NCBI RefSeq assembly: GCF_002860325.1
Contig: NZ_PKOJ01000001.1
Span: 1-64,000 of the forward strand
DNA: 64,000 bases
Direction of reading: 5' to 3'
Origin: Neptunicoccus cionae
GTDB taxonomy: Bacteria > Pseudomonadota > Alphaproteobacteria > Rhodobacterales > Rhodobacteraceae
This document shows positions 1-64,000 of the stretch, in pieces (within the stretch, counting starts at the first letter, position 1; each line of letters opens with the position of its first letter). The translations under genes were made by a program, and so were the position numbers. Below the pieces are notes generated by a model, which saw only the letters and a program-made list of their open reading frames with translations, did not search any database and was not told where the DNA came from.

Positions 1-235
1 CCCGCAACCCCTTTTTACAGAAAAATCACAATCTTTTTGGAACCCCCTTATTTTATGGGCGTTAATCACCTCACACACCACAAATCCAATCCCTCAAAAA
101 CAACCCGAACCGCCCCAAACAACCAATTCACCCTGATAACCCCCGGAAATCCGCCGGAATCACATCTATCGAACACGACTCGCCACGACTCAAACCAACC
201 AGAATCGGGAATCACGGGCGACTCAGGTGGCAAAT
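1..235. other. intergenic region, C-rich and G-poor on the plus strand
   Basis: I see no credible gene here. The short open frames have no recognisable content. The plus strand is strongly skewed: bases 61-120 hold about 26 C and only 3 G. Such a stretch resembles the C-rich, G-poor RNA used by Rho, which would matter for any transcript entering from the left edge. The right end of the region borders the gabD terminator. Confidence 0.4.
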
Positions 236-268
236 GGAAAAGACCCGCCACAGAATATCTGTAGCGGG
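236..268 (-). terminator. intrinsic terminator after gabD
   Basis: An inverted repeat pairs CCCGC (244-248) with GCGGG (264-268), and the inner ACAGA/TCTGT bases extend it. Read on the minus strand, the stem is followed directly by TCTTTTCC (243 down to 236). It lies 50 bases beyond the gabD stop codon and so marks the end of the putrescine/GABA operon. Confidence 0.75.
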
Positions 269-317
269 CCTATTTATCAGATCAGCGATCCGGTCGGGGG
301 GTTTAGCGAGCCTTCGA

Positions 318-1772
318 TCAGGACACTTCGCCAAAGCACATGTATTTCATCTCCAGAAAATCTTCGACGCCGTATTTGGAACCTTCCCGACCAAGACCGG
401 ATTGCTTCACCCCGCCGAACGGAGCCACCTCGGTAGAGATCAGCCCGGTGTTGATCCCGACGATGCCAGTTTCAAGCGCTTCGGCCACACGCCAGATGCG
501 GTTCATGGTGGTAGAGTAGAAATACCCCGCCAGTCCGAATTCTGTGTCGTTGGCCATAGCGATCACATCCTCTTCGGTTTCAAAGCGGAACAGGGGGGCC
601 AGCGGGCCGAAGGTTTCCTCGCGGGCGACCGCCATGTCGGGGGTCACATCTGTCAGGACGGTCGGCTCAAAGAACGTGCCACCCAATGCACTGCGCTGCC
701 CGCCAAGCGCGACTGTCGCGCCTTTGGTTTTGGCATCCGCGATATGCTCTTCCACCTTGCGCACCGCCGCATCGTTAATTAGCGGACCTGTGGTGACGCC
801 GTCCTTCATCCCATCCCCCAGAGACAGCTTGCCAATCGCCGCCTGAAGTTTTTCTGCGAACGCGTCATAGACGCCCGCCTGCACATAGATGCGGTTGGCG
901 CAAACGCAGGTCTGGCCGTTGTTGCGGAACTTGGAGATCATCGCCCCCTCGACCGCTGCATCCAGATCCGCATCGTCGAAGACGATGAAAGGCGCGTTGC
1001 CGCCCAGTTCCAGCGACATCTTCTTGATGGTGTCGGCACATTGCTGCATCAGGATTTTGCCCACACGGGTCGAGCCGGTGAAGGTGATCTTTGCCACTTT
1101 GGGATTGGCGCAGAGCTCCTGTCCGATTTCCGCAGAGCGCGAGCTTGGGATGATGTTGAGCACACCCGCCGGAATACCGGCCCGTTCCCCCAGAACCGCC
1201 ATAGCCGTCGCAGACAGCGGGGTGAGTTCGGCGGGGCGGGCCACAAAGCTGCACCCTACGGCCAGCGCGGGCGCGACCTTGCGGGCAATCATCGCGTTTG
1301 GAAAGTTCCACGGCGTGATAGAGCCGACAACACCAACGGGCTGTTTGATCACGACGATGCGCTTGTCCCGCTGGTGCCCCGGAATCACATCGCCGTAGAT
1401 GCGTTTGGCTTCTTCCGCGAACCATTCGATAAAGGAGGCCCCGTAAAGGATCTCCCCTTTGGCTTCGGGTAGGGGCTTGCCCATTTCGGCGGTCAGGATC
1501 GCGGCCAGATCGTCGGCGTTCTCAACGATCAGGTCGAACCAGCGCCGCAGAACAGCCGCGCGTTCCTTACCTGTCCATGCGGCCCAGTCTTTCTGGGCTT
1601 TATAGGCGTGGTCGATCGCAGCGGCGGTTTCAGCGACACTTATATCTGTCACATCTGCGATTTTCGCGCCGGTGGCCGGATTGGTCACGGTGAAGGTTTC
1701 GCCGTTGCTGACCCATTCCCCGTTGATATAGGCCCGCGGCTCCAGCAGGCTCGGGTCTTTCAGATCGAGCAT
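318..1772 (-). CDS. gabD: NAD(P)-dependent succinate-semialdehyde dehydrogenase
   Basis: This enzyme oxidises succinic semialdehyde to succinate, the last step of GABA breakdown. The 484-residue length is typical of GabD. An aldehyde dehydrogenase fold is evident from the PWNFP cofactor motif near residue 154, FTGST near 231, the general base Glu255 in LELGG, and the nucleophile Cys289 in GQTCVCAN. A second cysteine sits two residues later (Cys291), as in GabD/SSADH enzymes with redox-sensitive cysteine pairs. It starts 3 bases after the gabT stop, so the two are certainly co-transcribed. A terminator follows. Confidence 0.95.
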   Translation of the reverse strand: MLDLKDPSLLEPRAYINGEWVSNGETFTVTNPATGAKIADVTDISVAETAAAIDHAYKAQKDWAAWTGKERAAVLRRWFDLIVENADDLAAILTAEMGKPLPEAKGEILYGASFIEWFAEEAKRIYGDVIPGHQRDKRIVVIKQPVGVVGSITPWNFPNAMIARKVAPALAVGCSFVARPAELTPLSATAMAVLGERAGIPAGVLNIIPSSRSAEIGQELCANPKVAKITFTGSTRVGKILMQQCADTIKKMSLELGGNAPFIVFDDADLDAAVEGAMISKFRNNGQTCVCANRIYVQAGVYDAFAEKLQAAIGKLSLGDGMKDGVTTGPLINDAAVRKVEEHIADAKTKGATVALGGQRSALGGTFFEPTVLTDVTPDMAVAREETFGPLAPLFRFETEEDVIAMANDTEFGLAGYFYSTTMNRIWRVAEALETGIVGINTGLISTEVAPFGGVKQSGLGREGSKYGVEDFLEMKYMCFGEVS

Positions 1773-1775
1773 GCC

Positions 1776-3053
1776 TCAGCCTTTCTTCGCGGCTTCGATG
1801 GATTGTTCCAGCAGGTCGAGCCCTTCGGCAAAAACATCATCCGGAATGGTGATCGGCGCAAGGAAACGCACAACATTGCCGTAGGTGCCGCAGGTCAGAA
1901 GGATCAGGTTTCGTTTCATGCCTTCCGCGCGCACGCGGTTGGCGAAATCCGCATCCGGCGCGCTGCCGTCCGCTGTGTTGAATTCTGCTGCAACCATGAA
2001 GCCCGGCCCGCGCACGTCGACCATCTGGGGTGTGGACTGGCGGATCTGCTCCAGCCGCTGTTTCAAACGGGAGCCAAGCTCGTTGGCGCGGTTGCACAGA
2101 TCTTCTTCCTCGATCACGTCAAGAACCGCATGAGCGGCAGCAACACCCATCGGGCTGCCGCCATAAGTGCCACCCAGACCGCCCGGATTGGCCGCATCCA
2201 TCAGATCGGCGCGACCGGTGACAGCGGCCAGCGGGAAGCCACCAGCGAGACCTTTGGCCATAGTCGTGATATCCGCACTGACATCATAACCGTCCATTGC
2301 GAACAGGTTGCCGGTGCGTGCAAAGCCGGTCTGCACCTCATCCGCGATCATGACGATACCGTGCTCGTCGCACAGCTTGCGCAAGCCACGCATCAGGTCT
2401 GCCGGTGCTTCGTAGAATCCGCCCTCGCCCTGTACCGGTTCGATGATGATCGCTGCAACACGGGCCGGATCGAGATCCGCCTTGAACAGTTTGGTAATCG
2501 CGCCGAGCGACTGTTCGACTGGCACATCGTGCAGGTCGATCGGGAACGGCACGTGATAGACATCGGGCATCATCGCGCCAAAGCCTTTTTTATACGGCTC
2601 GACCTTTCCAGTCAGGCTCATACCCATGAAGGTCCGGCCGTGAAAGCCGCCCCCAAAGGCAATGACTGCCGGACGGTTGGTGGCAATCCGTGCCACCTTG
2701 ATCGCATTCTCCACCGCTTCGGCGCCGGTGGTGACAAAGACGGTTTTCTTGTCAAAGTCGCCGGGAACCTTTTCGTTCAGACGTTCAGCCAGACGGACAT
2801 AGTTTTCGTATGGGACAACCTGATGGCAGGTATGGGTGAACGCGTGAAGCTGCTTTTCAGCCGCCGCAATCACTTTGGGGTGGCAGTGGCCGGTGTTCAC
2901 CACAGCAATCCCGGCGGCGAAATCGATGTAGCGGTTGCCTTCAATATCCCAGATCTCGGCATTGAGGGCGCGTTCGGCATAGACTTGCGTCATCATGCCA
3001 ACGCCACGCGATATTGCGGCTTCGCGTCGGGTGTTAACTTCTGCGTTTTTCAT
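1776..3053 (-). CDS. gabT: 4-aminobutyrate aminotransferase
   Basis: A class III PLP-dependent transaminase that moves the amino group of GABA to 2-oxoglutarate, giving succinic semialdehyde. At 425 residues it matches GabT. The PLP-contacting Asp238 lies in IADEVQTGF and the Schiff-base Lys267 in TTMAKGLAGG, almost the same position as in the Escherichia coli enzyme. An AAGG ribosome site lies 9 bases before the ATG. It follows the amidotransferase gene by 112 bases and precedes gabD by 3 bases. Its place at the end of a putrescine operon makes GABA, rather than ornithine or another diamine, the likely substrate. Confidence 0.94.
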   Translation of the reverse strand: MKNAEVNTRREAAISRGVGMMTQVYAERALNAEIWDIEGNRYIDFAAGIAVVNTGHCHPKVIAAAEKQLHAFTHTCHQVVPYENYVRLAERLNEKVPGDFDKKTVFVTTGAEAVENAIKVARIATNRPAVIAFGGGFHGRTFMGMSLTGKVEPYKKGFGAMMPDVYHVPFPIDLHDVPVEQSLGAITKLFKADLDPARVAAIIIEPVQGEGGFYEAPADLMRGLRKLCDEHGIVMIADEVQTGFARTGNLFAMDGYDVSADITTMAKGLAGGFPLAAVTGRADLMDAANPGGLGGTYGGSPMGVAAAHAVLDVIEEEDLCNRANELGSRLKQRLEQIRQSTPQMVDVRGPGFMVAAEFNTADGSAPDADFANRVRAEGMKRNLILLTCGTYGNVVRFLAPITIPDDVFAEGLDLLEQSIEAAKKG

Positions 3054-3165
3054 TCGTGTTAACCTTCTGTAACTGGTTGTAAGCTGTGATGGCCCTCAAA
3101 CGGGCGGTATATGTCTGGGTATTGAGCGTGCATTTATCAGGCCTGTTGGCGATGTCGCCCCCCGA

Positions 3166-3852
3166 TTACGCAGGCTTTGCGTTCTGTCGGAAGAAATCGT
3201 CGAACATCTGTGCGTAGTCAGGTGAATCAAGTCGCGTCTGCAAACCGGCGCGCGCTTTTTCCAGAATAGCGTCGGGCAATATATCACCACGGGCTGTCAA
3301 CAGATCGCCCATAAATTCCGGCGTGAATTCGGGATGGGGCTGCACTGTCAAGGCGCGGTTGCCATAGGCCAGCATTGCGTTGGCGCAGAAATCAGTAGTG
3401 CCGATGATCTCGGCGTCTTCCGGCACTCGGGTGATCTGGTCCTGATGCCATGCCATGATCCGGTCGGTACGGCCGTCCGTGCGATTGTAGGTCACCGGCC
3501 CGACCTGCCAGCCTCCGGTGAATTTTTCCACCTTGCCGCCCAGCGCCTGTGCCAGAATCTGATGGCCGAAACAGACCCCCACAATCGGGATGGCAGCGGC
3601 ATAAGCCCGCCGCAGGAAATCTTCCAGCGGCGGTATCCAGTCGTGATCCTCATAGGCGCCGAACTTCGATCCGGTGATCAACCAGCCATCCGCATCCATT
3701 ACGGTGTCAGGAAACACCCCATCCAGAACCGGATAGGTGTCAAAGCTGAACCCTCGCCCTGCCAGAAGCCGAATGAACAGGTCGTTATAATCGCCGTGTT
3801 TCTCCCGCATCTCTTGGGGAGTGTGGCCGGTCTGTAGAATTCCGATCTTCAT
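3166..3852 (-). CDS. class I glutamine amidotransferase, probable gamma-glutamyl-GABA hydrolase
   Basis: A 228-residue class I amidotransferase (GATase1). The catalytic cysteine is in GVCFGHQ near residue 95 and the His-Glu pair is in QPHPEF near 169. In the Puu pathway the class I-fold hydrolase PuuD releases GABA from gamma-glutamyl-GABA. No other candidate for this step is present, and the gene sits between agmatinase and gabT, so I infer that role. It is more like the general GMP-synthase-type amidotransferases than a close PuuD copy. The ATG at 3852 has AAGGTG six bases upstream; a longer frame upstream is not needed. It begins 10 bases after the agmatinase stop. Confidence 0.8.
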   Translation of the reverse strand: MKIGILQTGHTPQEMREKHGDYNDLFIRLLAGRGFSFDTYPVLDGVFPDTVMDADGWLITGSKFGAYEDHDWIPPLEDFLRRAYAAAIPIVGVCFGHQILAQALGGKVEKFTGGWQVGPVTYNRTDGRTDRIMAWHQDQITRVPEDAEIIGTTDFCANAMLAYGNRALTVQPHPEFTPEFMGDLLTARGDILPDAILEKARAGLQTRLDSPDYAQMFDDFFRQNAKPA

Positions 3853-3862
3853 AGAAACACCT

Positions 3863-4834
3863 TTAAATCCTGCCGACCTCAACGCCCTGTGCCCCTTTGG
3901 CCTTGGCCAGAAGGCACAGCCAGTCATGGGCTACAGTTGCCGCCGCAATTGCGGTGATTTCGGACACATCGTAAGGGGGCGAAACCTCTACCACATCCAG
4001 TCCGATCAGGTTCAGCCCTTCCATCCCGCGAATGAACTCCAACGCTTGCCAGGATGCAAGCCCTCCTGCAACCGGCGTGCCGGTTCCCGGCGCAAAGGCA
4101 GGGTCCATCCCATCCACATCAAAGGAGATATAGACGGGCGCCTCCCCTGCCCGTTCCCGCGCCACTTCAATCGCAGCGGCAATGCCGTTGCGGTGAATCC
4201 ACGGGCTGGTCATGATTTCAAACCCGAAATCATCGTCATTATAGGTACGCAGTCCGACTTGGGTGGATTTTACCACATCAATGATCCCCTCGCGCGCCGC
4301 CCGCAGGAACATTGTGCCGTGATCCATCCGTGCGCCGTCATCGTCCCAAGTATCACAATGGGCATCAAACTGGATCAGTGCCACCGGCCCGTGCTTTTCC
4401 GCATGCGCTTTCAGCAGCGGATAGGCGATAGAGTGATCCCCGCCCAGCGTCAGCAGCTTTGCACCGCTTTCAATAATCCGCGCGGCATGTGCCTCAATCG
4501 CGGGGCGCACGGTTTCGGGGTGATGCGGGTCCAGATGCACATCGCCATAATCGACCACCGACAGGGTTTCAAAAGGGTCGAACCCGAAGGGAAAGGCTTT
4601 CAACTCTGCCAGTTGGACCGAGGCTGCACGGATCGCCTGCGGGCCAAGCCGACAGCCCGGACGAAACGTCACCGCATTGTCAAACGGAACGCCGGTGACG
4701 GCCACATCCACACCTTCAAGATTGCGGGAATAATTGCGGCGCAGAAAGCTAAGCGCGCCGCCGTAGGTCATTTCTTCCCAACGCCCTTTTGTGGTGTCGC
4801 TCCGCAAAAATGCCTGATCACCGTTCTGCGCCAT
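3863..4834 (-). CDS. speB: agmatinase (ureohydrolase family)
   Basis: An arginase/agmatinase-family binuclear manganese enzyme, 323 residues from the chosen ATG. The metal-binding segments are all visible: GGDHS, FDAHCD and SFDVDGMDP. It would cleave agmatine to putrescine and urea, feeding the glutamylation pathway encoded by the same operon. Related family members act on guanidinobutyrate, which would feed GABA directly, and the sequence alone does not exclude this. The start at 4834 has AGGAG seven bases upstream and overlaps the end of potI by 17 bases, so the ribosome site lies inside potI. Confidence 0.87.
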   Translation of the reverse strand: MAQNGDQAFLRSDTTKGRWEEMTYGGALSFLRRNYSRNLEGVDVAVTGVPFDNAVTFRPGCRLGPQAIRAASVQLAELKAFPFGFDPFETLSVVDYGDVHLDPHHPETVRPAIEAHAARIIESGAKLLTLGGDHSIAYPLLKAHAEKHGPVALIQFDAHCDTWDDDGARMDHGTMFLRAAREGIIDVVKSTQVGLRTYNDDDFGFEIMTSPWIHRNGIAAAIEVARERAGEAPVYISFDVDGMDPAFAPGTGTPVAGGLASWQALEFIRGMEGLNLIGLDVVEVSPPYDVSEITAIAAATVAHDWLCLLAKAKGAQGVEVGRI

Positions 4835-5630
4835 GTTTCTTACTCCTGCTGATTTCAAGGGCGGCAGCGATGATCCCCAAGGACACGATGCCGATTATAA
4901 TAGTGGCCAGTGCGTTCACGTCGGGGCTGACCCCCAAGCGCACTTTGGAAAAGACGACCATGGGCAGGGTCGAAGCCCCCGGACCGGATACAAAGCTGGC
5001 AATGACCAAATCGTCGAGGCTCAACGTGAACACCAGCAACCAACCAGACAGCAAGGCAGGTGCCATCACAGGCAGCGTTACACCGAAAAATACCCGTACC
5101 GGACGCGCACCCAGATCCTGCGCCGCCTCTTCAATCGACAGGTCCATATCCACCAAACGGGACTGGATCACCACGGCAGCATAGGCCGCGCCAAAAGTGG
5201 AGTGGGCAATGATGATCGTCAACATCCCGCGCCCGCCCGGCCAGCCGATCAACCCCTGCATCGCCACGAACAGCAGCAGCAGTGACAGACCAATGATCAC
5301 TTCGGGCATTACCAGCGGAGCAGTAATCATCATGCTCAGCAAGCCTTTGGTGCGAAACTTCTTGAACCGGATCAGCACAAAGGAACCCACCGTCCCGATC
5401 ACAATGGCCAGAGTCGCGCTGATAAGGGCAATCTTGATGCTGACCCATGCCGCCTCAAGTATTTGGGGGTCGCGGAACAGTTCTGCATACCATTTGGTTG
5501 AAAACCCGCCCCAAACTGTCACCAGTTTGCTTTCGTTGAAGCTGAAGATTACCAGCGACACGATCGGTGCATAAAGAAAGACAAAGCCGAGCAGCGCGAC
5601 TATCTTCAGAAACCTGGATTGCTGGCCCAT
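4818..5630 (-). CDS. potI: putrescine ABC transporter permease (PotI/PotC type)
   Basis: A 270-residue inner-membrane permease of the polyamine ABC family. It has about six hydrophobic segments and the EAA loop (EEAAQDLGARPVRVF) in the second half, which contacts the ATPase. Its ATG overlaps the potH stop as ATGA, showing translational coupling. A longer upstream frame exists but overlaps potH entirely and is rejected. It forms the heterodimeric channel with PotH. The cargo is inferred to be putrescine from the neighbouring puuA and puuB genes. Confidence 0.92.
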   Translation of the reverse strand: MGQQSRFLKIVALLGFVFLYAPIVSLVIFSFNESKLVTVWGGFSTKWYAELFRDPQILEAAWVSIKIALISATLAIVIGTVGSFVLIRFKKFRTKGLLSMMITAPLVMPEVIIGLSLLLLFVAMQGLIGWPGGRGMLTIIIAHSTFGAAYAAVVIQSRLVDMDLSIEEAAQDLGARPVRVFFGVTLPVMAPALLSGWLLVFTLSLDDLVIASFVSGPGASTLPMVVFSKVRLGVSPDVNALATIIIGIVSLGIIAAALEISRSKKHGAER

Positions 5631-6580
5631 CACTGCACCTCCGCTTCGGCGGCCTGCGCCTTGCGCAACAGCATGATCGGGATGACCAGCACAACCAGCA
5701 TGACAATCGCCACAGCCGAGGCAATCGGCCAGTCGCGGTTGGAAAAGAACTCGTTCCACAAGACCCGACCGATCATCAGCGTATCCGGCCCGCCCAGAAG
5801 GGCCGGAATGACGAACTCTCCAACAGCGGGAATAAAGACCAGCATACATCCCGCGATAATCCCGCTTGCAGACAGGGGCAGGGTCACGGTGAAGAATGTC
5901 GTGATCGGACGCGCCCCCAGATCGGCAGACGCCTCCAGATAGGATTGGTCCAGCTTCACCAGATTGGCAAACAGCGGCAGGATCATGAACGGCAGGTAGG
6001 TGTAAACGATACCGATATAGACCGCAAAATCGGTTTGCAGCATGACCAGAGGCTCGTTGATCAGACCGATCTTCATCAGAATGTTGTTGATAATCCCGTT
6101 GCCCTTCAGAAAGCCGATCCACGCATACACACGCAGCAGGAAAGAGGTCCAGAACGGCAGGATCACCAGCATCAGAAGGATGTTTCTGGTGTCCGGCGCA
6201 GAGCGGGCAATCAGATAGGCCATCGGGTAGCCGACAAGCAGGGTGATCACCGTCGACACGGCCGCAATCTTCACCGACTCTATATAGGCGGACAGATACA
6301 GCGGATCGTCGAACAGGAACAGGTAGTTGCCAAAGTTCAGCGTGATGTTGAGAAAACCGTCATCCCAGTTCCACAACGGCAAATAGGGTGGACGGGCAAT
6401 GGCGGCTTCGGACAGGGAGATTTTCGCGACCACAAGAAACGGCAGGAGAAAGAACAAAAACAGCCACAGGACCGGAATGGCAATCACCAGCCCGCGGCCA
6501 CGCAGCCCGATCCGGTGCAGCGCACGGCCCAGAAAGGCGCCACCGGGCAGTTTTCCGTTCAGGGTTTCCCGCTGGCTCAT
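5630..6580 (-). CDS. potH: putrescine ABC transporter permease (PotH/PotB type)
   Basis: A 316-residue permease with a basic cytoplasmic N-terminus, a first membrane segment near residues 30-50 and several more to the C-terminus. The EAA-type loop reads EASADLGARPITTF near 240. It pairs with PotI to form the membrane channel of the polyamine importer. The ATG overlaps the end of potG by four bases (ATGA) and its stop overlaps the potI start, so the three cytoplasmic-membrane components should be made in linked amounts. Confidence 0.92.
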   Translation of the reverse strand: MSQRETLNGKLPGGAFLGRALHRIGLRGRGLVIAIPVLWLFLFFLLPFLVVAKISLSEAAIARPPYLPLWNWDDGFLNITLNFGNYLFLFDDPLYLSAYIESVKIAAVSTVITLLVGYPMAYLIARSAPDTRNILLMLVILPFWTSFLLRVYAWIGFLKGNGIINNILMKIGLINEPLVMLQTDFAVYIGIVYTYLPFMILPLFANLVKLDQSYLEASADLGARPITTFFTVTLPLSASGIIAGCMLVFIPAVGEFVIPALLGGPDTLMIGRVLWNEFFSNRDWPIASAVAIVMLVVLVIPIMLLRKAQAAEAEVQ

Positions 6581-7716
6581 GCTGTCACCACAACACCGGC
6601 GCGGCCCGCCCAGCCAAGGTTGACCCTGTCGCCATAGGTCGGCGCATCCTCGTTGGAACGGGTCCGGTTCGACTGGCTGACGCGGACACGTTTGCCGCTG
6701 TCCAGCAGTACGTGATAAACGGACACATTCCCCATATAGGCGATTTCATCCACTGTGCCGGTCGTCCTGTTGCGCATGTCCCCCAGATCGGCCTTGCTGA
6801 TCTCCATCTTTTCAGGGCGCACGGCGATGGCGATCTGCTGGCCTTCAACGCCGCTGACCGCATAGGGCACATAGATGTCAGTGCCCGCTTCCGGCGAAGC
6901 AATCACCACATGGTTTTCGCCGTCCTCTTTAATGCGTCCTTCAAACAGGTTCACCGAGCCGATGAAATCCGCCACAAACCGGTTGCGCGGAAATTCGTAG
7001 ATTTCATGGGGGGTGCCGACCTGTACAATCTCGCCCTTGTTCATCACCCCGATCCGGCTGGACAGGGTCATCGCCTCTTCCTGATCGTGCGTCACCACAA
7101 CAAAAGTCACGCCAAGGCTTTCCTGAATTTTTATCAACTCGAACTGGGTTTCCTCGCGCAGCTTCTTGTCGAGCGCGCCCAGAGGTTCATCCAGCATTAG
7201 AAGTTTGGGCTTTTTCACCAGCGAACGGGCCAGCGCGACCCGCTGGCGTTGCCCGCCCGAAAGCTGGTGGGGTTTGCGCGTGGCAAAACCGTCCATCTGC
7301 ACCAGCGACAGGATGTCAGTCACACGGGTTGCGATTTCCTTTTTCGGCAGACCGTCCCGCTTGAGCCCGTAGGCAATATTCTTTTCCACAGTCATATGCG
7401 GGAACAGCGCATAGGACTGGAACATCATATTGGTCTGGCGGTCATAGGGCGCAACGCCCGCCTGATCCTCTCCGTCGATGATGATCTGGCCCGAGGTGGG
7501 AACCTCAAACCCCGAAAGCATCCGCAACAGGGTGGATTTGCCACAACCCGATCCACCGAGCAGGCAGAAGATCTCACCTTTGTACACATCGAGCGAGACA
7601 TTCTCGACCGCCACAACAGAACCGAATTTCTTGGTGATATTCTTGATCTGCATGAAAGGAACGGCATCCGGCGCGTCCCAAGGTTTTGCAGTGGTCGATG
7701 TTTGACTGGTGGTCAT
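6577..7716 (-). CDS. potG: putrescine ABC transporter ATP-binding protein
   Basis: A 379-residue ABC ATPase very close in plan to E. coli PotG. It has Walker A GGSGCGKST near residue 55, Q-loop MMFQSYALFP, signature LSGGQRQR, Walker B LLMLDEP and H-loop VTHDQEEA. A C-terminal TOBE-type regulatory domain of about 130 residues follows. The ATG at 7716 has GAGGG eight bases upstream and is preferred over an in-frame TTG five codons earlier. It follows potF by 63 bases that contain a strong hairpin. Confidence 0.93.
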   Translation of the reverse strand: MTTSQTSTTAKPWDAPDAVPFMQIKNITKKFGSVVAVENVSLDVYKGEIFCLLGGSGCGKSTLLRMLSGFEVPTSGQIIIDGEDQAGVAPYDRQTNMMFQSYALFPHMTVEKNIAYGLKRDGLPKKEIATRVTDILSLVQMDGFATRKPHQLSGGQRQRVALARSLVKKPKLLMLDEPLGALDKKLREETQFELIKIQESLGVTFVVVTHDQEEAMTLSSRIGVMNKGEIVQVGTPHEIYEFPRNRFVADFIGSVNLFEGRIKEDGENHVVIASPEAGTDIYVPYAVSGVEGQQIAIAVRPEKMEISKADLGDMRNRTTGTVDEIAYMGNVSVYHVLLDSGKRVRVSQSNRTRSNEDAPTYGDRVNLGWAGRAGVVVTA

Positions 7717-7741
7717 TGAACTGTCCCTCAAATGGTCAGGC

Positions 7742-7770
7742 CGGGCGTCGCTCTGACAGGAGCACGCCCG
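7742..7770 (-). other. intercistronic hairpin between potF and potG
   Basis: CGGGCGT (7742-7748) pairs perfectly with ACGCCCG (7764-7770) across a 15-base loop. It lies just after the potF stop and before the potG ribosome site, with no T-run. In binding-protein ABC operons, hairpins at this place commonly protect the upstream mRNA from 3' decay, which gives excess binding protein. That role is inferred here. Confidence 0.6.
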
Positions 7771-7779
7771 ACCGATATT

Positions 7780-8862
7780 TCATTGGCCTGTCTTGATCGT
7801 GGTCCATGCACGGGTCAGGGACCGGTCATAGCGGGGGGTATGGGGCCGCAGGGAAAACAGGTTCGCCTGAACCTCTTTGGACGGATAGATACCCGGATCA
7901 TTGCGCACCTCGTCATCTACGAACTCTGTCGCAGCTGTGTTCGGGTTGGCATAATAGACGTAATTGGTCACCGCTGCCGCGACTTCCGGCCGAAGGATAT
8001 AGTCGATGAACTTCAGCGCATTTGCAGCGTTTGGCGCATCGTCAGGGATGGCAAGCATGTCAAATCCGACCTGTCCGCCTTCTTTGGGAATGGCATAGGC
8101 GACTTCGACACCCTGATTGGCCTCGGCTGCACGGTCACGGGCCTGCAAGACATCACCGGAATAGCCGACAGAGACGCAAATATCCCCATTGGCCAGATCG
8201 TTGATGTACTGGGAAGAATGGAAGTAACGGATATGCGGGCGCACGGACAGCAGCAGGTCGGTGGCTTTCTCAAGGTCGGCCTTATCTTCGGAGTTCGGAT
8301 CAATCCCGAGGTAATTCAGCGCAGGCGCCATGATTTCTGACGGGCTGTCGAGCACTGCAATCCCGCAATCCGCCAGTTTCGCGGCGGTTTCAGGGTCGAA
8401 AACCATATCCCAGCTGCCGATCTTTTCCGCGTCGATCCGCTCGGATACGGCTTTGACGTTATAGCCCAATCCGGTGGTGAACATCATATAAGGAACACCG
8501 TGGGTATTGTCGGGGTCGTTCACCGCCAGAATTTCAAGAATTTGCGGATCAAGGTTGCCATAGTTCGACAGGGCTTCCTTATCGATCTTTGCGAATACAC
8601 CGGCCTGTGCCTGACGGGCCATGAACTCGATAGATGGAACCACAACATCGTACCCGCTGGAACCTGTCAGCATCTTGGCTTCCAGAACCTCGTTACTGTC
8701 AAACACATCGTAATTCACCTTGATGCCTGTTTCGGCCTCAAAATTCGCGATGGTGTCTTCGGCAATGTAATCCGACCAGTTGTAAACGTTCAGTTCACCC
8801 TCGGCCAACGCGTTCCCCGCACCCAATGCCAGAACAGCGCAAGTTGTTAAGATAGTCTTCAT
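7780..8862 (-). CDS. potF: periplasmic putrescine-binding protein
   Basis: A 360-residue solute-binding protein with a clear signal peptide (MKTILTTCAVLALGAGNALA, cleaved before EGELN). The mature start NVYNWSDYI and the following DVFDSNEVLE region match E. coli PotF closely. It captures putrescine in the periplasm for PotGHI. The ATG at 8862 has GGGAGA six bases upstream; upstream extension of the frame would bury the signal peptide. It follows puuB by 32 bases in the same operon. Confidence 0.94.
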   Translation of the reverse strand: MKTILTTCAVLALGAGNALAEGELNVYNWSDYIAEDTIANFEAETGIKVNYDVFDSNEVLEAKMLTGSSGYDVVVPSIEFMARQAQAGVFAKIDKEALSNYGNLDPQILEILAVNDPDNTHGVPYMMFTTGLGYNVKAVSERIDAEKIGSWDMVFDPETAAKLADCGIAVLDSPSEIMAPALNYLGIDPNSEDKADLEKATDLLLSVRPHIRYFHSSQYINDLANGDICVSVGYSGDVLQARDRAAEANQGVEVAYAIPKEGGQVGFDMLAIPDDAPNAANALKFIDYILRPEVAAAVTNYVYYANPNTAATEFVDDEVRNDPGIYPSKEVQANLFSLRPHTPRYDRSLTRAWTTIKTGQ

Positions 8863-8894
8863 TTCATTCTCCCTAAATTGATTGAAGGTTTTGT

Positions 8895-10205
8895 TTATAT
8901 TCCGAGCCGGTCCCGCACTCCGTACCACCACGATCCGGCGACCGAGTAAGGCACGCGGAACATCCGCCCGCCCGGGAACGGGTACCAAGGCACATTCTCG
9001 AACACGTCAAAGCGTGAGATATCGCCATCAATTGCTTCCGACAGAATGCGCCCGAAGGTGTGCGATCCGGTTACACCGTGGCCGGAGTAGCCGTGGGCAA
9101 AATAGGTGTTTTTCCCGATCCGCCCCATCTGGGGCACACGGCTGAAGGACAGGGCGAAATTACCGCTCCACGCGTAATCCACCTTTACGTTCTTCAGTTG
9201 CGGGAACACTTTTTCCATATTGCCCCGCAGCTTTGCCTCGATGTCGCGCGGATCAGCCCCGCCATAAACCGTGCCGCCGCCAAACAGCATGCGCTTGTCA
9301 CCGGACAGTCGGTAATAATCCAGAATGTAGCGAATATCTTCAACGCAGGCGTCTTGGGGCAGCAGCGAATGGGCCAGTTCCTCGCCCAGCGGCTCTGTCG
9401 CCATGACCTGCGTGGACACGGGCATCACGCGGGACGTCAGTGTCGGCACCACATGCCCCAGATAGGCATTGCCGCACAGCACCAGAGCTTTACAGGTCAG
9501 CGTGCCCTGCGTGGTGGTCACAACAGGACGGACCGCATCGGTGTCCACCGCTGTCACCATCGACATTTCGTAGATCGTACCACCCAGCATCTCGAACGCG
9601 GCCGCTTCCCCAAGCGCGAGGTTGAGCGGGTGCATATGGCCGCCGGAATGATCGATCAGTCCACCTTCATAAAGGTCGGAATTGATATGTTCACGCAGTT
9701 GCACCTTGTCCAACATCTCTTGGTTGTTGATGCCGTAGCTTTCCCAAAGTGCCTTGCGCTCTTCCAGCTCTTTCATATGGGCCTTGGTTAGGCCTGTGAA
9801 AATATTCTTATCCTTCAGATCGCACTGGATGTTGTAGGTCTTGATCCGCTCGCGGATGATCTCGCCGCCTTCCTGCACCAGACCGGCCACAAAGGTTGCC
9901 GTGTCCTGTCCGTAGCGTTTCTTGATTGTCTGAAGGCTGGCATTCAGACCGTTCACAATCTGCCCGCCATTGCGCCCCGAAGCACCCCAGCCAACCCGCG
10001 CGCCCTCTACGATAGCAACGTTATAGCCTTTTTCGACAAGATGCAGGCCAGTGGACAGACCGGAATAACCGGCACCGACGATACAGACATCCACCTCTTG
10101 CGCCCCAACCAGTGGCGGGCGCTCCGGCGCCGGATTGGCGGAAGCAGCATAATAGCTCTTTGTGTGGCTGCCATCACCGGCATAGTGTTTCGGCTTGGTC
10201 CCCAT
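8895..10205 (-). CDS. puuB: FAD-dependent gamma-glutamylputrescine oxidoreductase
   Basis: A 436-residue DAO-type flavoprotein. The Rossmann dinucleotide-binding motif VDVCIVGAGYSG lies near residues 38-50, and the second FAD-binding region with GYSGHG is near the C-terminus. PuuB oxidises gamma-glutamylputrescine to gamma-glutamyl-aminobutyraldehyde with release of ammonia and hydrogen peroxide. The ATG at 10205 overlaps the puuA stop by one base (TGATG); an adjacent TTG is disregarded. Its tight coupling to puuA supports this role over other amine oxidases. Confidence 0.9.
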   Translation of the reverse strand: MGTKPKHYAGDGSHTKSYYAASANPAPERPPLVGAQEVDVCIVGAGYSGLSTGLHLVEKGYNVAIVEGARVGWGASGRNGGQIVNGLNASLQTIKKRYGQDTATFVAGLVQEGGEIIRERIKTYNIQCDLKDKNIFTGLTKAHMKELEERKALWESYGINNQEMLDKVQLREHINSDLYEGGLIDHSGGHMHPLNLALGEAAAFEMLGGTIYEMSMVTAVDTDAVRPVVTTTQGTLTCKALVLCGNAYLGHVVPTLTSRVMPVSTQVMATEPLGEELAHSLLPQDACVEDIRYILDYYRLSGDKRMLFGGGTVYGGADPRDIEAKLRGNMEKVFPQLKNVKVDYAWSGNFALSFSRVPQMGRIGKNTYFAHGYSGHGVTGSHTFGRILSEAIDGDISRFDVFENVPWYPFPGGRMFRVPYSVAGSWWYGVRDRLGI

Positions 10206-11554
10206 CAAACGATCTCCAGATAGGAATGATATTCAAAATCAGTAACATAGCGCGAGAACCGCTTGAGTTCCTGCGCTTTACATTCCACCAGCAGGGTTTG
10301 CAGTTGTTCCGAAAAAATCTCGGGTACGTGCGAACCCACAGCGAAAGCCTCAATCGCGCTGGCCCAGTCGAGCGGCAGATGCGTCAGCTTCTGGCGGTAG
10401 GCATCCCCCGTGATAGGCGCGGGCGGTTGCATCTTGTTTTCAATGCCATGCAGGGCACCCCCAAGAATGCTGGTCAGCACCAGATAGGGATTGGCGTCCG
10501 CACCGGCGACACGGTGTTCGATGCGCCGCGCCTTGTGGTTGCCGCCCGGAATACGGATTGCCGCGGTGCGGTTTTCATAGCCCCACGCCACACCTGTCGG
10601 CGCATGAGCACCGGGCATCAGGCGGCGGTAGGAATTTTCGTGGGGTGCAAAGGTCAGGCTGTTCTGTTGCATGGTCGCCAGCAAGCCCGCCACCGCGCTC
10701 AGCATGATGTCCGATCCTTCTTCGCCGCCGTTGTCAAAAACATTGTCGCCGTTTTCGTCCAGCAAAGAGAAATGCACATGGAAACCGCTTCCGGCCCGCG
10801 CACCAAACGGTTTTGCCATAAAGGTTGCCGCAAAGCCGTGTTTACGGGCCACACCGCGCACCAGCCGCTTGAACAACACCGCATCGTCTGCCGCTTTCAG
10901 CGGATCATTGACATGCAGAAGGTTGATTTCAAACTGCCCTGCCCCGTTTTCGGAAATCGCAGCATCCGCCGGAATATCCTGCTCGGCGCAGGCTTCGTAA
11001 ACGTCATTCAGAAAAGCATCAAAGTGTTGCAATTCATCCAGCGAAAGAACCCCGTCGGAATCGAGCCTCTTGCCGGATACGGGCGAATGGGGCGCGCGGG
11101 GCTGGTCGCCGGAAGGATCAACAAGATAGAATTCCAGTTCGGTCGCCACGACAGGGGTCAGACCCATTGCGGCGTAGCGCTGCACGACAGCGTCCAGCGC
11201 ACGGCGCGGATCTGCCACGAAGGGTGTCCCGTCTTCCTTGTGCATCCACAACATTGCCATTGCGGACGGGCGCGCTGTCCAGTTGATTGGCAGAAGATCG
11301 CGTCCGGTAAATTCACAAACACCGTCGGAATCACCGGTTTCAAAGACAAGGGCGCTATTCTCGATATCTTCACCCCAGATATCCACGCTCACCACCGACA
11401 GTGGCATCCTGATTCCGCCGACAATGGCTTTTTCAGCCTGTTCTACAGGAATGCGCTTTCCACGCAGCGTCCCGTTCAGGTCACACACACAGGCGAAAAC
11501 CGTTTCAACTTCGGGGTGGTTTTCAAACCAGTTCTTTACGTCTTGAGCAAGCAT
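10205..11554 (-). CDS. puuA: gamma-glutamylputrescine synthetase (glutamine synthetase family)
   Basis: A 449-residue glutamine-synthetase-fold ligase. It joins glutamate to putrescine using ATP, the committed step of the glutamylated putrescine route. The catalytic domain shows ENGAGQFEINL near residue 200 and the ATP-site stretch FMAKPFG followed by GSGFHVHFSL near 245-260. The ATG at 11554 has an AGGAGG-like site (AAAGGAGGAGCT) directly upstream, so the longer frame that begins in the intergenic region is rejected. It is the first gene of the operon and diverges from the GntR regulator across about 130 bases holding repeated TGTGA motifs. Confidence 0.9.
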   Translation of the reverse strand: MLAQDVKNWFENHPEVETVFACVCDLNGTLRGKRIPVEQAEKAIVGGIRMPLSVVSVDIWGEDIENSALVFETGDSDGVCEFTGRDLLPINWTARPSAMAMLWMHKEDGTPFVADPRRALDAVVQRYAAMGLTPVVATELEFYLVDPSGDQPRAPHSPVSGKRLDSDGVLSLDELQHFDAFLNDVYEACAEQDIPADAAISENGAGQFEINLLHVNDPLKAADDAVLFKRLVRGVARKHGFAATFMAKPFGARAGSGFHVHFSLLDENGDNVFDNGGEEGSDIMLSAVAGLLATMQQNSLTFAPHENSYRRLMPGAHAPTGVAWGYENRTAAIRIPGGNHKARRIEHRVAGADANPYLVLTSILGGALHGIENKMQPPAPITGDAYRQKLTHLPLDWASAIEAFAVGSHVPEIFSEQLQTLLVECKAQELKRFSRYVTDFEYHSYLEIV

Positions 11555-11563
11555 AGCTCCTCC

Positions 11564-11602
11564 TTTGTGATAGCGATCTAACATATGTGATACCATTTGT
11601 GA
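11564..11602. promoter_or_regulatory. candidate operator for the GntR regulator (repeated TTTGTGA)
   Basis: Three direct repeats lie between puuA and the GntR gene: TTTGTGA at 11564-11570, TATGTGA at 11584-11590 and TTTGTGA at 11596-11602. The middle copy continues as TGTGATACC, which recurs before puuC at 12476. The first copy overlaps the puuA ribosome-site region and the others lie just upstream. Sharing of the motif by the only two putrescine-pathway promoters in the window suggests that it is the binding site of the neighbouring regulator. Confidence 0.5.
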
Positions 11603-11682
11603 ACTTGCTATTTTCTTTTTTACTTGGGCTTGGGATTTCCGTAGTGTAGGCGCAGAGACTGCCCTGTAAGGGCCGTGCCGAA

Positions 11683-12375
11683 ATGACCGGAAGTACGATA
11701 GTGAACATCCCAGAACTCCCCGCTGACGAAGATACGACAGGCCAGGAATCGGTTTATGCACGGCTGCGCCATGCCATCATGATCGGCACGATTGAACCGG
11801 GAACCAATCTGACAATGCGCGGTCTTGCGGATGCGATGGGGCTGAGCCCGACTCCCGTGCGCGAAGCTGTCAGACGGCTCAATTCGGAAAACGCCATCGA
11901 AATCCTACCCAACCGCCGCATGGCAATTCCGGAAATGACATTAGGCCGGTTTGAGGAACTTGTGGCGCTGAGGGTCACTCTGGAAGTTCACGCTGCCGAG
12001 CGGGCTTTACCCTATATATCTGATATTGTTATCGAAAAACTTCAAATGCTGGATGACCGCATGGATGAAGCCCTGCGCGACGAAAACCTTGATAAGCTTA
12101 CGGTACTGAACCAGAGATTCCACCGGATGCTTTATTGCGTAAATCCGAATCAGGTTTCCATTCCCGCAATTGAAAGCGTCTGGCTGCAGCTTGGCCCGTT
12201 TCAGCGGCAGGTGGTCAAACGGGTTAAGGAATTCTACAAGATCGATCGCCACAAAGAAATCCTGAGCGCCCTTCAAGCCCGTGATGTGGCTGCCCTGATG
12301 ATCGCCACCGAAAGCGACATCCGCGAAGGCATCAGTCGCAGCGGCAGGCGGGTGTTAACCGACGGTATAGGCTGA
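11683..12375 (+). CDS. GntR-family transcriptional regulator (FadR/FCD type) of putrescine use
   Basis: A 230-residue regulator. The N-terminal winged helix spans about residues 20-90 (SVYARLRHAIM, then SPTPVREAVRRL as the recognition-helix region). It is followed by an all-helical FCD ligand domain with candidate metal-binding histidines, for example in NQRFHRML. It lies back-to-back with puuA and just before puuC, so it probably controls both in response to putrescine or a pathway aldehyde. The ligand is not visible from the sequence. No enzyme domain is attached. Confidence 0.88.
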   Translation: MTGSTIVNIPELPADEDTTGQESVYARLRHAIMIGTIEPGTNLTMRGLADAMGLSPTPVREAVRRLNSENAIEILPNRRMAIPEMTLGRFEELVALRVTLEVHAAERALPYISDIVIEKLQMLDDRMDEALRDENLDKLTVLNQRFHRMLYCVNPNQVSIPAIESVWLQLGPFQRQVVKRVKEFYKIDRHKEILSALQARDVAALMIATESDIREGISRSGRRVLTDGIG

Positions 12376-12473
12376 CAGTAAGCCTTCAGCCCTTACGCAG
12401 TTTAAGACTCCGGTACGCGGATCAGCCCCCTAAGCAACGAATCAACCCGACTTCACTTGCCCATATTCGAAAT

Positions 12474-12507
12474 TTTGTGATACCTTTTGGAAAAACGACA
12501 TCACAAA
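12474..12507. promoter_or_regulatory. candidate operator before puuC (inverted TTTGTGA)
   Basis: TTTGTGA (12474-12480) and its inverse TCACAAA (12501-12507) flank a 20-base centre containing TACC. TGTGATACC here is identical to the copy in the puuA promoter. The element ends 14 bases before the puuC ATG, a position suited to repression by the adjacent GntR protein. Confidence 0.5.
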
Positions 12508-12521
12508 TAAGGCAGCGCAAA

Positions 12522-14027
12522 ATGACCGTACATTCAAAACAGGACTGGCACGCCAAAGCAGAGTCTCTTCGAATCAGCCACAGGATGGTGATTGGCGGGA
12601 ATTCAGTGGATGCCGCATCCGGCGAAACCTTCGCCTCGATCAGCCCGATTGACGGCCGCATGCTGGCGCAGGTTGCCTGCGGCGGTTTGGAGGACGTGAA
12701 CCGCGCAGCGTCGGCCGCGCGCCGCGCATTCGAAGACGGCCGCTGGGCTGCCCGCCCTCCGGCAGAACGTAAACTGGTGCTGCGCAGGTTTGCCGATCTT
12801 ATTCGCGCCCACAGAGACGAACTCGCGCTTCTGGAAACTCTCGACATGGGTAAGCCCATCTCGGACAGCACCTCAATTGATGTGCGTGCGGTTTCTAACT
12901 GTTTTGACTGGTACGGCGAGGCTATCGACAAAATCTATGATGAAATCGCCCCCACGGCGGCCAGTGCCGTCGCTATGGTAACAAAAGAACCGCTGGGCGT
13001 GGTGGCTGCTGTCGTGCCATGGAATTTCCCGATGCTGATGGCCGCATGGAAGGTCGCGCCCGCGCTTGCCACTGGAAACTCCGTCATTTTGAAACCTGCC
13101 GAACAATCGCCTCTGTCCGCGATCCGTCTGGCCGAACTGGCACTGGAAGCTGGCATCCCAGAAGGTGTCTTTAATGTCGTCACCGGCAGCGGGCCGGAGG
13201 TTGGCCGCGCCCTTGGGTTGCATATGGATGTAGACGGTCTGTTCTTCACCGGTTCCACGCAGGTTGGAAAGTATTTTATGGAGTATTCTGCACAATCCAA
13301 TCTGAAACGGCTCGGGCTGGAACTGGGCGGGAAAAGTCCCAACATCATCCTGTCAAGCTATCCCGATACAGAACATGCGGCCAGCACCTCGGCCCATTCG
13401 GCTTTCTTCAACCAAGGTGAAATGTGCACCTGTCCCAGCCGCCTGATCGTTGAACGCTCCATTCAGGACGAAGTTGTTGAAACCCTGTTGAATGTCAGCC
13501 GCGAATATTTGCCCGCAGATCCGCTGGATCCGGCGACCCGCATGGGAGCGATCGTGGACGCACGCCACGCAACCCGTGTTCTGGAGTTCGCAGACCACGC
13601 CAGAGCCGATGGCGCAGAGGTCATCACAGGCGGAAAGCGGGCGCTGGAGGAAACCGGTGGCAGCTATATTGAGCCGACAATCTTCAACAACGCTACAAAT
13701 GACATGCGGATCGCGCAGGAAGAAATTTTCGGCCCGATGTTAACCGTGATACCCGTGGACAGTCTGGATGAAGCGATCACAGTGGCAAATGACAGTTGTT
13801 ACGGTCTGGCATCAGCCGTCTGGACCGATGATCTGGCAACGGCCCATAAAGTTTCCAAAAGCATCCGCGCCGGTCTGGTCTATGTGAACTGCTATGATTG
13901 CGATGACATGACGACACCTTTCGGCGGCTTTAAGGAATCCGGAATCGGGCGGGACAAGTCGTTGCACGCGCTGGACAAATACGTCGAACTGAAGACCACG
14001 TGGATCAACATCTCTGGCAGGTCCTAA
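12522..14027 (+). CDS. puuC: aldehyde dehydrogenase, probable gamma-glutamyl-gamma-aminobutyraldehyde dehydrogenase
   Basis: A 501-residue aldehyde dehydrogenase with PWNFPM, FTGST, the LELGG glutamate and the catalytic cysteine in GEMCTCPSR. PuuC enzymes of this length oxidise gamma-glutamyl-aminobutyraldehyde to gamma-glutamyl-GABA, the one step otherwise missing from the operon on the left. It is on the other strand, 146 bases after the regulator gene, and carries the same putative operator. The ATG at 12522 is chosen because the in-frame alternative at 12477 lies inside that operator. Its 3' end overlaps the convergent LysR gene by four bases. Confidence 0.85.
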   Translation: MTVHSKQDWHAKAESLRISHRMVIGGNSVDAASGETFASISPIDGRMLAQVACGGLEDVNRAASAARRAFEDGRWAARPPAERKLVLRRFADLIRAHRDELALLETLDMGKPISDSTSIDVRAVSNCFDWYGEAIDKIYDEIAPTAASAVAMVTKEPLGVVAAVVPWNFPMLMAAWKVAPALATGNSVILKPAEQSPLSAIRLAELALEAGIPEGVFNVVTGSGPEVGRALGLHMDVDGLFFTGSTQVGKYFMEYSAQSNLKRLGLELGGKSPNIILSSYPDTEHAASTSAHSAFFNQGEMCTCPSRLIVERSIQDEVVETLLNVSREYLPADPLDPATRMGAIVDARHATRVLEFADHARADGAEVITGGKRALEETGGSYIEPTIFNNATNDMRIAQEEIFGPMLTVIPVDSLDEAITVANDSCYGLASAVWTDDLATAHKVSKSIRAGLVYVNCYDCDDMTTPFGGFKESGIGRDKSLHALDKYVELKTTWINISGRS

Positions 14028-14923
14028 CCGGCTGCGGCGGTGCGGTGCAGCCAGTCTGCGAAACTGTCCATCGTCGGACTGTCAATGCTAGCGGCGGGCC
14101 GGATCAGCGCATAAGGTGTTGACCCGTCCATCCCCTGCGGATGGACCTGCCGCAGGGACCCCGCCGCCAGCGCGGATTGCACGAAAATATCCGGCAAAAG
14201 TGCAATCCCCAGCCCGGCCTGTGCTGCAGAGATCACCATCTCGAAATGTTGCACGCGCGGCCCCTGAAGCCGTTCCTGCGGCCGCACACCAAGTTGAAAA
14301 AACCAGTCGTTCCAAAGCTCCGGACGTGTGGCAAGCTGGATCAGCGGGAAGGCAGCCAGTTGTTCGGGCGACAGCAGCTCCGCCCCGTTCAGCAACTCCG
14401 GCGCGGCCACCGTAATCAGTGTTTCATCCAGAAGGTGCCGCACATCCGTGCCCTTGCGCGCCATAACCGCTCTTTGAATCGCGGCGTCAAAAGGGCTTTC
14501 GTCGAAATCCACCGGATGCAGGGCAGATGTCAGGTCGATGGATACATCGGGACAGGCTTTCAGAAATTCCGGCAGCCGCGGGATAAGCCATGTAGAAGCG
14601 AGCGTCGGCAACACCGCCAGCCGCAACACGTCGCCACCCTTGCCAAAGGCCATTGTCATACGGGCCGAACGGTCCAGCGCCGCCAGTATTTCGCGGGATT
14701 CATGCACCATTGCCCGCCCGGCATCAGACAGCTGCAAGCGTTTGCGCACCCTGTGGAACAGTTGCACGCCAAGGCGTTCCTCCAGCGAGCGGATCGACCG
14801 GCTGACTGCACTTTGCGTCAGGTTCAGCGCCTCCGCCGCGCGAGAAACAGACCCGAGATCGCCACAAAACACCAAGGCACGCAGCTCCGGTATGCTGGGG
14901 GTATAGTTAGGACGCAGGACCAT
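14024..14923 (-). CDS. LysR-family transcriptional regulator (GcvA-like), divergent from gcdH
   Basis: A 299-residue LysR regulator. The N-terminal winged helix covers about residues 8-65 (SVSRAAEALNLTQSAVSRSI), and a periplasmic-binding-protein-like effector domain follows. It is transcribed away from glutaryl-CoA dehydrogenase with 92 bases between the starts, the classic arrangement for control of gcdH by a GcdR-type activator. Several ATG codons precede the helix-turn-helix; I chose 14923, and 14941 is also possible. Glutarate or glutaryl-CoA is the likely effector, by inference. Confidence 0.85.
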   Translation of the reverse strand: MVLRPNYTPSIPELRALVFCGDLGSVSRAAEALNLTQSAVSRSIRSLEERLGVQLFHRVRKRLQLSDAGRAMVHESREILAALDRSARMTMAFGKGGDVLRLAVLPTLASTWLIPRLPEFLKACPDVSIDLTSALHPVDFDESPFDAAIQRAVMARKGTDVRHLLDETLITVAAPELLNGAELLSPEQLAAFPLIQLATRPELWNDWFFQLGVRPQERLQGPRVQHFEMVISAAQAGLGIALLPDIFVQSALAAGSLRQVHPQGMDGSTPYALIRPAASIDSPTMDSFADWLHRTAAAG

Positions 14924-15015
14924 AATATTACAAAAACTCATCAACTGTGGAATTTCTATCGTTATTAAAATTCTGCCGGTTTTGCTAGTCAGACGCAAAC
15001 AAAAGGAACACCTTC

Positions 15016-16224
15016 ATGACCCTGAAAGCCAAAGACGCCCCCGATTTGAACCGTTTCAACTGGGAAGATCCTTTCGCACTGGAAACCCAGCTTACCGAGG
15101 AAGAACGGATGCTGCGCGATGCGGCCAAAGCCTATGCGCAAGACAAACTGCAACCTCGTGTGATCGCCGCCTTCCGCGACGAGGAGACTGACCCTTCCAT
15201 ATTCCGCGAAATGGGTGAAATGGGGCTTCTGGGCGTAACTATTCCAGAGGAATACGGAGGGCTTGGCGCGTCCTATGTGGCCTACGGTCTTGTCGCGCGC
15301 GAAGTAGAGCGGGTGGATTCTGGTTATCGTTCGATGATGTCGGTGCAGTCGTCGCTGGTCATGTACCCGATCTATGCCTACGGCTCAGAAGAACAGCGCA
15401 AGAAATACCTTCCAAAACTCGCCAGCGGTGAATTTATCGGGTGTTTCGGGCTGACGGAACCGGATGCGGGTTCCGATCCGGGCGGCATGAAAACCACGGC
15501 GAAAAAGACCGCCGACGGCTATGTCATTTCAGGCAGCAAGATGTGGATTTCCAACAGCCCGATTGCGGATGTTTTTGTTGTCTGGGCCAAATCCGAAGCC
15601 CACGGCGGCAAGATACGCGGCTTTGTTCTTGAAAAAGGTATGCAGGGTCTGTCTGCCCCGAAAATCGGCGGCAAACTGTCCCTGCGGGCCAGCATCACCG
15701 GCGAAATTGTGATGGACAATGTAGAGGTCGGTGAAGACGCCCTGCTGCCGAATGTGGAGGGTTTGAAAGGCCCGTTCGGCTGTCTCAACCGCGCCCGTTA
15801 CGGCATCAGTTGGGGCGCACTTGGCGCGGCTGAATTCTGCATGGAAGCGGCCCGCCAGTACGGGCTTGACCGCAAGCAGTTTGGCAAACCGCTTGCCCAG
15901 ACCCAGCTTCACCAGTTGAAACTGGCCAATATGCTGACCGATATCAGCCTTGGTCTGCAAGCCAGCCTGCGGGTCGGCCGGTTGCTCGACTCTGCCGAAG
16001 CGGCCCCTGAAATGATCTCTGTCATCAAACGCAACAACTGCGGCAAGGCGCTGGATATTGCACGGGTGGCACGGGACATGCACGGCGGCAACGGGATTTC
16101 AGAGGAATTCCAGATCATGCGCCATATGGTGAACCTTGAAACTGTGAATACTTACGAAGGCACCCATGACGTGCACGCGCTGATCCTCGGGCGGGCGATC
16201 ACCGGCCTGCAAGCTTTCTACTAA
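15016..16224 (+). CDS. gcdH: glutaryl-CoA dehydrogenase
   Basis: A 402-residue acyl-CoA dehydrogenase that oxidatively decarboxylates glutaryl-CoA to crotonyl-CoA in lysine and glutarate breakdown. It shows the [11 protein letters not shown] flavin/substrate region near residue 145, [16 protein letters not shown], and the catalytic glutamate in [17 protein letters not shown] near the C-terminus, which is typical of GcdH. The start has AAGGA eight bases upstream. Electrons would pass to electron-transfer flavoprotein, which is not encoded here. It is the first gene of a probable operon with buk and ptb. Confidence 0.94.
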
Positions 16225-16238
16225 ATACATTTAATCGG

Positions 16239-16262
16239 TGCGCGCCCCACGTCCGGCGCGCA
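16239..16262 (+). other. hairpin between gcdH and buk
   Basis: TGCGCGCC (16239-16246) pairs with GGCGCGCA (16255-16262) over an 8-base loop. No T-run follows, so I read it as an intercistronic or partial termination structure and not a full terminator. It could lower kinase expression relative to gcdH. Confidence 0.55.
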
Positions 16263-16290
16263 TCCCGCCTTCCTGTGTCGGGAATGTTTC

Positions 16291-17403
16291 ATGTTAAACA
16301 ATCATCTGATCCTCACCATAAATCCGGGTACAACAACCACGCGGCTGGGGCTTTACCGCCCTGACGACGGGAAGGTTTTTCCTGTGCAGGACGTCACCAT
16401 CGAACATGACGAAACCCGCATGGCCGGATTTGCTACGGTATCGGACCAACTGGAATTCCGCGCCCGCGCAATCGCCGGTTTCCTGCGGGACCAACCTGAT
16501 GGTCTGCGCCTTGCAGCCGTTGCAGGGCGCGGGGGGATGCTCAGCCCGGTGCCTGCCGGCGTTATCGAAGTGAATGAGGCGCTGGTAAATTTCGCGCTGC
16601 ATCGCCCGCTTTACGCCCACGCCTCCAATCTCGGGGCGCCACTGGCCCGCGCAATCGCGGCCCAACACGGGGTGCGCGCCTTTATCGTCGATCCGGTATC
16701 CGTAGATGAACTGCCCGAAGTGGCTCGCATTTCCGGCTTTCCGGAAATCCCGCGCTTTTCTTTTCTACACGCGCTGAATATTCGCGCCTGCGGGCGCAGG
16801 TTCGCGGCAGAACTGGACAAACCATTTGAACGTCTGAATGCCGTTGTGGTCCATTTGGGGGCGGGCATTTCCGTTGCCGCCCTGAAGCAGGGGCGGATTG
16901 TTGAAAGCACGAACAGGATGGAAAACGCCCCCTTTTCGCCAGAGCGGGCAGGCGGCCTGCCGGTGATGCCGCTGATAGACCTGTGCTATTCCGGTAAATA
17001 CAGTCAGAGCGAACTGAAACGCAAACTCTACGGGAACGGCGGCGTTTTTGCCTATCTCGGCACCAAGGACATGCGTCAGGTCGAAGCCATGATCGAAAGC
17101 GGTGACAGTCAGGCCGCGCTGGTGTTCGAGGCAATGCTCTACCAGATCCGCAAAGCCATAGGCGCAATGGCGGCCGTTCTGGATTTCGCACCGGACGGAA
17201 TTATCCTGACTGGCGGCATGGCCCATTCCGACCGGATCACAGGTAGCCTGACTCAGGGGTGCGGCACCATCGCACCCGTGCGCATTTATGCAGGCAGCTA
17301 CGAAAGCGAAGCGCTGGCCGCAGGTGCAGCACGGGTTCTGGCGGGACAGGAAGCAGCCATGCACTGGCCCATAGAACCGGACACGCGTGGGTGTGCGGCA
17401 TGA
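16291..17403 (+). CDS. buk: butyrate kinase family protein
   Basis: A 370-residue acetokinase-family enzyme. The N-terminal phosphate-binding motif is INPGTTTTRLG and the central motif VVHLGAGISVAAL is typical of butyrate kinase. Such kinases interconvert a short-chain acyl phosphate plus ADP with the acid plus ATP. Its TGA overlaps the ATG of ptb, so kinase and transacylase act as a pair. Butyrate kinase is uncommon in this type of organism, and the position after gcdH suggests that the substrate is glutarate or a C4 acid derived from crotonyl-CoA. The exact acid cannot be read from the sequence. Confidence 0.85.
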   Translation: MLNNHLILTINPGTTTTRLGLYRPDDGKVFPVQDVTIEHDETRMAGFATVSDQLEFRARAIAGFLRDQPDGLRLAAVAGRGGMLSPVPAGVIEVNEALVNFALHRPLYAHASNLGAPLARAIAAQHGVRAFIVDPVSVDELPEVARISGFPEIPRFSFLHALNIRACGRRFAAELDKPFERLNAVVVHLGAGISVAALKQGRIVESTNRMENAPFSPERAGGLPVMPLIDLCYSGKYSQSELKRKLYGNGGVFAYLGTKDMRQVEAMIESGDSQAALVFEAMLYQIRKAIGAMAAVLDFAPDGIILTGGMAHSDRITGSLTQGCGTIAPVRIYAGSYESEALAAGAARVLAGQEAAMHWPIEPDTRGCAA

Positions 17404-18332
17404 TCCGCAGTTTTGATGCGTTAGAGTCAAAAATGTCCTGCCGTCCGCCCCTGCGGGTGGTCGTCGCCGGAGCAGATGACGGGACAGTGCTTCAGGCGAT
17501 GAATGATGCCGCGGAAAAAGGCCAGATCAGCGCTGCCATACTGGTGGGCGCGGCGGGTGACATAGGCCGCCAGCTTCCATCGGCCCTTGGCGCGATAGCA
17601 CAGATCATTGATGCACCACAGGCAAACACTTGCGCCGAAAAAGCCGTTGCAGCCATTCGAAGCGGCGCAGGCGATGTGCTGGTAAAGGGGAGTGTTAACA
17701 GTGCCGATTATTTGCGTGCCGTTGTTGACAAGACCAGCGGGCTACGCTGCTCGGAGGTTCTGTCGAACCTGACACTGGCAGAGATGCCTTCGCTCGAACG
17801 TCTGATCGGCGCGACCGATAACGGCATAATCCCCGCCCCGACACTGGCACAGAAACGGGCAATACTGCAAAACGCCCTGCCCCTGTTCGCAGGGCTTGGC
17901 ATCCGCTGTCCCCGCGTGGCTGCCATTGCTGCTTCGGAAAAAGTGACTTCCCGCCAGCCTGCAACAACAGATGCCGCGCAGCTTGCAGCTGCCTCCCGAG
18001 CGGGGGAGCTTGGCAACATCTGCGTTGACGGTCCTTTCGGCTACGATGTCGCCCTGTCACCCGATGCAGCGCACCGAAAGGGATTACAGGACTCTTTGGT
18101 CGCAGGACGAGCAGACCTGATCCTCTTCCCAACAATTGAGGCTGGCAATGCAACAGTGAAAGCATGGAAACTGCACGCAGCCGCCCGAACCGCCAGCATC
18201 GTACTGGGCGCATCCGTGCCGGTGCTGCTGAACTCCCGCTCTGACGGGGTGGAGCAACGCCGCCTCGGGCTGGTATTGGCGCAGGCTGCCCTGGCCGGGG
18301 CCGGGGCAGGTATTGTATCGCAACCGGAATAG
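17400..18332 (+). CDS. ptb: phosphate acyltransferase, phosphotransbutyrylase type
   Basis: A 310-residue phosphate acetyl/butyryl transferase. It exchanges CoA and phosphate on an acyl group, the partner reaction of butyrate kinase. Family hallmarks include the N-terminal ADDGTVLQAM region, VLVKGS near residue 97, and the C-terminal nucleotide-loop area with VLLNSRSDGVEQR. The ATG at 17400 overlaps the buk stop (ATGA); upstream extension would run within buk and is rejected. With buk it can generate ATP from an acyl-CoA or, in reverse, activate an acid to its CoA ester. Confidence 0.85.
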   Translation: MIRSFDALESKMSCRPPLRVVVAGADDGTVLQAMNDAAEKGQISAAILVGAAGDIGRQLPSALGAIAQIIDAPQANTCAEKAVAAIRSGAGDVLVKGSVNSADYLRAVVDKTSGLRCSEVLSNLTLAEMPSLERLIGATDNGIIPAPTLAQKRAILQNALPLFAGLGIRCPRVAAIAASEKVTSRQPATTDAAQLAAASRAGELGNICVDGPFGYDVALSPDAAHRKGLQDSLVAGRADLILFPTIEAGNATVKAWKLHAAARTASIVLGASVPVLLNSRSDGVEQRRLGLVLAQAALAGAGAGIVSQPE

Positions 18333-18422
18333 ACGCGTCCGAAATCATTTTGAACCGAAACACCTTTCAGAACGTTGACCCGTCAGAGAACGGAAAATTT
18401 CAACGGGAGAAAGGACTTTGAG

Positions 18423-19343
18423 ATGACCGACACATCAGATTTTGAGAAGCGTATTACACGGCATTCCGGCTCAAACGGTTCTGGCAGCCCCGACGTCTGG
18501 GGTATTTACGAACCGGACACAGGATCCATCCAGTATCTCTGCGCGGATCCGGAGACGAAAAAAGCGGCAGTTATTGATGTCGTACAGGACTTTGATCCCA
18601 AGAGTTACAAGCTATCGACAGAGAGTATGGATCACCTGCTGGATTTTGCAAAAGAGCAAGGTCTGACCGTTGATCGCGTTCTGGATACCCACCCCCACGC
18701 GGATCACGTTATGGCCTCGGCTCGTCTGAAAGAGTTGACTGGTGCACGCAATGGCATTGGCGAGAAGGTTAAGGACATCGCAGAGCTCTGGCGGGGGTAT
18801 TACAACATGCCTGAAGCCTTTAACCCCGAACGGGATTTTGACGATCTTTTCAAGGACGGGGACAGGTTCAAAATCGGCAATCTGGATATGCGTGTACTGC
18901 TGACCACCGGTCATACGATGGGGTCTGTCACCTATATTTGCGGCGATGCTGCCTTTGTGCACGATACCTTCATGCAGCCCGACAGTGGCACCGCGCGGGC
19001 CGATTTTCCCGGTGGCAGCACCGAAGAACTTTGGAACTCCCTACAGGCAATCCTTGATCTGCCGGAAGACACCCGCCTGTTCATCGGCCACGACTACGGC
19101 ACCGACGAGCGGGACACACCGGAATGGGAAGCAACAGTCGCCACCCATAAAGCCGAAAATATCCATCTCAAGGACGGCACCACGAAAGAGGAATATATCC
19201 GCCTTCGCGATAAGAAGGACAAAACACTGGACCTGCCCGACAGAATGCTGGCCGCATTGCAACTGAACCTGCGGGCCGGAAAACTGCCTGAGGCGGAATC
19301 CGACGGTCATCACTATCTCAAACTCCCTGTAAACAAATTCTAA
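18423..19343 (+). CDS. metallo-beta-lactamase-fold persulfide dioxygenase (ETHE1-like)
   Basis: A 306-residue MBL-fold protein. Iron ligands are visible in THPHADH near residue 95, in the HTMGS segment, and in FIGHDYG. The motif DSGTARADFPGGS is characteristic of persulfide dioxygenases, which oxidise glutathione persulfide to sulfite. It is followed 12 bases later by a rhodanese, the usual partner in sulfane-sulfur handling. The ATG at 18423 is chosen because translation further upstream has no family similarity, and GGGAGAAAGG lies just before it. Confidence 0.88.
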   Translation: MTDTSDFEKRITRHSGSNGSGSPDVWGIYEPDTGSIQYLCADPETKKAAVIDVVQDFDPKSYKLSTESMDHLLDFAKEQGLTVDRVLDTHPHADHVMASARLKELTGARNGIGEKVKDIAELWRGYYNMPEAFNPERDFDDLFKDGDRFKIGNLDMRVLLTTGHTMGSVTYICGDAAFVHDTFMQPDSGTARADFPGGSTEELWNSLQAILDLPEDTRLFIGHDYGTDERDTPEWEATVATHKAENIHLKDGTTKEEYIRLRDKKDKTLDLPDRMLAALQLNLRAGKLPEAESDGHHYLKLPVNKF

Positions 19344-19355
19344 AGGAGACCCGTT

Positions 19356-19745
19356 ATGCCTAAATCCATGAAAGACTTCGTCGCGGACGCCAAGGGCCGC
19401 GTGGACACCGTTAGCCCGGGAACGGCCCTACAGGCCAGCAAGGACAGCGGCGACCTGATCCTTGATGTGCGGGAAGCATCGGAACTGGAAAGCGACGGCC
19501 GGATCGAAGGTGCGGTGCATATCCCGCGCGGTCTGCTTGAAGCGAACGCTGATCCTGATACAGGAAAAGGTAATGATCGTCTGCTAAACCAGCGCGGTGC
19601 GGACAGCAGGGTTCACGTGCTCTGCGCTTCCGGCGCGCGGGCCATACTGGCGGCGGACTGTCTGGGACAGATGGGATACAACGCCACCGTGATCGAAGGG
19701 GGACTGGCAAACTGGAAGAAAGAAGATCTACCGGTTCAGTCCTGA
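19356..19745 (+). CDS. single-domain rhodanese-like sulfurtransferase
   Basis: A 129-residue rhodanese domain. The active-site loop is LCASGARA with the persulfide-forming cysteine near residue 87, followed by the hydrophobic helix ILAADCLGQMGY. It has no signal peptide and should be cytoplasmic. It lies 12 bases after the persulfide dioxygenase with an AGGAGA ribosome site in the gap, so the pair probably moves sulfane sulfur between thiols and the dioxygenase. Confidence 0.88.
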   Translation: MPKSMKDFVADAKGRVDTVSPGTALQASKDSGDLILDVREASELESDGRIEGAVHIPRGLLEANADPDTGKGNDRLLNQRGADSRVHVLCASGARAILAADCLGQMGYNATVIEGGLANWKKEDLPVQS

Positions 19746-20073
19746 TCCGGTTCTTCGCATTAAGGCTCCGGCGGGCAAAACTGTCACACCGGAGTTTTGT
19801 GTGAGTCCGGTCGATACTGCCTAAAAAATGGGCTTCAAACGTTCCTGGCCCCGTGTCTTTTTGGTACGAAAGAGGCGGTTACCGGCACATATTCCACTTG
19901 AAATTGCAGCTACCTAAAGTGATTTACTTACGAAATTGTTAGCATTTTGATTAAAACTGGTCCTACACTCGGCTGTGAGGGGCTCAAAAATCAACCTGAA
20001 GTACCCAAATCGCCCTTCGTTTTTCCGGATGCCTCTATTTCAGGCAAGTACTTCGGGACAACAGGAGAACGAA
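19746..20073. other. intergenic region with possible terminator
   Basis: These 328 bases hold no credible gene. CTCCGG (19766-19771) can pair with CCGGAG (19789-19794), which is followed by TTTT, so a weak intrinsic terminator after the rhodanese is likely. The right part is AT-rich (around 19905-19960) and probably contains the promoter of the universal stress gene. I could not assign a specific regulator site. Confidence 0.4.
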
Positions 20074-20511
20074 ATGCCGACAAAATTATTGATTGGGTTG
20101 GACGGGGAAAGCTCCGGCGAGCGGGCGCTGAACCACGCCAAACGACTGGCAGGGCTGATCGGCGATTGCGAGATCGTGGTGGCCTATGTGATTGAATGGT
20201 CTCCCTTCACTTTCCAGACAGCCGAAGAGAATGCCAAACGGCACCAGCGGCGCGAAGAGGAACTCAACCTTGCCAGAACCCGCGTTGTCGATCCCGCTGT
20301 CAAACAGTTGATTGACGAAGGCTATGTGGCCAGCGGAGTGGTGAAACACGGCGATGTGGCTGAAACGCTCAACAAGATTGCAGTCAAATGCGGTGCAGAG
20401 CAGATCGTCGTCGGGCGCAGTTCCGAAGGCGGCTTCACCCAGCGGCTGTTCGGCAGTTCAACCGGTAATCTTGTCATGCACGCCAGCATGCCAGTCACTG
20501 TTGTCGGATAA
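20074..20511 (+). CDS. UspA-type universal stress protein
   Basis: A 145-residue single Usp domain. It has an N-terminal LIGLDGESSGERAL strand-helix and the C-terminal nucleotide-binding segment IVVGRSSEGGFTQRLFGSSTGNLVMHASMPVTVV, which matches the G-2X-G-9X-G-S/T pattern of ATP-binding Usp proteins. The ATG at 20074 has AGGAGAA just upstream, so the longer frame to the left is rejected. It is followed 9 bases later by the symporter gene and may be co-transcribed with it. Confidence 0.88.
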   Translation: MPTKLLIGLDGESSGERALNHAKRLAGLIGDCEIVVAYVIEWSPFTFQTAEENAKRHQRREEELNLARTRVVDPAVKQLIDEGYVASGVVKHGDVAETLNKIAVKCGAEQIVVGRSSEGGFTQRLFGSSTGNLVMHASMPVTVVG

Positions 20512-20520
20512 GGGGGCATT

Positions 20521-22074
20521 ATGAAACATCCATCAAAACTCTGGCTCGGCGCTGCGCTGGCAGCGGTCGCGGCAAATCCGGTATTCGCACAGGAAGCGAT
20601 GAGCCTTGACGAAAAGGTAAACCAGACCTTCGCAGCCTTCACCGGCCCCTTTGTCAGCCTGATCTTCGCCCCCTTCCCCGGAACCTCGTTTCCGTGGATC
20701 GTAATGTGGCTGGTCGTTGCGGCGACTGTCTTCACGCTCTATTTCGGTTTCGTGCAGTTCCGGTTCTTCAGACACGCGATTCAACTGGTGAAGGGAGATT
20801 ACTCTGATCCCGATGACGCAGGTGAGGTTAGCCACTTTCAGGCACTTGCAACCGCCTTGTCGGGCACTGTGGGCCTTGGAAATATTGCCGGTGTCGCGGT
20901 AGCTGTTGGTATCGGCGGTCCCGGGGCGACCTTCTGGATGATCCTTGCGGGCTTGTTGGGCATGGCGTCCAAATTCACGGAGTGTACGCTCGGGGTGAAA
21001 TACCGGAACGAATATCCGGATGGCACCGTATCTGGCGGACCAATGTACTACATCTCCAAAGGCTTCGGCGAATTAGGCCTGCCCGGTGGCAAGTTCCTTG
21101 CGGTGCTGTTTTCGGTCTTTTGTATTCTCGGTGCGCTTGGCGGCGGGAATATGTTTCAGGCCAATCAGGCCCATGCCCAGATCAGTGGCATTGTCGGAGA
21201 CTATCCGGGCTGGATCACGGGCATTATTTTTGCCGGTGTGGTTTTTGCGGTGATCGTCGGCGGGATCAAATCCATTGCCAATGTGACCGAAAAAGTGGTG
21301 CCTTTCATGGGTATTCTCTATGTGGGCGCGGCGCTGGTTATCCTGCTGATAAACTATGACAAGATCGGCTGGGCCTTCGGCCAGATCTTTGCAGGTGCCT
21401 TTACCGGACTCGGTGTTGCTGGCGGCATGGTCGGCGCGCTGATCCAAGGGTTCAAACGGGCGGCGTTTTCAAACGAGGCCGGTGTTGGCTCTGCTGCGAT
21501 TGCCCACTCTGCTGTGCGCACGAACGAGCCGATCACCGAAGGCTTCGTGTCCCTGCTGGAACCGCTGATCGATACGGTAGTAATCTGCACGATGACGGCG
21601 CTTGTCATCACCATTTCGCAACAGATGATCATTGATCCGGCAACCGGAAACTATGTTCTGAACGAAGCAGGCACAGGCGTGGCAACCGTCAACGATGTTT
21701 CCGGCGTTGCCCTGACCTCTGCAGCCTTTGCAACAGGGCTAAGCTGGTTTCCCTACATTCTTGCGATTGCAGTGATCCTGTTTGCCTTTTCCACCATGAT
21801 TTCATGGTCCTACTACGGGCTGAAAGCATGGACCTACCTGTTTGGCGAAGGCCAGACAACGGAACTGGTTTTCAAGGTCATCTTCTGCGTCTTCATCGTA
21901 ATCGGTGCTGCGGCCTCTCTGGGTCCGGTCATCGACTTCTCAGATGCAGCGATCTTTGCAATGGCGGTGGTGAATATCTTCGCGCTCTACTTCCTGATGA
22001 AACTGGTCAAAGCCGAACTGCACTCCTACGCAAGCAGGTTGCAATCGGGTGAGATCAGCAAGTTTTCTGACTGA
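20521..22074 (+). CDS. sodium:alanine/glycine symporter (AGCS family)
   Basis: A 517-residue membrane protein with about ten to eleven hydrophobic segments. Family motifs include SGTVGLGNIAGVAVAVGIGGPGA near residue 115 and the FSNEAGVGSAAIAHS segment near 315. A hydrophobic N-terminal leader ending in FAQEA precedes the first membrane segment, as in many proteobacterial AGCS proteins. It would import alanine or glycine with sodium. It follows the universal stress gene by 9 bases and ends in a strong hairpin. Confidence 0.9.
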   Translation: MKHPSKLWLGAALAAVAANPVFAQEAMSLDEKVNQTFAAFTGPFVSLIFAPFPGTSFPWIVMWLVVAATVFTLYFGFVQFRFFRHAIQLVKGDYSDPDDAGEVSHFQALATALSGTVGLGNIAGVAVAVGIGGPGATFWMILAGLLGMASKFTECTLGVKYRNEYPDGTVSGGPMYYISKGFGELGLPGGKFLAVLFSVFCILGALGGGNMFQANQAHAQISGIVGDYPGWITGIIFAGVVFAVIVGGIKSIANVTEKVVPFMGILYVGAALVILLINYDKIGWAFGQIFAGAFTGLGVAGGMVGALIQGFKRAAFSNEAGVGSAAIAHSAVRTNEPITEGFVSLLEPLIDTVVICTMTALVITISQQMIIDPATGNYVLNEAGTGVATVNDVSGVALTSAAFATGLSWFPYILAIAVILFAFSTMISWSYYGLKAWTYLFGEGQTTELVFKVIFCVFIVIGAAASLGPVIDFSDAAIFAMAVVNIFALYFLMKLVKAELHSYASRLQSGEISKFSD

Positions 22075-22091
22075 TTAGCGGCGAACCATAA

Positions 22092-22121
22092 CACAGGCGC
22101 GGGGTTTCTTCCGCGCCTGTG
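22092..22121 (+). terminator. hairpin terminator after the alanine symporter
   Basis: CACAGGCGCGG (22092-22102) pairs perfectly with CCGCGCCTGTG (22111-22121) over an 8-base loop. There is no clean T-run, but the 11-bp GC-rich stem 17 bases after the stop codon fits a transcription end. Confidence 0.65.
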
Positions 22122-22151
22122 GACTGTTCGGGCCCGGCTCTTATTGATTTG

Positions 22152-22180
22152 TTGACTTATTAAGTCGGGTAATATTATAC
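22152..22180 (+). promoter_or_regulatory. candidate iron-regulated promoter of the exb-ton operon
   Basis: TTGACT (22152-22157) and TTATAC (22175-22180) are spaced by 17 bases. A perfect 13-base palindrome GACTTATTAAGTC (22154-22166) overlaps the -35 element, a natural place for a repressor. The genes it drives are for TonB-dependent haem uptake, so an iron- or haem-sensing regulator (Irr, RirA or Fur class) is likely, but the palindrome does not match a consensus I can name with certainty. Confidence 0.5.
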
Positions 22181-22237
22181 GAAACCGGACAGCCAGCGCC
22201 CTGCCAGCGAGCCTTTGCACAAACCTTGGTGATTGCG

Positions 22238-22939
22238 ATGCTGGCGACCCTACAGGCCACCTACACACAAACGTTCTCTTCTGCCGCGCAGTTCCTGCTG
22301 GACGGAGGGCCGTCGATCTGGGCAATCTTTGCGCTTTCGGTGCTGGGACTGACACTTGCCCTCTGGAAGGCTTGGCGACTGGCCTTGGCCGGTGCGTGGA
22401 GCCAGCGGGGTATCTCTGCTGCACTTGAAGAATTGCGGAACGGCAATACCAAGGCTGCTCTTTCGGTTACAGGACGATTGCGCAGCGTGCGGGGTCGCTT
22501 TCTGTTTGACGCTATAGAGTCCCGTCTGGCCCTTCCCGAACAGGACGCAAAAGACGAAACCACACGGATCGCCAAACGCCATCTTGCCAGCGCGGCCTCG
22601 GGTTTGCGCTTGCTGGAACTGGTTTCAACGATTGCGCCGCTGCTGGGTTTGCTTGGCACGGTGCTGGGCATGATTGCCGCCTTTCAGGCCCTTCAGGAAA
22701 GCGGCAGCCGCGCCGATCCGGCTATTCTGGCCGGCGGTATCTGGGAGGCACTACTGACCACAGCCGCAGGTATGGCCGTTGCCATCCCCGCCTCTTTCGC
22801 GCTGACATGGTTTGAAAGCGTTGTGGATTGTCTGCGCCGCGATCTCGAAGATATTGCAACGCAGGTTTTTGTTATGCAGCAGGGTTTCGCGCCTGTGACC
22901 CAACCCCGTACAGACAGCACACGACTGGCAGCAGAGTGA
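22238..22939 (+). CDS. exbB: ExbB/TolQ-type proton channel subunit
   Basis: A 233-residue MotA/TolQ/ExbB protein with three membrane helices (about residues 18-40, 125-150 and 170-195). The conserved second-helix region reads LLELVSTIAPLLGLLGTVLGMI and the third AAGMAVAIPASFAL. It forms the pentameric stator that powers TonB. The start is uncertain: TTG 22226 and GTG 22229 are in frame just before the ATG, and none has a strong ribosome site. Its stop overlaps the first exbD start (TGATG). Confidence 0.9.
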   Translation: MLATLQATYTQTFSSAAQFLLDGGPSIWAIFALSVLGLTLALWKAWRLALAGAWSQRGISAALEELRNGNTKAALSVTGRLRSVRGRFLFDAIESRLALPEQDAKDETTRIAKRHLASAASGLRLLELVSTIAPLLGLLGTVLGMIAAFQALQESGSRADPAILAGGIWEALLTTAAGMAVAIPASFALTWFESVVDCLRRDLEDIATQVFVMQQGFAPVTQPRTDSTRLAAE

Positions 22940-23325
22940 TGCATTTCGCCGACGCCCCCTCCCCTAGACGCAAGCCGAGCCTCACACCAATGATAGACGT
23001 GGTGTTTCTGCTGTTGGTTTTCTTTATGCTTGCCTCCCAATTCGGTCTGGATCAGGTCGTCCGCCTGCCACTGGCCGCTGCGGGAAACACGGCGCAAGCC
23101 TATTCCGGCCCGCCAAGGCTGGTTTCGATCACACCCGCGGGGGTTCTGCTGAACGGGATCGAAACTCCGCTGGCGGAATTACCCGATGCGTTGCAAAGCC
23201 TGACCGAAACCCTGAATGATCCGGTTATTCTGCGCGGGCAAGAGGCTGCAACTTCGCAGCGGGTACTTGATGTGCTTGGCCATTTGCAAGACACCGGTTT
23301 TACAGCCGTTGTGCTGGTGGAGTGA
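22939..23325 (+). CDS. exbD: ExbD-type biopolymer transport protein, copy 1 (Asp present)
   Basis: A 128-residue ExbD. It has a short cytoplasmic N-terminus, a single membrane helix near residues 18-38 and a periplasmic domain. The proton-carrying aspartate is present in PMIDVVFLLL (codon GAC at 22996-22998), equivalent to Asp25 of E. coli ExbD. It overlaps exbB by one base and is followed after four bases by a second exbD, so the two copies are made together. Confidence 0.9.
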   Translation: MHFADAPSPRRKPSLTPMIDVVFLLLVFFMLASQFGLDQVVRLPLAAAGNTAQAYSGPPRLVSITPAGVLLNGIETPLAELPDALQSLTETLNDPVILRGQEAATSQRVLDVLGHLQDTGFTAVVLVE

Positions 23326-23329
23326 CCCG

Positions 23330-23713
23330 ATGGATTTCGCGCCTCCCCCGAAACGCAGAACCGGCGAATCTATTGTGCCGATGATCAATGTCGTCTTTCT
23401 TTTGCTGATCTTCTTTCTGATGACGTCAGAAATCAAACCGCCGGAACCGTTCGAAGTGACCCTGCCCTCCGCCGACAGGCTAGGCGTGCCGGACTCCGAA
23501 CTGACCCTTCACATTTCCAAAGATGCACTCGTCAGGTTCGAAGATTTTGAAGGCGAAACCGCTTGGGCGCGGCTGGGCGGGCGGATGGAACCCGCGGCCA
23601 CGGTCAAACTGCGAATTGATGCAGATCTGCCTGCACCGGAACTTGCCAAAGTGTTGCGGCGACTCGCCCCTGTTGGCGCAGGTTCGGTTGAGATTGTTGC
23701 GGTGCCACAGTGA
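23330..23713 (+). CDS. exbD: ExbD-type protein, copy 2 with Asn in place of the membrane Asp
   Basis: A 127-residue ExbD paralogue with the same layout as copy 1. The conserved membrane aspartate is replaced by asparagine: the motif reads PMINVVFLLL with codon AAT at 23387-23389. ExbD works as a dimer inside an ExbB pentamer and this aspartate is essential in E. coli, so this copy should be unable to carry protons by itself. It may form a heterodimer with copy 1. Its stop overlaps the tonB GTG start. Confidence 0.88.
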   Translation: MDFAPPPKRRTGESIVPMINVVFLLLIFFLMTSEIKPPEPFEVTLPSADRLGVPDSELTLHISKDALVRFEDFEGETAWARLGGRMEPAATVKLRIDADLPAPELAKVLRRLAPVGAGSVEIVAVPQ

Positions 23714-24612
23714 AGGCCTATGCGGAAATACTGGTCTTCGGGGCCATTGCAGTGTCCGTCCATGCGGCAGGATTTCTGGCTGCACCGGATACCGGCGAAG
23801 ATGGCGGCGGCCAACAGGGGGACATGATGATGTCGCTGCATGGCGTCAGCGCGCAAATGGAAGCAATGGTCGAAGAATGGACCCGCCCGCCGGAAGTGAA
23901 GGCTGATCTGCCGGCGCCAGCAACCGGCCCCTTGCAAACGGCACAGACGGTGGAAACCGCCCCGGCACCTGCGCTTGAGTTGTCAGAGTTCGCACCTGTG
24001 CAACTGCAAGCGCCCGAGGCTGTGCAGGCTGATGATCCGGCACGCGACACGCCTTCCATCAATACACACAGCGCTCCGCTCTTGCCCAAAGCGGACCCGC
24101 CGCCAAAGGTCCGGCCCAAACCACGGCCGGAACGAAAGAAGGTGGAAAAAGTTAAGCCCAAGCCGAAGGAAACCACCTCCAAAGCTGCTCCGAAGCAGGC
24201 ACGCAAAACGGCCCCGAAATCGCAAAAAGCACAGGACGCACAACAGCAACAGAAAGCAGCCGGAGCAGGCAAAACCCATACCGCAGGGACTGGCGGCAAG
24301 GCGAAGGTTAAATCCGGCAATGCCGCATCCGCAGCGCGGGCGCTGGATGTTTGGGGCGCGCAGGTCCGGCGTGCGATAGAGCGACGCAAACGGCCCGTGC
24401 GCGGACTGAAACGCCGTGCCGCGCTGGTGATGGAGGTAACGGTTGCGGCAAACGGACAGGTGATTAGCTACCGGATCGCGAAATCCTCTGGAAACGGCAA
24501 GGCTGACAAAGCTGCGCTGCGGGCGGTGAATGGCGTGCGCACGCCCCGCGCGGTGCAGGGCGTCACCGTTTCGCAGCACAGTTTCCGCATCCCGATGATC
24601 TTCAACCCGTAG
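23710..24612 (+). CDS. tonB: TonB energy transducer
   Basis: A 300-residue TonB. It has an N-terminal hydrophobic anchor (about residues 5-22) and a long proline/lysine-rich spacer rich in KPKP and AP repeats (about 90-190). The C-terminal TonB domain (about 215-300) contains the VMEVTVAANGQV and VQGVTVSQHSFRIPMIF strands. The GTG start overlaps the exbD stop as GTGA, so it is translationally coupled. It transmits energy from ExbBD to the outer-membrane receptor encoded next. Confidence 0.9.
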   Translation: MKAYAEILVFGAIAVSVHAAGFLAAPDTGEDGGGQQGDMMMSLHGVSAQMEAMVEEWTRPPEVKADLPAPATGPLQTAQTVETAPAPALELSEFAPVQLQAPEAVQADDPARDTPSINTHSAPLLPKADPPPKVRPKPRPERKKVEKVKPKPKETTSKAAPKQARKTAPKSQKAQDAQQQQKAAGAGKTHTAGTGGKAKVKSGNAASAARALDVWGAQVRRAIERRKRPVRGLKRRAALVMEVTVAANGQVISYRIAKSSGNGKADKAALRAVNGVRTPRAVQGVTVSQHSFRIPMIFNP

Positions 24613-24624
24613 AAAATTCTATAG

Positions 24625-24652
24625 TTGACAAAAACACTAAGAAACCTAATAC
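24625..24652 (+). promoter_or_regulatory. candidate promoter of the haem receptor gene
   Basis: TTGACA (24625-24630) and TAATAC (24647-24652) are 16 bases apart, 67 bases before the receptor ATG. The spacer is A-rich. The consensus -35 and separate position show that the receptor can be transcribed independently of the exb-ton genes. No obvious palindrome overlaps it. Confidence 0.45.
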
Positions 24653-24719
24653 ACAAGCCAAAGTAGCCACCCGACTCGCGTTAGGAAGTGAAAAACAACA
24701 ACGCGAGAGGGAATGGATT

Positions 24720-26729
24720 ATGAAATCCAACAGATTTATGTTGGCGGTCGTTGCCGCGATCACAGCTCAGGGCGCACATGCCCAACAGTCCACCGAAGTG
24801 GATCCGATTGTCATTAATGCCGGACAGGACAAAGTAGCGTCCGACGTGCCGCAATCCGTGACGGTGGTTAATCAGGAACGGCTCGACGAAACACAAGCCG
24901 CAACCATCGGCGATATTCTGTCACAAGTACCTGGTGTGTCCGGTGTTGGCTCCAGCAGCCCGCTTGGCCAGTCCTTTAATATTCGGGGCGTCGGCGCCGG
25001 TCTTAACGCGGCGGAGTCCTCTATACTGACGCTCGTCGACGGCGAGGAACTTTACTATGAAAGCTACCGGCAGGGATCGCTGTTCGTTGAACCGGAACTG
25101 CTGAAACGGGTCGAGGTTTTGCGCGGTCCGGGGTCCTCTACGCTGTACGGCTCCGGCGCGATGGGCGGCGTGATCCTGATGGAAACAAAGGACGCCAGCG
25201 ATTTTCTGGAAGGAGATGACAAATTCTCCGTCCGCCAGAAGCTGACCTTTGAATCCAACGAGGATAAATTCCAGTCCACCACGATCATGTCCTTTGCGCC
25301 GGACAACAAGTTCGACGCTTTGCTGGCCCTGTCCTATTCCGATATCGGCCAGAGCGAAGACGGCGACGGCAACACACTGATCCGCACCAATGCGAAGATC
25401 ACCAACTTCCTTGGCAAAGCCAATTACACCGAAGGCGCACACAGCTTCGGCGCCTCCTACCAGCATCTGTACAGTGACGGTGAAGATCAGGATTTCAACC
25501 AGTTGGACGGCCCGCAAGCAGGGCTCTTCCCCGGTTTTTCGGGTTGGGGTGTCGGGGACATCACAACAGAATCCCAAGTGGCACGGCTGGAATACGGCTT
25601 TGCACCCGAGGACAACCCGTTCTGGGATTTGAAAGCGACCCTGTCCTACACCAATTCCTCCAAACTGGTAGAACAAGGCAGCGTCGCAGCAGAACCGATC
25701 AGCGCTACACTGCTTGGAGAACGTTCATACGAGTTGTGGAAACTGAAGGTCGAAAACATGGCCGATCTGTCCACCGAACGGTTTGACCATTACCTGACCT
25801 TCGGTGTGGCTGCCTCCCGCAAGGACCGCTCTGCTGATCCGGCGTCTTCGTCCCATGCAGAGGCAATTACCAACACCTATGAAATCTACGCCCAAAGCGA
25901 ACTGACGCTGAACGACCGTCTGACCATCAACACCGGCCTGCGGATCGACCACCAGAAGATTTCCCCGAAATCCAGCTTCACAGCCGCAACAGAGACTACC
26001 TCTGCAACCGCTGTGGAGCCACAAATCGCTGCGATCTACCGGTTGAATGACAACTGGAACGTCTTTGGCTCCCTGTCCCGTGTGAACCGCCTGCCTACAG
26101 ACGATGAAATCTACGATGCCTTCAGCGGCGGCTTGCCAAATCTGGACCTGAAAGCCGAGAAAGGCATGAACTACGAAGTCGGTGTATCCTACAGCGGACA
26201 GGGCCTGTTCCGCGCCGACGATGCGGTCGATTTTAAACTGACCGCGTTTTACAACGATATCGAAGACAAGATCATCCGGACCGGCGGCGGAGCTGGAGTG
26301 ATTGGCTTTGACAACATTGATGCCGCGATCATCAAGGGGATAGAAGCCGAGGGCCGCTATGTTGCGGGTCGTTTCTCGGCCTCTGCCGGTCTGTCGGTGC
26401 TGGATGGTGAAGGTCCGGACGGGGCCAAGCTCGATACGATTGCCAATAACACGCTGACACTCGGGTTCGGCTATCAGGTGCTACCGGAACTGAAACTCGG
26501 CATTAACAGCGTCTTTGCCGCCGATCGCAGCCAGTCCCGTGGCGAATTCGACGGGTATACCGTGCACAACATCTATGCCACCTACCGCCCTGATCAGGGC
26601 GCTTTGGAAGGGCTCGAAGTCCGGTTCGGTGTCGATAACATCACGGATGAAACCTACCAGCCTGCGACCTATCTGTCGCAATCCGCCAAAGGGCGGAACT
26701 TCAAACTTTCCCTCGCCAAAACCTTCTGA
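24720..26729 (+). CDS. hmuR: TonB-dependent haem/haemoglobin-type outer-membrane receptor
   Basis: A 669-residue TonB-dependent receptor. A signal peptide ends in GAHAQ. The plug domain (about residues 30-150) has the early TonB-box-like stretch EVDPIVINAG, the VPGVSGVGSSS and FNIRGVG motifs, and VEVLRGPGSSTLYGSGAMGG. The C-terminal half forms the beta-barrel and ends in phenylalanine (LSLAKTF), the outer-membrane assembly signal. Its place before hmuSTUV makes haem the likely cargo. A GAGAGGG ribosome site precedes the ATG. Confidence 0.88.
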   Translation: MKSNRFMLAVVAAITAQGAHAQQSTEVDPIVINAGQDKVASDVPQSVTVVNQERLDETQAATIGDILSQVPGVSGVGSSSPLGQSFNIRGVGAGLNAAESSILTLVDGEELYYESYRQGSLFVEPELLKRVEVLRGPGSSTLYGSGAMGGVILMETKDASDFLEGDDKFSVRQKLTFESNEDKFQSTTIMSFAPDNKFDALLALSYSDIGQSEDGDGNTLIRTNAKITNFLGKANYTEGAHSFGASYQHLYSDGEDQDFNQLDGPQAGLFPGFSGWGVGDITTESQVARLEYGFAPEDNPFWDLKATLSYTNSSKLVEQGSVAAEPISATLLGERSYELWKLKVENMADLSTERFDHYLTFGVAASRKDRSADPASSSHAEAITNTYEIYAQSELTLNDRLTINTGLRIDHQKISPKSSFTAATETTSATAVEPQIAAIYRLNDNWNVFGSLSRVNRLPTDDEIYDAFSGGLPNLDLKAEKGMNYEVGVSYSGQGLFRADDAVDFKLTAFYNDIEDKIIRTGGGAGVIGFDNIDAAIIKGIEAEGRYVAGRFSASAGLSVLDGEGPDGAKLDTIANNTLTLGFGYQVLPELKLGINSVFAADRSQSRGEFDGYTVHNIYATYRPDQGALEGLEVRFGVDNITDETYQPATYLSQSAKGRNFKLSLAKTF

Positions 26730-26742
26730 ACCGGAGACCGCT

Positions 26743-27798
26743 ATGCTGGACCAAACTGTAACTGAAACATTCCAGAACTTTCAGAACCTCACGCAGGAAA
26801 AAGGTGCGATGCGCGCTGTAGATGCTGCGCGGGAGCTGGGGATCAGCGAAGCGGAACTGGTAGAGGCCAAGCAGGTCGGCGGCGCAGCAAAACGCCTGCG
26901 CCGCGACGACACCCGCGGGTTTGCCGCGCTGCTCGAAGGTATGGTCGGCCTTGGCGAAGTCATGTGCCTGACCCGCAACCAACACGCCGTCCACGAACGC
27001 TACGGAGAATTTGACAACGTCAATATCGGCAAGGTTATGGGTCTGGTGCTGAACCGGACCATCGACCTGCGGATTTTCATGAACCGCTGGGCCTTTGGCT
27101 ATGTGATCGAAGAAGAAGTCAGCTCCGGCTTGCGGGTATCGCTACAATTCTTTGATAAATCCGGCGTGGCCGTTCACAAAATCTACCCGACCGAACACAC
27201 CGACCGCGCAAAGTTCGACGCTTTGGTGGAGGGCTGGATTGATGAAACGCCCGCTAAAATCGAAACGCAACCGGCTGATCCCATCCCTGTCGACGGGCCG
27301 GACAGTGAAGTGGATACCGCTGCCCTTCGGTCAGACTGGGACGCCATGACCGATGTGCACCAGTTCTTCGGGATGCTGAAAAAACACAAGGTTGGACGGA
27401 TGCAGGCGTTGCGTCTGGTTGGCGAGGATATGGCCTACCGCGTGCCAAACGAAGCCGTGACATGGGCTTTGGAGCGGGCAGCAGAGGCGAAACTGCCGGT
27501 GATGGTGTTTATCGGCAACCCGGGCTGCATCCAGATTCACACCGGAGAAATCGAGAACATCAAGGCAATGGGGCCTTGGATCAATGTGCTGGACCAAAAG
27601 TTTCATATGCATCTACGTCAGGACCACGTGGCCCATGCCTGGATCGTGCGAAAACCGTCCAAGGACGGCATCGTCACTTCACTGGAAGCGTTTGACGAGA
27701 ACGGCCAAAGCTTCTTCCTGATGTTCGGGGAACGTGGCGAAGGCAACGCAGAACTTGAAGGATGGCGTGCCATTCTTGACGGATTGGGGCGTGCGTAA
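26743..27798 (+). CDS. hmuS: haem-degrading/haem-handling protein HmuS (HemS/ChuS type)
   Basis: A 351-residue cytoplasmic protein made of two tandem HemS/ChuX-like halves (about residues 15-165 and 195-345). Each contains a similar LTRNQHAVHERYGEF or IGNPGCIQIHTGEIENIK strand region. HemS-type proteins accept imported haem and release iron or pass haem on. The ATG at 26743 follows the receptor stop by 13 bases with GGAGA upstream; longer in-frame extension would overlap the receptor and is rejected. Confidence 0.9.
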   Translation: MLDQTVTETFQNFQNLTQEKGAMRAVDAARELGISEAELVEAKQVGGAAKRLRRDDTRGFAALLEGMVGLGEVMCLTRNQHAVHERYGEFDNVNIGKVMGLVLNRTIDLRIFMNRWAFGYVIEEEVSSGLRVSLQFFDKSGVAVHKIYPTEHTDRAKFDALVEGWIDETPAKIETQPADPIPVDGPDSEVDTAALRSDWDAMTDVHQFFGMLKKHKVGRMQALRLVGEDMAYRVPNEAVTWALERAAEAKLPVMVFIGNPGCIQIHTGEIENIKAMGPWINVLDQKFHMHLRQDHVAHAWIVRKPSKDGIVTSLEAFDENGQSFFLMFGERGEGNAELEGWRAILDGLGRA

Positions 27799-27799
27799 C

Positions 27800-28648
27800 A
27801 TGCTGAAGTCCCTGTCCCTTGCCGCTGCTTTATGCCTGACGGCCACAACGGCGGCCCTGTCCCAAACCTATGAACGGATCGCTGTCGCCGGTGGCGACAT
27901 CACCGAAATCATCTATGCCCTTGGCGCGGGTGAACGCATCGTCGCTGTAGACAGCACCTCCGGCTATCCGGACGGTACACAAACCAAAGCGCAGATCGGC
28001 TACGTCCGTGCCCTGTCTGCCGAAGGTGTCCTTTCTCTGTCGCCGGACCTTCTGATCGGCGCGGATGATGCCGGACCTGCCCATGTGATCGACACGCTGA
28101 AATCGGCGGGCCTGACTGTCGCGCTCGCACCACCCGGACAGGGTGCCCAACAAGTGTCCGCCAAAATCCGCTTTGTGGGAGAGACACTCGGACTGGGGGA
28201 TCAGGCCGATGCACTGATCGCCAGATACACAGAAGATATGGCGTTCATAAAGACCCGCGTTGATGCACTGGAGAGCCGACCCAAAGTTCTGTTTATCCTG
28301 TCGGTTCGGGATGGCGCGCCGGTCGTTGGCGGGCAGGAAACTTCCGCAAATGACATTATCGAACTGGCAGGCGGCACGAACGCCGCAGGCGCCTTTTCGG
28401 GATGGAAACCGATGAACTCCGAAGCGCTCATCGCTGCCAATCCGGATTTCATTCTGATGTCCGGCGTGCATGCAGACAACATCGGCGGGGATGACAAGAT
28501 TATGGGCCGTCCTGACGTCCAGCAAACTGCAGCGGGCCAAGCGGGCAACCTGATCAAGATGGACGGGCTGAAACTGCTCGGCTTCGGGCCGCGCACCGCC
28601 GAGGCGGTTGCGGAACTGATGAACCACCTGCACGGACACGGGGATTAA
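27800..28648 (+). CDS. hmuT: periplasmic haem-binding protein of the haem ABC importer
   Basis: A 282-residue class III solute-binding protein with a signal peptide (hydrophobic core about residues 4-19). The early GGDITEIIYALGAGERIVAVDSTS region and LSPDLLIGADDAGP are typical of HmuT, including the candidate haem-ligand tyrosine in VDSTSGYP. The ATG lies one base after the hmuS stop, so the genes are tightly coupled. It delivers haem to HmuU in the inner membrane. Confidence 0.9.
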   Translation: MLKSLSLAAALCLTATTAALSQTYERIAVAGGDITEIIYALGAGERIVAVDSTSGYPDGTQTKAQIGYVRALSAEGVLSLSPDLLIGADDAGPAHVIDTLKSAGLTVALAPPGQGAQQVSAKIRFVGETLGLGDQADALIARYTEDMAFIKTRVDALESRPKVLFILSVRDGAPVVGGQETSANDIIELAGGTNAAGAFSGWKPMNSEALIAANPDFILMSGVHADNIGGDDKIMGRPDVQQTAAGQAGNLIKMDGLKLLGFGPRTAEAVAELMNHLHGHGD

Positions 28649-28651
28649 GCT

Positions 28652-29701
28652 GTGGCCCTCGCCGAATCGCCCCATCGCAGGCAATGGGTCTTAGGCCGTC
28701 AGCAAACTGTTTTTGCCGGTTTGATATGTGCGGTTCTCGTCATTGCACTTGCTGAAATCGCAATCGGGCCGGTGCCCTTATCCCTACCCCAGATCCTTGA
28801 AGCGGTTTCCGGCAAGGCCGACCCGATGCCAACGGCTATTGTCACCCAAATCCGCGCGCCCCGGATGGTGCTCGGCCTTGGGATCGGTTTGTCTCTCGCG
28901 ATCTGCGGGGCCGTTCTGCAAGGGCTTCTGCGCAATCCGCTGGCCGATCCGGGTTTGATCGGTATCTCCGGCGGTGCCTCTGCTGCTGTGGTCGTTGTCA
29001 TTGTGCTAGGCGATCTGTTTATCGGAGAAATTCCAGCCGCGTTCCGCCCCTACCTGTTGCCAATTGCCGCCTTTTTCGGCGCCCTTCTGGTGACGGCCCT
29101 GATCCTCGGCCTGTCCAAAAAGGACGGTGAAATGTCTGTCGGGCGGCTGATCCTTGTGGGTGTTGCAATCAATTCGATCGCTGGGGCGGGGATCGGGTTT
29201 CTGACCTATATTTCTACGGACACGCAATTGCGTGACTTGACGTTCTGGTCGATGGGCAGCCTTGCCAAGTCCGGCTGGCTCGCCGTGCTGGTTGCCGTTG
29301 CAATCATGGGGGTGAGCAGCCTTGCCCTGTTGCGCTTTACCCGTGCGCTGGACCTGTTCCAGCTTGGCGAAAGGGCTGCTTTCCATTCAGGGCTGGATGT
29401 GATGCGGATCAAGTTTACCGCCTGCGGAATTTGTGCGCTGGCGGTCGGGGCCGGAGTATCGATTGCCGGACCAATCGGCTTTATCGGGCTGGTTGCGCCC
29501 CATATCGCGCGGATGCTGGTTGGCGGAGCGCACCGCGTTCTGCTGCCGGCCTCCGCGTTGACAGGTGCGGTTCTGCTGCTGGGCGCAGACCTGATTGTGC
29601 GCAATGTGGCGCCGCCGCAGGAATTGCCTATCGGGTTGGCGACCTCGCTTATTGGCGGCCCGTTCTTCCTGTACCTTTTGCTGCGGACACGAAAACTATG
29701 A
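28652..29701 (+). CDS. hmuU: haem ABC transporter permease (FecCD family)
   Basis: A 349-residue FecCD-type permease with about nine to ten hydrophobic segments. It has the family motifs RAPRMVLGLGIG near residue 70, GLLRNPLADPGLIGISGGA near 95, and GPIGFIGLVAPHIARML near 270, which includes the ATPase-coupling region. The start is GTG at 28652, three bases after the hmuT stop; no in-frame ATG is close. Its stop overlaps the hmuV ATG (ATGA). Confidence 0.9.
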   Translation: MALAESPHRRQWVLGRQQTVFAGLICAVLVIALAEIAIGPVPLSLPQILEAVSGKADPMPTAIVTQIRAPRMVLGLGIGLSLAICGAVLQGLLRNPLADPGLIGISGGASAAVVVVIVLGDLFIGEIPAAFRPYLLPIAAFFGALLVTALILGLSKKDGEMSVGRLILVGVAINSIAGAGIGFLTYISTDTQLRDLTFWSMGSLAKSGWLAVLVAVAIMGVSSLALLRFTRALDLFQLGERAAFHSGLDVMRIKFTACGICALAVGAGVSIAGPIGFIGLVAPHIARMLVGGAHRVLLPASALTGAVLLLGADLIVRNVAPPQELPIGLATSLIGGPFFLYLLLRTRKL

Positions 29702-30483
29702 TCACCGGACGCAATATTGATGTGGCCTTCGGGCGAAAAGCCATTCTGCGCGGCGTGGATGTCGACGTTCCATTTGGCAAACTGGTCGCGCTATGTGGCC
29801 CGAACGGGGCAGGTAAATCCACGCTGCTTTCAGCGCTGGTCGGAGACGTTCCCACAGCGGGCGGAGACATCCGATACGGAGGCATTGATTTGCGCCGGAT
29901 GGATGCAGCGGAACTGTCCCGCCGCCGCGCTGTGCTGGAACAAACCCCGACCCTTTCGGCGGCTTTCAGCGTTGCCGAAGTCGTCCGCCTGTCGGTACCC
30001 ATCGAATATGCGCCCGCAGAAACAGAGGCTCTGGTTGCTAAGATCATCGCGCAACTGGGATTGACCCGCTTTACCGACACGCCTGTTCCCGACCTTTCCG
30101 GCGGTCAAAGGCATCGCGCCCATCTCGCCCGCGTCTTGGCGCAGCTGACAGCGAACCGCAGCCTGTTTGGCCCCGGATACCTGTTTCTGGACGAGCCAAC
30201 GGCAAGCCTTGATGTCCTACACCAGATCGAGGTTATGAGAACCGCACGTAGAATGGCGCGCAGCGGGGCGGGCGTGCTGGTGGTGTTGCATGACCTGAAC
30301 CTTGCGGCGGCTTTTGCTGATTCGATCTGCCTGATGCGCGACGGCGAAGTGGCATGTTCCGGCACAGTCGGGGAGGTGTTTACTGCAAAGAACCTGTCCG
30401 AGGTCTATGCCACTCCGATTTCAGTACAAAAAACAAACGGTGGCCCCTTGATGATCCTGCCGGATTATCACACTGCGGCCTGA
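29698..30483 (+). CDS. hmuV: haem ABC transporter ATP-binding protein
   Basis: A 261-residue ABC ATPase. It has Walker A GPNGAGKST near residue 36, signature LSGGQRHRAHLARVL near 138, Walker B YLFLDEPTASLD near 160 and the H-loop VVLHDLNLA. HmuV energises haem import through HmuU. The true ATG at 29698 overlaps the hmuU stop; a much longer frame starting inside hmuU is a shadow. It is the last gene of the receptor-hmuSTUV run before hemP. Confidence 0.92.
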   Translation: MITGRNIDVAFGRKAILRGVDVDVPFGKLVALCGPNGAGKSTLLSALVGDVPTAGGDIRYGGIDLRRMDAAELSRRRAVLEQTPTLSAAFSVAEVVRLSVPIEYAPAETEALVAKIIAQLGLTRFTDTPVPDLSGGQRHRAHLARVLAQLTANRSLFGPGYLFLDEPTASLDVLHQIEVMRTARRMARSGAGVLVVLHDLNLAAAFADSICLMRDGEVACSGTVGEVFTAKNLSEVYATPISVQKTNGGPLMILPDYHTAA

Positions 30484-30507
30484 ATAAACCAACTATTTAA
30501 CTCGGAA

Positions 30508-30535
30508 TTGACAAAGTTGAGTTTTTTAGTAAGTA
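30508..30535 (+). promoter_or_regulatory. candidate hemP promoter with flanking inverted repeat
   Basis: TTGACA (30508-30513) forms a consensus -35 with a poor -10 (TAAGTA, 30530-30535). AACTC (30499-30503) and GAGTT (30519-30523) form an inverted repeat around the -35. This resembles the exb promoter, where a palindrome also overlaps TTGAC, and suggests shared iron control of the haem genes. Confidence 0.4.
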
Positions 30536-30580
30536 ATGAGTACAGCCTTAATAAAACAATAAATTCGGACGCACTCTTAC

Positions 30581-30757
30581 ATGACCACGCCATCAACTCC
30601 GCACGAACCGGCATCCAATAGCCTGCCGGACGACGGCCTGCCGGTCTTTGATGCCCGCGAAATGCTGGCGGGCAACGCAACCGCTCGCATTCGCTTGGAC
30701 GACCAGACCTACATCCTGCGATTGACCCGTCAGGGAAAACTCATCCTCACCAAGTAA
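30581..30757 (+). CDS. hemP: small haem uptake protein HemP
   Basis: A 58-residue protein that fits the HemP family. It has a variable N-terminus, then FDAREMLAGNATARIRLDDQ, then YILRLTRQGKLILTK at the very end. The RQGKLILTK tail is the family hallmark. HemP proteins are found in haem-uptake loci of proteobacteria and in some species activate haem receptor expression. It sits 97 bases after hmuV behind its own candidate promoter. It is short enough to be missed by size-filtered gene calling. Confidence 0.9.
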   Translation: MTTPSTPHEPASNSLPDDGLPVFDAREMLAGNATARIRLDDQTYILRLTRQGKLILTK

Positions 30758-30809
30758 GCCAGACCGCAGCGCAAGACGCAGGCGTCCAGCCCTAGCCAGA
30801 GTGACTCAC

Positions 30810-31073
30810 ATGCCCAAGACCCCTTCCCCCTGCATAGATGTTTGCAAGTTCAAACGTGGTGGTCATTGCATCGGATGTTCGATGACCAAAGAGCAGAAAT
30901 CCATGTTCAAATCGCTGAAAAAAGAAAAACACCAGCACGCCTTTATCGACATGCTGGTGTCCCAACAGGCGCAACTTGGCAAGTTCGGACATTGGTCCGA
31001 AGCCTATCGCGCAAAGTGCCGCAAGAAGGGCGCGCCCAACATTCTGGACGCCCTAGTCTCAGGCGAGGTGTGA
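30810..31073 (+). CDS. DUF1289 family protein
   Basis: An 87-residue protein with the DUF1289 cysteine pattern SPCIDVCKF followed by HCIGCSMTKEQ near the N-terminus, then a basic, helical C-terminal half. The four closely spaced cysteines suggest metal or iron-sulfur binding, which is inferred; the family has no settled function. The ATG at 30810 is preferred over GTG 30801. Its 3' end overlaps the convergent dps gene by 15 bases. Confidence 0.8.
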   Translation: MPKTPSPCIDVCKFKRGGHCIGCSMTKEQKSMFKSLKKEKHQHAFIDMLVSQQAQLGKFGHWSEAYRAKCRKKGAPNILDALVSGEV

Positions 31074-31529
31074 GCGCAGGAACCACGCAAATTTTTCGTG
31101 GGTTTGACCGCGCGCAATGCACAGATCTTCCGTCAGCGTATCACCGGCATCAGCTGCCAGCGCGCCACATCCCGCCAGTGTGGCAGCCAGCGTTTCCTGT
31201 GCTTCCAGCATGGCCGCGATCATTTCCTTGTCAGTGGCATTGCCTTCATACTCGGATACTTTAGAGCGTTTGATCATACCGGCCAGCGTCCCCTCGGCGT
31301 GGGCATTCAGGGCTTTGATCCGCTCTGCCAGATCATCCTGTGCGACGAAGTGGTCTTCGTAAATTTTCTGGAACAGATCGTGCAGCGGACCAAAGGCCAT
31401 TCCGGTTACATTCCAGTGGAAATTTTGCGCCAGCATGGTTGTCACGGCGGTTTCCGCAACGCTCTGGTTCAGCGCATCGGCGATGGCTTCTCTGGCGGAG
31501 GGGGTCAGGTCTGTAGCAGTCTGTGTCAT
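31059..31529 (-). CDS. dps: Dps-family DNA-binding ferritin-like protein
   Basis: A 156-residue Dps. The ferroxidase-site residues appear in NFHWNVTGMAFGPLHDLFQKIYEDHF near residue 40 and in the following DDLAERIKALNAHAEG helix, in the order typical of the dodecameric ferritin-like fold. It stores iron and protects DNA from peroxide. The ATG at 31529 is used because the upstream in-frame part does not look like a Dps. Its convergent overlap with the DUF1289 gene means that antisense effects between the two transcripts are possible. Confidence 0.9.
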   Translation of the reverse strand: MTQTATDLTPSAREAIADALNQSVAETAVTTMLAQNFHWNVTGMAFGPLHDLFQKIYEDHFVAQDDLAERIKALNAHAEGTLAGMIKRSKVSEYEGNATDKEMIAAMLEAQETLAATLAGCGALAADAGDTLTEDLCIARGQTHEKFAWFLRSHLA

Positions 31530-31682
31530 GAAAATATCCTTCTTCAAGCGCGCACAAGCGGGGCATACGGGGAAAAGCAGACGGGTGGCTGGCATCAGGC
31601 TGGCTTCCCTGATGGAATATAAAGCATAGTTCCCGACCGGCTGCAATAGTTTAGAATCGTTCTAAAAGACTGCAGGCCTACA

Positions 31683-32120
31683 CTATAGTGTGAAGCGCCC
31701 GCCAAAGCGGCCCACCGCCCCGCGGATCAGAAACCGGATGGAACGTTGCATGGTTTTGTCGATCCGGCTGCGGACCAGAAACTCTACAGAAGTCATATCC
31801 CCCCGCTCTGCCGCGTCCAAAACCTGCAACAGCCAGCGTTCATCAAAACTTTCTTCGGCTGCGCCAACCGCGTAAAATCGTGGTTTACGGCCCAATCCCT
31901 GATGCAGGCTGCGCAGCAAGGCTTCTTCAAAACGCAGTTCGCTTTGGGCCTCGTCCACGCATAACAGGTTGCAGGCTTCGGAAACATCCACACGGGCGCG
32001 GGCACGACAGCGCATGGCAGACAGGCGCAACCGGTTTAGCCGGCCGGTCTGGTCTCGGCTGCGAAGAGGCTGCGGCTGTTCTACAGCAGAAAGGTCAACT
32101 CGGGTTTTGAGAGGAATCAT
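31683..32120 (-). CDS. hypothetical protein, basic, function unknown
   Basis: A 145-residue protein I cannot assign. It is arginine-rich at the N-terminus (SRLNRLRLSAMRCRARAR-like pattern) and has an acidic-then-helical centre around DERWLLQVLDAAERGD, ending in a hydrophobic FLIRGAVGRFGGRF tail. A GAGG-like site precedes the ATG poorly. Codon use resembles its neighbours, so I accept it as real. The ordered helical pattern suggests a folded helical bundle. It lies alone between dps and the malonate regulator, both on the same strand. Confidence 0.6.
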   Translation of the reverse strand: MIPLKTRVDLSAVEQPQPLRSRDQTGRLNRLRLSAMRCRARARVDVSEACNLLCVDEAQSELRFEEALLRSLHQGLGRKPRFYAVGAAEESFDERWLLQVLDAAERGDMTSVEFLVRSRIDKTMQRSIRFLIRGAVGRFGGRFTL

Positions 32121-32218
32121 CTTGAGGTCACGTCTTGCTCGTTAAATCTCCGAGTAAAATAATCAGAATTATAAAAACTGCAACAGACAGAAGTGCCGCA
32201 TCCCCTTTACAGGGTGAT

Positions 32219-32872
32219 TCAGGAGTTCAAACTGGCAATGAGTTGCTGGAATTTCTCCCCTTGCACAGCAACGTGATCCCGCAATGCACGGGCAGCGGCC
32301 TCTCCGTCTCCTTTTTGCAGGGCTGCGACGATCAATTCATGTTCTGCCATGGATTGGGGCATCCGCCCCCGAAACCGTAGCTGGGTCCGACGGTAGGGTT
32401 TCAGACGGTTCTGCAAACGCCGCGCTTCTTTTTCCAGAAAGCTGTTCGCCGTCCCGCGATAGATCGTCTGGTGAAAAATCTCGTTCTCCGCGTAGTAGGT
32501 TTCAAGGTCCTGTCGGGCTATGGCGTCCTGACACCGCTCGTTGGTGGCTTCCAACAACGCCAATCCCTCGTCACTGATTCTGGACGCGGCGAGCCGCCCG
32601 CAAGCCGCTTCGATTTCTGCCATGGTTTCAAACATTTCCATCAGGTCAACCGGACCGGGCAGACGTACAAAAACGCCCCTCCGGGGGATTTGCTCGGCAA
32701 AGCCGGATAGGACCAAACGCTGCAAAGCCTCTCTGATCGGGGTGCGAGATACAGCAAAACTCTCGGCCAGTTTTATCTCATCCAAACGGTCCCCGTCTTT
32801 GTAATCTCCACTAAAAACAAGTTGTTCCAGTGTTTCAGCGATCTTCTCGCCACGGGTCAGTTCGGTTTCCAA
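32219..32872 (-). CDS. matR: GntR-family regulator of malonate use (MatR-like)
   Basis: A 217-residue FadR/FCD-type GntR protein. The winged helix lies at about residues 8-75 (FAVSRTPIREALQRL) and the C-terminal FCD domain has a candidate metal-binding histidine in NEIFHQTIYRG. No ATG is available near the N-terminus; TTG at 32872 with AAGGATGG upstream is the best start. It diverges from a malonate TRAP transporter and malonyl-CoA genes, and a TTGTATACAA palindrome lies between them, so it is probably the malonate-responsive repressor. Confidence 0.85.
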   Translation of the reverse strand: METELTRGEKIAETLEQLVFSGDYKDGDRLDEIKLAESFAVSRTPIREALQRLVLSGFAEQIPRRGVFVRLPGPVDLMEMFETMAEIEAACGRLAASRISDEGLALLEATNERCQDAIARQDLETYYAENEIFHQTIYRGTANSFLEKEARRLQNRLKPYRRTQLRFRGRMPQSMAEHELIVAALQKGDGEAAARALRDHVAVQGEKFQQLIASLNS

Positions 32873-32910
32873 TTCAGCGCCATCCTTGAGATTGAGTGCC
32901 AGTCATCAAT

Positions 32911-32924
32911 TCTTGTATACAAAA
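32911..32924. promoter_or_regulatory. probable MatR operator (TTGTATACAA)
   Basis: The perfect 10-base palindrome TTGTATACAA (32913-32922) lies in the matR-TRAP intergenic region. It sits in the context TCTTGTATAC, which resembles the operator reported for Rhizobium MatR. It is 39 bases upstream of the matR start and about 110 bases before the transporter gene, so one site could control both directions. Confidence 0.7.
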
Positions 32925-33033
32925 ATCTTGACCCTGAATGCAATAGTGTGACTAATACCCCCAGCAACGGGCAACCGTTTGCAAAGGCTTTCCGATGACT
33001 GCTGGAAAGCTGCACATGAAACGGGAGGAAATC

Positions 33034-34020
33034 ATGAAAGCGAATTTTTTAACGACCGCCGCTGCACTGGCAGCACTATGTCTTGGCGGCGCAGCTCAGG
33101 CCAAGGAACTGCGGCTGTCTCATCAATGGTCCAACAAAGACGTGCGCCACAAGGTCGCCGAAATTGTTGCAAATGAAGTTGCTGCCGCTGACGTGGATCT
33201 GGACATCAAGATTTTCGGATCCAAATCCCTGTTCAAACCGCGAGAGCAATATCGCCCGCTCAGCCGTGGCCAGCTGGATATGACGGTGCTTCCGCTCAGC
33301 TATGCAGGGGGACAACAACCGGCTTTTAACCTGACCCTGATGCCCGGTCTGGTGAAAAACCACGATCACGCCGCCCGTCTTTCCAACTCTCCGTTTATGG
33401 AGGCGCTTGAAGAGAAGATGGCTGACGACGATGTAATGGTATTGGTCCACGGGTATCTGGCTGGCGGCTTTGTTGGCAAGGACAAGTGCATCACCAAACC
33501 GTCGGACGTAGAAGGTTTGCAAACCCGCGCGGCGGGCAAGGCCTTTGAACAAATGCTGGCCGGAGCCGGAGCATCCATCGCTTCCATGGCGTCATCCGAG
33601 ATCTACAACGCCATGCAAACCGGCGTGCTGAACGCGGCCAACACATCGTCTTCGTCCTTCGTGTCCTACCGGATTTACGAACAGGCGAAGTGCTACACCC
33701 CTGCGGGTGATGTGGCGCTTTGGTTCATGTACCAGCCGCTGTTGATGAACAAATCCGCATTTGAAGACCTGAATGAAGCCCAGCAAAAGGCCCTGCTCGA
33801 CGCATCTGCCAAAGCGGAAGCCTACTATCTGGAAGAGGCGAAGAAACAGGACGCAGCTTCGGTAAAAGTCTTTGAAGATGCAGGCGTGGAAATTGCGCAT
33901 ATGTCACCCGAGGATTTCGAAGCATGGCGCGCGATTGCGCAGGAAACGTCCTATAAAGCTTTCATAGACGAAGTGCCTGACGGGCAGGCTCTACTGGATA
34001 TGGCTCTGGCTGTAGAGTGA
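33034..34020 (+). CDS. TRAP transporter solute-binding protein (DctP family), probably malonate
   Basis: A 328-residue DctP-type periplasmic protein with a signal peptide ending in GAAQAKEL. The family arginine-containing segment GLQTRAAGKAFEQML is near residue 165. A strong GGGAGGAAATC site precedes the ATG. It captures an organic acid for the DctQM pair encoded next. The cargo is inferred to be malonate from the downstream malonyl-CoA synthetase and decarboxylase; many malonate loci use other carrier types. Confidence 0.88.
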   Translation: MKANFLTTAAALAALCLGGAAQAKELRLSHQWSNKDVRHKVAEIVANEVAAADVDLDIKIFGSKSLFKPREQYRPLSRGQLDMTVLPLSYAGGQQPAFNLTLMPGLVKNHDHAARLSNSPFMEALEEKMADDDVMVLVHGYLAGGFVGKDKCITKPSDVEGLQTRAAGKAFEQMLAGAGASIASMASSEIYNAMQTGVLNAANTSSSSFVSYRIYEQAKCYTPAGDVALWFMYQPLLMNKSAFEDLNEAQQKALLDASAKAEAYYLEEAKKQDAASVKVFEDAGVEIAHMSPEDFEAWRAIAQETSYKAFIDEVPDGQALLDMALAVE

Positions 34021-34101
34021 CCCAAAGCATTTCAGGCAGCGGCACTGCTGCTGCCTGAACTTCCCCACGCAATGCCCCAATCAACCCGAGGACGCTATTT
34101 T

Positions 34102-34653
34102 ATGGCTGGCCATACCCCTTCTGCTGCAACATCCCATGTGGGCAATAATGCCTTCCTGCGCGCCGTTGCCGCCCTTTCAACCCTGTCCGGCTGGATCTCT
34201 GCTGCGATGATTGTTGCGGCTGTCGCGATCACCTGCCAGATGATTGTCGTGCGTTTCGTGCTGAACGGTTCCACCGTCTGGCAGACCGAAGCGGTGATCT
34301 ATCTGGCCATTTCGGCAACCCTGATAGGCCTGCCCTATGTCCAGCGGTTGCGGGGCCATGTAAATGTCGATCTGGTCCCTCTGGCGCTCCCGAAAAAAGC
34401 ACGGTTTGTTTTGTGCATCTGCACCCTCAGCCTGACCATTGCGATGGTCTGCGTCATGCTGTGGTACGGGTTCGAGTTCTGGCATCTGGCGTTTGAACGG
34501 AACTGGAAATCCGACACGATCTGGGGCGTGCGGCTGTGGATTCCCTATCTGGCCCTTCCTGTGGGCTTTGCCCTGTTCCTGTTACAACTGATCGCCGATC
34601 TTGTGGCTGTCATCCTTAAAATCGATCAACCTTTCGGACTGGAGGACAGCTAA
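34102..34653 (+). CDS. TRAP transporter small permease (DctQ family)
   Basis: A 183-residue membrane protein with four hydrophobic helices, the DctQ plan. It contains the LPYVQRLRGHVNVDLV segment typical of the family near residue 85. It pairs with the large permease in the inner membrane. The ATG at 34102 follows a CGAGGA sequence; an ATG ten codons upstream is possible but has no site. The DctM ATG directly abuts its stop codon. Confidence 0.85.
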   Translation: MAGHTPSAATSHVGNNAFLRAVAALSTLSGWISAAMIVAAVAITCQMIVVRFVLNGSTVWQTEAVIYLAISATLIGLPYVQRLRGHVNVDLVPLALPKKARFVLCICTLSLTIAMVCVMLWYGFEFWHLAFERNWKSDTIWGVRLWIPYLALPVGFALFLLQLIADLVAVILKIDQPFGLEDS

Positions 34654-35970
34654 ATGGACCCGTTGATCCTCGGCGCTATTGTCGCCATTTCCACCATTCT
34701 CATCCTGTTCTCGGGCGTGTCGGTTGCCATCGGCCTGTTGATGGTTTCAACCCTTTTCCTGCTCATCTTTGATGGTGTCCGCTCGCTTGAACTGCTGCCG
34801 GAAATCCTCTTCGGAAAACTTGATAACTTTGCGCTGCTGTCCATCCCGATGTTTATCATCATGGGCTCCTCTATTGCCTCCACCCGCGCGGGTGCAGACC
34901 TGTACGAAGCATTGGAACGCTGGCTGACCCGATTGCCGGGCGGTCTCGTGATCTCCAACCTCGGGGCGTGTGCGCTGTTTGCTGCCATGTCCGGTTCCAG
35001 CCCGGCCACCTGTGCGGCCATTGGCAAGATGGGCATCCCTGAAATGCGCAAACGGGGCTATCCGGACGGGGTTGCCGCCGGTTCCATCGCGGCAGGTGGG
35101 ACGCTGGGCATCCTGATCCCGCCGTCTGTCACCATGATCGTCTACGGAATCGCCACGGAATCTTCTATCGGGCGGCTGTTTCTGGCCGGTGTCATTCCGG
35201 GGCTGATGCTTGTGCTGCTGTTCATGATCTGGTCGCTCTATTCCACTTGGGCGTCGGGCAATAAATCCCTGCTCAGCACCCGCAGCTATTCGTGGAAGGA
35301 ACGCTTTGAAATCCTGCCCCGCGTGCTGCCGTTTCTGCTGATCATTCTGGGGGTGCTTTACGCCATGTACGGTGGTGTTGCGACGCCATCCGAAACCGCT
35401 GCGGTCGGGGCCCTGTTGTGTCTGGTCATTGCCATGGTGATCTACAAATTGTGGAACCCCAAAGACCTGTGGGTGGTGCTGCGCGACAGCACACGGGAAA
35501 GCGTGATGATCCTCTTCATCATCGCAGCAGCGGGTGTGTTTTCCTACATGCTGTCTAGCCTGTTCATCACCCAGTCCATTGCCGAATGGATCGGCACACT
35601 GGAGGTGAACCGCTGGGTATTGATGTTCGCGGTCAATATCTTCCTGCTGATCGCCGGTTTCTTCCTGCCGCCGGTTGCTGTGATCCTGATGGCTGCGCCG
35701 ATCCTGCTGCCGATCATCACAGCTGCCGGTTTTGATCCGATCTGGTTTGCAGTGGTGCTGACCATCAATATGGAAATCGGCCTGATTTCACCGCCGGTAG
35801 GTCTGAACCTTTATGTGATCAACGGGATCGCACCTGAAATTTCGCTCAAGACCATCCTTATGGGCTCTCTGCCTTATGTGGGCTGTATGGTTCTGGCGAT
35901 TATCCTGCTGTGTCTGTTTCCGGGCCTTGCCACTTGGCTGCCCGATGCTGTGATGGGGGTTGCAAGATGA
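34654..35970 (+). CDS. TRAP transporter large permease (DctM family)
   Basis: A 438-residue membrane protein with about twelve hydrophobic segments. DctM signatures include AAMSGSSPATCAAIGKMGIPEM near residue 110, GTLGILIPPSVTMIVYG near 150, and the C-terminal EIGLISPPVGLNLYVING. It is the sodium-coupled channel subunit of the importer. GGAGG lies nine bases before its ATG inside the DctQ 3' end, and its stop overlaps the malonyl-CoA decarboxylase start (ATGA). Confidence 0.92.
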   Translation: MDPLILGAIVAISTILILFSGVSVAIGLLMVSTLFLLIFDGVRSLELLPEILFGKLDNFALLSIPMFIIMGSSIASTRAGADLYEALERWLTRLPGGLVISNLGACALFAAMSGSSPATCAAIGKMGIPEMRKRGYPDGVAAGSIAAGGTLGILIPPSVTMIVYGIATESSIGRLFLAGVIPGLMLVLLFMIWSLYSTWASGNKSLLSTRSYSWKERFEILPRVLPFLLIILGVLYAMYGGVATPSETAAVGALLCLVIAMVIYKLWNPKDLWVVLRDSTRESVMILFIIAAAGVFSYMLSSLFITQSIAEWIGTLEVNRWVLMFAVNIFLLIAGFFLPPVAVILMAAPILLPIITAAGFDPIWFAVVLTINMEIGLISPPVGLNLYVINGIAPEISLKTILMGSLPYVGCMVLAIILLCLFPGLATWLPDAVMGVAR

Positions 35971-37223
35971 GCTTTTTCTCTGAAATGGTCTCTACTGTTT
36001 TCGAAAGACGCTACAAACGCGGGCTTTTGAAAGAGGCAGACGGCCGGTCCTTGCAGGACCTGTCCGAGGCCCTGCTCAGCAGTCAGGGGGAAGTCTCGGG
36101 CGCAACACTGGCGCGCAGCATTCTGGACCGCTACGCCCGCCTGACACCGGAAGAAAAACACGATTTCTTCACCTTCATGGCCGAAGGTCTGGAGATAGAG
36201 GCCGATGCCGTTGTCTCCACACTCGAAGCCTATAAGGCTGCGCCCTCCAAGCAAAGCTACCGCGATTTTGCCGCTGCCTGTGAACCCCGCAGGCAAGAGC
36301 TCGCACGGCGGATGAATCAGGTGCCCGGTGCGACGGCGCAACTGGTGGCCATGCGCAATGATCTGCTGAAACTGATGCGCAAACACCCTGCGCTGGAACC
36401 GGTGGACGTGGATTTCAAACATCTGTTTTCCTCGTGGTTCAACCGCGGCTTTCTGGTGCTGCGCCCAATCAGCTGGAGCAGCCCTGCCGATATTCTGGAA
36501 AAGATCATCGCTTATGAAGCGGTCCATGCGATTGACAGCTGGGACGACCTGCGCCGCCGCCTGAAGCCCACGGACCGGCGCTGTTTCGGCTTTTTTCACC
36601 CTGCGATGGCGGAGGAGCCGCTGATTTTTGTCGAGGTCGCCCTGACACGCGGCATTCCCGATTCCATTCAGGACCTGTTGGCCGACGGCCGCGAGACGAT
36701 CGACGCAGAAGATGCGGATACCGCCGTATTCTATTCAATCTCCAACTGCCAGAGCGGGCTTGCAGGGATCTCCTTTGGCAACTCCCTGATCAAACAGGTG
36801 GTCTCTGACCTGTCTCAGGAACTGCCCGGGTTGACGAACTTCGTAACCCTGTCACCCATTCCGGCGCTGAACAACTGGCTTGAAAAAGAAAACGCAGATC
36901 AGGCCTTCGCAAAAGAAAATCCGGCGGCCACTGCTGCCCATTACCTGCTTGATGCCAAACGGGCGGACGGGATGCCCTTTGATCCTGTAGCCCGCTTCCA
37001 TCTGGGTAACGGCGCGATGGTCCATAAGGTGCACGCGGGGGCCGATACCTCTGCCAACGGGCTGAAACAATCGGGAGGAACAATGGTAAATTACCTTTAC
37101 GATGTCCGCAAAATCTCGCAGAACCACGAACAATTCGTAGGACAGAAAACCGTTGTCGCCTCTGGCGAAGTGCGCCAGCTGGCCACCGCCGGAGCCGCGA
37201 TCAGGACAGGAGACCCATCATGA
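35967..37223 (+). CDS. matA: malonyl-CoA decarboxylase
   Basis: A 418-residue malonyl-CoA decarboxylase, converting malonyl-CoA to acetyl-CoA and carbon dioxide. It has an N-terminal helical domain (about residues 1-145) and a GNAT-fold catalytic domain. The catalytic serine is expected in TLSPIPALNNWL near residue 293 and the histidine in RFHLGNGAMVHK near 350. Both its ends overlap neighbours by ATGA, so transport, decarboxylation and activation are translationally linked. No targeting signal is present and it acts in the cytoplasm. Confidence 0.93.
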   Translation: MSFFSEMVSTVFERRYKRGLLKEADGRSLQDLSEALLSSQGEVSGATLARSILDRYARLTPEEKHDFFTFMAEGLEIEADAVVSTLEAYKAAPSKQSYRDFAAACEPRRQELARRMNQVPGATAQLVAMRNDLLKLMRKHPALEPVDVDFKHLFSSWFNRGFLVLRPISWSSPADILEKIIAYEAVHAIDSWDDLRRRLKPTDRRCFGFFHPAMAEEPLIFVEVALTRGIPDSIQDLLADGRETIDAEDADTAVFYSISNCQSGLAGISFGNSLIKQVVSDLSQELPGLTNFVTLSPIPALNNWLEKENADQAFAKENPAATAAHYLLDAKRADGMPFDPVARFHLGNGAMVHKVHAGADTSANGLKQSGGTMVNYLYDVRKISQNHEQFVGQKTVVASGEVRQLATAGAAIRTGDPS

Positions 37224-38737
37224 CAAATCCGCTTTATGACACGCTTTTCGGCAAGCATCAGGGCAAGACCACGCCGTTTCTGCGTCTCGTTGATGGCACG
37301 GTAATTACCCATGAAGGTTTCCTGCAAACGGCAGCGCAATACGCCCATCTGTTCACCGCACTTGGCGTGAAAGCGGGGGACCGTATCGCGGTGCAAATCG
37401 CCAAATCACCGCAATCTCTTGCTGTTTACTGCGCCTGTGTGCAGGCGGGCATCATCTTTCTGCCCCTCAACACCGCCTATACCGCCGACGAAGTGTCTTA
37501 TTTCGTTGAAAACAGTGGTGCGCGTATTTTGTTGTGCGATGAAAGCCGCGCCACGGATCTTGCCCCTGTTGCCAAACGTGCCAATGCAATGCTGGAAACC
37601 CTGAACGGCGACGGAAGCGGGTCTTTCACAACCAAAGCCGTAAACCATCCGGTGACGTTTGACACTGTCGTGCGAGATGGCGATGATCTGGCGGCCTTCC
37701 TTTATACTTCCGGTACAACCGGCCGGTCCAAAGGCGCGATGCTGACGCAAGCAAACCTTCTGTCCAACGCAAAAACGCTGGCCGAGGAATGGCGTTTTAC
37801 CGATCAGGATGTGCTGCTGCACGCCTTGCCGATCTTTCACACCCACGGTCTGTTTGTGGCAACCAACATCACCCTGTTTGCCGGCGGGCAGATGATCTTT
37901 ATGCCAAAGTTCGATCTCGACCAGATTTTGGACAATATGCCGGATGCGACGACGATGATGGGCGTTCCGACCTTTTACACCCGCCTGCTGGACGATGCGC
38001 GGTTTACCAAGGAACTGGCCCAACATATGCGCTTGTTCGTATCAGGCTCTGCGCCGCTGCTGGCGGAAACGCACGTGTCTTTCGAAAACCGTACCGGCCA
38101 CCGGATTCTGGAACGCTATGGCATGACAGAAACCAACATGAACACGTCGAACCCTTACGACCGGGAACGCCGCGCCGGTACTGTCGGCTTCGCCCTGCCC
38201 GGTGTGGAGGTGAAAATCACGAACGCAGACACCGGCGAGACCCTGCCTCAGGGCGAGATCGGCCAGATCGAAGTGCGCGGACCGAATGTGTTCAAGGGCT
38301 ACTGGCAAATGCCGGAAAAAACTGCCGAAGAACTGCGGGAGGACGGATTTTTCATCACCGGCGATCTGGGCCAGTTCGACGAAGACGGTTATTTGCAGAT
38401 TGTCGGGCGCAACAAGGATCTGATCATTTCCGGCGGGTATAACATTTACCCCAAAGAGATCGAACTGCTGCTGGATGAAGAGGAAGGTGTGCTGGAAAGC
38501 GCTGTGATCGGCGTGCCCCATCCGGATTTTGGCGAAACGGTTGTGGCCGTTCTGGTGCCCCAGTCGGGGCTGGACCTGGACCTTGAAGCGATAAAGGCCA
38601 GTGTAGGTGCTTCGCTGGCGCGGTTCAAACAGCCGCAAAAACTGATCGTCCTGCCGGAATTGCCACGCAACACCATGGGTAAGGTGCAGAAGAAAACACT
38701 GCGCGAGGATTACGCGGACCTGTTTTCAGGTAAGTAG
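37220..38737 (+). CDS. matB: malonyl-CoA synthetase
   Basis: A 505-residue acyl-adenylate-forming enzyme that makes malonyl-CoA from malonate, ATP and CoA. The P-loop motif FLYTSGTTGRSKGAM lies near residue 157, the YGMTETNMN motif near 299, and the hinge/C-terminal motif GDLGQFDEDGYLQIVGRNKDLI near 380-400. A catalytic lysine is in NTMGKVQKK near the end. Its place after matA and a TRAP system defines malonate catabolism. A strong terminator follows. Confidence 0.93.
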   Translation: MTNPLYDTLFGKHQGKTTPFLRLVDGTVITHEGFLQTAAQYAHLFTALGVKAGDRIAVQIAKSPQSLAVYCACVQAGIIFLPLNTAYTADEVSYFVENSGARILLCDESRATDLAPVAKRANAMLETLNGDGSGSFTTKAVNHPVTFDTVVRDGDDLAAFLYTSGTTGRSKGAMLTQANLLSNAKTLAEEWRFTDQDVLLHALPIFHTHGLFVATNITLFAGGQMIFMPKFDLDQILDNMPDATTMMGVPTFYTRLLDDARFTKELAQHMRLFVSGSAPLLAETHVSFENRTGHRILERYGMTETNMNTSNPYDRERRAGTVGFALPGVEVKITNADTGETLPQGEIGQIEVRGPNVFKGYWQMPEKTAEELREDGFFITGDLGQFDEDGYLQIVGRNKDLIISGGYNIYPKEIELLLDEEEGVLESAVIGVPHPDFGETVVAVLVPQSGLDLDLEAIKASVGASLARFKQPQKLIVLPELPRNTMGKVQKKTLREDYADLFSGK

Positions 38738-38758
38738 CCGCAGCGACAGTGACATGAG

Positions 38759-38786
38759 AGGGCGTCGGAAAAGGCGCCCTTTTTTT
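38759..38786 (+). terminator. intrinsic terminator after matB
   Basis: AGGGCG (38759-38764) pairs with CGCCCT (38775-38780) over a 10-base loop, and seven T residues follow (38780-38786). It lies 21 bases after the matB stop codon. Confidence 0.88.
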
Positions 38787-38856
38787 GAGGTGCGCCTGAT
38801 TGCTGAATTCAGATGCCTGATTTTACTGAGAAAAAAGATTTAAGACCCTGCAAATA

Positions 38857-38914
38857 TGAAGCGTCATACAAGACGCGTCAATAATGAAGCTTCATATTTG
38901 AAGCTTCATTATTG
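38857..38914. repeat. cluster of TGAAGC(G/T)TCA palindromes with long hairpin
   Basis: The near-palindrome TGAAGCGTCA (38857-38866) and two copies of the perfect palindrome TGAAGCTTCA (38885-38894 and 38899-38908) lie within 52 bases. The latter two sit in a perfect 16-bp inverted repeat (38879-38894 with 38899-38914) around a TATT loop. GCGTC/GACGC (38861-38876) makes a smaller hairpin beside it. The element lies between the convergent matB and phosphotransferase genes, so it could end the minus-strand transcript, but it lacks a T-run. Confidence 0.75.
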
Positions 38915-38922
38915 CAGGGTTA

Positions 38923-39969
38923 TCAGCCATGCGTTTTTAACAGTTCTGGCGTCACATCATAATCAACGCAAAACGCGAGCAATCTTTCCAGATCCGCGCG
39001 ACGCCATGCTCTTTTCTGTTCACTCGAATTATCAAACAGCACCGTTGCAATGACCGTCAGAAACATTTTCCCCAACACTGAAATGACGTAACTCTTTTGA
39101 CACTCCTGCAGGCTATAACTGCGCACGCCCTGCCCCAACAGTTCCTGATGATAGTGCCGGATCAAATCTCTCTCGCCCGCCCGCCGCTGCGCTGGCGTCA
39201 AAGAACTGATCAGGAAGTATCCCAGATCGCTCCCGCCGTTTCCGTGTCCTGTGAACTGCCAGTCCAGCACCACCGCACCTTGCGGGGTGAACAGCACGTT
39301 ATCCAACTGCAAATCCCGATGGATACAGGTCTGCGGCCCTGCCCCTTGAAGTCGCGCAAAAAGCTCCGGCTGCACAGCAAGATGATCCCCGAGCCTGCAG
39401 AACCAGTCCGGCAGGGCCTTTTGCGGCAAAATCCGCGCCAATTGCGCGGGATAAGCCGCCCAGCACTGCGCAAAATCAAACTCCGGCAGCCAGCTGTTTT
39501 CAGTTGCGGTTGCCCCCCAATATCCGGCGTGAATTCGCGCCATTGCGGTGATCACCGTCTTTGCGTCTTCCAGCGAACACCCCTCAACAAAATCCGCCGT
39601 TCGCGCCTTTGGAAAATCCTCCAGAAGGGCAATGCTCTGCCCTGATGTTTTTTCAAAGTCCGCGTAATAACATCGCGGTAAGGGAAGATCCCGCCCTGTC
39701 ACGCAGGAGGTGTAAAACCCGACTTCCCGCCGGTTTGCTTCTGCCAGCGCCTTGCGAAAGGCCGGACGTCTGGCAGAGAGTTTAGCGATGATTGTTGCGG
39801 GGCTGTCCAAGGCGGAACTGACCAGTTCCAAGCGGATCAGACTGCCGCCGGTGAAGCTTTCATTGTGCCCGATCCTTTGGGCGGTGCAGTCGCTAACGGT
39901 CCAGCCTAGCGCGGCGGACAACCAGTCCGGCGTGATCTCTTCCGCGTTTCGGGGGATAGGCAGGGGCAT
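38923..39969 (-). CDS. kinase-like phosphotransferase (APH/ecdysteroid-kinase-like family)
   Basis: A 348-residue protein with the aminoglycoside-phosphotransferase/choline-kinase fold. The catalytic loop is CIHRDLQLDNVLF near residue 205 and the metal-binding DFG-equivalent is VVLDWQFTGHG near 222. The substrate is unknown; such proteins phosphorylate small alcohols or acyl compounds. The ATG at 39969 is used, while TTG at 39987 is a possible earlier start with a weak site. It lies 85 bases after the HIU hydrolase on the same strand and may share its transcript, though a purine link is not evident. Confidence 0.75.
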   Translation of the reverse strand: MPLPIPRNAEEITPDWLSAALGWTVSDCTAQRIGHNESFTGGSLIRLELVSSALDSPATIIAKLSARRPAFRKALAEANRREVGFYTSCVTGRDLPLPRCYYADFEKTSGQSIALLEDFPKARTADFVEGCSLEDAKTVITAMARIHAGYWGATATENSWLPEFDFAQCWAAYPAQLARILPQKALPDWFCRLGDHLAVQPELFARLQGAGPQTCIHRDLQLDNVLFTPQGAVVLDWQFTGHGNGGSDLGYFLISSLTPAQRRAGERDLIRHYHQELLGQGVRSYSLQECQKSYVISVLGKMFLTVIATVLFDNSSEQKRAWRRADLERLLAFCVDYDVTPELLKTHG

Positions 39970-40054
39970 CGGATAACCGTCGGGCAACAGAACATTTCCG
40001 CGCAGGCTTACGCAGATTTTCCTGCCTTGACCAGCATTCCCTTGCCCCGCGCCC

Positions 40055-40411
40055 CTAGCTGCCGCGATATGTGGAATAGCCGAACGGGCTTAACAACAGC
40101 GGCACGTGATAGTGGGCCTCTGCGTCATCCATGCCGAAGCGGATCGGAATTTCGTCCAGAAACAGGATGTCACCCGCTGCCACACCGCAATCCCGTAGGT
40201 AGTCACCCGCGTAAAACACCAGTTCATAAGTGCCGGTTTGAAAGCTTTCGGCAGGCAGGATTGGCGCATCCGTGCGGCCATCGTCATTGGTTGCCATCTC
40301 GACGACCAGCTCGCGTGCCTCCCCTGACAACCGGTAAAGAGCGATTTTGATACCCTCGGCGGGAACGCCGCGTGCAGTGTCCAACACATGTGTCGATAGC
40401 CATCCAGCCAT
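40055..40411 (-). CDS. uraH: 5-hydroxyisourate hydrolase (transthyretin-related)
   Basis: A 118-residue transthyretin-like protein. It hydrolyses 5-hydroxyisourate, the unstable product of urate oxidation, to OHCU. The N-terminal catalytic-histidine motif [11 protein letters not shown] and the C-terminal signature YRGS are both present, which separates it from true transthyretin. The ATG at 40411 has AAGGA six bases upstream and is preferred over one five codons earlier. It diverges from the allantoinase-OHCU decarboxylase fusion that takes the next steps. Confidence 0.92.
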
Positions 40412-40586
40412 GCCGGTTCCTTCCATTAAAAAACCTGAGATCCTTATCCCTATTCAACCACCTCGCCGGTCGTGGCGCAAAGGCATTTCTGCCAGCAAAC
40501 TGAACAGCAGTTTCAATCTTTTTTTGATAAAACAAGACAGCGCTTTCGTATAGCTTGGGAAATGAACATCAATAAGAAGTCTGATC

Positions 40587-42005
40587 ATGAACCGATATCC
40601 ACGCAATATGCAGGGCTATGGCCCTAATCCGCCCGCCGCGAACTGGCCGAACAACGCAAAGATCGCCGTGCAATTCGTGATGAACTACGAAGAAGGCGGC
40701 GAGAACTGCCTGCTTCACGGGGATGCTGCGTCCGAGGCTTTCCTGTCCGAAGTGGTCGGAGCGCAACCCTGGCCGGGGCAGCGGCACTGGAACATGGAAA
40801 GCATGTACGAATACGGCGCGCGGGCCGGTTTCTGGCGTCTTCACCGCCTGTTCACCGAGGCGGACATACCGGTCACGGTCTACGGTGTGGCCACAGCACT
40901 CGCCCGCTCCCCCCATCAGGTGGCTGCGATGCAATCTGCCGATTGGGAAATCGCCTCCCACGGGCTGAAATGGATCGAATACAAGGATTTCGACAAGGAA
41001 ACCGAACGGGCCGATCTGGAAGAAGCCATCCGCCTGCACACCGAAGTCACCGGAGAACGCCCGCGCGGCTGGTACACAGGGCGCTGTTCCGCCAATACGG
41101 TTGATATCGTCTCCGAAGAGGGCGGCTTTGACTATTGTTCCGATACCTATGATGACGATCTGCCCTACTGGCGCGAACATCAGGGCCGTGACCAGTTGAT
41201 CATTCCTTATACACTGGATGCCAACGACATGCGGTTTGCATCAGCGCAAGGGTTCAATTCGGGCGACCAGTTCTTTACCTACCTGAAGGATAATTTTGAC
41301 GCACTTTATGCCGAAGGCGAAGCAGGCGCACCCAAGATGATGACCATCGGTCTGCACTGCCGCCTGATTGGACGCCCCGGTCGTATCCAGTCCCTCAAAC
41401 GCTTTGTGGATTATGTCAAAGCGCAGCAGGATGTCTGGTTCGCACGCCGTATCGACATCGCGCGTCACTGGCAGGAACATCATCCCCCTGCGCATCAGAA
41501 GAATGTGCCAACCGAAATGGACAAGGACACATTCGTGTCCCACTACGGCGGCATCTTTGAACATTCCCCGTGGATTGCCGAAGGCGCGCATAATCTGGAA
41601 CTTGGCCCTGCCCATAATACCGCCATCGGATTGCATTCAGCCCTGTGTCGCGTTTTCCGCAGCGCCAGTGCGGAACAGCGGCTTGGCGTGTTACAGGCCC
41701 ACCCCGATCTGGCAGGCAAGCTGGCCGCTGCCAAAAAGCTGACAGCCGAGAGCACGTCAGAGCAGGCATCGGCCGGGTTGAACGCGCTGACAGATGCGGA
41801 ACGGGAAACCTTCCAGTCGCTCAACAGCGAATACACCGGCAAGTTCGGCTTCCCCTTCATCATCGCTGTGAAGGGCCTTTCAAAAGACGAAATTCTTGCA
41901 GCCTTCAAAACCCGCATCCACAACGACCGCGACACGGAACTGGCAACCGCTTGCAAACAGGTCGAACGGATCGCCCTGCTGCGGTTGACCGATATCCTAC
42001 CCTAA
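40587..42005 (+). CDS. bifunctional allantoinase (PuuE type) / OHCU decarboxylase
   Basis: A 472-residue fusion. Residues 1 to about 300 form a polysaccharide-deacetylase-fold, metal-independent allantoinase of the PuuE type (NYEEGGENCLLHGD near residue 30, GWYTGRCS near 155). Residues about 315-472 form OHCU decarboxylase, with the catalytic histidine in AHPDLAGK and the FGFPFIIAVKG strand. One polypeptide thus makes allantoin from OHCU and opens it to allantoate. The order in the chain is reverse to the pathway. Urate oxidase and allantoicase are not in this window. Confidence 0.9.
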   Translation: MNRYPRNMQGYGPNPPAANWPNNAKIAVQFVMNYEEGGENCLLHGDAASEAFLSEVVGAQPWPGQRHWNMESMYEYGARAGFWRLHRLFTEADIPVTVYGVATALARSPHQVAAMQSADWEIASHGLKWIEYKDFDKETERADLEEAIRLHTEVTGERPRGWYTGRCSANTVDIVSEEGGFDYCSDTYDDDLPYWREHQGRDQLIIPYTLDANDMRFASAQGFNSGDQFFTYLKDNFDALYAEGEAGAPKMMTIGLHCRLIGRPGRIQSLKRFVDYVKAQQDVWFARRIDIARHWQEHHPPAHQKNVPTEMDKDTFVSHYGGIFEHSPWIAEGAHNLELGPAHNTAIGLHSALCRVFRSASAEQRLGVLQAHPDLAGKLAAAKKLTAESTSEQASAGLNALTDAERETFQSLNSEYTGKFGFPFIIAVKGLSKDEILAAFKTRIHNDRDTELATACKQVERIALLRLTDILP

Positions 42006-42048
42006 CACGACCAGAGCACCGGCGGCATCACCGCCGCCGGAATACCGC

Positions 42049-42660
42049 TCAGCCTTGGGTTTTCAAATAGGCAGCCAGCTGCTTTTTCGCCTTCGCCCAA
42101 TCCACCAGCGCCGCCTTCTTGCTTCCCTCTTTGATGTGAGTATCCGTCGGACTTGGGATGGAATGGGTAATTTTCGTCTCGCCAAGCTGCATGGAATAGA
42201 TCGTACTGGTCTTGTGGTTACCATCACCGCTTTTGGTCGTGATGATATCTCCGTATTTTGCCTTCAGTGCCTTGAGCTCTTTCAGTGCTTTGGTCACAGC
42301 GGCACTGTTCGCCTTGGTCGGCGGTTCCAGTTTGGCAGAGGTCGGCGCCGCAATCAGACAGCGGGGTTTCGAAGACAGGGCTGTTCCGTCCACTATAAAT
42401 TTAATTGTATGCTTCCCGACAACGCCATTCGCCGGTTCGCTCTTCAATCCGTTCTTGATAGAGGACGTTCCAGACTTCCATTCTGCCGATTGCAAAGCAT
42501 TAGCAATCGCCTTCGCCTTGGTTGACGCCACCAGTGCCGATTTGATCTCGTCCAGCAGATTGACGCCGTAGTTCACGCCAAACCCTTTCGGGAGGTTATT
42601 ACTGACCTCAGGACCGTAGAGCGGCAGTTTCTTCTCTTTCAGGTTAATCGTTATTTCCAT
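42049..42660 (-). CDS. hypothetical protein, lysine-rich, function unknown
   Basis: A 203-residue protein I do not recognise. It has no signal peptide or membrane segment. It is rich in Lys, Ala, Ser and Thr, with helical stretches such as AAVTKALKELKALKAKYGD and a C-terminal WAKAKKQLAAYLKTQ helix. The ATG at 42660 has GGAG upstream (CGGAGATATTTAAT); the longer frame to the left runs through AT-rich, non-coding-looking sequence. The lysine-rich composition differs from the arginine-rich neighbours, which may mean recent transfer. It lies beside TadE/TadG genes on the same strand, 245 bases away. Confidence 0.7.
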   Translation of the reverse strand: MEITINLKEKKLPLYGPEVSNNLPKGFGVNYGVNLLDEIKSALVASTKAKAIANALQSAEWKSGTSSIKNGLKSEPANGVVGKHTIKFIVDGTALSSKPRCLIAAPTSAKLEPPTKANSAAVTKALKELKALKAKYGDIITTKSGDGNHKTSTIYSMQLGETKITHSIPSPTDTHIKEGSKKAALVDWAKAKKQLAAYLKTQG

Positions 42661-42905
42661 ATTAAATATCTCCGAAATGAATTGAATGGCCTCAACATTC
42701 CACGAAACCCTGTGAAAGCAATAAAAATAAGGGGAAAAGAGGTGATGCAGATCACGCTTTTTGAAATGGATAAAATTGCCAGCCGGCACACAGGCATAAG
42801 GATCAGGGGCAAAACTGCCTTCAAGTCTCTGGATTAGAAACAAGAAATGGCGCCGATTTGCACCGGCGCTATTCGTTTAGCTCAAATCCGTTTATCCGGT
42901 TGCGA

Positions 42906-43466
42906 TCAGCCCGAAGGGTGGTCGGAATTTGCCAGTTTCGACGTGAACCGCGGATTCATCACCAGTTTCTTCACCAGCAGGCGCGCTTCGATTCCGATAT
43001 ATTCCTGAAACGGAACAAACGGGATGTGGCTTTCAATCAGGATGGTACTTTCGCCCACTTGCAGGGTCGGGAAAATTTCTTCTGGAATATCCCTGTTCCG
43101 TGTGAGCGCCGGATAAGTACCGGTCCCGACGCTCCAGTCGATGTTCAGCCCGTCCTCGGTCTGCTCTATATTGGAGATCCGCATATAGGTGTCGGTGTTC
43201 TCCACCCCCATGATAGAAGCGAAGAGCGTGTTCATATCGGTGATATAGTTGTCATCAACTTCCGTCTGGCGGGATAGAATATCAGCCACGGTGTAAGTCG
43301 CCTTCACCGAACGGGTCCATGTGCTATAGGCATCAAAGAAGGTGAATGTACCTGCAAACCAGAAGGCGATCAGCGGCACGACGAACATGAATTCGACCAG
43401 CGTTGCACCGGATTCGTCCCGTTTCAGGGCGTTCAGGCGGTTTGTTATCCATTTCATCATACGCAT
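42906..43466 (-). CDS. TadE-like pseudopilin/pilus assembly protein
   Basis: A 186-residue TadE/TadG-family protein. A short basic cytoplasmic leader (NRLNALKRDESG) precedes a prepilin-like ATLVEF motif with its conserved glutamate and a single hydrophobic helix (about residues 20-42). The rest is periplasmic. TadE-family minor pilins are processed by a TadV/CpaA peptidase and support Flp pilus assembly. The ATG overlaps the preceding tadE-like stop as ATGA. The core Flp machinery is not in this window. Confidence 0.82.
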   Translation of the reverse strand: MRMMKWITNRLNALKRDESGATLVEFMFVVPLIAFWFAGTFTFFDAYSTWTRSVKATYTVADILSRQTEVDDNYITDMNTLFASIMGVENTDTYMRISNIEQTEDGLNIDWSVGTGTYPALTRNRDIPEEIFPTLQVGESTILIESHIPFVPFQEYIGIEARLLVKKLVMNPRFTSKLANSDHPSG

Positions 43467-43987
43467 CAGTCAGGCTCGTTCACAAAGGCAGTGTCCGCAA
43501 CAAGGGGAACACCGGTTGCAGAGGTGCCCGGAAACAGGGCGATACCGTTTGGCATCAAGGGATCGATAATAATGCACGCACGGATATAAACGATCTCGTT
43601 GCGGGCCCCAGGAGACCAAGTGGTCACTGGCGCAATGTCGTCTTCCTTGTCGTAGCATTTGTAATTTTTGGCGTACCCGACGGACGGATCGAATTCATCC
43701 ATTTCAAGGAAAAGCGTGTCGGCACAATCGTTAAATACCAGTGCCTTGTCGCAGATTTCTTCTTTGATGTAATCGTGTGTATACAACGGGCTGGCGTAAA
43801 GCCGCAGCTCCCGTACTGTTATGTCCAGTGCCCGTTCCAGCATCATTTGCTTTGTCATGATCAGGCCGGTTTCAAAAACCCAGAAAAATCCGGTCAGAAA
43901 CGTGACAGCAACTATGACGAATTCAACGGTGGAGGATCCACGCTCGTCGTCGCGGAACCTCCTGAGTTTGTTAGTGAACGTAAACAT
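43466..43987 (-). CDS. TadE/TadF-like pilus assembly protein
   Basis: A 173-residue protein built like its neighbour. The leader is RRFRDDERGSSTVEF, a single membrane helix follows at about residues 18-40, and then a periplasmic domain with several cysteines (for example in DKALVFNDCADT and YKCYDKEDD). The E in STVEF matches the pseudopilin +5 glutamate. It lies 24 bases after the VWA-TadG gene and overlaps the next gene, so the three form one operon. Confidence 0.82.
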   Translation of the reverse strand: MFTFTNKLRRFRDDERGSSTVEFVIVAVTFLTGFFWVFETGLIMTKQMMLERALDITVRELRLYASPLYTHDYIKEEICDKALVFNDCADTLFLEMDEFDPSVGYAKNYKCYDKEDDIAPVTTWSPGARNEIVYIRACIIIDPLMPNGIALFPGTSATGVPLVADTAFVNEPD

Positions 43988-44011
43988 GACCTGCTCGCTT
44001 TTCGCTTTTTA

Positions 44012-45673
44012 TTATTGTGTCAGTTTCAGTTTCTGGATGGATGCCGCGATAGACGCGAACACGGTGGTAATGTCAGTCCCTGCAGCCGGATAGAAATGGC
44101 TCTCGGTGCTGGCGCAATCCTTCAGCTTCCGGGACGTGGTTTCGTTTGTTTCGTAACCGATCGTGTAGACAACAATCCCCGAGTTTTCAGCAGCGGTACA
44201 GGCAGAGGACATGACTGTGTCGGCTTCGCTCATATTACGGCTCGACACATTCACCAGATCGTTGAAAGAGTTTTCATTGGTGATGTCGTCGTAATATTCG
44301 GCGGGCATTTTGCCCCAAGCTTCATCCCATGGCAGCTGACGGTAGGAAACAGTGCCAAGCGCGGTTTTGATAAGATTGAACACCGTGGATGAGATCCAGG
44401 AATTATCCGAAATATCAAACAGGCTGCCAGAGGACGGCTTGCGCAGATAGAAGTTTGTCACTTCAACCGGATCGCCATAATAGCAGGTGATCCCGTATTG
44501 ACCGCAGTATCTTTCATAGGCGGCGCCAGTGTAGGTCCGCCCATAGTACGTCAGGTGTGTGAAGGCACCCGGCTCTTCTTCTACAACTTCCCAGAGATCG
44601 GACAGTCCGGTGCGATATTCATCCTTGAAGCGGAACTCGTAGGTATTGGCACCATCCCCCATCAGAATGATCACCTTCAGGGTTTCATGATCGGTGTAAT
44701 CCGCCGGAATTCCGGCCAGACCCGGATTAATTTCACCGTCAGCAATCAGGCCATCGGCAATCGTGCGGAAGGAGGGATCAAGAAGGGCAAGTCCCCATTT
44801 CATTCCCAAATGCGCGGCCGTCCAGCCACTGGTGCCGAGACTGTCAATCTTTGTATGCAGGTCGGATTCATTACTTTCATATGGCAGGATTTCGTATTTC
44901 GATTCCCCCATGCAGGTTTCATAGCTGCTGTTGAAATCCTGGAAATCGCCATACAAAGCGGTAAACACACCCTGTTTCAGGCTGGAAGCCGGATCAATCG
45001 CCACTTCGCCGAAGCTGGCATCGGAAAAATCCAGACAGTTTGACAAAGTATGCGTCACCGCAACGTTCAGGCGGCTGAAGATCGAATCCGGCGGCGTAAC
45101 ATTGTGGTTGAACGGAACAACCGAGATCGAGACAGTATCAGGGTCCACACCGGTCAGCATCGTTGTAACAAATTCTTTCGCAGCCGTTTTCAGGTTGCTC
45201 AGCTTGCTGCCAGCCATCGAACCCGAAACGTCGAGAACCAGTGAGATTTCAAGGTTCGGAATGCGTTCGGACGCGGCACTTTTGGCGGTGATCGGCATCT
45301 CGTCAATGCCCGCCATTGAAAGGAACCATGTATCAAGGTTTGCCGTAGCCGTGGCAGATACCGTCCGTGCGTTGGTCGCAACGATCGATTCCACATTCAC
45401 CGTAAAGGCATCGATGGTGACGACTTTGGACATGTAGTCCTGCACGACCGTGTCGGGATCCTGCGTCTGTTTCAGCGAAGCCGCTGCAAGAACCGCACGG
45501 TCCAGATTATACTGGATGGACGAACGCAGGTTTTCGTGACGGGCGAGATCAACCGCTGTGCCGCCTACGAGAAACATTGCCGAAAAGACAACAAGAACGA
45601 AGACGATGACGGAACCCGTTTCATCGCTTTTATAACCGTAACCAACCAATTTCTTTTTCAATGACGCCAACAT
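44012..45673 (-). CDS. TadG-like protein with von Willebrand factor A domain
   Basis: A 553-residue protein. The N-terminal TadE/G-like helix (about residues 20-42, SVIVFVLVVFSAMFLVGGTAVDLARH) anchors it in the inner membrane. It is followed by a VWA domain from about residue 145, with the MIDAS motif LVLDVSGSMAGS. A long insert (about 230-480) breaks the VWA fold before the final strand VVYTIGYETNE. VWA-bearing TadG proteins are thought to bind pilus or surface partners in a metal-dependent way. It is the first gene of the operon. Confidence 0.85.
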   Translation of the reverse strand: MLASLKKKLVGYGYKSDETGSVIVFVLVVFSAMFLVGGTAVDLARHENLRSSIQYNLDRAVLAAASLKQTQDPDTVVQDYMSKVVTIDAFTVNVESIVATNARTVSATATANLDTWFLSMAGIDEMPITAKSAASERIPNLEISLVLDVSGSMAGSKLSNLKTAAKEFVTTMLTGVDPDTVSISVVPFNHNVTPPDSIFSRLNVAVTHTLSNCLDFSDASFGEVAIDPASSLKQGVFTALYGDFQDFNSSYETCMGESKYEILPYESNESDLHTKIDSLGTSGWTAAHLGMKWGLALLDPSFRTIADGLIADGEINPGLAGIPADYTDHETLKVIILMGDGANTYEFRFKDEYRTGLSDLWEVVEEEPGAFTHLTYYGRTYTGAAYERYCGQYGITCYYGDPVEVTNFYLRKPSSGSLFDISDNSWISSTVFNLIKTALGTVSYRQLPWDEAWGKMPAEYYDDITNENSFNDLVNVSSRNMSEADTVMSSACTAAENSGIVVYTIGYETNETTSRKLKDCASTESHFYPAAGTDITTVFASIAASIQKLKLTQ

Positions 45674-46126
45674 GTGACACCCCTTTCTCTGATACTCGCT
45701 CAGAACGGGCCAAGAGAATCACCCCGAGCCCTGAAAACTAATTAAGCGTGATCAATATGCCTGAGATGCAGGGCGAAATTACGGCGGATAAACGCCGTTT
45801 CAGAAACAATGGATACAGGAACGCAAACAATTCTTCCCTTAAAACAGAGACTGTTTTTCCCGTTAAACGGGTTGCAATGCTCGGATTCTATTACCTAAAT
45901 ACGAACTCGGAAAATTTTTAAATATCTCCACCCGAACAAGAATGTAGCAAACTTGTCAGTATTTTTGGAAACATTAGACAGGGTCCGCGCCACATTCTGG
46001 TCGTATTTCAAAACGCTACGGGATCCCAGATGTCAGGGTGATTCCGGCCATAACGACAACAGAATTTTCCCGAATAATCGCGTGAGACTTGCCTCCGCCG
46101 CGCAATTATGGCTTCAAGCCAACAGC
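45674..46126. other. intergenic region upstream of the TadG operon and the tRNA
   Basis: No credible gene in about 450 bases. Two adjacent small hairpins lie at 45841-45857 (AAAACAG-AGA-CTGTTTT) and 45859-45871 (CCCGTT-A-AACGGG), about 170 bases before the tadG start. They could be in the operon leader or act as operators. The rest is AT-rich and should hold the tadG promoter on one strand and the tRNA promoter on the other, but I could not place them confidently. Confidence 0.4.
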
Positions 46127-46203
46127 GGCCCCGTGGCTCAACTGGATAGAGCAGCCCCCTCCTAAGGGGCAGGTTGCAGGTTCGAATCCTGCCGGGGTCA
46201 CCA
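46127..46203 (+). tRNA. tRNA-Arg (anticodon CCT)
   Basis: A complete 77-base cloverleaf with encoded CCA. The acceptor stem GGCCCCG pairs with CGGGGTC (one G-T pair). The anticodon arm is GCCCC-CTCCTAA-GGGGC, giving CCT, which reads the rare arginine codon AGG. The T-arm has TTCGAAT between CAGG/CCTG. A 12-bp hairpin follows. No integrase or mobile element is attached. Confidence 0.95.
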
Positions 46204-46207
46204 TAAT

Positions 46208-46235
46208 CCGGAGATGCAGTTTCCTGCATCTCCGG
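46208..46235. terminator. terminator between tRNA-Arg and ridA
   Basis: CCGGAGATGCAG (46208-46219) pairs perfectly with CTGCATCTCCGG (46224-46235) over TTTC. It lies five bases after the tRNA and 13 bases beyond the convergent ridA stop, so it can serve both transcripts. On the plus strand TTAACTTTT follows. Confidence 0.75.
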
Positions 46236-46248
46236 TTAACTTTTCAGA

Positions 46249-46614
46249 TCAGGCGGCCAGAACCCCTGGCAGGGCAACTACTGCGATCATTTCGACGCGC
46301 ATGCCCGGACGGGCGAGGGATGTACCGCCTGTGGCCCGTGCGGGTGGTGCCTTTGCGCAGACCCATTCATCCCAGACAGCGTTCATGCCCTGAAAATCTT
46401 CCATATCAGCCAGCCAGACCTGTACGGAGGCAATATCGGCTTTTTGCGCGCCCAGATCGGCAACAACCCTGTCCAGATTAGCCAGCACCTGACGGGTTTG
46501 GGTGGTGATGTCGGCAGTCAGGTCGTCGGGTACCTGCCCTGCCAGAAACGCGATGTTTCCGATGGTGACGGCCTGGCTCATACGAGCACCGGGGTTGAGG
46601 CGGGAGAGTGTCAT
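46249..46614 (-). CDS. RidA/YjgF-family protein, probable enamine/imine deaminase
   Basis: A 121-residue RidA-fold protein with the early NPGARMSQAV segment, FLAGQVPDD, and the C-terminal PPARATGGTSLARPGMRVEMIAVVAL. The conserved arginine that holds the enamine carboxylate in RidA is expected in PPARAT (true RidA has an R in this region), so deaminase activity is plausible. The ATG at 46614 has AGGAC upstream; a longer frame is rejected. It is the last gene of the BCCT/M19 cluster and suggests a reactive imine intermediate in that pathway. Confidence 0.85.
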   Translation of the reverse strand: MTLSRLNPGARMSQAVTIGNIAFLAGQVPDDLTADITTQTRQVLANLDRVVADLGAQKADIASVQVWLADMEDFQGMNAVWDEWVCAKAPPARATGGTSLARPGMRVEMIAVVALPGVLAA

Positions 46615-46627
46615 GACAGGTCCTTTA

Positions 46628-47353
46628 TTAATCATTGTCACTGAGGGTTGATCCGGCACCAGCGCGGGAGGCTTCTGTGGCAGGCACAGTGGTGCGCATG
46701 GCGAAACTGTTTAGGGCTGCAACGGTCGCAGCGGTGGTTTGGGCGTTGGGGCTTGTGGTTGCGCAAGGCTGATGGCAGGGGGCGTTTTCGACACCAAGTG
46801 TCAGCGAAAGCTGTGAAACGCTTAAGGCCTCCGCCGCCAAGTTGAGCCATTCTTTCGTCCCGTCAATCCTCAGCTTCCCCCCATTCCAGCGCAGCGCGAA
46901 TGACAACTCATTCCTGCGCCCGAGTTCGCAAAGGAACGGCACAAGCAGTATGGGAGAATTGACCGTTCCAAGCGAGATTTCAGAGTTTGGCACCGGTCCT
47001 TCCGGTAGTTCAGCATAGTCGCACAGTGTCGCGCCAAGGATGATCGGACAGGCCGCCTGCCCTTTCGTGTTCTGCCACGCGCCCGGGGTCACAGCGGGGC
47101 AGAGATCTTCCCAGTCCAATCCGTCGGCCTGTTCCAAATGGCTGCACAACCGGGTTGGGCCGTCGATGCCCTGGGACACCAGCCAAGCAGCGGCAAACCC
47201 CGCTTCTTCGGCCATGCCCCAGCTCATGCCCACACCGCGCGCCGCCTTGATGCAAAGCGCTGCCGCTTCGTTGCAGGACAAAGGCGCGTGTTCGTTTCCG
47301 GCAAACTGCGGGGCGGTTTCACCTCTGGTCTGGTCGTGGGGATCGGCGCTCAT
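46628..47353 (-). CDS. DUF3726-like protein, function unknown
   Basis: A 241-residue protein. The N-terminal CNEAAALCIKAARGVGMSWGMAEEAGFAAAWL segment resembles the family annotated as DUF3726, which I recall from alphaproteobacterial catabolic loci; the assignment is from memory of the pattern. No catalytic motif, signal or membrane segment is evident. Its start overlaps the stop of the 558-residue protein (ATGA) and ridA follows after 13 bases, so it belongs to the same operon. Confidence 0.7.
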   Translation of the reverse strand: MSADPHDQTRGETAPQFAGNEHAPLSCNEAAALCIKAARGVGMSWGMAEEAGFAAAWLVSQGIDGPTRLCSHLEQADGLDWEDLCPAVTPGAWQNTKGQAACPIILGATLCDYAELPEGPVPNSEISLGTVNSPILLVPFLCELGRRNELSFALRWNGGKLRIDGTKEWLNLAAEALSVSQLSLTLGVENAPCHQPCATTSPNAQTTAATVAALNSFAMRTTVPATEASRAGAGSTLSDND

Positions 47354-49026
47354 GCGCTGGCCTCCTGCTTGATTTCGTCAGGGAAAGGGGCGCCGGCAAA
47401 CAGGTTGATCCGCACCCATCTGTCAGAGCGGGGATCAAACTGGCTCGCTCCGAAAAACGCCAGCTTGCAGCGCAACAGGTCAATCGGCAGCATGTCAGCC
47501 GCGATCAGGTTGTCCCGCACTTCGGCGTAGGGATGGGACTGCGCGATTTGGGCCCGCCGGACAGCGTAGCGGTGCTCGGGATGGGACAGCAGAAGCGCTG
47601 CCACGGGGGCTGAGCCATCAAATGTGCGGACGGTTTCGTAAAGCTCTGCGATCAGACGCGCGATGCACAGGGGTTGTTCCAGCGAAGCACCGTCTTCGGT
47701 GGCCCGCTCTCCCAATCGGGGTTCCAGCTTCTCCTCGGAGACATACCAGAAGCGGGCATTGTTTTCGGGGGTGCTAAAGTCTATCTCAAGCGCCCAGTCA
47801 TAAGCTGTTTCCAGAACGTGGCGCAGTGCCTCTACAGGCATCGCGCCATTGATCCTGAAGCTGGCCGCTTCGTCCGCGCCCATGTGATCGGCCAGATCAT
47901 CCACCAGCCCGCCATGGGGCTCCAGCATCAGCGACAACAGCGCCTCTTGTCCTTCAAGCCCAAGATTTTCCTCTCCCCAAAGCCAGAGCGCATTCCAAGG
48001 AAGGTCCCCATCCCAGTTCCAGCCGACCAGTGCCTCTGCCAGTTGATCAAGGTCCCGGCGCAACCCGTGCAACTTGTCCCGCTGCACCGGATGCTCGGAG
48101 TGCCAGATCGCGGCATTCGCGACCGCCTCGGACAGGGCCGTTTCCAGCCCTTCAACAGCCTGCGGATCAGCAATCCGTTGTGCCCGCACCCGCGCCAGTG
48201 CTTCTTCGCGGGACATGATCCAGTTGTTCAGCAGAACAGGGTGGCGCACGATAAACGGGGCCATGCCCAGTCCGGTGGAATTGCCGACACCAAGACTGCG
48301 GCGGGTGGCGCGGTCCAGTTTGACCGCATTCACCCCGCCCCTTGCAGCGGCGATATGTTCGACGATATCAACCGTGAAGGCGCGGATCAGCCAAACGGTC
48401 AGCATTTCCACCTGAAAGGGAGCCGCAAGTTCGGGACGGTCGGCAATGTAGATCCGATCCGACGCGCCAAATTTTCCAGAGCCGTAAACCGCTGTGGTGC
48501 GCATCAGGTAACCTACCGCGCGGATTTCTTCCGCGTCGGGCTGGCGTCCTTCGGACAGGGCTTCGACCACATGGTTGAACAGGCGCACGGACCGGTTGGC
48601 ACGGGCCAGCGTCAGTTCTTTGGATGTGACGCGACCGGTCTCCTGATAGGGGACGTTTTGCGCCAGTCTTTCAATGTCCGCGTCTGTCGGCTCGCCGTCA
48701 AACAGGGTGAAGGTCGCGTCCCATGCTGTTGCAATCACCCTGTCGGACCGCATCTCGGGCGGCAGATCATGGGCAAAGGCCACGAGGCTGTAACTGCGCT
48801 CTGCACTGCGGACACGATAGACTCCGTGGCCGACACCATTTGCATCCACTTTCCAGACCGGGCGGTCGATCTCCCAGTCGGCACACTCCAACCGGCGTAA
48901 CATCACGCGCAGGAACGACAACCGTGTCGGATGTCCACACCCCATCCGCGCCAGACGCATCACTTCAGCGGCGGGGCGCATGTAAAGCGCAACATCCGGC
49001 GCAGAGATCGGAGTAGTGACAGACAT
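47350..49026 (-). CDS. conserved-looking protein of unknown function (558 residues)
   Basis: A large soluble protein I cannot assign to a known enzyme family. It has no signal peptide, P-loop or Rossmann motif. It contains arginine- and tryptophan-rich stretches near the N-terminus (MGCGHPTRLSFLRVMLRRL; WEIDRPVW), a central GKFGASDRIYIADRP followed by GVGNSTGLGMAPFIV, and a helical C-terminus. The GVGNSTGLG loop is the best candidate active-site or ligand loop. The ATG at 49026 is chosen because residues encoded before it lack structure. It is translationally coupled to the DUF3726-like gene and lies 66 bases after the BCCT gene. Confidence 0.75.
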   Translation of the reverse strand: MSVTTPISAPDVALYMRPAAEVMRLARMGCGHPTRLSFLRVMLRRLECADWEIDRPVWKVDANGVGHGVYRVRSAERSYSLVAFAHDLPPEMRSDRVIATAWDATFTLFDGEPTDADIERLAQNVPYQETGRVTSKELTLARANRSVRLFNHVVEALSEGRQPDAEEIRAVGYLMRTTAVYGSGKFGASDRIYIADRPELAAPFQVEMLTVWLIRAFTVDIVEHIAAARGGVNAVKLDRATRRSLGVGNSTGLGMAPFIVRHPVLLNNWIMSREEALARVRAQRIADPQAVEGLETALSEAVANAAIWHSEHPVQRDKLHGLRRDLDQLAEALVGWNWDGDLPWNALWLWGEENLGLEGQEALLSLMLEPHGGLVDDLADHMGADEAASFRINGAMPVEALRHVLETAYDWALEIDFSTPENNARFWYVSEEKLEPRLGERATEDGASLEQPLCIARLIAELYETVRTFDGSAPVAALLLSHPEHRYAVRRAQIAQSHPYAEVRDNLIAADMLPIDLLRCKLAFFGASQFDPRSDRWVRINLFAGAPFPDEIKQEASA

Positions 49027-49092
49027 CGCGGTTCGCTCCTTCGCAAAACATTCGGTCAAAGTATGGCGCACAAAGCGCCATACTGTTTTAGA

Positions 49093-50658
49093 TCACGCCG
49101 CTGTTACGGCCCCTTGTGGTGCGCGCCCCAGCATCCATGTGATCCGCAGCGCGTCCCACAGGGAAGGTAACAGCAGAAGCGACACAGGCACAGCCGTCAC
49201 AACGATGAAGCTTTGCAGCTTGCCGATTCCCCCCGCGCCGGTAGAGATCAGGATCAGCGCCATCACCCCCATCGCCAGCCCCCAAAAGGCGCGCATGGCG
49301 CTAGAGGGTTCGCCGTCGGACATGGTGGTCGAGATCACATAGCTCATGGAATCGCTGGTGGTGGCGACAAAGCACATGGTCAGCACCAGAAACAGAACTG
49401 ACAGGATCATCCCCAGCGGCATCGCTTGTGTGATCGCCAGCAGACCGGCAGGCAGGTTAAACCCTTCAAACGGGCCGGAGATCACACCGGGTTCCGCGAT
49501 TTCAAAGAAGATGCCCGAGCCGCCGATAATCGTGAACCAGAAGTTTGTGATCAGCGGTGCCATCACAGACAGGGTCAGGATGATCTGGCGGATCGAACGA
49601 CCACGGCTGATACGAGCGATAAAGATTGCCATTAGCGGGCCGTAGCCCATGAACCAGCCCCAGAAAAACACGGTCCACCAGCCGAGCCAGCCAGCATCGC
49701 CAAACAGCCCCGCATCCCCGCGATAAAGGGTCAGATCGAAGAAATGGGTCAGATAGACCCGCATACCGCCAAAGAAGCCGGCGAAAATTTCCGTAGTCGG
49801 ACCGGCAACCAGCATGAACACCAGAAGGATCACAGCAAGCACAACATTAATCTGCGACAGCAGTTTGATGCCTTTGGCAAGGCCGGTGATCGCAGACACG
49901 GTATAGATCGCGACCAGCGACAGAATGGCAACGGATTGGGTTGCAAAGGTATCCGGAATGCCGGTCAGCTCGTTCAGACCGTAGGACAGTTGTAGCCCCA
50001 GAAATCCGATTGGCCCAACAGTACCTGCAACTACAGCAATTACACAGGACGCATCTGCAATCAGGCCAATCGGCCCGTGCAGGGCACGCTCTTTAAACAC
50101 CGGATAAAGCAGGGTGCGCGGTGCCAGTGGCAGACCTTTGTCATAATGGTAGTGCATCAGCATCACAGTGGTCAGCGACCCGAGGATCGCCCAGGCCAGA
50201 AAGCCCCAGTGCAGGAAACTCTGCGCCAGCGCTGCATTTGCCCGCGCCTCGGTGTCACCACTCAGATCGCCAAACAGTGGCGGCGTAGACAGAAAATGTG
50301 CAATCGGCTCGCCCGCGGCCCAGAAAACACCGCCCCCCGCAAGCAGGGTACACATGATCATGGAGCCCCAGCTGAAGCTGCTGAACTCCGGCAGCGAGAG
50401 CCCACCCATTACTGTCTTCGATCCGGGCAACACGCAGAGCACCAGACCGATCAGAAAAGTCGCCAGCAGAAGGATCTGCCAGTATAGACCAAAATACTTG
50501 GCCGAGAAGGCAAATGCACCGTCCACCAGCGCGGACAAACCTTCGATGTCAAAGAAAGCATAGGCGCAGAACAGCGCGATAAAGCCCCCGGTTACGGCAA
50601 AAAGTGCCTTGTCTGTGCGGCCGCCCGTCTGGCCTGTTATCCTGTTGGTATCGCTCAT
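49093..50658 (-). CDS. BCCT-family betaine/carnitine/choline-type transporter
   Basis: A 521-residue carrier with about twelve hydrophobic segments. The BCCT tryptophan-box is visible in TVFFWGWFMGYGPLMAIFIARISRGRSIRQI near residue 320. The glycine-rich helix and the GGGVFWAAGEP segment near 110 also fit. BCCT proteins import quaternary ammonium or related zwitterions with sodium or protons. A GGAGGACTAAG site precedes the ATG. The neighbours are catabolic and there is no osmoregulatory tail, so it probably feeds the cluster's substrate to the cell. Confidence 0.9.
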   Translation of the reverse strand: MSDTNRITGQTGGRTDKALFAVTGGFIALFCAYAFFDIEGLSALVDGAFAFSAKYFGLYWQILLLATFLIGLVLCVLPGSKTVMGGLSLPEFSSFSWGSMIMCTLLAGGGVFWAAGEPIAHFLSTPPLFGDLSGDTEARANAALAQSFLHWGFLAWAILGSLTTVMLMHYHYDKGLPLAPRTLLYPVFKERALHGPIGLIADASCVIAVVAGTVGPIGFLGLQLSYGLNELTGIPDTFATQSVAILSLVAIYTVSAITGLAKGIKLLSQINVVLAVILLVFMLVAGPTTEIFAGFFGGMRVYLTHFFDLTLYRGDAGLFGDAGWLGWWTVFFWGWFMGYGPLMAIFIARISRGRSIRQIILTLSVMAPLITNFWFTIIGGSGIFFEIAEPGVISGPFEGFNLPAGLLAITQAMPLGMILSVLFLVLTMCFVATTSDSMSYVISTTMSDGEPSSAMRAFWGLAMGVMALILISTGAGGIGKLQSFIVVTAVPVSLLLLPSLWDALRITWMLGRAPQGAVTAA

Positions 50659-50712
50659 CTTAGTCCTCCACAAAGCGATTGCGCATGGCCTGTTGGCCGC
50701 GAGATAATTGTC

Positions 50713-51699
50713 CTATGGGACGGATCGTGCCTCGAAGCTCTGATCAAAAAATGCGAACCAGTTGTCGCCCATGACACCCTCTGTCGTGGCCTCATCCAGA
50801 CCAGCGGCCCGCAGACCGGCGCGAATTCCCGCCAGATCGCGGTTGTCGTGGAACCAGTCGGGCATAGGCGGGAAACCGGCGTTATCGGCACTTCCCTCGC
50901 CGTAATCGATAGCTTTGGTCCAGCGCCCGACGCGCATCCATTCAACGATACTGTCGGGCTGGTCCTGACACAGATCCGTACCGATCCCGACCAGTTCCGG
51001 CCCCACAAGATCAACCGCCAGAGCTGCCATATCGCACCACGACTGAAGCGAGCACTGGCTGGCGTCTTTCAGGTGGTGGGGATAGATCGACAGCCCCAGA
51101 AACCCGCCGCTTTCGCCCAGCGCGCGCAGCAGATCATCGGATTTGTTACGCAGCGCAGGGTGCCAGCTGGATGGATTGGCATGGCTGATGGTGATGGGAC
51201 GGGTGGAATGTTCAATCGCGTCAAAAGTAGAACGCTCGCCAGAATGGCTCATGTCTACCACCATTCCGACACGGTTCATCTCGGCCACCACCTGACGGCC
51301 CATACGGGTCAGGCCGGTGTCATCATCCTCGTAACAGCCCGAGGCCAGCAGCGACTGGTTGTTATACGTCAGTTGCATAAACCGCAGTCCTAGCGTGTGC
51401 AGCACCTCGACCAACCCGATGTCATCTTCGATACAGGACGGGTTTTGCGACCCGAAAAAGATCGCTGTGCGGCCGATTTCCCGGGCGCGGCGCACATCGT
51501 CAGCGGTGCGGCCCTGAAAGATCAGGTCGGGAAACTGTTCGAACCACCGGTTCCATTGCTCGATCACCAGAACCGTTTCGCGAAAGGTCTCGTGATAGGT
51601 GATGGTGACGTGGACAGCATCCACGCCCCCCGCACGCATCTGGCGAAAGATTTTTTCCGACCAGTTGGCATATTGCAATCCGTCGATCAGATAGGTCAT
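50713..51699 (-). CDS. M19 membrane-dipeptidase-family metalloenzyme, atypical
   Basis: A 328-residue renal-dipeptidase-like TIM-barrel protein. Equivalents of several metal ligands are present: Glu91 (CIEDDIG), His152 (DMSHSG), His173 (ISHANPSSW) and Asp242 (GIGTDLCQD). The first His-x-Asp motif, which in classic family members reads DGHND, is replaced here by DGLQYANW at residues 6-13. True dipeptidase activity is therefore doubtful. M19 proteins also occur in the hydroxyproline locus of Sinorhizobium (hypY, as I recall). The ATG overlaps the aldehyde dehydrogenase stop by four bases. Confidence 0.82.
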   Translation of the reverse strand: MTYLIDGLQYANWSEKIFRQMRAGGVDAVHVTITYHETFRETVLVIEQWNRWFEQFPDLIFQGRTADDVRRAREIGRTAIFFGSQNPSCIEDDIGLVEVLHTLGLRFMQLTYNNQSLLASGCYEDDDTGLTRMGRQVVAEMNRVGMVVDMSHSGERSTFDAIEHSTRPITISHANPSSWHPALRNKSDDLLRALGESGGFLGLSIYPHHLKDASQCSLQSWCDMAALAVDLVGPELVGIGTDLCQDQPDSIVEWMRVGRWTKAIDYGEGSADNAGFPPMPDWFHDNRDLAGIRAGLRAAGLDEATTEGVMGDNWFAFFDQSFEARSVP

Positions 51700-53147
51700 G
51701 CCGGTTCTCCCGCTGATACGTAAGCTGTTTTTACCGTGGTGTAGAATTCGGCCGCATAAGTCCCTTGTTCACGCGGACCAAAGCTTGAAGCGCCACGACC
51801 GCCGAAGGGTACGTGATAGTCGGTGCCCGCTGTTGGCAGGTTCACCATTACGGTTCCCGCCCGCATGTTGGCGCGGAAATGGCTGGCACGGGCCAGTGAG
51901 GTCGTCATGATACCGGCGGTCAGACCGAACTGGCTGTCATTGGCAACCGACAGCGCCTCTTCGTAGCTGTCCACCCTTTGCACGGCGGTGATCGGCCCGA
52001 ACATCTCTTCGCGGTTGATCCGCATGTCGTTGTGCGTGTTCACAAAGACCGCAGGCGCCTGATAGAAACCTTCGGTCGCCATTTCCAGACGCTCTCCACC
52101 ACAAAGCAGCTCTGCGCCTTCGCCCTTGCCGGTTTCGATATAGTCGAGGTTCTGGCTCAACTGGCTCTCGCTGACGACTGGGCCGATTTGCGTGCCTTCT
52201 TCCAGCGCGTGGCCGACCTTAAGCGCCTTGGCTGCTGCGACCAGTTTCTCAACAAACGCATCGTGCAGGCTGCTGTGTACAATCAAACGGCTGGCCGCGG
52301 TGCATTTCTGCCCCGTCCCGCCAAAGGCCGAACCCGCAGCATGGGCCACGGCCAGATCAAGGTCCGCATCATCCATCACGATCAACGGGTTCTTCGATCC
52401 CATTTCCATCTGCACCTTGGTCATGTTCTGCACGGCAGCAGCGGCGATGCCTCGGCCTACAGGAACCGAACCGGTAAAGCTGATCGCATCCACCTGCCCG
52501 CCTTCGACCAGACGCTGCCCCACATCACGCCCCGGTCCGGCCACAAGGTTGAACAGACCCTTTGGAATGTCCTGACGGGCAATGATTTCGGTCAGGGCGA
52601 TGGCACTTGCAGGTGTCACATTCGCCGGTTTCCACACAATCGCGTTGCCGAAGGCCAGCGCAGGGGCGATTTTCCACGCAGGTGTCGCCACAGGAAAGTT
52701 CCAAGGCGAAATGATCGCCACCACGCCCACAGCTTCGCGGCGCACGTCAATTTCGATCCCTGGACGCACGCTTTCGGCCAGATCACCATGCTGACGCAGA
52801 CATTCGGCGGCGTAGTAGGTAAAGAACTGTCCGGCGCGGTAAACCTCTCCCTTGCCCTCGGCCAGCGGCTTGCCTTCCTCGCGGGAGAGCATCCGACCGA
52901 TTTCTTCGGCGCGGGCCATCAACTCGGTTCCGATTGCCATCAGCACATCATGACGCTTCTGGATACCCGCAGCCCACCATGCGGGCTGGGCGCGACGGGC
53001 CGCAGCAAGCGCAGTGTCAAGCTGCCCCGCATCCGCCTGTGCGTACATGCCGATGAGATCCGAAGTGTCAGACGGGTTCCGATTTTCAATCTGGCTGGCC
53101 CCATCAGTCCACAAGCCGTCAATGTAAAGTTGCGTGCGATTGGTCAA
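51696..53147 (-). CDS. aldehyde dehydrogenase, alpha-ketoglutaric-semialdehyde-dehydrogenase-like
   Basis: A 483-residue aldehyde dehydrogenase with PWNFPVATPAWKIAPALAFGN, FTGSVPVG, Glu248 in MEMGSKNP and Cys282 in GTGQKCTAASR. The SKNP and KCTAASR variants are typical of the alpha-ketoglutaric semialdehyde branch, which points to a pathway ending in 2-oxoglutarate. That is a judgement from motif style only. No in-frame ATG is near; TTG at 53147 with AGGAG seven bases upstream is the start. It is the first gene of the operon and diverges from a LysR regulator. Confidence 0.85.
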   Translation of the reverse strand: MTNRTQLYIDGLWTDGASQIENRNPSDTSDLIGMYAQADAGQLDTALAAARRAQPAWWAAGIQKRHDVLMAIGTELMARAEEIGRMLSREEGKPLAEGKGEVYRAGQFFTYYAAECLRQHGDLAESVRPGIEIDVRREAVGVVAIISPWNFPVATPAWKIAPALAFGNAIVWKPANVTPASAIALTEIIARQDIPKGLFNLVAGPGRDVGQRLVEGGQVDAISFTGSVPVGRGIAAAAVQNMTKVQMEMGSKNPLIVMDDADLDLAVAHAAGSAFGGTGQKCTAASRLIVHSSLHDAFVEKLVAAAKALKVGHALEEGTQIGPVVSESQLSQNLDYIETGKGEGAELLCGGERLEMATEGFYQAPAVFVNTHNDMRINREEMFGPITAVQRVDSYEEALSVANDSQFGLTAGIMTTSLARASHFRANMRAGTVMVNLPTAGTDYHVPFGGRGASSFGPREQGTYAAEFYTTVKTAYVSAGEPA

Positions 53148-53237
53148 ATCAATCTCCTCTTTGCTTGGCTAAGGTGTAGACCAGCCCAAAGAGTTCAGTC
53201 ACTATGAATGAATTGAAGATATGTTCAGGAAAATTGA

Positions 53238-54107
53238 ATGTCTGTGAAATTGGAAATGCTCCGCACTTTTGCGACCGTGGCCGCCCAGGGCACTTTGTCG
53301 GGTGCCGCAACAGTACTGGGGCGCACGCCATCGGCTATTTCCATGACGCTGGCCCAGTTCGAACAGGAGGTCGGCGCGCCCCTGTTTGAAACCGACCGCA
53401 AGAGTCGCCTTACACCGCTTGGACAACTGGTGCTGGAAGAATCACATCGCGCTATCGACACTTTTGACAAAAGCGTCGATGCGATCCGCCGCCATGCGCT
53501 CTCTACTGCAGGAATTGTAAGGATTGCCGCCGTTCCTTCTGCCACCGTGGCGCTGCTGCCTGATGTGATCGATGCCTTTCGCAAGGCGCGCCCGAACGTG
53601 CGTATTGAAATCAGTGATGTAGACAGCGCAGCGGTGCGCGCCCGCCTTCATCGGGACGAGGCCGACATTGGTATTGTCTCTGCAAGGCCCGGCGACCCGC
53701 TAGAGGGCGTGCGCATCCTGTCTGACGACCTTGGAATCGTCTGTGCCGCAGGGGGTGCGATCCATCAGGCCCATCTCGACTCCGAAGGGCCTTCGGACTG
53801 GGGGCTGCTGCGCCTTGAGCCGCTGATCTTGAACCCCCTGTGTGAATTGGTGGAAGATGAAACCGTCGACGCCCTCGGCGTGGCCAGCGTGCTGGAGGCC
53901 CGCAACACCACAGCCATCCTCTCTTTCGTCAGGCGCGGTTTTGGTGCAAGCATCCTGCCGTTTGATGCTGTGCGCAACCAGCCTGACGGCGTGGAGTTCT
54001 TTGTACCCTCCGGTTCCCTGAGCCAGCGCGAACTGCGAAAGATCAAACAGGAACCGGACAGTTTACGCGGTCCGGCACTGGAATTCTGGACCCTTCTTAA
54101 TCGATAA
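53238..54107 (+). CDS. LysR-family regulator of the BCCT/M19 cluster
   Basis: A 289-residue LysR protein. The winged helix lies at about residues 1-60 (TLSGAATVLGRTPSAISMTLAQFEQEVGAPLFETDR), and the effector domain starts near residue 90 with VRIAAVPSATVALLPDVIDAFRKARPNV. It diverges from the aldehyde dehydrogenase across 90 bases, the usual layout for an activator of the adjacent operon. Its effector is presumably the unknown substrate or an intermediate. Confidence 0.88.
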   Translation: MSVKLEMLRTFATVAAQGTLSGAATVLGRTPSAISMTLAQFEQEVGAPLFETDRKSRLTPLGQLVLEESHRAIDTFDKSVDAIRRHALSTAGIVRIAAVPSATVALLPDVIDAFRKARPNVRIEISDVDSAAVRARLHRDEADIGIVSARPGDPLEGVRILSDDLGIVCAAGGAIHQAHLDSEGPSDWGLLRLEPLILNPLCELVEDETVDALGVASVLEARNTTAILSFVRRGFGASILPFDAVRNQPDGVEFFVPSGSLSQRELRKIKQEPDSLRGPALEFWTLLNR

Positions 54108-54344
54108 CGGCATAAATCAGCACTTCCCCTGTGCATGAAGCAAAGCCTGAAGGTTCAATCTTGAAATCTGCGGCGGTTTATTCCTAATCTGATTGTGAAC
54201 CGGGTCGCAAAAAGCTTTGGCCTTTTCAGGATCAGGAGCAATCCGGAAACGATCAACAGACGTTAACCTGTACCGTCAGCTATCGCTATCCCGACGGAAC
54301 TATGTGCAGCCAAAGCCTTGGGGCTTGAGTATGGGGGAATGGAA

Positions 54345-55151
54345 ATGTCCAAAATCGAACGCTGTGCTGTGAAAGTCACCGGTACGGGCGAGACTGCTCT
54401 CGTTTTTCTCCACGGCTACGGATGTGACAGCAGCATGTGGCGCAAGGTTGCCCCCGCCTTTGAATCGCGCTTCAAAGTCATCACTTACGATCTGATGGGC
54501 TATGGCCAGTCCGCAATCGAACATTACGACCGCGCCCGCTATTCCACGCTCGACGGACATGCCGAGGATCTGATCGATATCCTCGACGAACTGGATCTGA
54601 GCGATGTAATTGCTGTGGGCCACTCTGTCAGCGCTATGACCGTTGCTCTGGCCGCGAACCGACGCCCCGACCTGATCGCAAAAACCGTCATGATCTGCCC
54701 GTCCCCGAGCTATATGAACGACGAAGCTTACACAGGCGGATTTGAGGAAAGTGACCTGCTTGGCCTGCTCGACATTCTCGAAGTCAATTACCTCGGCTGG
54801 GCCGCCGATATGGCCCCTGCAATCATGGGCGCGCCCGACCGTCCCGGTCTCGGGGATAAACTGACCGAAAGCTTCTGCCAGACGGATCCCGACATCGCGA
54901 AACACTTTGCAAGAGTGACGTTTCTGAGCGATCATCGTGAAGATGTAAAAAAGATTGCCCAGCCGACCCTCGTTCTTCAGTGCCGCGACGACATTCTCGT
55001 GCCTGACACAGTGCGCGCGTGGTTTGACGCGAACCTTCAGCGGGGCGAGCAGGTTCTGCTGGATGCCACGGGACACTGTCCGCACATGAGCTTTCCTGAA
55101 CAAACCATCGCTGCGATCTCTGCTTTCCTGAAACCGGCTCCCCTGCGATGA
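54345..55151 (+). CDS. RsbQ/KAI2/D14-type alpha/beta hydrolase, probable signal-sensing protein
   Basis: A 268-residue alpha/beta hydrolase of the RsbQ type. The catalytic triad is Ser94 (VGHSVSAM), Asp216 (CRDDILVP) and His244 (TGHCPHMS). The HCPHMS segment and overall length match Bacillus RsbQ and the plant receptors KAI2 and D14 rather than metabolic esterases. In Bacillus, RsbQ is needed for the PAS phosphatase RsbP to sense energy stress. Here the next gene, overlapping by ATGA, encodes a PAS sensor kinase, so the pair probably works as a sensing module. The ATG at 54345 has GGGGGA seven bases upstream. Confidence 0.9.
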   Translation: MSKIERCAVKVTGTGETALVFLHGYGCDSSMWRKVAPAFESRFKVITYDLMGYGQSAIEHYDRARYSTLDGHAEDLIDILDELDLSDVIAVGHSVSAMTVALAANRRPDLIAKTVMICPSPSYMNDEAYTGGFEESDLLGLLDILEVNYLGWAADMAPAIMGAPDRPGLGDKLTESFCQTDPDIAKHFARVTFLSDHREDVKKIAQPTLVLQCRDDILVPDTVRAWFDANLQRGEQVLLDATGHCPHMSFPEQTIAAISAFLKPAPLR

Positions 55152-56500
55152 ACTCGGAAATCCGGTCTTTGTCCGATCTTGATCTCTGGCCCGGAGGCCT
55201 TCTGGTGATTGACAGCGGAGGCTTGATCACCAAAACAAATGCAACCCTCCGGGACTGGTTGAAGCAGGATGACAACAATCCTGACACTTCGACCCGTCTG
55301 GTCGATATTCTGACACCCGCAAGCCGGATTTTTTTTGAAACACATCTCCGCCCGATCCTTGTCTTTGAAGGAGAATTTTCGGAAGTCTCTCTGGAACTCG
55401 TCCGACGCGACGGCAGCCGGTTCGGCGTTTACGTAAACGGCCGTGCGGTCCGGCCCGACGGACAGATGACCGAGGCGTATTTCTGCATTTTCAAAAACGA
55501 ACAACGCCAGTCGTTTGAACGGGAGTTGGTACAACGGAGACGTGAAAGCGACGAGTTCCGGATACTCGTGGAATCCTCACCCCACGCAATCGTCTCATCA
55601 GACAAGTCGTTCAAGATCCACGCATGGAACCCTGCCGCGGAACAGCTTTTCGGCTATTCCAAGGAAGAAGTCTTGGGCCGGAGGTTTGATCACCTTCTTG
55701 TGCCGCCAGAAGAACTGGACGAACTCAAGACCAAAGTGCCCGATGTGATTGCCGGCGAGGTTTTGCGCAGCGAATCCGTCCGGCTTCATAGAGACGGCCG
55801 TGCACTTCATGTAGAGCGGAGCTTTGCGGCCATCAGGGACGAAAACCAGTCCCACACCGGCTTTGTCACCATGTACAGTGACATTGCCCAACGCAAGGAA
55901 TCCGAAGATCGCATCAAGACCCTTCTGCACGAGATCAACCACCGCTCAAAGAACCTGCTGACCATCGTAGAGGTGATCGCACGCCAGACCGCAAGGCGCT
56001 ATCAGGGGGATGCTTTTCTTGCCACCTTCTCCAACCGGCTACGCAGTCTGGCCTCCAATCAGGATATTCTGCTGAACAGCGGCAGCATCCATGTTGATCT
56101 TGATGCATTGGCACGGGCCCAGTTAACCCATCTCGTCGACGTGTCCGATGCGCAGGTAAATATCGCAGGGCCGACAGTGCACCTTAATGAATCCGTCTCA
56201 CAAGCTGTGGGTATGGCAATCTTCGAACTGGTTACAAACGCTGCGAAATATGGCGCCCTTTCACAGGAAAGTGGCAAAGTCGATCTGACATGGGAAATCA
56301 CCGGAGATGACACCCCTACCCTGAAAATCTGCTGGCTTGAATCCGGCGGCCCCGCTGTTTCGCCGCCGACGCGCACAGGCTTTGGCTCACAGGTAACGGG
56401 GCTCTTGCTGGAAAGCACCACTTCCGGAGAAACACATCACGATTTCGCAGCAGAGGGATTGCGATGGAGCTTCAGCGCACCAATGGACCAGATGACCTGA
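55148..56500 (+). CDS. PAS-PAS sensor histidine kinase of the HWE family
   Basis: A 450-residue soluble kinase. An N-terminal PAS-like domain spans about residues 10-120 and a second PAS about 135-250 (SSPHAIVSSDKSFKIHAWNPAAEQLFGYS). A linker ending in SDIAQRKESE leads to the kinase. The phosphorylated His265 is in HEINHRSKNL, the N-box is FELVTNAAKYGAL (Asn364), and the family-defining W-x-E is Trp396/Glu398 in CWLESGG. HWE kinases in alphaproteobacteria often serve stress or light responses. No response regulator is adjacent. It is translationally coupled to the RsbQ-like hydrolase, which probably signals through the first PAS. Confidence 0.9.
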   Translation: MNSEIRSLSDLDLWPGGLLVIDSGGLITKTNATLRDWLKQDDNNPDTSTRLVDILTPASRIFFETHLRPILVFEGEFSEVSLELVRRDGSRFGVYVNGRAVRPDGQMTEAYFCIFKNEQRQSFERELVQRRRESDEFRILVESSPHAIVSSDKSFKIHAWNPAAEQLFGYSKEEVLGRRFDHLLVPPEELDELKTKVPDVIAGEVLRSESVRLHRDGRALHVERSFAAIRDENQSHTGFVTMYSDIAQRKESEDRIKTLLHEINHRSKNLLTIVEVIARQTARRYQGDAFLATFSNRLRSLASNQDILLNSGSIHVDLDALARAQLTHLVDVSDAQVNIAGPTVHLNESVSQAVGMAIFELVTNAAKYGALSQESGKVDLTWEITGDDTPTLKICWLESGGPAVSPPTRTGFGSQVTGLLLESTTSGETHHDFAAEGLRWSFSAPMDQMT

Positions 56501-56600
56501 CCGGCGGAAAGCCAGATTGCCAGCGGCGCAATCTGCGCCATATCTCTTGTCTCGGGGCACAAACCCCGTCACGGTGGTTTTAACAGTAAAGGAAAGCTCC

Positions 56601-56858
56601 ATGGGTATCACAAGCGTCTTTGTCCTTTTGATCGTCGGCGCGGTTGCAGGTTGGCTGGCCGGTAAAATTGTCAAAGGATCCGGCTTTGGCCTGATCGGGA
56701 ATATTGTGATCGGTATCCTTGGCGCTTTCATCGCGACTTTGCTCTTGCCCGCCATCGGACTGCCGGTCGGGGGCGGAATGCTCGGCTCTATCATCAGCGC
56801 CACAATTGGCGCTGTGATCCTGCTGTTCCTGCTGCAACTTCTTAAACGGGGCGGCTAA
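56601..56858 (+). CDS. GlsB/YeaQ/YmgE-family small membrane stress protein
   Basis: An 85-residue protein made almost wholly of three membrane helices. The glycine-rich pattern VGAVAGWLAGKIVKGSGFGLIGNIVIGILGA is characteristic of the transglycosylase-associated (YeaQ/YmgE) family. Its role is unclear, but members are often induced by general stress. AAAGGAAAG precedes the ATG. It lies 100 bases after the sensor kinase. Its stop codon directly abuts the convergent DUF4198 gene. Confidence 0.88.
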   Translation: MGITSVFVLLIVGAVAGWLAGKIVKGSGFGLIGNIVIGILGAFIATLLLPAIGLPVGGGMLGSIISATIGAVILLFLLQLLKRGG

Positions 56859-57647
56859 TCAGCGCCCAAACGTCATAGAGGCCCAGAAACTCTCGTAAAA
56901 CGGCGTATCTTTGGCTTCGGGTCGCGCGATATGAACCGCGTTGAGCAAGACAAAGCCGCTTTCGGGCACGTCCACCTCGGCAAATCCGGCCTTATCCGTG
57001 TGTACCCGTGCGGTGGTCACTTCGGCTTCTTTGATAAACACATTAATCGGATAGTCCGCCACCGGCTCCCCCTGCCAGAGCAGTTGCACCCGAACCCTCT
57101 CTGTATCCGGCGCATAGGGCGAGCCTTCAACGACCAATTCGAACGGCAGGCCAAGCGCCTGATCTTCACCCCCGTCATACGGTCCAACCTGCACCAGAGC
57201 CTTTGCATTGCGGGTGTATGTTTCGGTAATGTCGATCTCTGGCCAACCGTTTTCGCGGTGCGCCTCAAGCACAAAATCAAGACCCTCGGCCTTTAGGTAT
57301 TTCTCCAGAAGTTCGGGATCACGATAGGTCAAACGGTTCGCGTTGGAATGATAGGCAAGGATGTTCAAACCCGCCACAGGCTCTGCCACTTGCAAGGCCG
57401 GGCTGTCCCCGACAATTCCTTTGTGATCCAAAGTCCCCTGACTGTTCGTAATAGTAAAGGACTGGAATTGCGCAGGAATGTAAGGAAATGTGGACCCTTT
57501 TAATTCGGACCCCACCTTGAGAAAGGCCATCATTCGTCCGTCCGGTGCCACGGTAAAATCCAGCGGCTCGATCCAGTATTCATGCGCCAGCAATGGACCC
57601 GACAATCCAAATGCCATAGATACGAAACACGCCTTCAACCAATTCAT
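56859..57647 (-). CDS. DUF4198-family exported protein, possibly metal-related
   Basis: A 262-residue protein with a signal peptide ending in PLLAHEYW; HEYWIEP at the mature N-terminus is typical of DUF4198. The rest looks like beta-sandwich domains. Proteins of this family often accompany nickel/cobalt uptake genes, and the neighbour here is HupE/UreJ-like, which supports a periplasmic metal-binding or delivery role (inference). GAGGGG precedes the ATG. Its start lies only 15 bases from the divergent hupE start, so its ribosome site overlaps the start of the other gene. Confidence 0.83.
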   Translation of the reverse strand: MNWLKACFVSMAFGLSGPLLAHEYWIEPLDFTVAPDGRMMAFLKVGSELKGSTFPYIPAQFQSFTITNSQGTLDHKGIVGDSPALQVAEPVAGLNILAYHSNANRLTYRDPELLEKYLKAEGLDFVLEAHRENGWPEIDITETYTRNAKALVQVGPYDGGEDQALGLPFELVVEGSPYAPDTERVRVQLLWQGEPVADYPINVFIKEAEVTTARVHTDKAGFAEVDVPESGFVLLNAVHIARPEAKDTPFYESFWASMTFGR

Positions 57648-57662
57648 AACAGAAATCCCCTC

Positions 57663-58808
57663 ATGACCTTTCATAAATCATATAGCGCGATGCTTCTCTT
57701 AGCCACGCTTGCCGCATTTATTATCTCGCACTCGCCTTCGCGCGCCCATGAAGCCACGCCTTCAATCATCAATATGGCTTTGAACGGCACCGAGGTGACA
57801 CTATCAATCGACACGAACCTCGAAGCACTGGTTGCGGGTGTGGCAGACGAAACCAATACCGAAAACGATGCAGAAGGAGAGAAAGAATATCTCCGCCTGC
57901 GGGAAACCGCGCCTTCCGAACTCTCTCAGGACTATGCCGAAATGCGTCCGACGTTCGACCCGACACTCGGACTTTCCCTTGACGGAACGCCTGTAGAGCT
58001 CCGCTATCTGGACCACTCCATTCCACCGGTCGGGGATCCCGATATAGCGCGGATATCGACCCTGACCTACAGTGCAACCCTTCCCGCTGCATCCGGCACG
58101 CTGACATGGGACTTCCCGTCAGACTACGGGGACAGTGTGCTGCGGGTCTTCCTGCCTGATACTGTTGACCCTGTGATCGCGGATTACGTGGCAAGCGGTG
58201 CGACAGCCTCCGTGGATCTCGACAACATCGCCCCGCAAACTACCGGAGAGGTCGTATGGGATTATATCGTGGCGGGTTTTGACCACATCATCCCCAAAGG
58301 GCTCGACCATATCCTGTTCGTGATCGGGCTGTTCCTGCTCTCGGCCCACCTGCGCCCGCTTTTGATGCAGGTTACGATGTTCACGCTGGCCCATACGATC
58401 ACACTGGCGCTCGGCGCGCTCGGATATGTGAATGTGCCCGGCAACATCGTTGAACCGCTGATCGCCGCCTCTATCGTCTTTGTCGCGGTAGAAAACATCT
58501 TCACCGAAAAACTCACCGCATGGCGACCATTCCTCATCTTCGGTTTCGGTCTGCTGCACGGGCTCGGCTTTGCATCTGTACTGGGCGATTTCGGCCTGCC
58601 AACGGCACAATTCATCCCCGCGCTGATCGCCTTTAACATCGGTGTGGAAATCGGCCAGCTTGCCGTAATCGCCGTCTGTTTCCTTTCGGTTGGCATCTGG
58701 TTCCGCAACAAACCGTGGTATCACAGCAGCATCGTTGTTCCCGCCTCGGCCGCCATCGCAATCATGGCCGCCTATTGGGTACTGGAGCGCACCGGTTTTA
58801 TCGCCTGA
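57663..58808 (+). CDS. HupE/UreJ-family membrane protein, probable nickel/cobalt permease
   Basis: A 381-residue protein. A signal peptide (about residues 1-30, ending in SRAHE) is followed by a periplasmic beta-rich domain of about 165 residues. A C-terminal HupE/UreJ domain has about six membrane helices with the histidine motif GFDHIIPKGLDHILFVIGL near 210 and FTLAHTITLALG near 245, plus LLHGLGFASVL near 305. HupE/UreJ proteins transport nickel or cobalt. The ribosome site is weak. The initiator ATG at 57663 could be replaced by ATG 57690, but this would shorten the signal peptide. Confidence 0.85.
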   Translation: MTFHKSYSAMLLLATLAAFIISHSPSRAHEATPSIINMALNGTEVTLSIDTNLEALVAGVADETNTENDAEGEKEYLRLRETAPSELSQDYAEMRPTFDPTLGLSLDGTPVELRYLDHSIPPVGDPDIARISTLTYSATLPAASGTLTWDFPSDYGDSVLRVFLPDTVDPVIADYVASGATASVDLDNIAPQTTGEVVWDYIVAGFDHIIPKGLDHILFVIGLFLLSAHLRPLLMQVTMFTLAHTITLALGALGYVNVPGNIVEPLIAASIVFVAVENIFTEKLTAWRPFLIFGFGLLHGLGFASVLGDFGLPTAQFIPALIAFNIGVEIGQLAVIAVCFLSVGIWFRNKPWYHSSIVVPASAAIAIMAAYWVLERTGFIA

Positions 58809-58839
58809 ACCTTCTTCTGGCTGTAAATATCCCGGGGGT

Positions 58840-58858
58840 CCGGGGGCAGCGCCCCCGG
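58840..58858. terminator. GC-rich terminator between hupE and the peptide permease
   Basis: CCGGGGGC (58840-58847) pairs with GCCCCCGG (58851-58858) over three bases, followed on the plus strand by CTATCTTTT. It lies 31 bases after the hupE stop and 13 bases beyond the convergent permease stop. This stem type is common between genes in roseobacters. Confidence 0.85.
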
Positions 58859-58871
58859 CTATCTTTTCGCC

Positions 58872-60029
58872 TTAATGATCCGAATAGGGATCAAGAGAAT
58901 CCCGCAAACCGTCCCCTAAGAAATTGAACGCCAGCACAACGACAATCACTGGCAGCATGGGGATCGCGGTCCAGGGGTAAATCTCGATCGACGCAAGGTT
59001 CTGCGCATCGTTCAGCATCACCCCCCAGCTGACCGCCGGCGCCCGCAGCCCCAGACCCAGAAACGACAGGGCCGTTTCGCCTAGGATCATGGCAGGGATC
59101 GACAACATCGCGCTGGCAATCAGGTGGCTGGCGAAATTGGGCAGCAGGTGCTTGCGGATGATCCGGTTCGGCTTGGCCCCCATCATTTCAGCCGCACGCA
59201 CGAATTCCTCTTCCCGCAGCGCCAGAAATTTGGAACGCACCGCCCGCGCAAGGCCGGGCCAGTCCAGCAGCCCCAGAATGATCGAGATCACGAAGAATAC
59301 CGCCACCGGACCCCAATGGCTCGGCACGGCGGCAGACAGGGCCAGCCACAAGGGAAGTTCCGGCAAGGAGCGCAGAACTTCGATCACCCGCTGCACACCC
59401 CAGTCGGTACGTCCGCCGAAATACCCTGCAAGCCCCCCGATCGTGATCCCCAGAATAAAAGACACGGTGATCCCGATCAGACCCACCGTCAGGGACAGTT
59501 GCGCACCATAAAAGATGCGTGAGAATATATCCCGCCCCAGCCGGTCCGCGCCCCAAAGGAACACAGTTGCCCCTTCCGGCGCGCAGAACAGATGGGTGTC
59601 TGCACGGAACACCCCGAGGAAGTTATAGTCGTCCCCTTCGCAGAAATACTCAAGCCGCGCCGGATTCTCGCGATCCTGTACATAGTTCCAGCGGAAATTT
59701 TCCAGATCAGCTTCGGCGGTGATCGGATAGACGTATGGCCCGATGAAAGACCCTTCGTGGAACAGCCGCACCATTTGGGGGGCTGCGTAAAGGTGATCCG
59801 CGTTGCGCTCGTTCGGGGTGTAGGGCACCAGAAACCCGACAAAGGGCAGGCTGAGATAGGCCACCAGCAGGAAGATACCCGACCACAGCCCGAGTTTGTG
59901 CCGTTTGAACTTGCGCCAGATCAGCAGCCAGCTTGGGGCGTCCAGATCGGGGCGGTCCAGCGACTTGATGTCCTCATCCGGATCATAAGGCGCGTCATCG
60001 ACGTAGTGGTTGTTCGGTAAGACAGTCAT
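58872..60029 (-). CDS. peptide ABC transporter permease (YejE-like)
   Basis: A 385-residue DppC-type permease with an extended N-terminal region typical of YejE. After the first membrane helix (about residues 45-65) comes a large periplasmic loop (about 70-165) with EYFCEGDDYNFLGVFRADTHLFC. The standard permease core follows, with the EAA motif RAAEMMGAKPNRIIRKHLLPN near 280. It is the last gene of the operon. It overlaps the yejB-like gene by four bases. Yej systems import peptides, including microcin C-type compounds. Confidence 0.88.
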   Translation of the reverse strand: MTVLPNNHYVDDAPYDPDEDIKSLDRPDLDAPSWLLIWRKFKRHKLGLWSGIFLLVAYLSLPFVGFLVPYTPNERNADHLYAAPQMVRLFHEGSFIGPYVYPITAEADLENFRWNYVQDRENPARLEYFCEGDDYNFLGVFRADTHLFCAPEGATVFLWGADRLGRDIFSRIFYGAQLSLTVGLIGITVSFILGITIGGLAGYFGGRTDWGVQRVIEVLRSLPELPLWLALSAAVPSHWGPVAVFFVISIILGLLDWPGLARAVRSKFLALREEEFVRAAEMMGAKPNRIIRKHLLPNFASHLIASAMLSIPAMILGETALSFLGLGLRAPAVSWGVMLNDAQNLASIEIYPWTAIPMLPVIVVVLAFNFLGDGLRDSLDPYSDH

Positions 60030-61054
60030 TTCCCGCGCCCTCCGAACCGGATTCGCGGATCAAGCAGCACCAGAAGGACATCGGAAATCATCGTACCGAC
60101 AAGGGTTAACGCAGCCACGAACAGCAGGATGAAACCGGCGAGGAACTGGTCCTGCGATTTCAGTGCTGTCAACAGCGCCGGACCAATCGTCTGCAAGCCG
60201 AGCACGACCGACACCAGCACCGATCCTGACACAAGGGATGGCAGCAGGTTGCCGATATCCGCCACAAACGGGTTCAGAGACACACGGAACGGATATTTCA
60301 GGATAGCCTTCACCGGCGGCACTCCTTTGGCCCGCGCCGTATCCACATAGGGTTTTGAAAGCTCGTCCAGAAGGTTCGCCCGCAACCGCTGCATCATGGC
60401 GGCAGCCCCTGATGTGCCGATCACAAAGGTCGGGATGATCAGATGCAGCAGGACCGATTTGATCTTCTCGGGGGACATGGGCTGGCCCTCAAATTCCGGA
60501 GCCATCAAGCCGCCAATTGGCAGGTTCAGATATTTGTGACCATAGTAGAACAGGATCAGCGCCAGCAGAAAGTTCGGCGTCGCCAGCCCCAGATACCCTA
60601 CAAAAGCAGAAGTGTAATCCACCCATGTTTTGGATTTCGCTGCGGCCAGTACCCCCAACGGCAGGGCTACCAGATAAACGAACAGCACCGCTGCCACGTT
60701 CACCAGAACCGTCAGCCACAAGGCCCCGCCGACAATTTCCGCAACGGGGCGGTCAAATTCGAACGACCAGCCGAAATCCCCCTGAATAATACCGGAAAAC
60801 CCGTGCGGGCCGGGCCAGAAGCCCATCCAGATCAGGTACTGTTTCCACAGCGGCTGATCGAGCGAGTATTCCACCCGCAGAAACTCCACTTTGGAAATGC
60901 CGTCTGCCTGCCCCGTGGCTCGCAGTTCGGCTATCAGGTTGGACAGGTAATCCCCCGGCGGCAGGTTCATGATGAAGAACACCAGCGCCGACACTACGAC
61001 AAGGGTCGCGAGCATCGTGATGAAGCGGTAAATCGAATAACGCAGGATTAACAT
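60026..61054 (-). CDS. peptide ABC transporter permease (YejB-like)
   Basis: A 342-residue DppB-type permease with six hydrophobic segments. The N-terminal LRYSIYRFITMLATLVVVSALVFFIMNL helix is typical, and the EAA-type loop is RLRANLLDELSKPYVDTARAKGVPPVKAI near 225. Its ATG overlaps the solute-binding gene stop by one base (TGATG). Together with the YejE-like protein it forms the inner-membrane channel. Confidence 0.9.
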   Translation of the reverse strand: MLILRYSIYRFITMLATLVVVSALVFFIMNLPPGDYLSNLIAELRATGQADGISKVEFLRVEYSLDQPLWKQYLIWMGFWPGPHGFSGIIQGDFGWSFEFDRPVAEIVGGALWLTVLVNVAAVLFVYLVALPLGVLAAAKSKTWVDYTSAFVGYLGLATPNFLLALILFYYGHKYLNLPIGGLMAPEFEGQPMSPEKIKSVLLHLIIPTFVIGTSGAAAMMQRLRANLLDELSKPYVDTARAKGVPPVKAILKYPFRVSLNPFVADIGNLLPSLVSGSVLVSVVLGLQTIGPALLTALKSQDQFLAGFILLFVAALTLVGTMISDVLLVLLDPRIRFGGRGK

Positions 61055-62982
61055 CAGTTCGTGACCTCGGGCGCGAAGAAGAATTCATCCATCCGGTGTA
61101 TCCCGAAATGCGCGCCCGGATCCCAGGCCCACAACCCTGCCTTGGGCACGTTCTTCAATTTGTTAGACACGACAACCGGCTGCGGCGCTTCTGCCAGAAT
61201 GCCGATAGCGTATTTTTCTTCAGCGTGAATTTTCAACATCTCCTGCCAGATCGCCACCCGCCGTGCGCGACTGTCGGTCCGTTCCCATTCAGCGGCCAGA
61301 TCCATCAGACGGGCGGCTTTGGGCATATCCACCGGTTCGCCTGCCTCGGAGTTGGTCTGGTAATACTGCCCCCATTTCGGCCATGCGAAAAAATCCTGTG
61401 CGCGGGGCGCAAGATAGCCCGGCGAGGTATTGGGGGTCGGAATACCGTTGTCCCACCCGAACCAGACCGCCGCCATCGACTGGCCGGAATAAACGTGCTG
61501 GCGCAGGATATCTCGGTCGAGCGGACGCATTACCAGTTCCACTCCAATGTCGCGCCAAGTATCCGCGATGATTTGTAAGGCGTTTTCAACTTCCTGACGT
61601 TCGCCTGCGGTTTCTACCAGAATACGCATCGGGCGTCCGTCTTCCAGAACACGAATGCCGTCGCCTCTGCGTTTGGTATATCCCAGATCGTCGAGCATAC
61701 GGTTCGCCCGTTCCGGATCGTATTGGGCATAGCTGTGAAGGTTTGATTCACTGAAGAACGGACTGGCGGGAAGCGCTGTCATATTCCCTTCGGAGGCCAG
61801 CCCGAAATAAAGCGCACGGTTGATCATCCGCCGGTCAATCGCAAGAGAAAGCGCCCGCCGGAATTGCACGTCCCGCAGAATCTCACGCCAGACCGGATCG
61901 GCGTGGTTCAGGTTCAGGTAAATGGCAATCTGGCTCGCAGTTCCGTTCGGCCAGAGGTGCACCGTGTAGCCCTGACCTTCGGATTCGCCCTTCTTCAGCA
62001 CCGCTACGTCATTGAAATCCAGACCGCGCGCCTGAAGGTCTACCTCTCCGGCGTTGGTTTTCGCTGCCACCAGACCGGAGCCAACGATGCTCATCTCTAC
62101 TGTATCGATATAGGGCAGTTGCAAACCGCGACTGTCGATCCGGTGATAATAGGGGTTGCGCACAAACAGGCGACGGCTGTCCATGCCGGTATCCGCGGGT
62201 ATCCACGGCTGCAAGGTCGGCAGGCTGGGGTTGTCGAATTTATACATGTTATCGCGCTTGTTATGCAGCGCGGCCCAGCCGCGAACCTTGGCCTTTGTCA
62301 CCGCCTTGGCCAGTGTTTCCGGATCGGCGTATTTTGTGTGGAACTGCTTCAGATATGTCGAAGGGCGATAGATAAACGGCGGTCTTGCCTGTGCCAGATG
62401 AGGCAGGAAACCCGGATTGGGCTTGGACCACCGGAAAACAACAGTGGTTTCATTCGGGAACAACACGCGCGGGTATTCACCGTCCACCCGCAAAAAGGAT
62501 GGCGGTCCACTGGGGGAAAGTTCGGCGTTATTGACCACATCATACCACCAGTAACGGAAATCCTCGGAGGTGAACGGCGCACCATCGGACCAGCGGTGTC
62601 CTTCGCGCAGTTTAAGTACGAAAATCCGTTCATCCGCAACTTTCACATCCGCCAGAATATCCGGCACAAGGTTGTATTTTGCGTCATACCCCACCAGCCG
62701 TCCGTAACCGTACACAACCATCTGCCGCACGTCTTTGGAACGCGTGACCATCGTGCGCAGATTGCCGCCGTGCTGGCCAAACTGGCGCCCCTTCTCAGCA
62801 AGATCGACCACAAACGGATTGCGCGGCATCCGTTTTTCAATAGGGTCGAGCGCGCCCGATTTGACTTCTGTCTCCCAAAAACCGGTTTCCTGCATCACGA
62901 CATCTTCTGCCAAAGCGGCAAAAGGTGCTGAAGCCAGAAAGGCGACAAGGCAAAGGGAACGAATGACAGGCTTCAACATCAT
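61054..62982 (-). CDS. periplasmic peptide-binding protein (SBP family 5)
   Basis: A 642-residue extracellular solute-binding protein of the DppA/OppA type, with a signal peptide ending in FAALAED. It shows the family stretch FVLKLREGHRWSDGAPFTSEDFRYWW near residue 120 and RDVQFRRALSLAIDRRMINR near 375. The size is close to YejA. Two adjacent ATG codons exist; 62982 gives an ATGA overlap with the ATPase stop. It captures peptides for the YejB/E-like permeases. Confidence 0.9.
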   Translation of the reverse strand: MMLKPVIRSLCLVAFLASAPFAALAEDVVMQETGFWETEVKSGALDPIEKRMPRNPFVVDLAEKGRQFGQHGGNLRTMVTRSKDVRQMVVYGYGRLVGYDAKYNLVPDILADVKVADERIFVLKLREGHRWSDGAPFTSEDFRYWWYDVVNNAELSPSGPPSFLRVDGEYPRVLFPNETTVVFRWSKPNPGFLPHLAQARPPFIYRPSTYLKQFHTKYADPETLAKAVTKAKVRGWAALHNKRDNMYKFDNPSLPTLQPWIPADTGMDSRRLFVRNPYYHRIDSRGLQLPYIDTVEMSIVGSGLVAAKTNAGEVDLQARGLDFNDVAVLKKGESEGQGYTVHLWPNGTASQIAIYLNLNHADPVWREILRDVQFRRALSLAIDRRMINRALYFGLASEGNMTALPASPFFSESNLHSYAQYDPERANRMLDDLGYTKRRGDGIRVLEDGRPMRILVETAGERQEVENALQIIADTWRDIGVELVMRPLDRDILRQHVYSGQSMAAVWFGWDNGIPTPNTSPGYLAPRAQDFFAWPKWGQYYQTNSEAGEPVDMPKAARLMDLAAEWERTDSRARRVAIWQEMLKIHAEEKYAIGILAEAPQPVVVSNKLKNVPKAGLWAWDPGAHFGIHRMDEFFFAPEVTN

Positions 62983-64000
62983 GGGTTTACCCGGACCAAA
63001 TGGCCCGGCTCCGTTTCGACCAGAGGCGGCAGGGAACTGCCTTGCATGGCATAGGCTTCGGGCCAGGTATGCGGATCGCCCGCGCCCAGCGCCACGGTCT
63101 GAAGGTTGATTTTCTGGCTGACGTCGGCCTCAAGACAGGCAGCGATCAGCGCCTTGGTATAGGGATGGCGGGGGGCTGTGAACAACACATCCGGCGCCGC
63201 TTGTTCAACAATTTGACCCTGTCGCATCACCGCTACCTCATCCGCGATCCGTGCGACCACGGCCAGATCGTGACTGATGAACAGGTAGCTAAGCCCGAAA
63301 TCGTCGCGGATTTCTTCCAAAAGTTCCAGCACCTGCATCTGCACCGAAAGATCAAGCGCGCTGGTGGGTTCATCACAGACCAACAGGCTGGGATTCAAGG
63401 CGAGCGCGCGGGCTATGGACAAACGCTGGCGCTGGCCACCGGAAAACGCATGGGGGAAGCGGCGCAGCATATTCTTGTCGAGCCCGACTTTCTCCAGCAG
63501 CTCTGCTGCCCGTTCCTTTTGTTCCTTTCGGGTTCCGATCCCGTGAATACGCAGCGGTTCAGTCAGAATATCGATGATCTGCATGCGTGGCGAAAGGGAA
63601 CTGAAAGGGTCTTGAAAGACCATCTGCGCTTCACGTTGGAAGGCCCGCCGCTCTGACGTGTCCAGATGGGCCACATCGACCGGCAAAGCGCCTTTCGTTG
63701 CCCAGTAGCGAATTGCCCCGCCGGCATCTGCCTGTGTCGCGCCCAGCGCAATATTCGCAACGGTGGACTTGCCAGAGCCGCTTTCGCCCACAATGGCAAA
63801 GGTCTTGCCCCGCTCCACCGTCAGGCTGACATTTTTCACAGCCTGAACTTCGCGGTTTTTACCGAAGAAGGTGCCAGCGCGGGAAACAAAGGTTTTGTTA
63901 ATCCCTTCAAGCTGAAGGATCGGATCCACGACAGGCCGCGCTGCAGAGGGTTCCGCGCTGTGGGGAATGGCAGGCGCTGCAGCCAGCAGCTTTTTCGTGT
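62979..64000 (-). CDS. fused two-domain peptide ABC ATPase (YejF-like), 5' end outside the window
   Basis: The visible part holds a complete C-terminal ATPase domain: Walker A VGESGSGKST, signature FSGGQRQRLSIARAL, Walker B LLVCDEPTSALD and H-loop FISHDLAVVA. A GTG at 63929 could be called as a start, but the frame stays open to the window edge and reads TKKLLAAAPAIP then a linker, which is the usual end of a first DppD-like domain (HPYTKKLLAA). I conclude that this is the second half of a fused YejF-type protein and that the first half lies beyond base 64000. Confidence 0.85.
   Translation of the reverse strand, partial: TKKLLAAAPAIPHSAEPSAARPVVDPILQLEGINKTFVSRAGTFFGKNREVQAVKNVSLTVERGKTFAIVGESGSGKSTVANIALGATQADAGGAIRYWATKGALPVDVAHLDTSERRAFQREAQMVFQDPFSSLSPRMQIIDILTEPLRIHGIGTRKEQKERAAELLEKVGLDKNMLRRFPHAFSGGQRQRLSIARALALNPSLLVCDEPTSALDLSVQMQVLELLEEIRDDFGLSYLFISHDLAVVARIADEVAVMRQGQIVEQAAPDVLFTAPRHPYTKALIAACLEADVSQKINLQTVALGAGDPHTWPEAYAMQGSSLPPLVETEPGHLVRVNP

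Follow-up and report, generated by a model that had tools for sequence, protein, structure and literature searches.

An RsbQ-PAS sensing module joined to an HWE histidine kinase in Neptunicoccus cionae, and its possible wiring to the general stress response

The DNA considered in this study (the window, 64,000 nt from Neptunicoccus cionae, family Rhodobacteraceae) carries a gene for an RsbQ-type hydrolase directly followed by a gene for a histidine kinase with two PAS domains and an HWE core. The two very probably constitute an RsbQ-PAS bipartite sensing module. Granted the module, whether PhyR is the target of the kinase is in my judgment evenly balanced, and the full proposal, that the module controls an orphan HWE kinase which would phosphorylate PhyR, falls just short of an even chance. 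The observation is sound and the module has already been described; its wiring to stress signalling is a good hypothesis, about as apt to prove right as wrong. The features of the region are as follows.

53238..54107, + strand: LysR-type regulator, upstream of the pair (Pfam)
54345..55151, + strand: RsbQ-type alpha/beta hydrolase, 268 aa (open reading frame)
54624-54626, 54990-54992 and 55074-55076, + strand: hydrolase triad Ser94, Asp216 and His244
55148..55151, + strand: ATGA overlap of hydrolase stop and kinase start (sequence)
55148..56500, + strand: PAS-PAS-HWE histidine kinase, 450 aa (open reading frame)
55169..55495, + strand: PAS1, RsbP-PAS type, kinase residues 8-116 (homology, profile, model)
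55553..55900, + strand: PAS2, a PAS of non-RsbP type, residues 136-251 (Pfam, profile)
55931..56173, + strand: HWE_HK domain, residues 262-342 (Pfam PF07536, E 5e-17)
56174..56491, + strand: ATP-binding domain, residues 343-448, limits set in this analysis (Asn364, W396-x-E398)
56601..56858, + strand: small protein, Pfam Transgly_assoc, downstream of the pair

The core idea is known, since a 2011 paper already presents an RsbQ-PAS module whose outputs include histidine kinases. In the available sections of that paper, Nadezhdin, Brody and Price (PLoS One 2011, PMC3183031) describe 45 cases in which an RsbQ hydrolase gene adjoins a gene for a protein with an RsbP-type PAS domain. That domain is followed in the same protein by one of three outputs: phosphatase, histidine kinase or diguanylate cyclase. 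Five of the 45 have extra PAS domains, and these are among the proteins that have no coiled-coil between RsbP-PAS and output. The same sections name B. subtilis as the one organism in which the module has a known target, and call the trigger of RsbQ signalling mysterious. The Gram-negative RsbQ-PAS histidine kinases of that study share the arrangement and the kinase output of the window, but their subclass is not named in those sections and the term HWE does not appear in the main text. The open-licence literature yielded no publication joining RsbQ and HWE, and nothing on point, judged by title among the 12 of 439 matches listed, for RsbQ with a histidine kinase in alphaproteobacteria; the four other papers that use the title phrase of the 2011 study concern Bacillus (by title) or RsbU/RsbT (by abstract). 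Four points did not turn up in print in these searches: that the kinase is of the HWE subclass, that such kinases were probably recruited twice, that the pair co-occurs with the stress switch, and the short list of receivers.

Both open reading frames bear out the preliminary description of two genes overlapping by ATGA, an arrangement from which I infer translational coupling. Among 32 partnered loci, the partner start picked as nearest to the hydrolase stop is no more than 14 bases away from it in 30 (the picking itself favours closeness), and the partner genes of L021 and L025 overlap by more than 14 bases. Homologues of the LysR and Transgly_assoc genes adjoin the pair only in the closest relatives, L016 and L017. 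A wider conserved neighbourhood is therefore rejected, the pair itself being the conserved unit, and the LysR-type regulator probably lies outside the sensing system. Also beside the pair, at window positions 56859-58808, a DUF4198-like gene (− strand) and a HupE/UreJ-like gene (+ strand), both named by eye, are divergent and overlap, an arrangement kept as well in L016 and L017.

Judged by its residues and relatives, the hydrolase is of the RsbQ type. The best match among solved structures is RsbQ of B. subtilis (E 4.7e-84), followed by Olei00960 (1.8e-63) and then by the alpha/beta-hydrolase 7ukb and the plant proteins KAI2 and D14 (about 1e-51 to 1e-43). The triad residues are those first claimed, and the triad together with the two gating phenylalanines (F133 and F193 in the window hydrolase) is kept in 32 of 32 partnered RsbQ proteins; Tyr25 occupies the position of F27 in RsbQ. 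KAI2 and D14 are hydrolases that act as receptors, signalling through F-box proteins, and they are homologous to the window hydrolase but more distant from it (about E 1e-51, as against 5e-84 for RsbQ). The HCPHMS segment had been ascribed to both RsbQ and the plant receptors. The ascription holds for B. subtilis RsbQ, but the two KAI2 sequences compared have HLPQLS, and a literal KAI2/D14 reading of the segment is rejected.

The presence of two PAS domains in the kinase was also upheld, PAS2 by Pfam and PAS1 by other means: among the Pfam PAS models whose best stretch lies in the first 130 kinase residues, none reaches E 0.1. PAS1 aligns with 28 homologous N-terminal domains, several of which Pfam does call PAS, and its AlphaFold2 model (pLDDT 84.6) is matched by Foldseek to PAS structures, for example FixL (1d06, E 1.2e-7). 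Its residues L55, F62, H66, P69 and E79 have the spacing of the signature L48-F55-Y59-P62-E72 of RsbP (numbering as in the available text of PMC3183031). Across the 29 aligned PAS1 sequences (alignment A1), P69 is found in 28 and E79 in 25, position 66 is His or Tyr in 25, and position 62 is Phe or Tyr in 22. Two residues of the class, C10 and P86, are replaced in the window by G16 and G93 (the P86 position taken from the offset). Neither is invariant in the class: A1 has Cys at the former position in 24 of 29 sequences and Pro at the latter in 17 of 29, and the sections seen of PMC3183031 give the cysteine in 80% and report that C10A has only a modest effect. PAS1 ends in AYFCIFKNEQRQ, which by eye contains no DIT motif, whereas PAS2 ends in a DIT-like SDIA (SDIAQRK, by eye).

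The window pair has most of the traits that define the RsbQ-PAS module, namely rsbQ immediately upstream, an N-terminal PAS1 as first domain, the five signature residues and no DIT after PAS1, all of which it shares with RsbQ-RsbP of B. subtilis. The difference lies in what follows: where B. subtilis has a PPM phosphatase that works on the partner switch of sigma-B, the window has PAS2 and then an HWE kinase. The full HWE core reported earlier is present residue for residue, with the phospho-acceptor His265 in EINHRSKN (an HRxKN H-box), the N-box Asn364 and Trp396-x-Glu398, and the HWE_HK domain is recognized by Pfam. No membrane segment was seen by eye in the kinase. In a model of low confidence (pTM 0.38), residues 117-129 form a helix that runs into PAS2, and a further helix, 247-284, runs into the kinase.

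In order to assess how far the pairing extends, RsbQ was sought in 394 genomes of the family, scoring the best 6 candidates per genome with a threshold of E 1e-40. Matches were found in 17, and in all 17 RsbQ is directly followed by a gene for an RsbP-PAS protein, which places the pair beyond chance. Of these partners, 9 are HWE kinases, 6 belong to the HisKA class, including two hybrids, and 2 are GGDEF proteins. For L022, L024 and L026 the output class was assigned from a motif. Among 385 genomes of the class Alphaproteobacteria, 11 gave RsbQ matches: the 6 with at least 40% identity have an RsbP-PAS partner, the 5 with 32-37% do not. Relatives identified by title include Neptunicoccus sediminis (86%), Jannaschia helgolandensis (72%), Pseudorhodobacter (71%), Pseudomonas and several actinobacteria. 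Adjacency of RsbQ and an RsbP-PAS protein extends across this family, other families of its class, Pseudomonas and actinobacteria. The preliminary description, which treated the RsbQ sensor and the PAS-HWE kinase as a unit, had named a lack of conservation beyond close relatives among the findings that would refute it; the loci found run counter to that, and the unit is supported. HWE outputs, among the loci examined, occur inside the family only, and a search of 101 relatives of genome G531 for further HWE pairs gave three positives, all already known. The distribution is also patchy, since a genome of the same genus (G502) gave no RsbQ match.

These counts bear on the proposal that the hydrolase serves metabolism as an esterase and shares no more than a transcript with a kinase to which it is unrelated. 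Alpha/beta hydrolases are common, and the distant relatives at L067-L069 (32-36% identity) have, by eye, no adjacent kinase or GGDEF gene. Adjacency to one type of PAS in 17 of 17 genomes, across different outputs and while the neighbours change, makes that proposal very improbable. The distances among RsbQ proteins and among PAS1 domains also agree (r 0.82), a correlation against it that shared descent alone could produce.

The preliminary description had asked whether the first PAS is conserved only in partnered kinases. A search of the 394 family genomes with the A1 profile (best 10 candidates per genome scored, threshold E 1e-12) gave matches in 20. Seventeen have RsbQ and score 107 to 175 bits, scores that are high by construction, A1 containing all 17 family members. 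The other 3 (51 to 68 bits) have no RsbQ homologue within the 8 kb around each, so the restriction holds for most matches and fails for these weaker ones. Since A1 includes the family, a second profile was made from nine partnered PAS1 domains, all from outside it. By this measure the window PAS1 scores 87 bits and its PAS2 22; PAS1 domains of the family range from 59 to 164 bits, PAS2 domains reach at most 22, and four unpartnered matches give 44 to 63, with an overlap in that the partnered PAS1 of L058 (59.5 bits) falls below the unpartnered L085 (63.1 bits). The scores and the unpartnered matches together tie this PAS type to RsbQ with few exceptions and indicate that PAS1, not PAS2, belongs to the module.

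One of the three unpartnered matches in the 394 genomes, L084:4144-5094, is an RsbP-PAS-like protein of 316 aa.

How the module might work is suggested by analogy. The contact between RsbQ and PAS in B. subtilis depends on F55 (PMC3183031, sections seen), and carrying that published contact over, RsbQ would bind the F-alpha face of PAS1. A ligand held or cut in the RsbQ pocket may alter the contact, and the change would then run through the helix after PAS1, through PAS2 (acting as a relay or taking an input of its own) and through the DHp helix to set autophosphorylation of His265, upward or downward. The partial text of PMC10359499 describes two PAS-HWE kinases with monomer and dimer forms of different activity, a difference that offers a possible route for RsbQ binding to act.

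The sensing step may be otherwise arranged. In Model 1 of PMC3183031, as given in the sections seen, the hydrolase converts a precursor and the product is passed to the PAS1 pocket, which senses gas, redox state or light. This would leave the kinase output unchanged and overlaps the other readings. Such a role fits the finding that all 32 partners keep the whole triad and the gating Phe residues, as well as the null phenotypes of B. subtilis RsbQ triad mutants (cited in the part of PMC3183031 seen) and a predicted PAS1 fold near those of heme and flavin PAS domains. Closeness to heme PAS folds is common among PAS domains, however, and at the position from which other PAS domains bind heme, which is C56 in RsbP (PMC3183031, same sections), the window PAS1 has Phe (F63). 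Moreover, as regards the hydrolysis of a small lipophilic signal that the preliminary description suggested, one model retained in those sections needs only binding by RsbQ and no catalysis. On balance I consider this conversion and hand-over less likely than not.

What the kinase phosphorylates is a separate question. With the HWE_HK model alone, the genome has three matches: this kinase, one in the general stress locus and a third on contig C14. The window kinase looks like an orphan. The stress locus lies 70-74 kb downstream of the pair and has the complete PhyR-NepR-EcfG set:

G000:C1:126777-130133 (L071:6778-10134): general stress locus, with an HWE/HisKA_2-type PhyK-like kinase, EcfG, NepR and PhyR

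NepR was identified there by Pfam, EcfG and PhyR were named from their sequences, and a receiver match falls at the place of PhyR. In Sphingomonas and Caulobacter, published work supports PhyR as a usual end point of HWE/HisKA2 kinases, reached directly or via a FATGUY regulator (PMC5964349, PMC12148442, available parts of both): the available text of PMC5964349 has most HWE/HisKA2 kinases of Sphingomonas melonis converging on PhyR, and MrrA of Caulobacter phosphorylated by at least 6 kinases. The LOV/PAS-HWE kinases of PhyR-NepR-EcfG systems (RT-HK, PMC12148442; PMC5964349) resemble the window kinase in class and in the presence of PhyR, but differ in that the portions available mention no RsbQ partner. 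Should the window kinase behave likewise, its phosphate would pass to PhyR, which would take NepR off EcfG and so switch on the general stress response.

PhyR is also favoured by the receivers of the genome and by the occurrence of NepR. Among 43 receiver matches in the genome, every one of them covered by the loci read, a simple FATGUY-like motif occurs only in PhyR and in one hybrid protein, so that by this motif PhyR is the sole stand-alone receiver of the FATGUY type. Of 12 genomes that contain an HWE pair, 11 have NepR (the exception is 77% complete), as do 6 of the 8 whose RsbQ pair has another output and 35 of 78 that lack RsbQ, these last being the first in the list rather than a random draw. 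The excess in HWE-pair over RsbQ-negative genomes gives a one-sided Fisher p of 0.002, or of 0.007 (9 of 10) when the near relatives (the window, L016 and L017) are collapsed. However, the HWE and the non-HWE pairs show no clear difference (p 0.34), which weakens the case for the kinase class as the source of the excess, and with NepR in 6 of 8 of the non-HWE genomes the association could be a matter of lineage, of habitat or of how large the genome is. The link of the pair to stress signalling, by NepR co-occurrence and by the PhyR locus in the genome, is circumstantial.

The same module and HWE kinase could instead serve an output other than the general stress response, for example through a single unrelated regulator or through the hybrid protein just mentioned (G000:C10:621458-622255; L144, L147), which has two receivers; a PVVFATGG motif in the second of them resembles that of FATGUY regulators. 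In sister genomes the module drives HisKA kinases, hybrids and GGDEF/EAL proteins, and no phyR stands beside the pair in the loci read. Set against the NepR excess and the singular position of PhyR, these facts leave another output a serious contender, somewhat below an even chance.

Neighbouring genes and promoters were searched for a direct connection. Scanned with a home-built receiver profile over flanks that reach about 6 kb at most, and less far for L019/L045 and L050, the surroundings of the 12 HWE pairs gave no receiver gene except one weak match at the edge of L046, and a receiver gene next to the HWE pairs is rejected. Homologues of PhyR or EcfG were likewise absent from the loci read around the pairs. 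Between lysR and rsbQ, no GGAAC-type EcfG box lies on the strand of the pair, so an EcfG-type promoter before it is rejected as well; L070 has a relaxed match between these genes on the opposite strand (L070:9107-9128). These absences count against PhyR as the target, although control by EcfG does not strictly define the kinases of the general stress response. The window holds 5 strict matches to the box against 2.4 expected, one of them within the kinase gene on the opposite strand, and such counts are near chance, being reached by 11 of 100 shuffles for the window and 92 of 200 for L070. In the stress locus, two overlapping GGAAC-CGTT boxes, on both strands, lie between nepR and phyR (L071:9263-9294); the overall count there is 16 where 10.4 would be expected, not much more than chance gives.

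The history of the HWE output was examined in two trees, L028 being left out of both. The tree of HWE cores contains 35, of which 11 are linked to RsbQ and 24 are unlinked (by position, and for the L018 genome without a search for a second RsbQ); it uses 11 of the 12 HWE pairs, L060 being omitted since its H-box was missed by the pattern. The linked cores form two separate groups, united in 0% of 200 bootstrap trees. In the sensor tree, built from RsbQ and PAS1 of 32 pairs (L064 labelled HisKA, where Pfam gives only ATPase domains), the HWE label needs two changes, and one change suffices in 6% of bootstrap trees, while the starred branches are compatible with one HWE origin. A single origin of the HWE output is rejected on these bootstrap values, and the simplest reading would be that the module recruited HWE kinases on two occasions.

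It is conceivable, though I would wager against it, that RsbQ and RsbP-PAS were wired independently into the partner switches of two unrelated general stress responses, that of sigma-B in Bacillus by way of a phosphatase and that of PhyR-NepR-EcfG in alphaproteobacteria by way of two separate recruitments of HWE kinases. If this were true, the RsbQ signal would be a stress cue common to very distant bacteria. The genome that carries the kinase pair has three HWE_HK matches and a single clear candidate for the receiver, and so offers a small system in which signal, contact and output may each be assayed, one that also bears on the workings of bacterial proteins related to the karrikin and strigolactone receptors.

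RsbQ-like hydrolases that are more distant relatives (36-37% identity, with HFPH or HLPH replacing HCPH) were encountered at L065:4725-7073 and L066:4656-6998, where they directly precede a PAS-HisKA kinase and a PAS-GGDEF protein. The N-terminal 140 or so residues of these partners are not RsbP-PAS and appear GAF-like by eye; the two loci possibly represent a second kind of hydrolase-sensor pairing.
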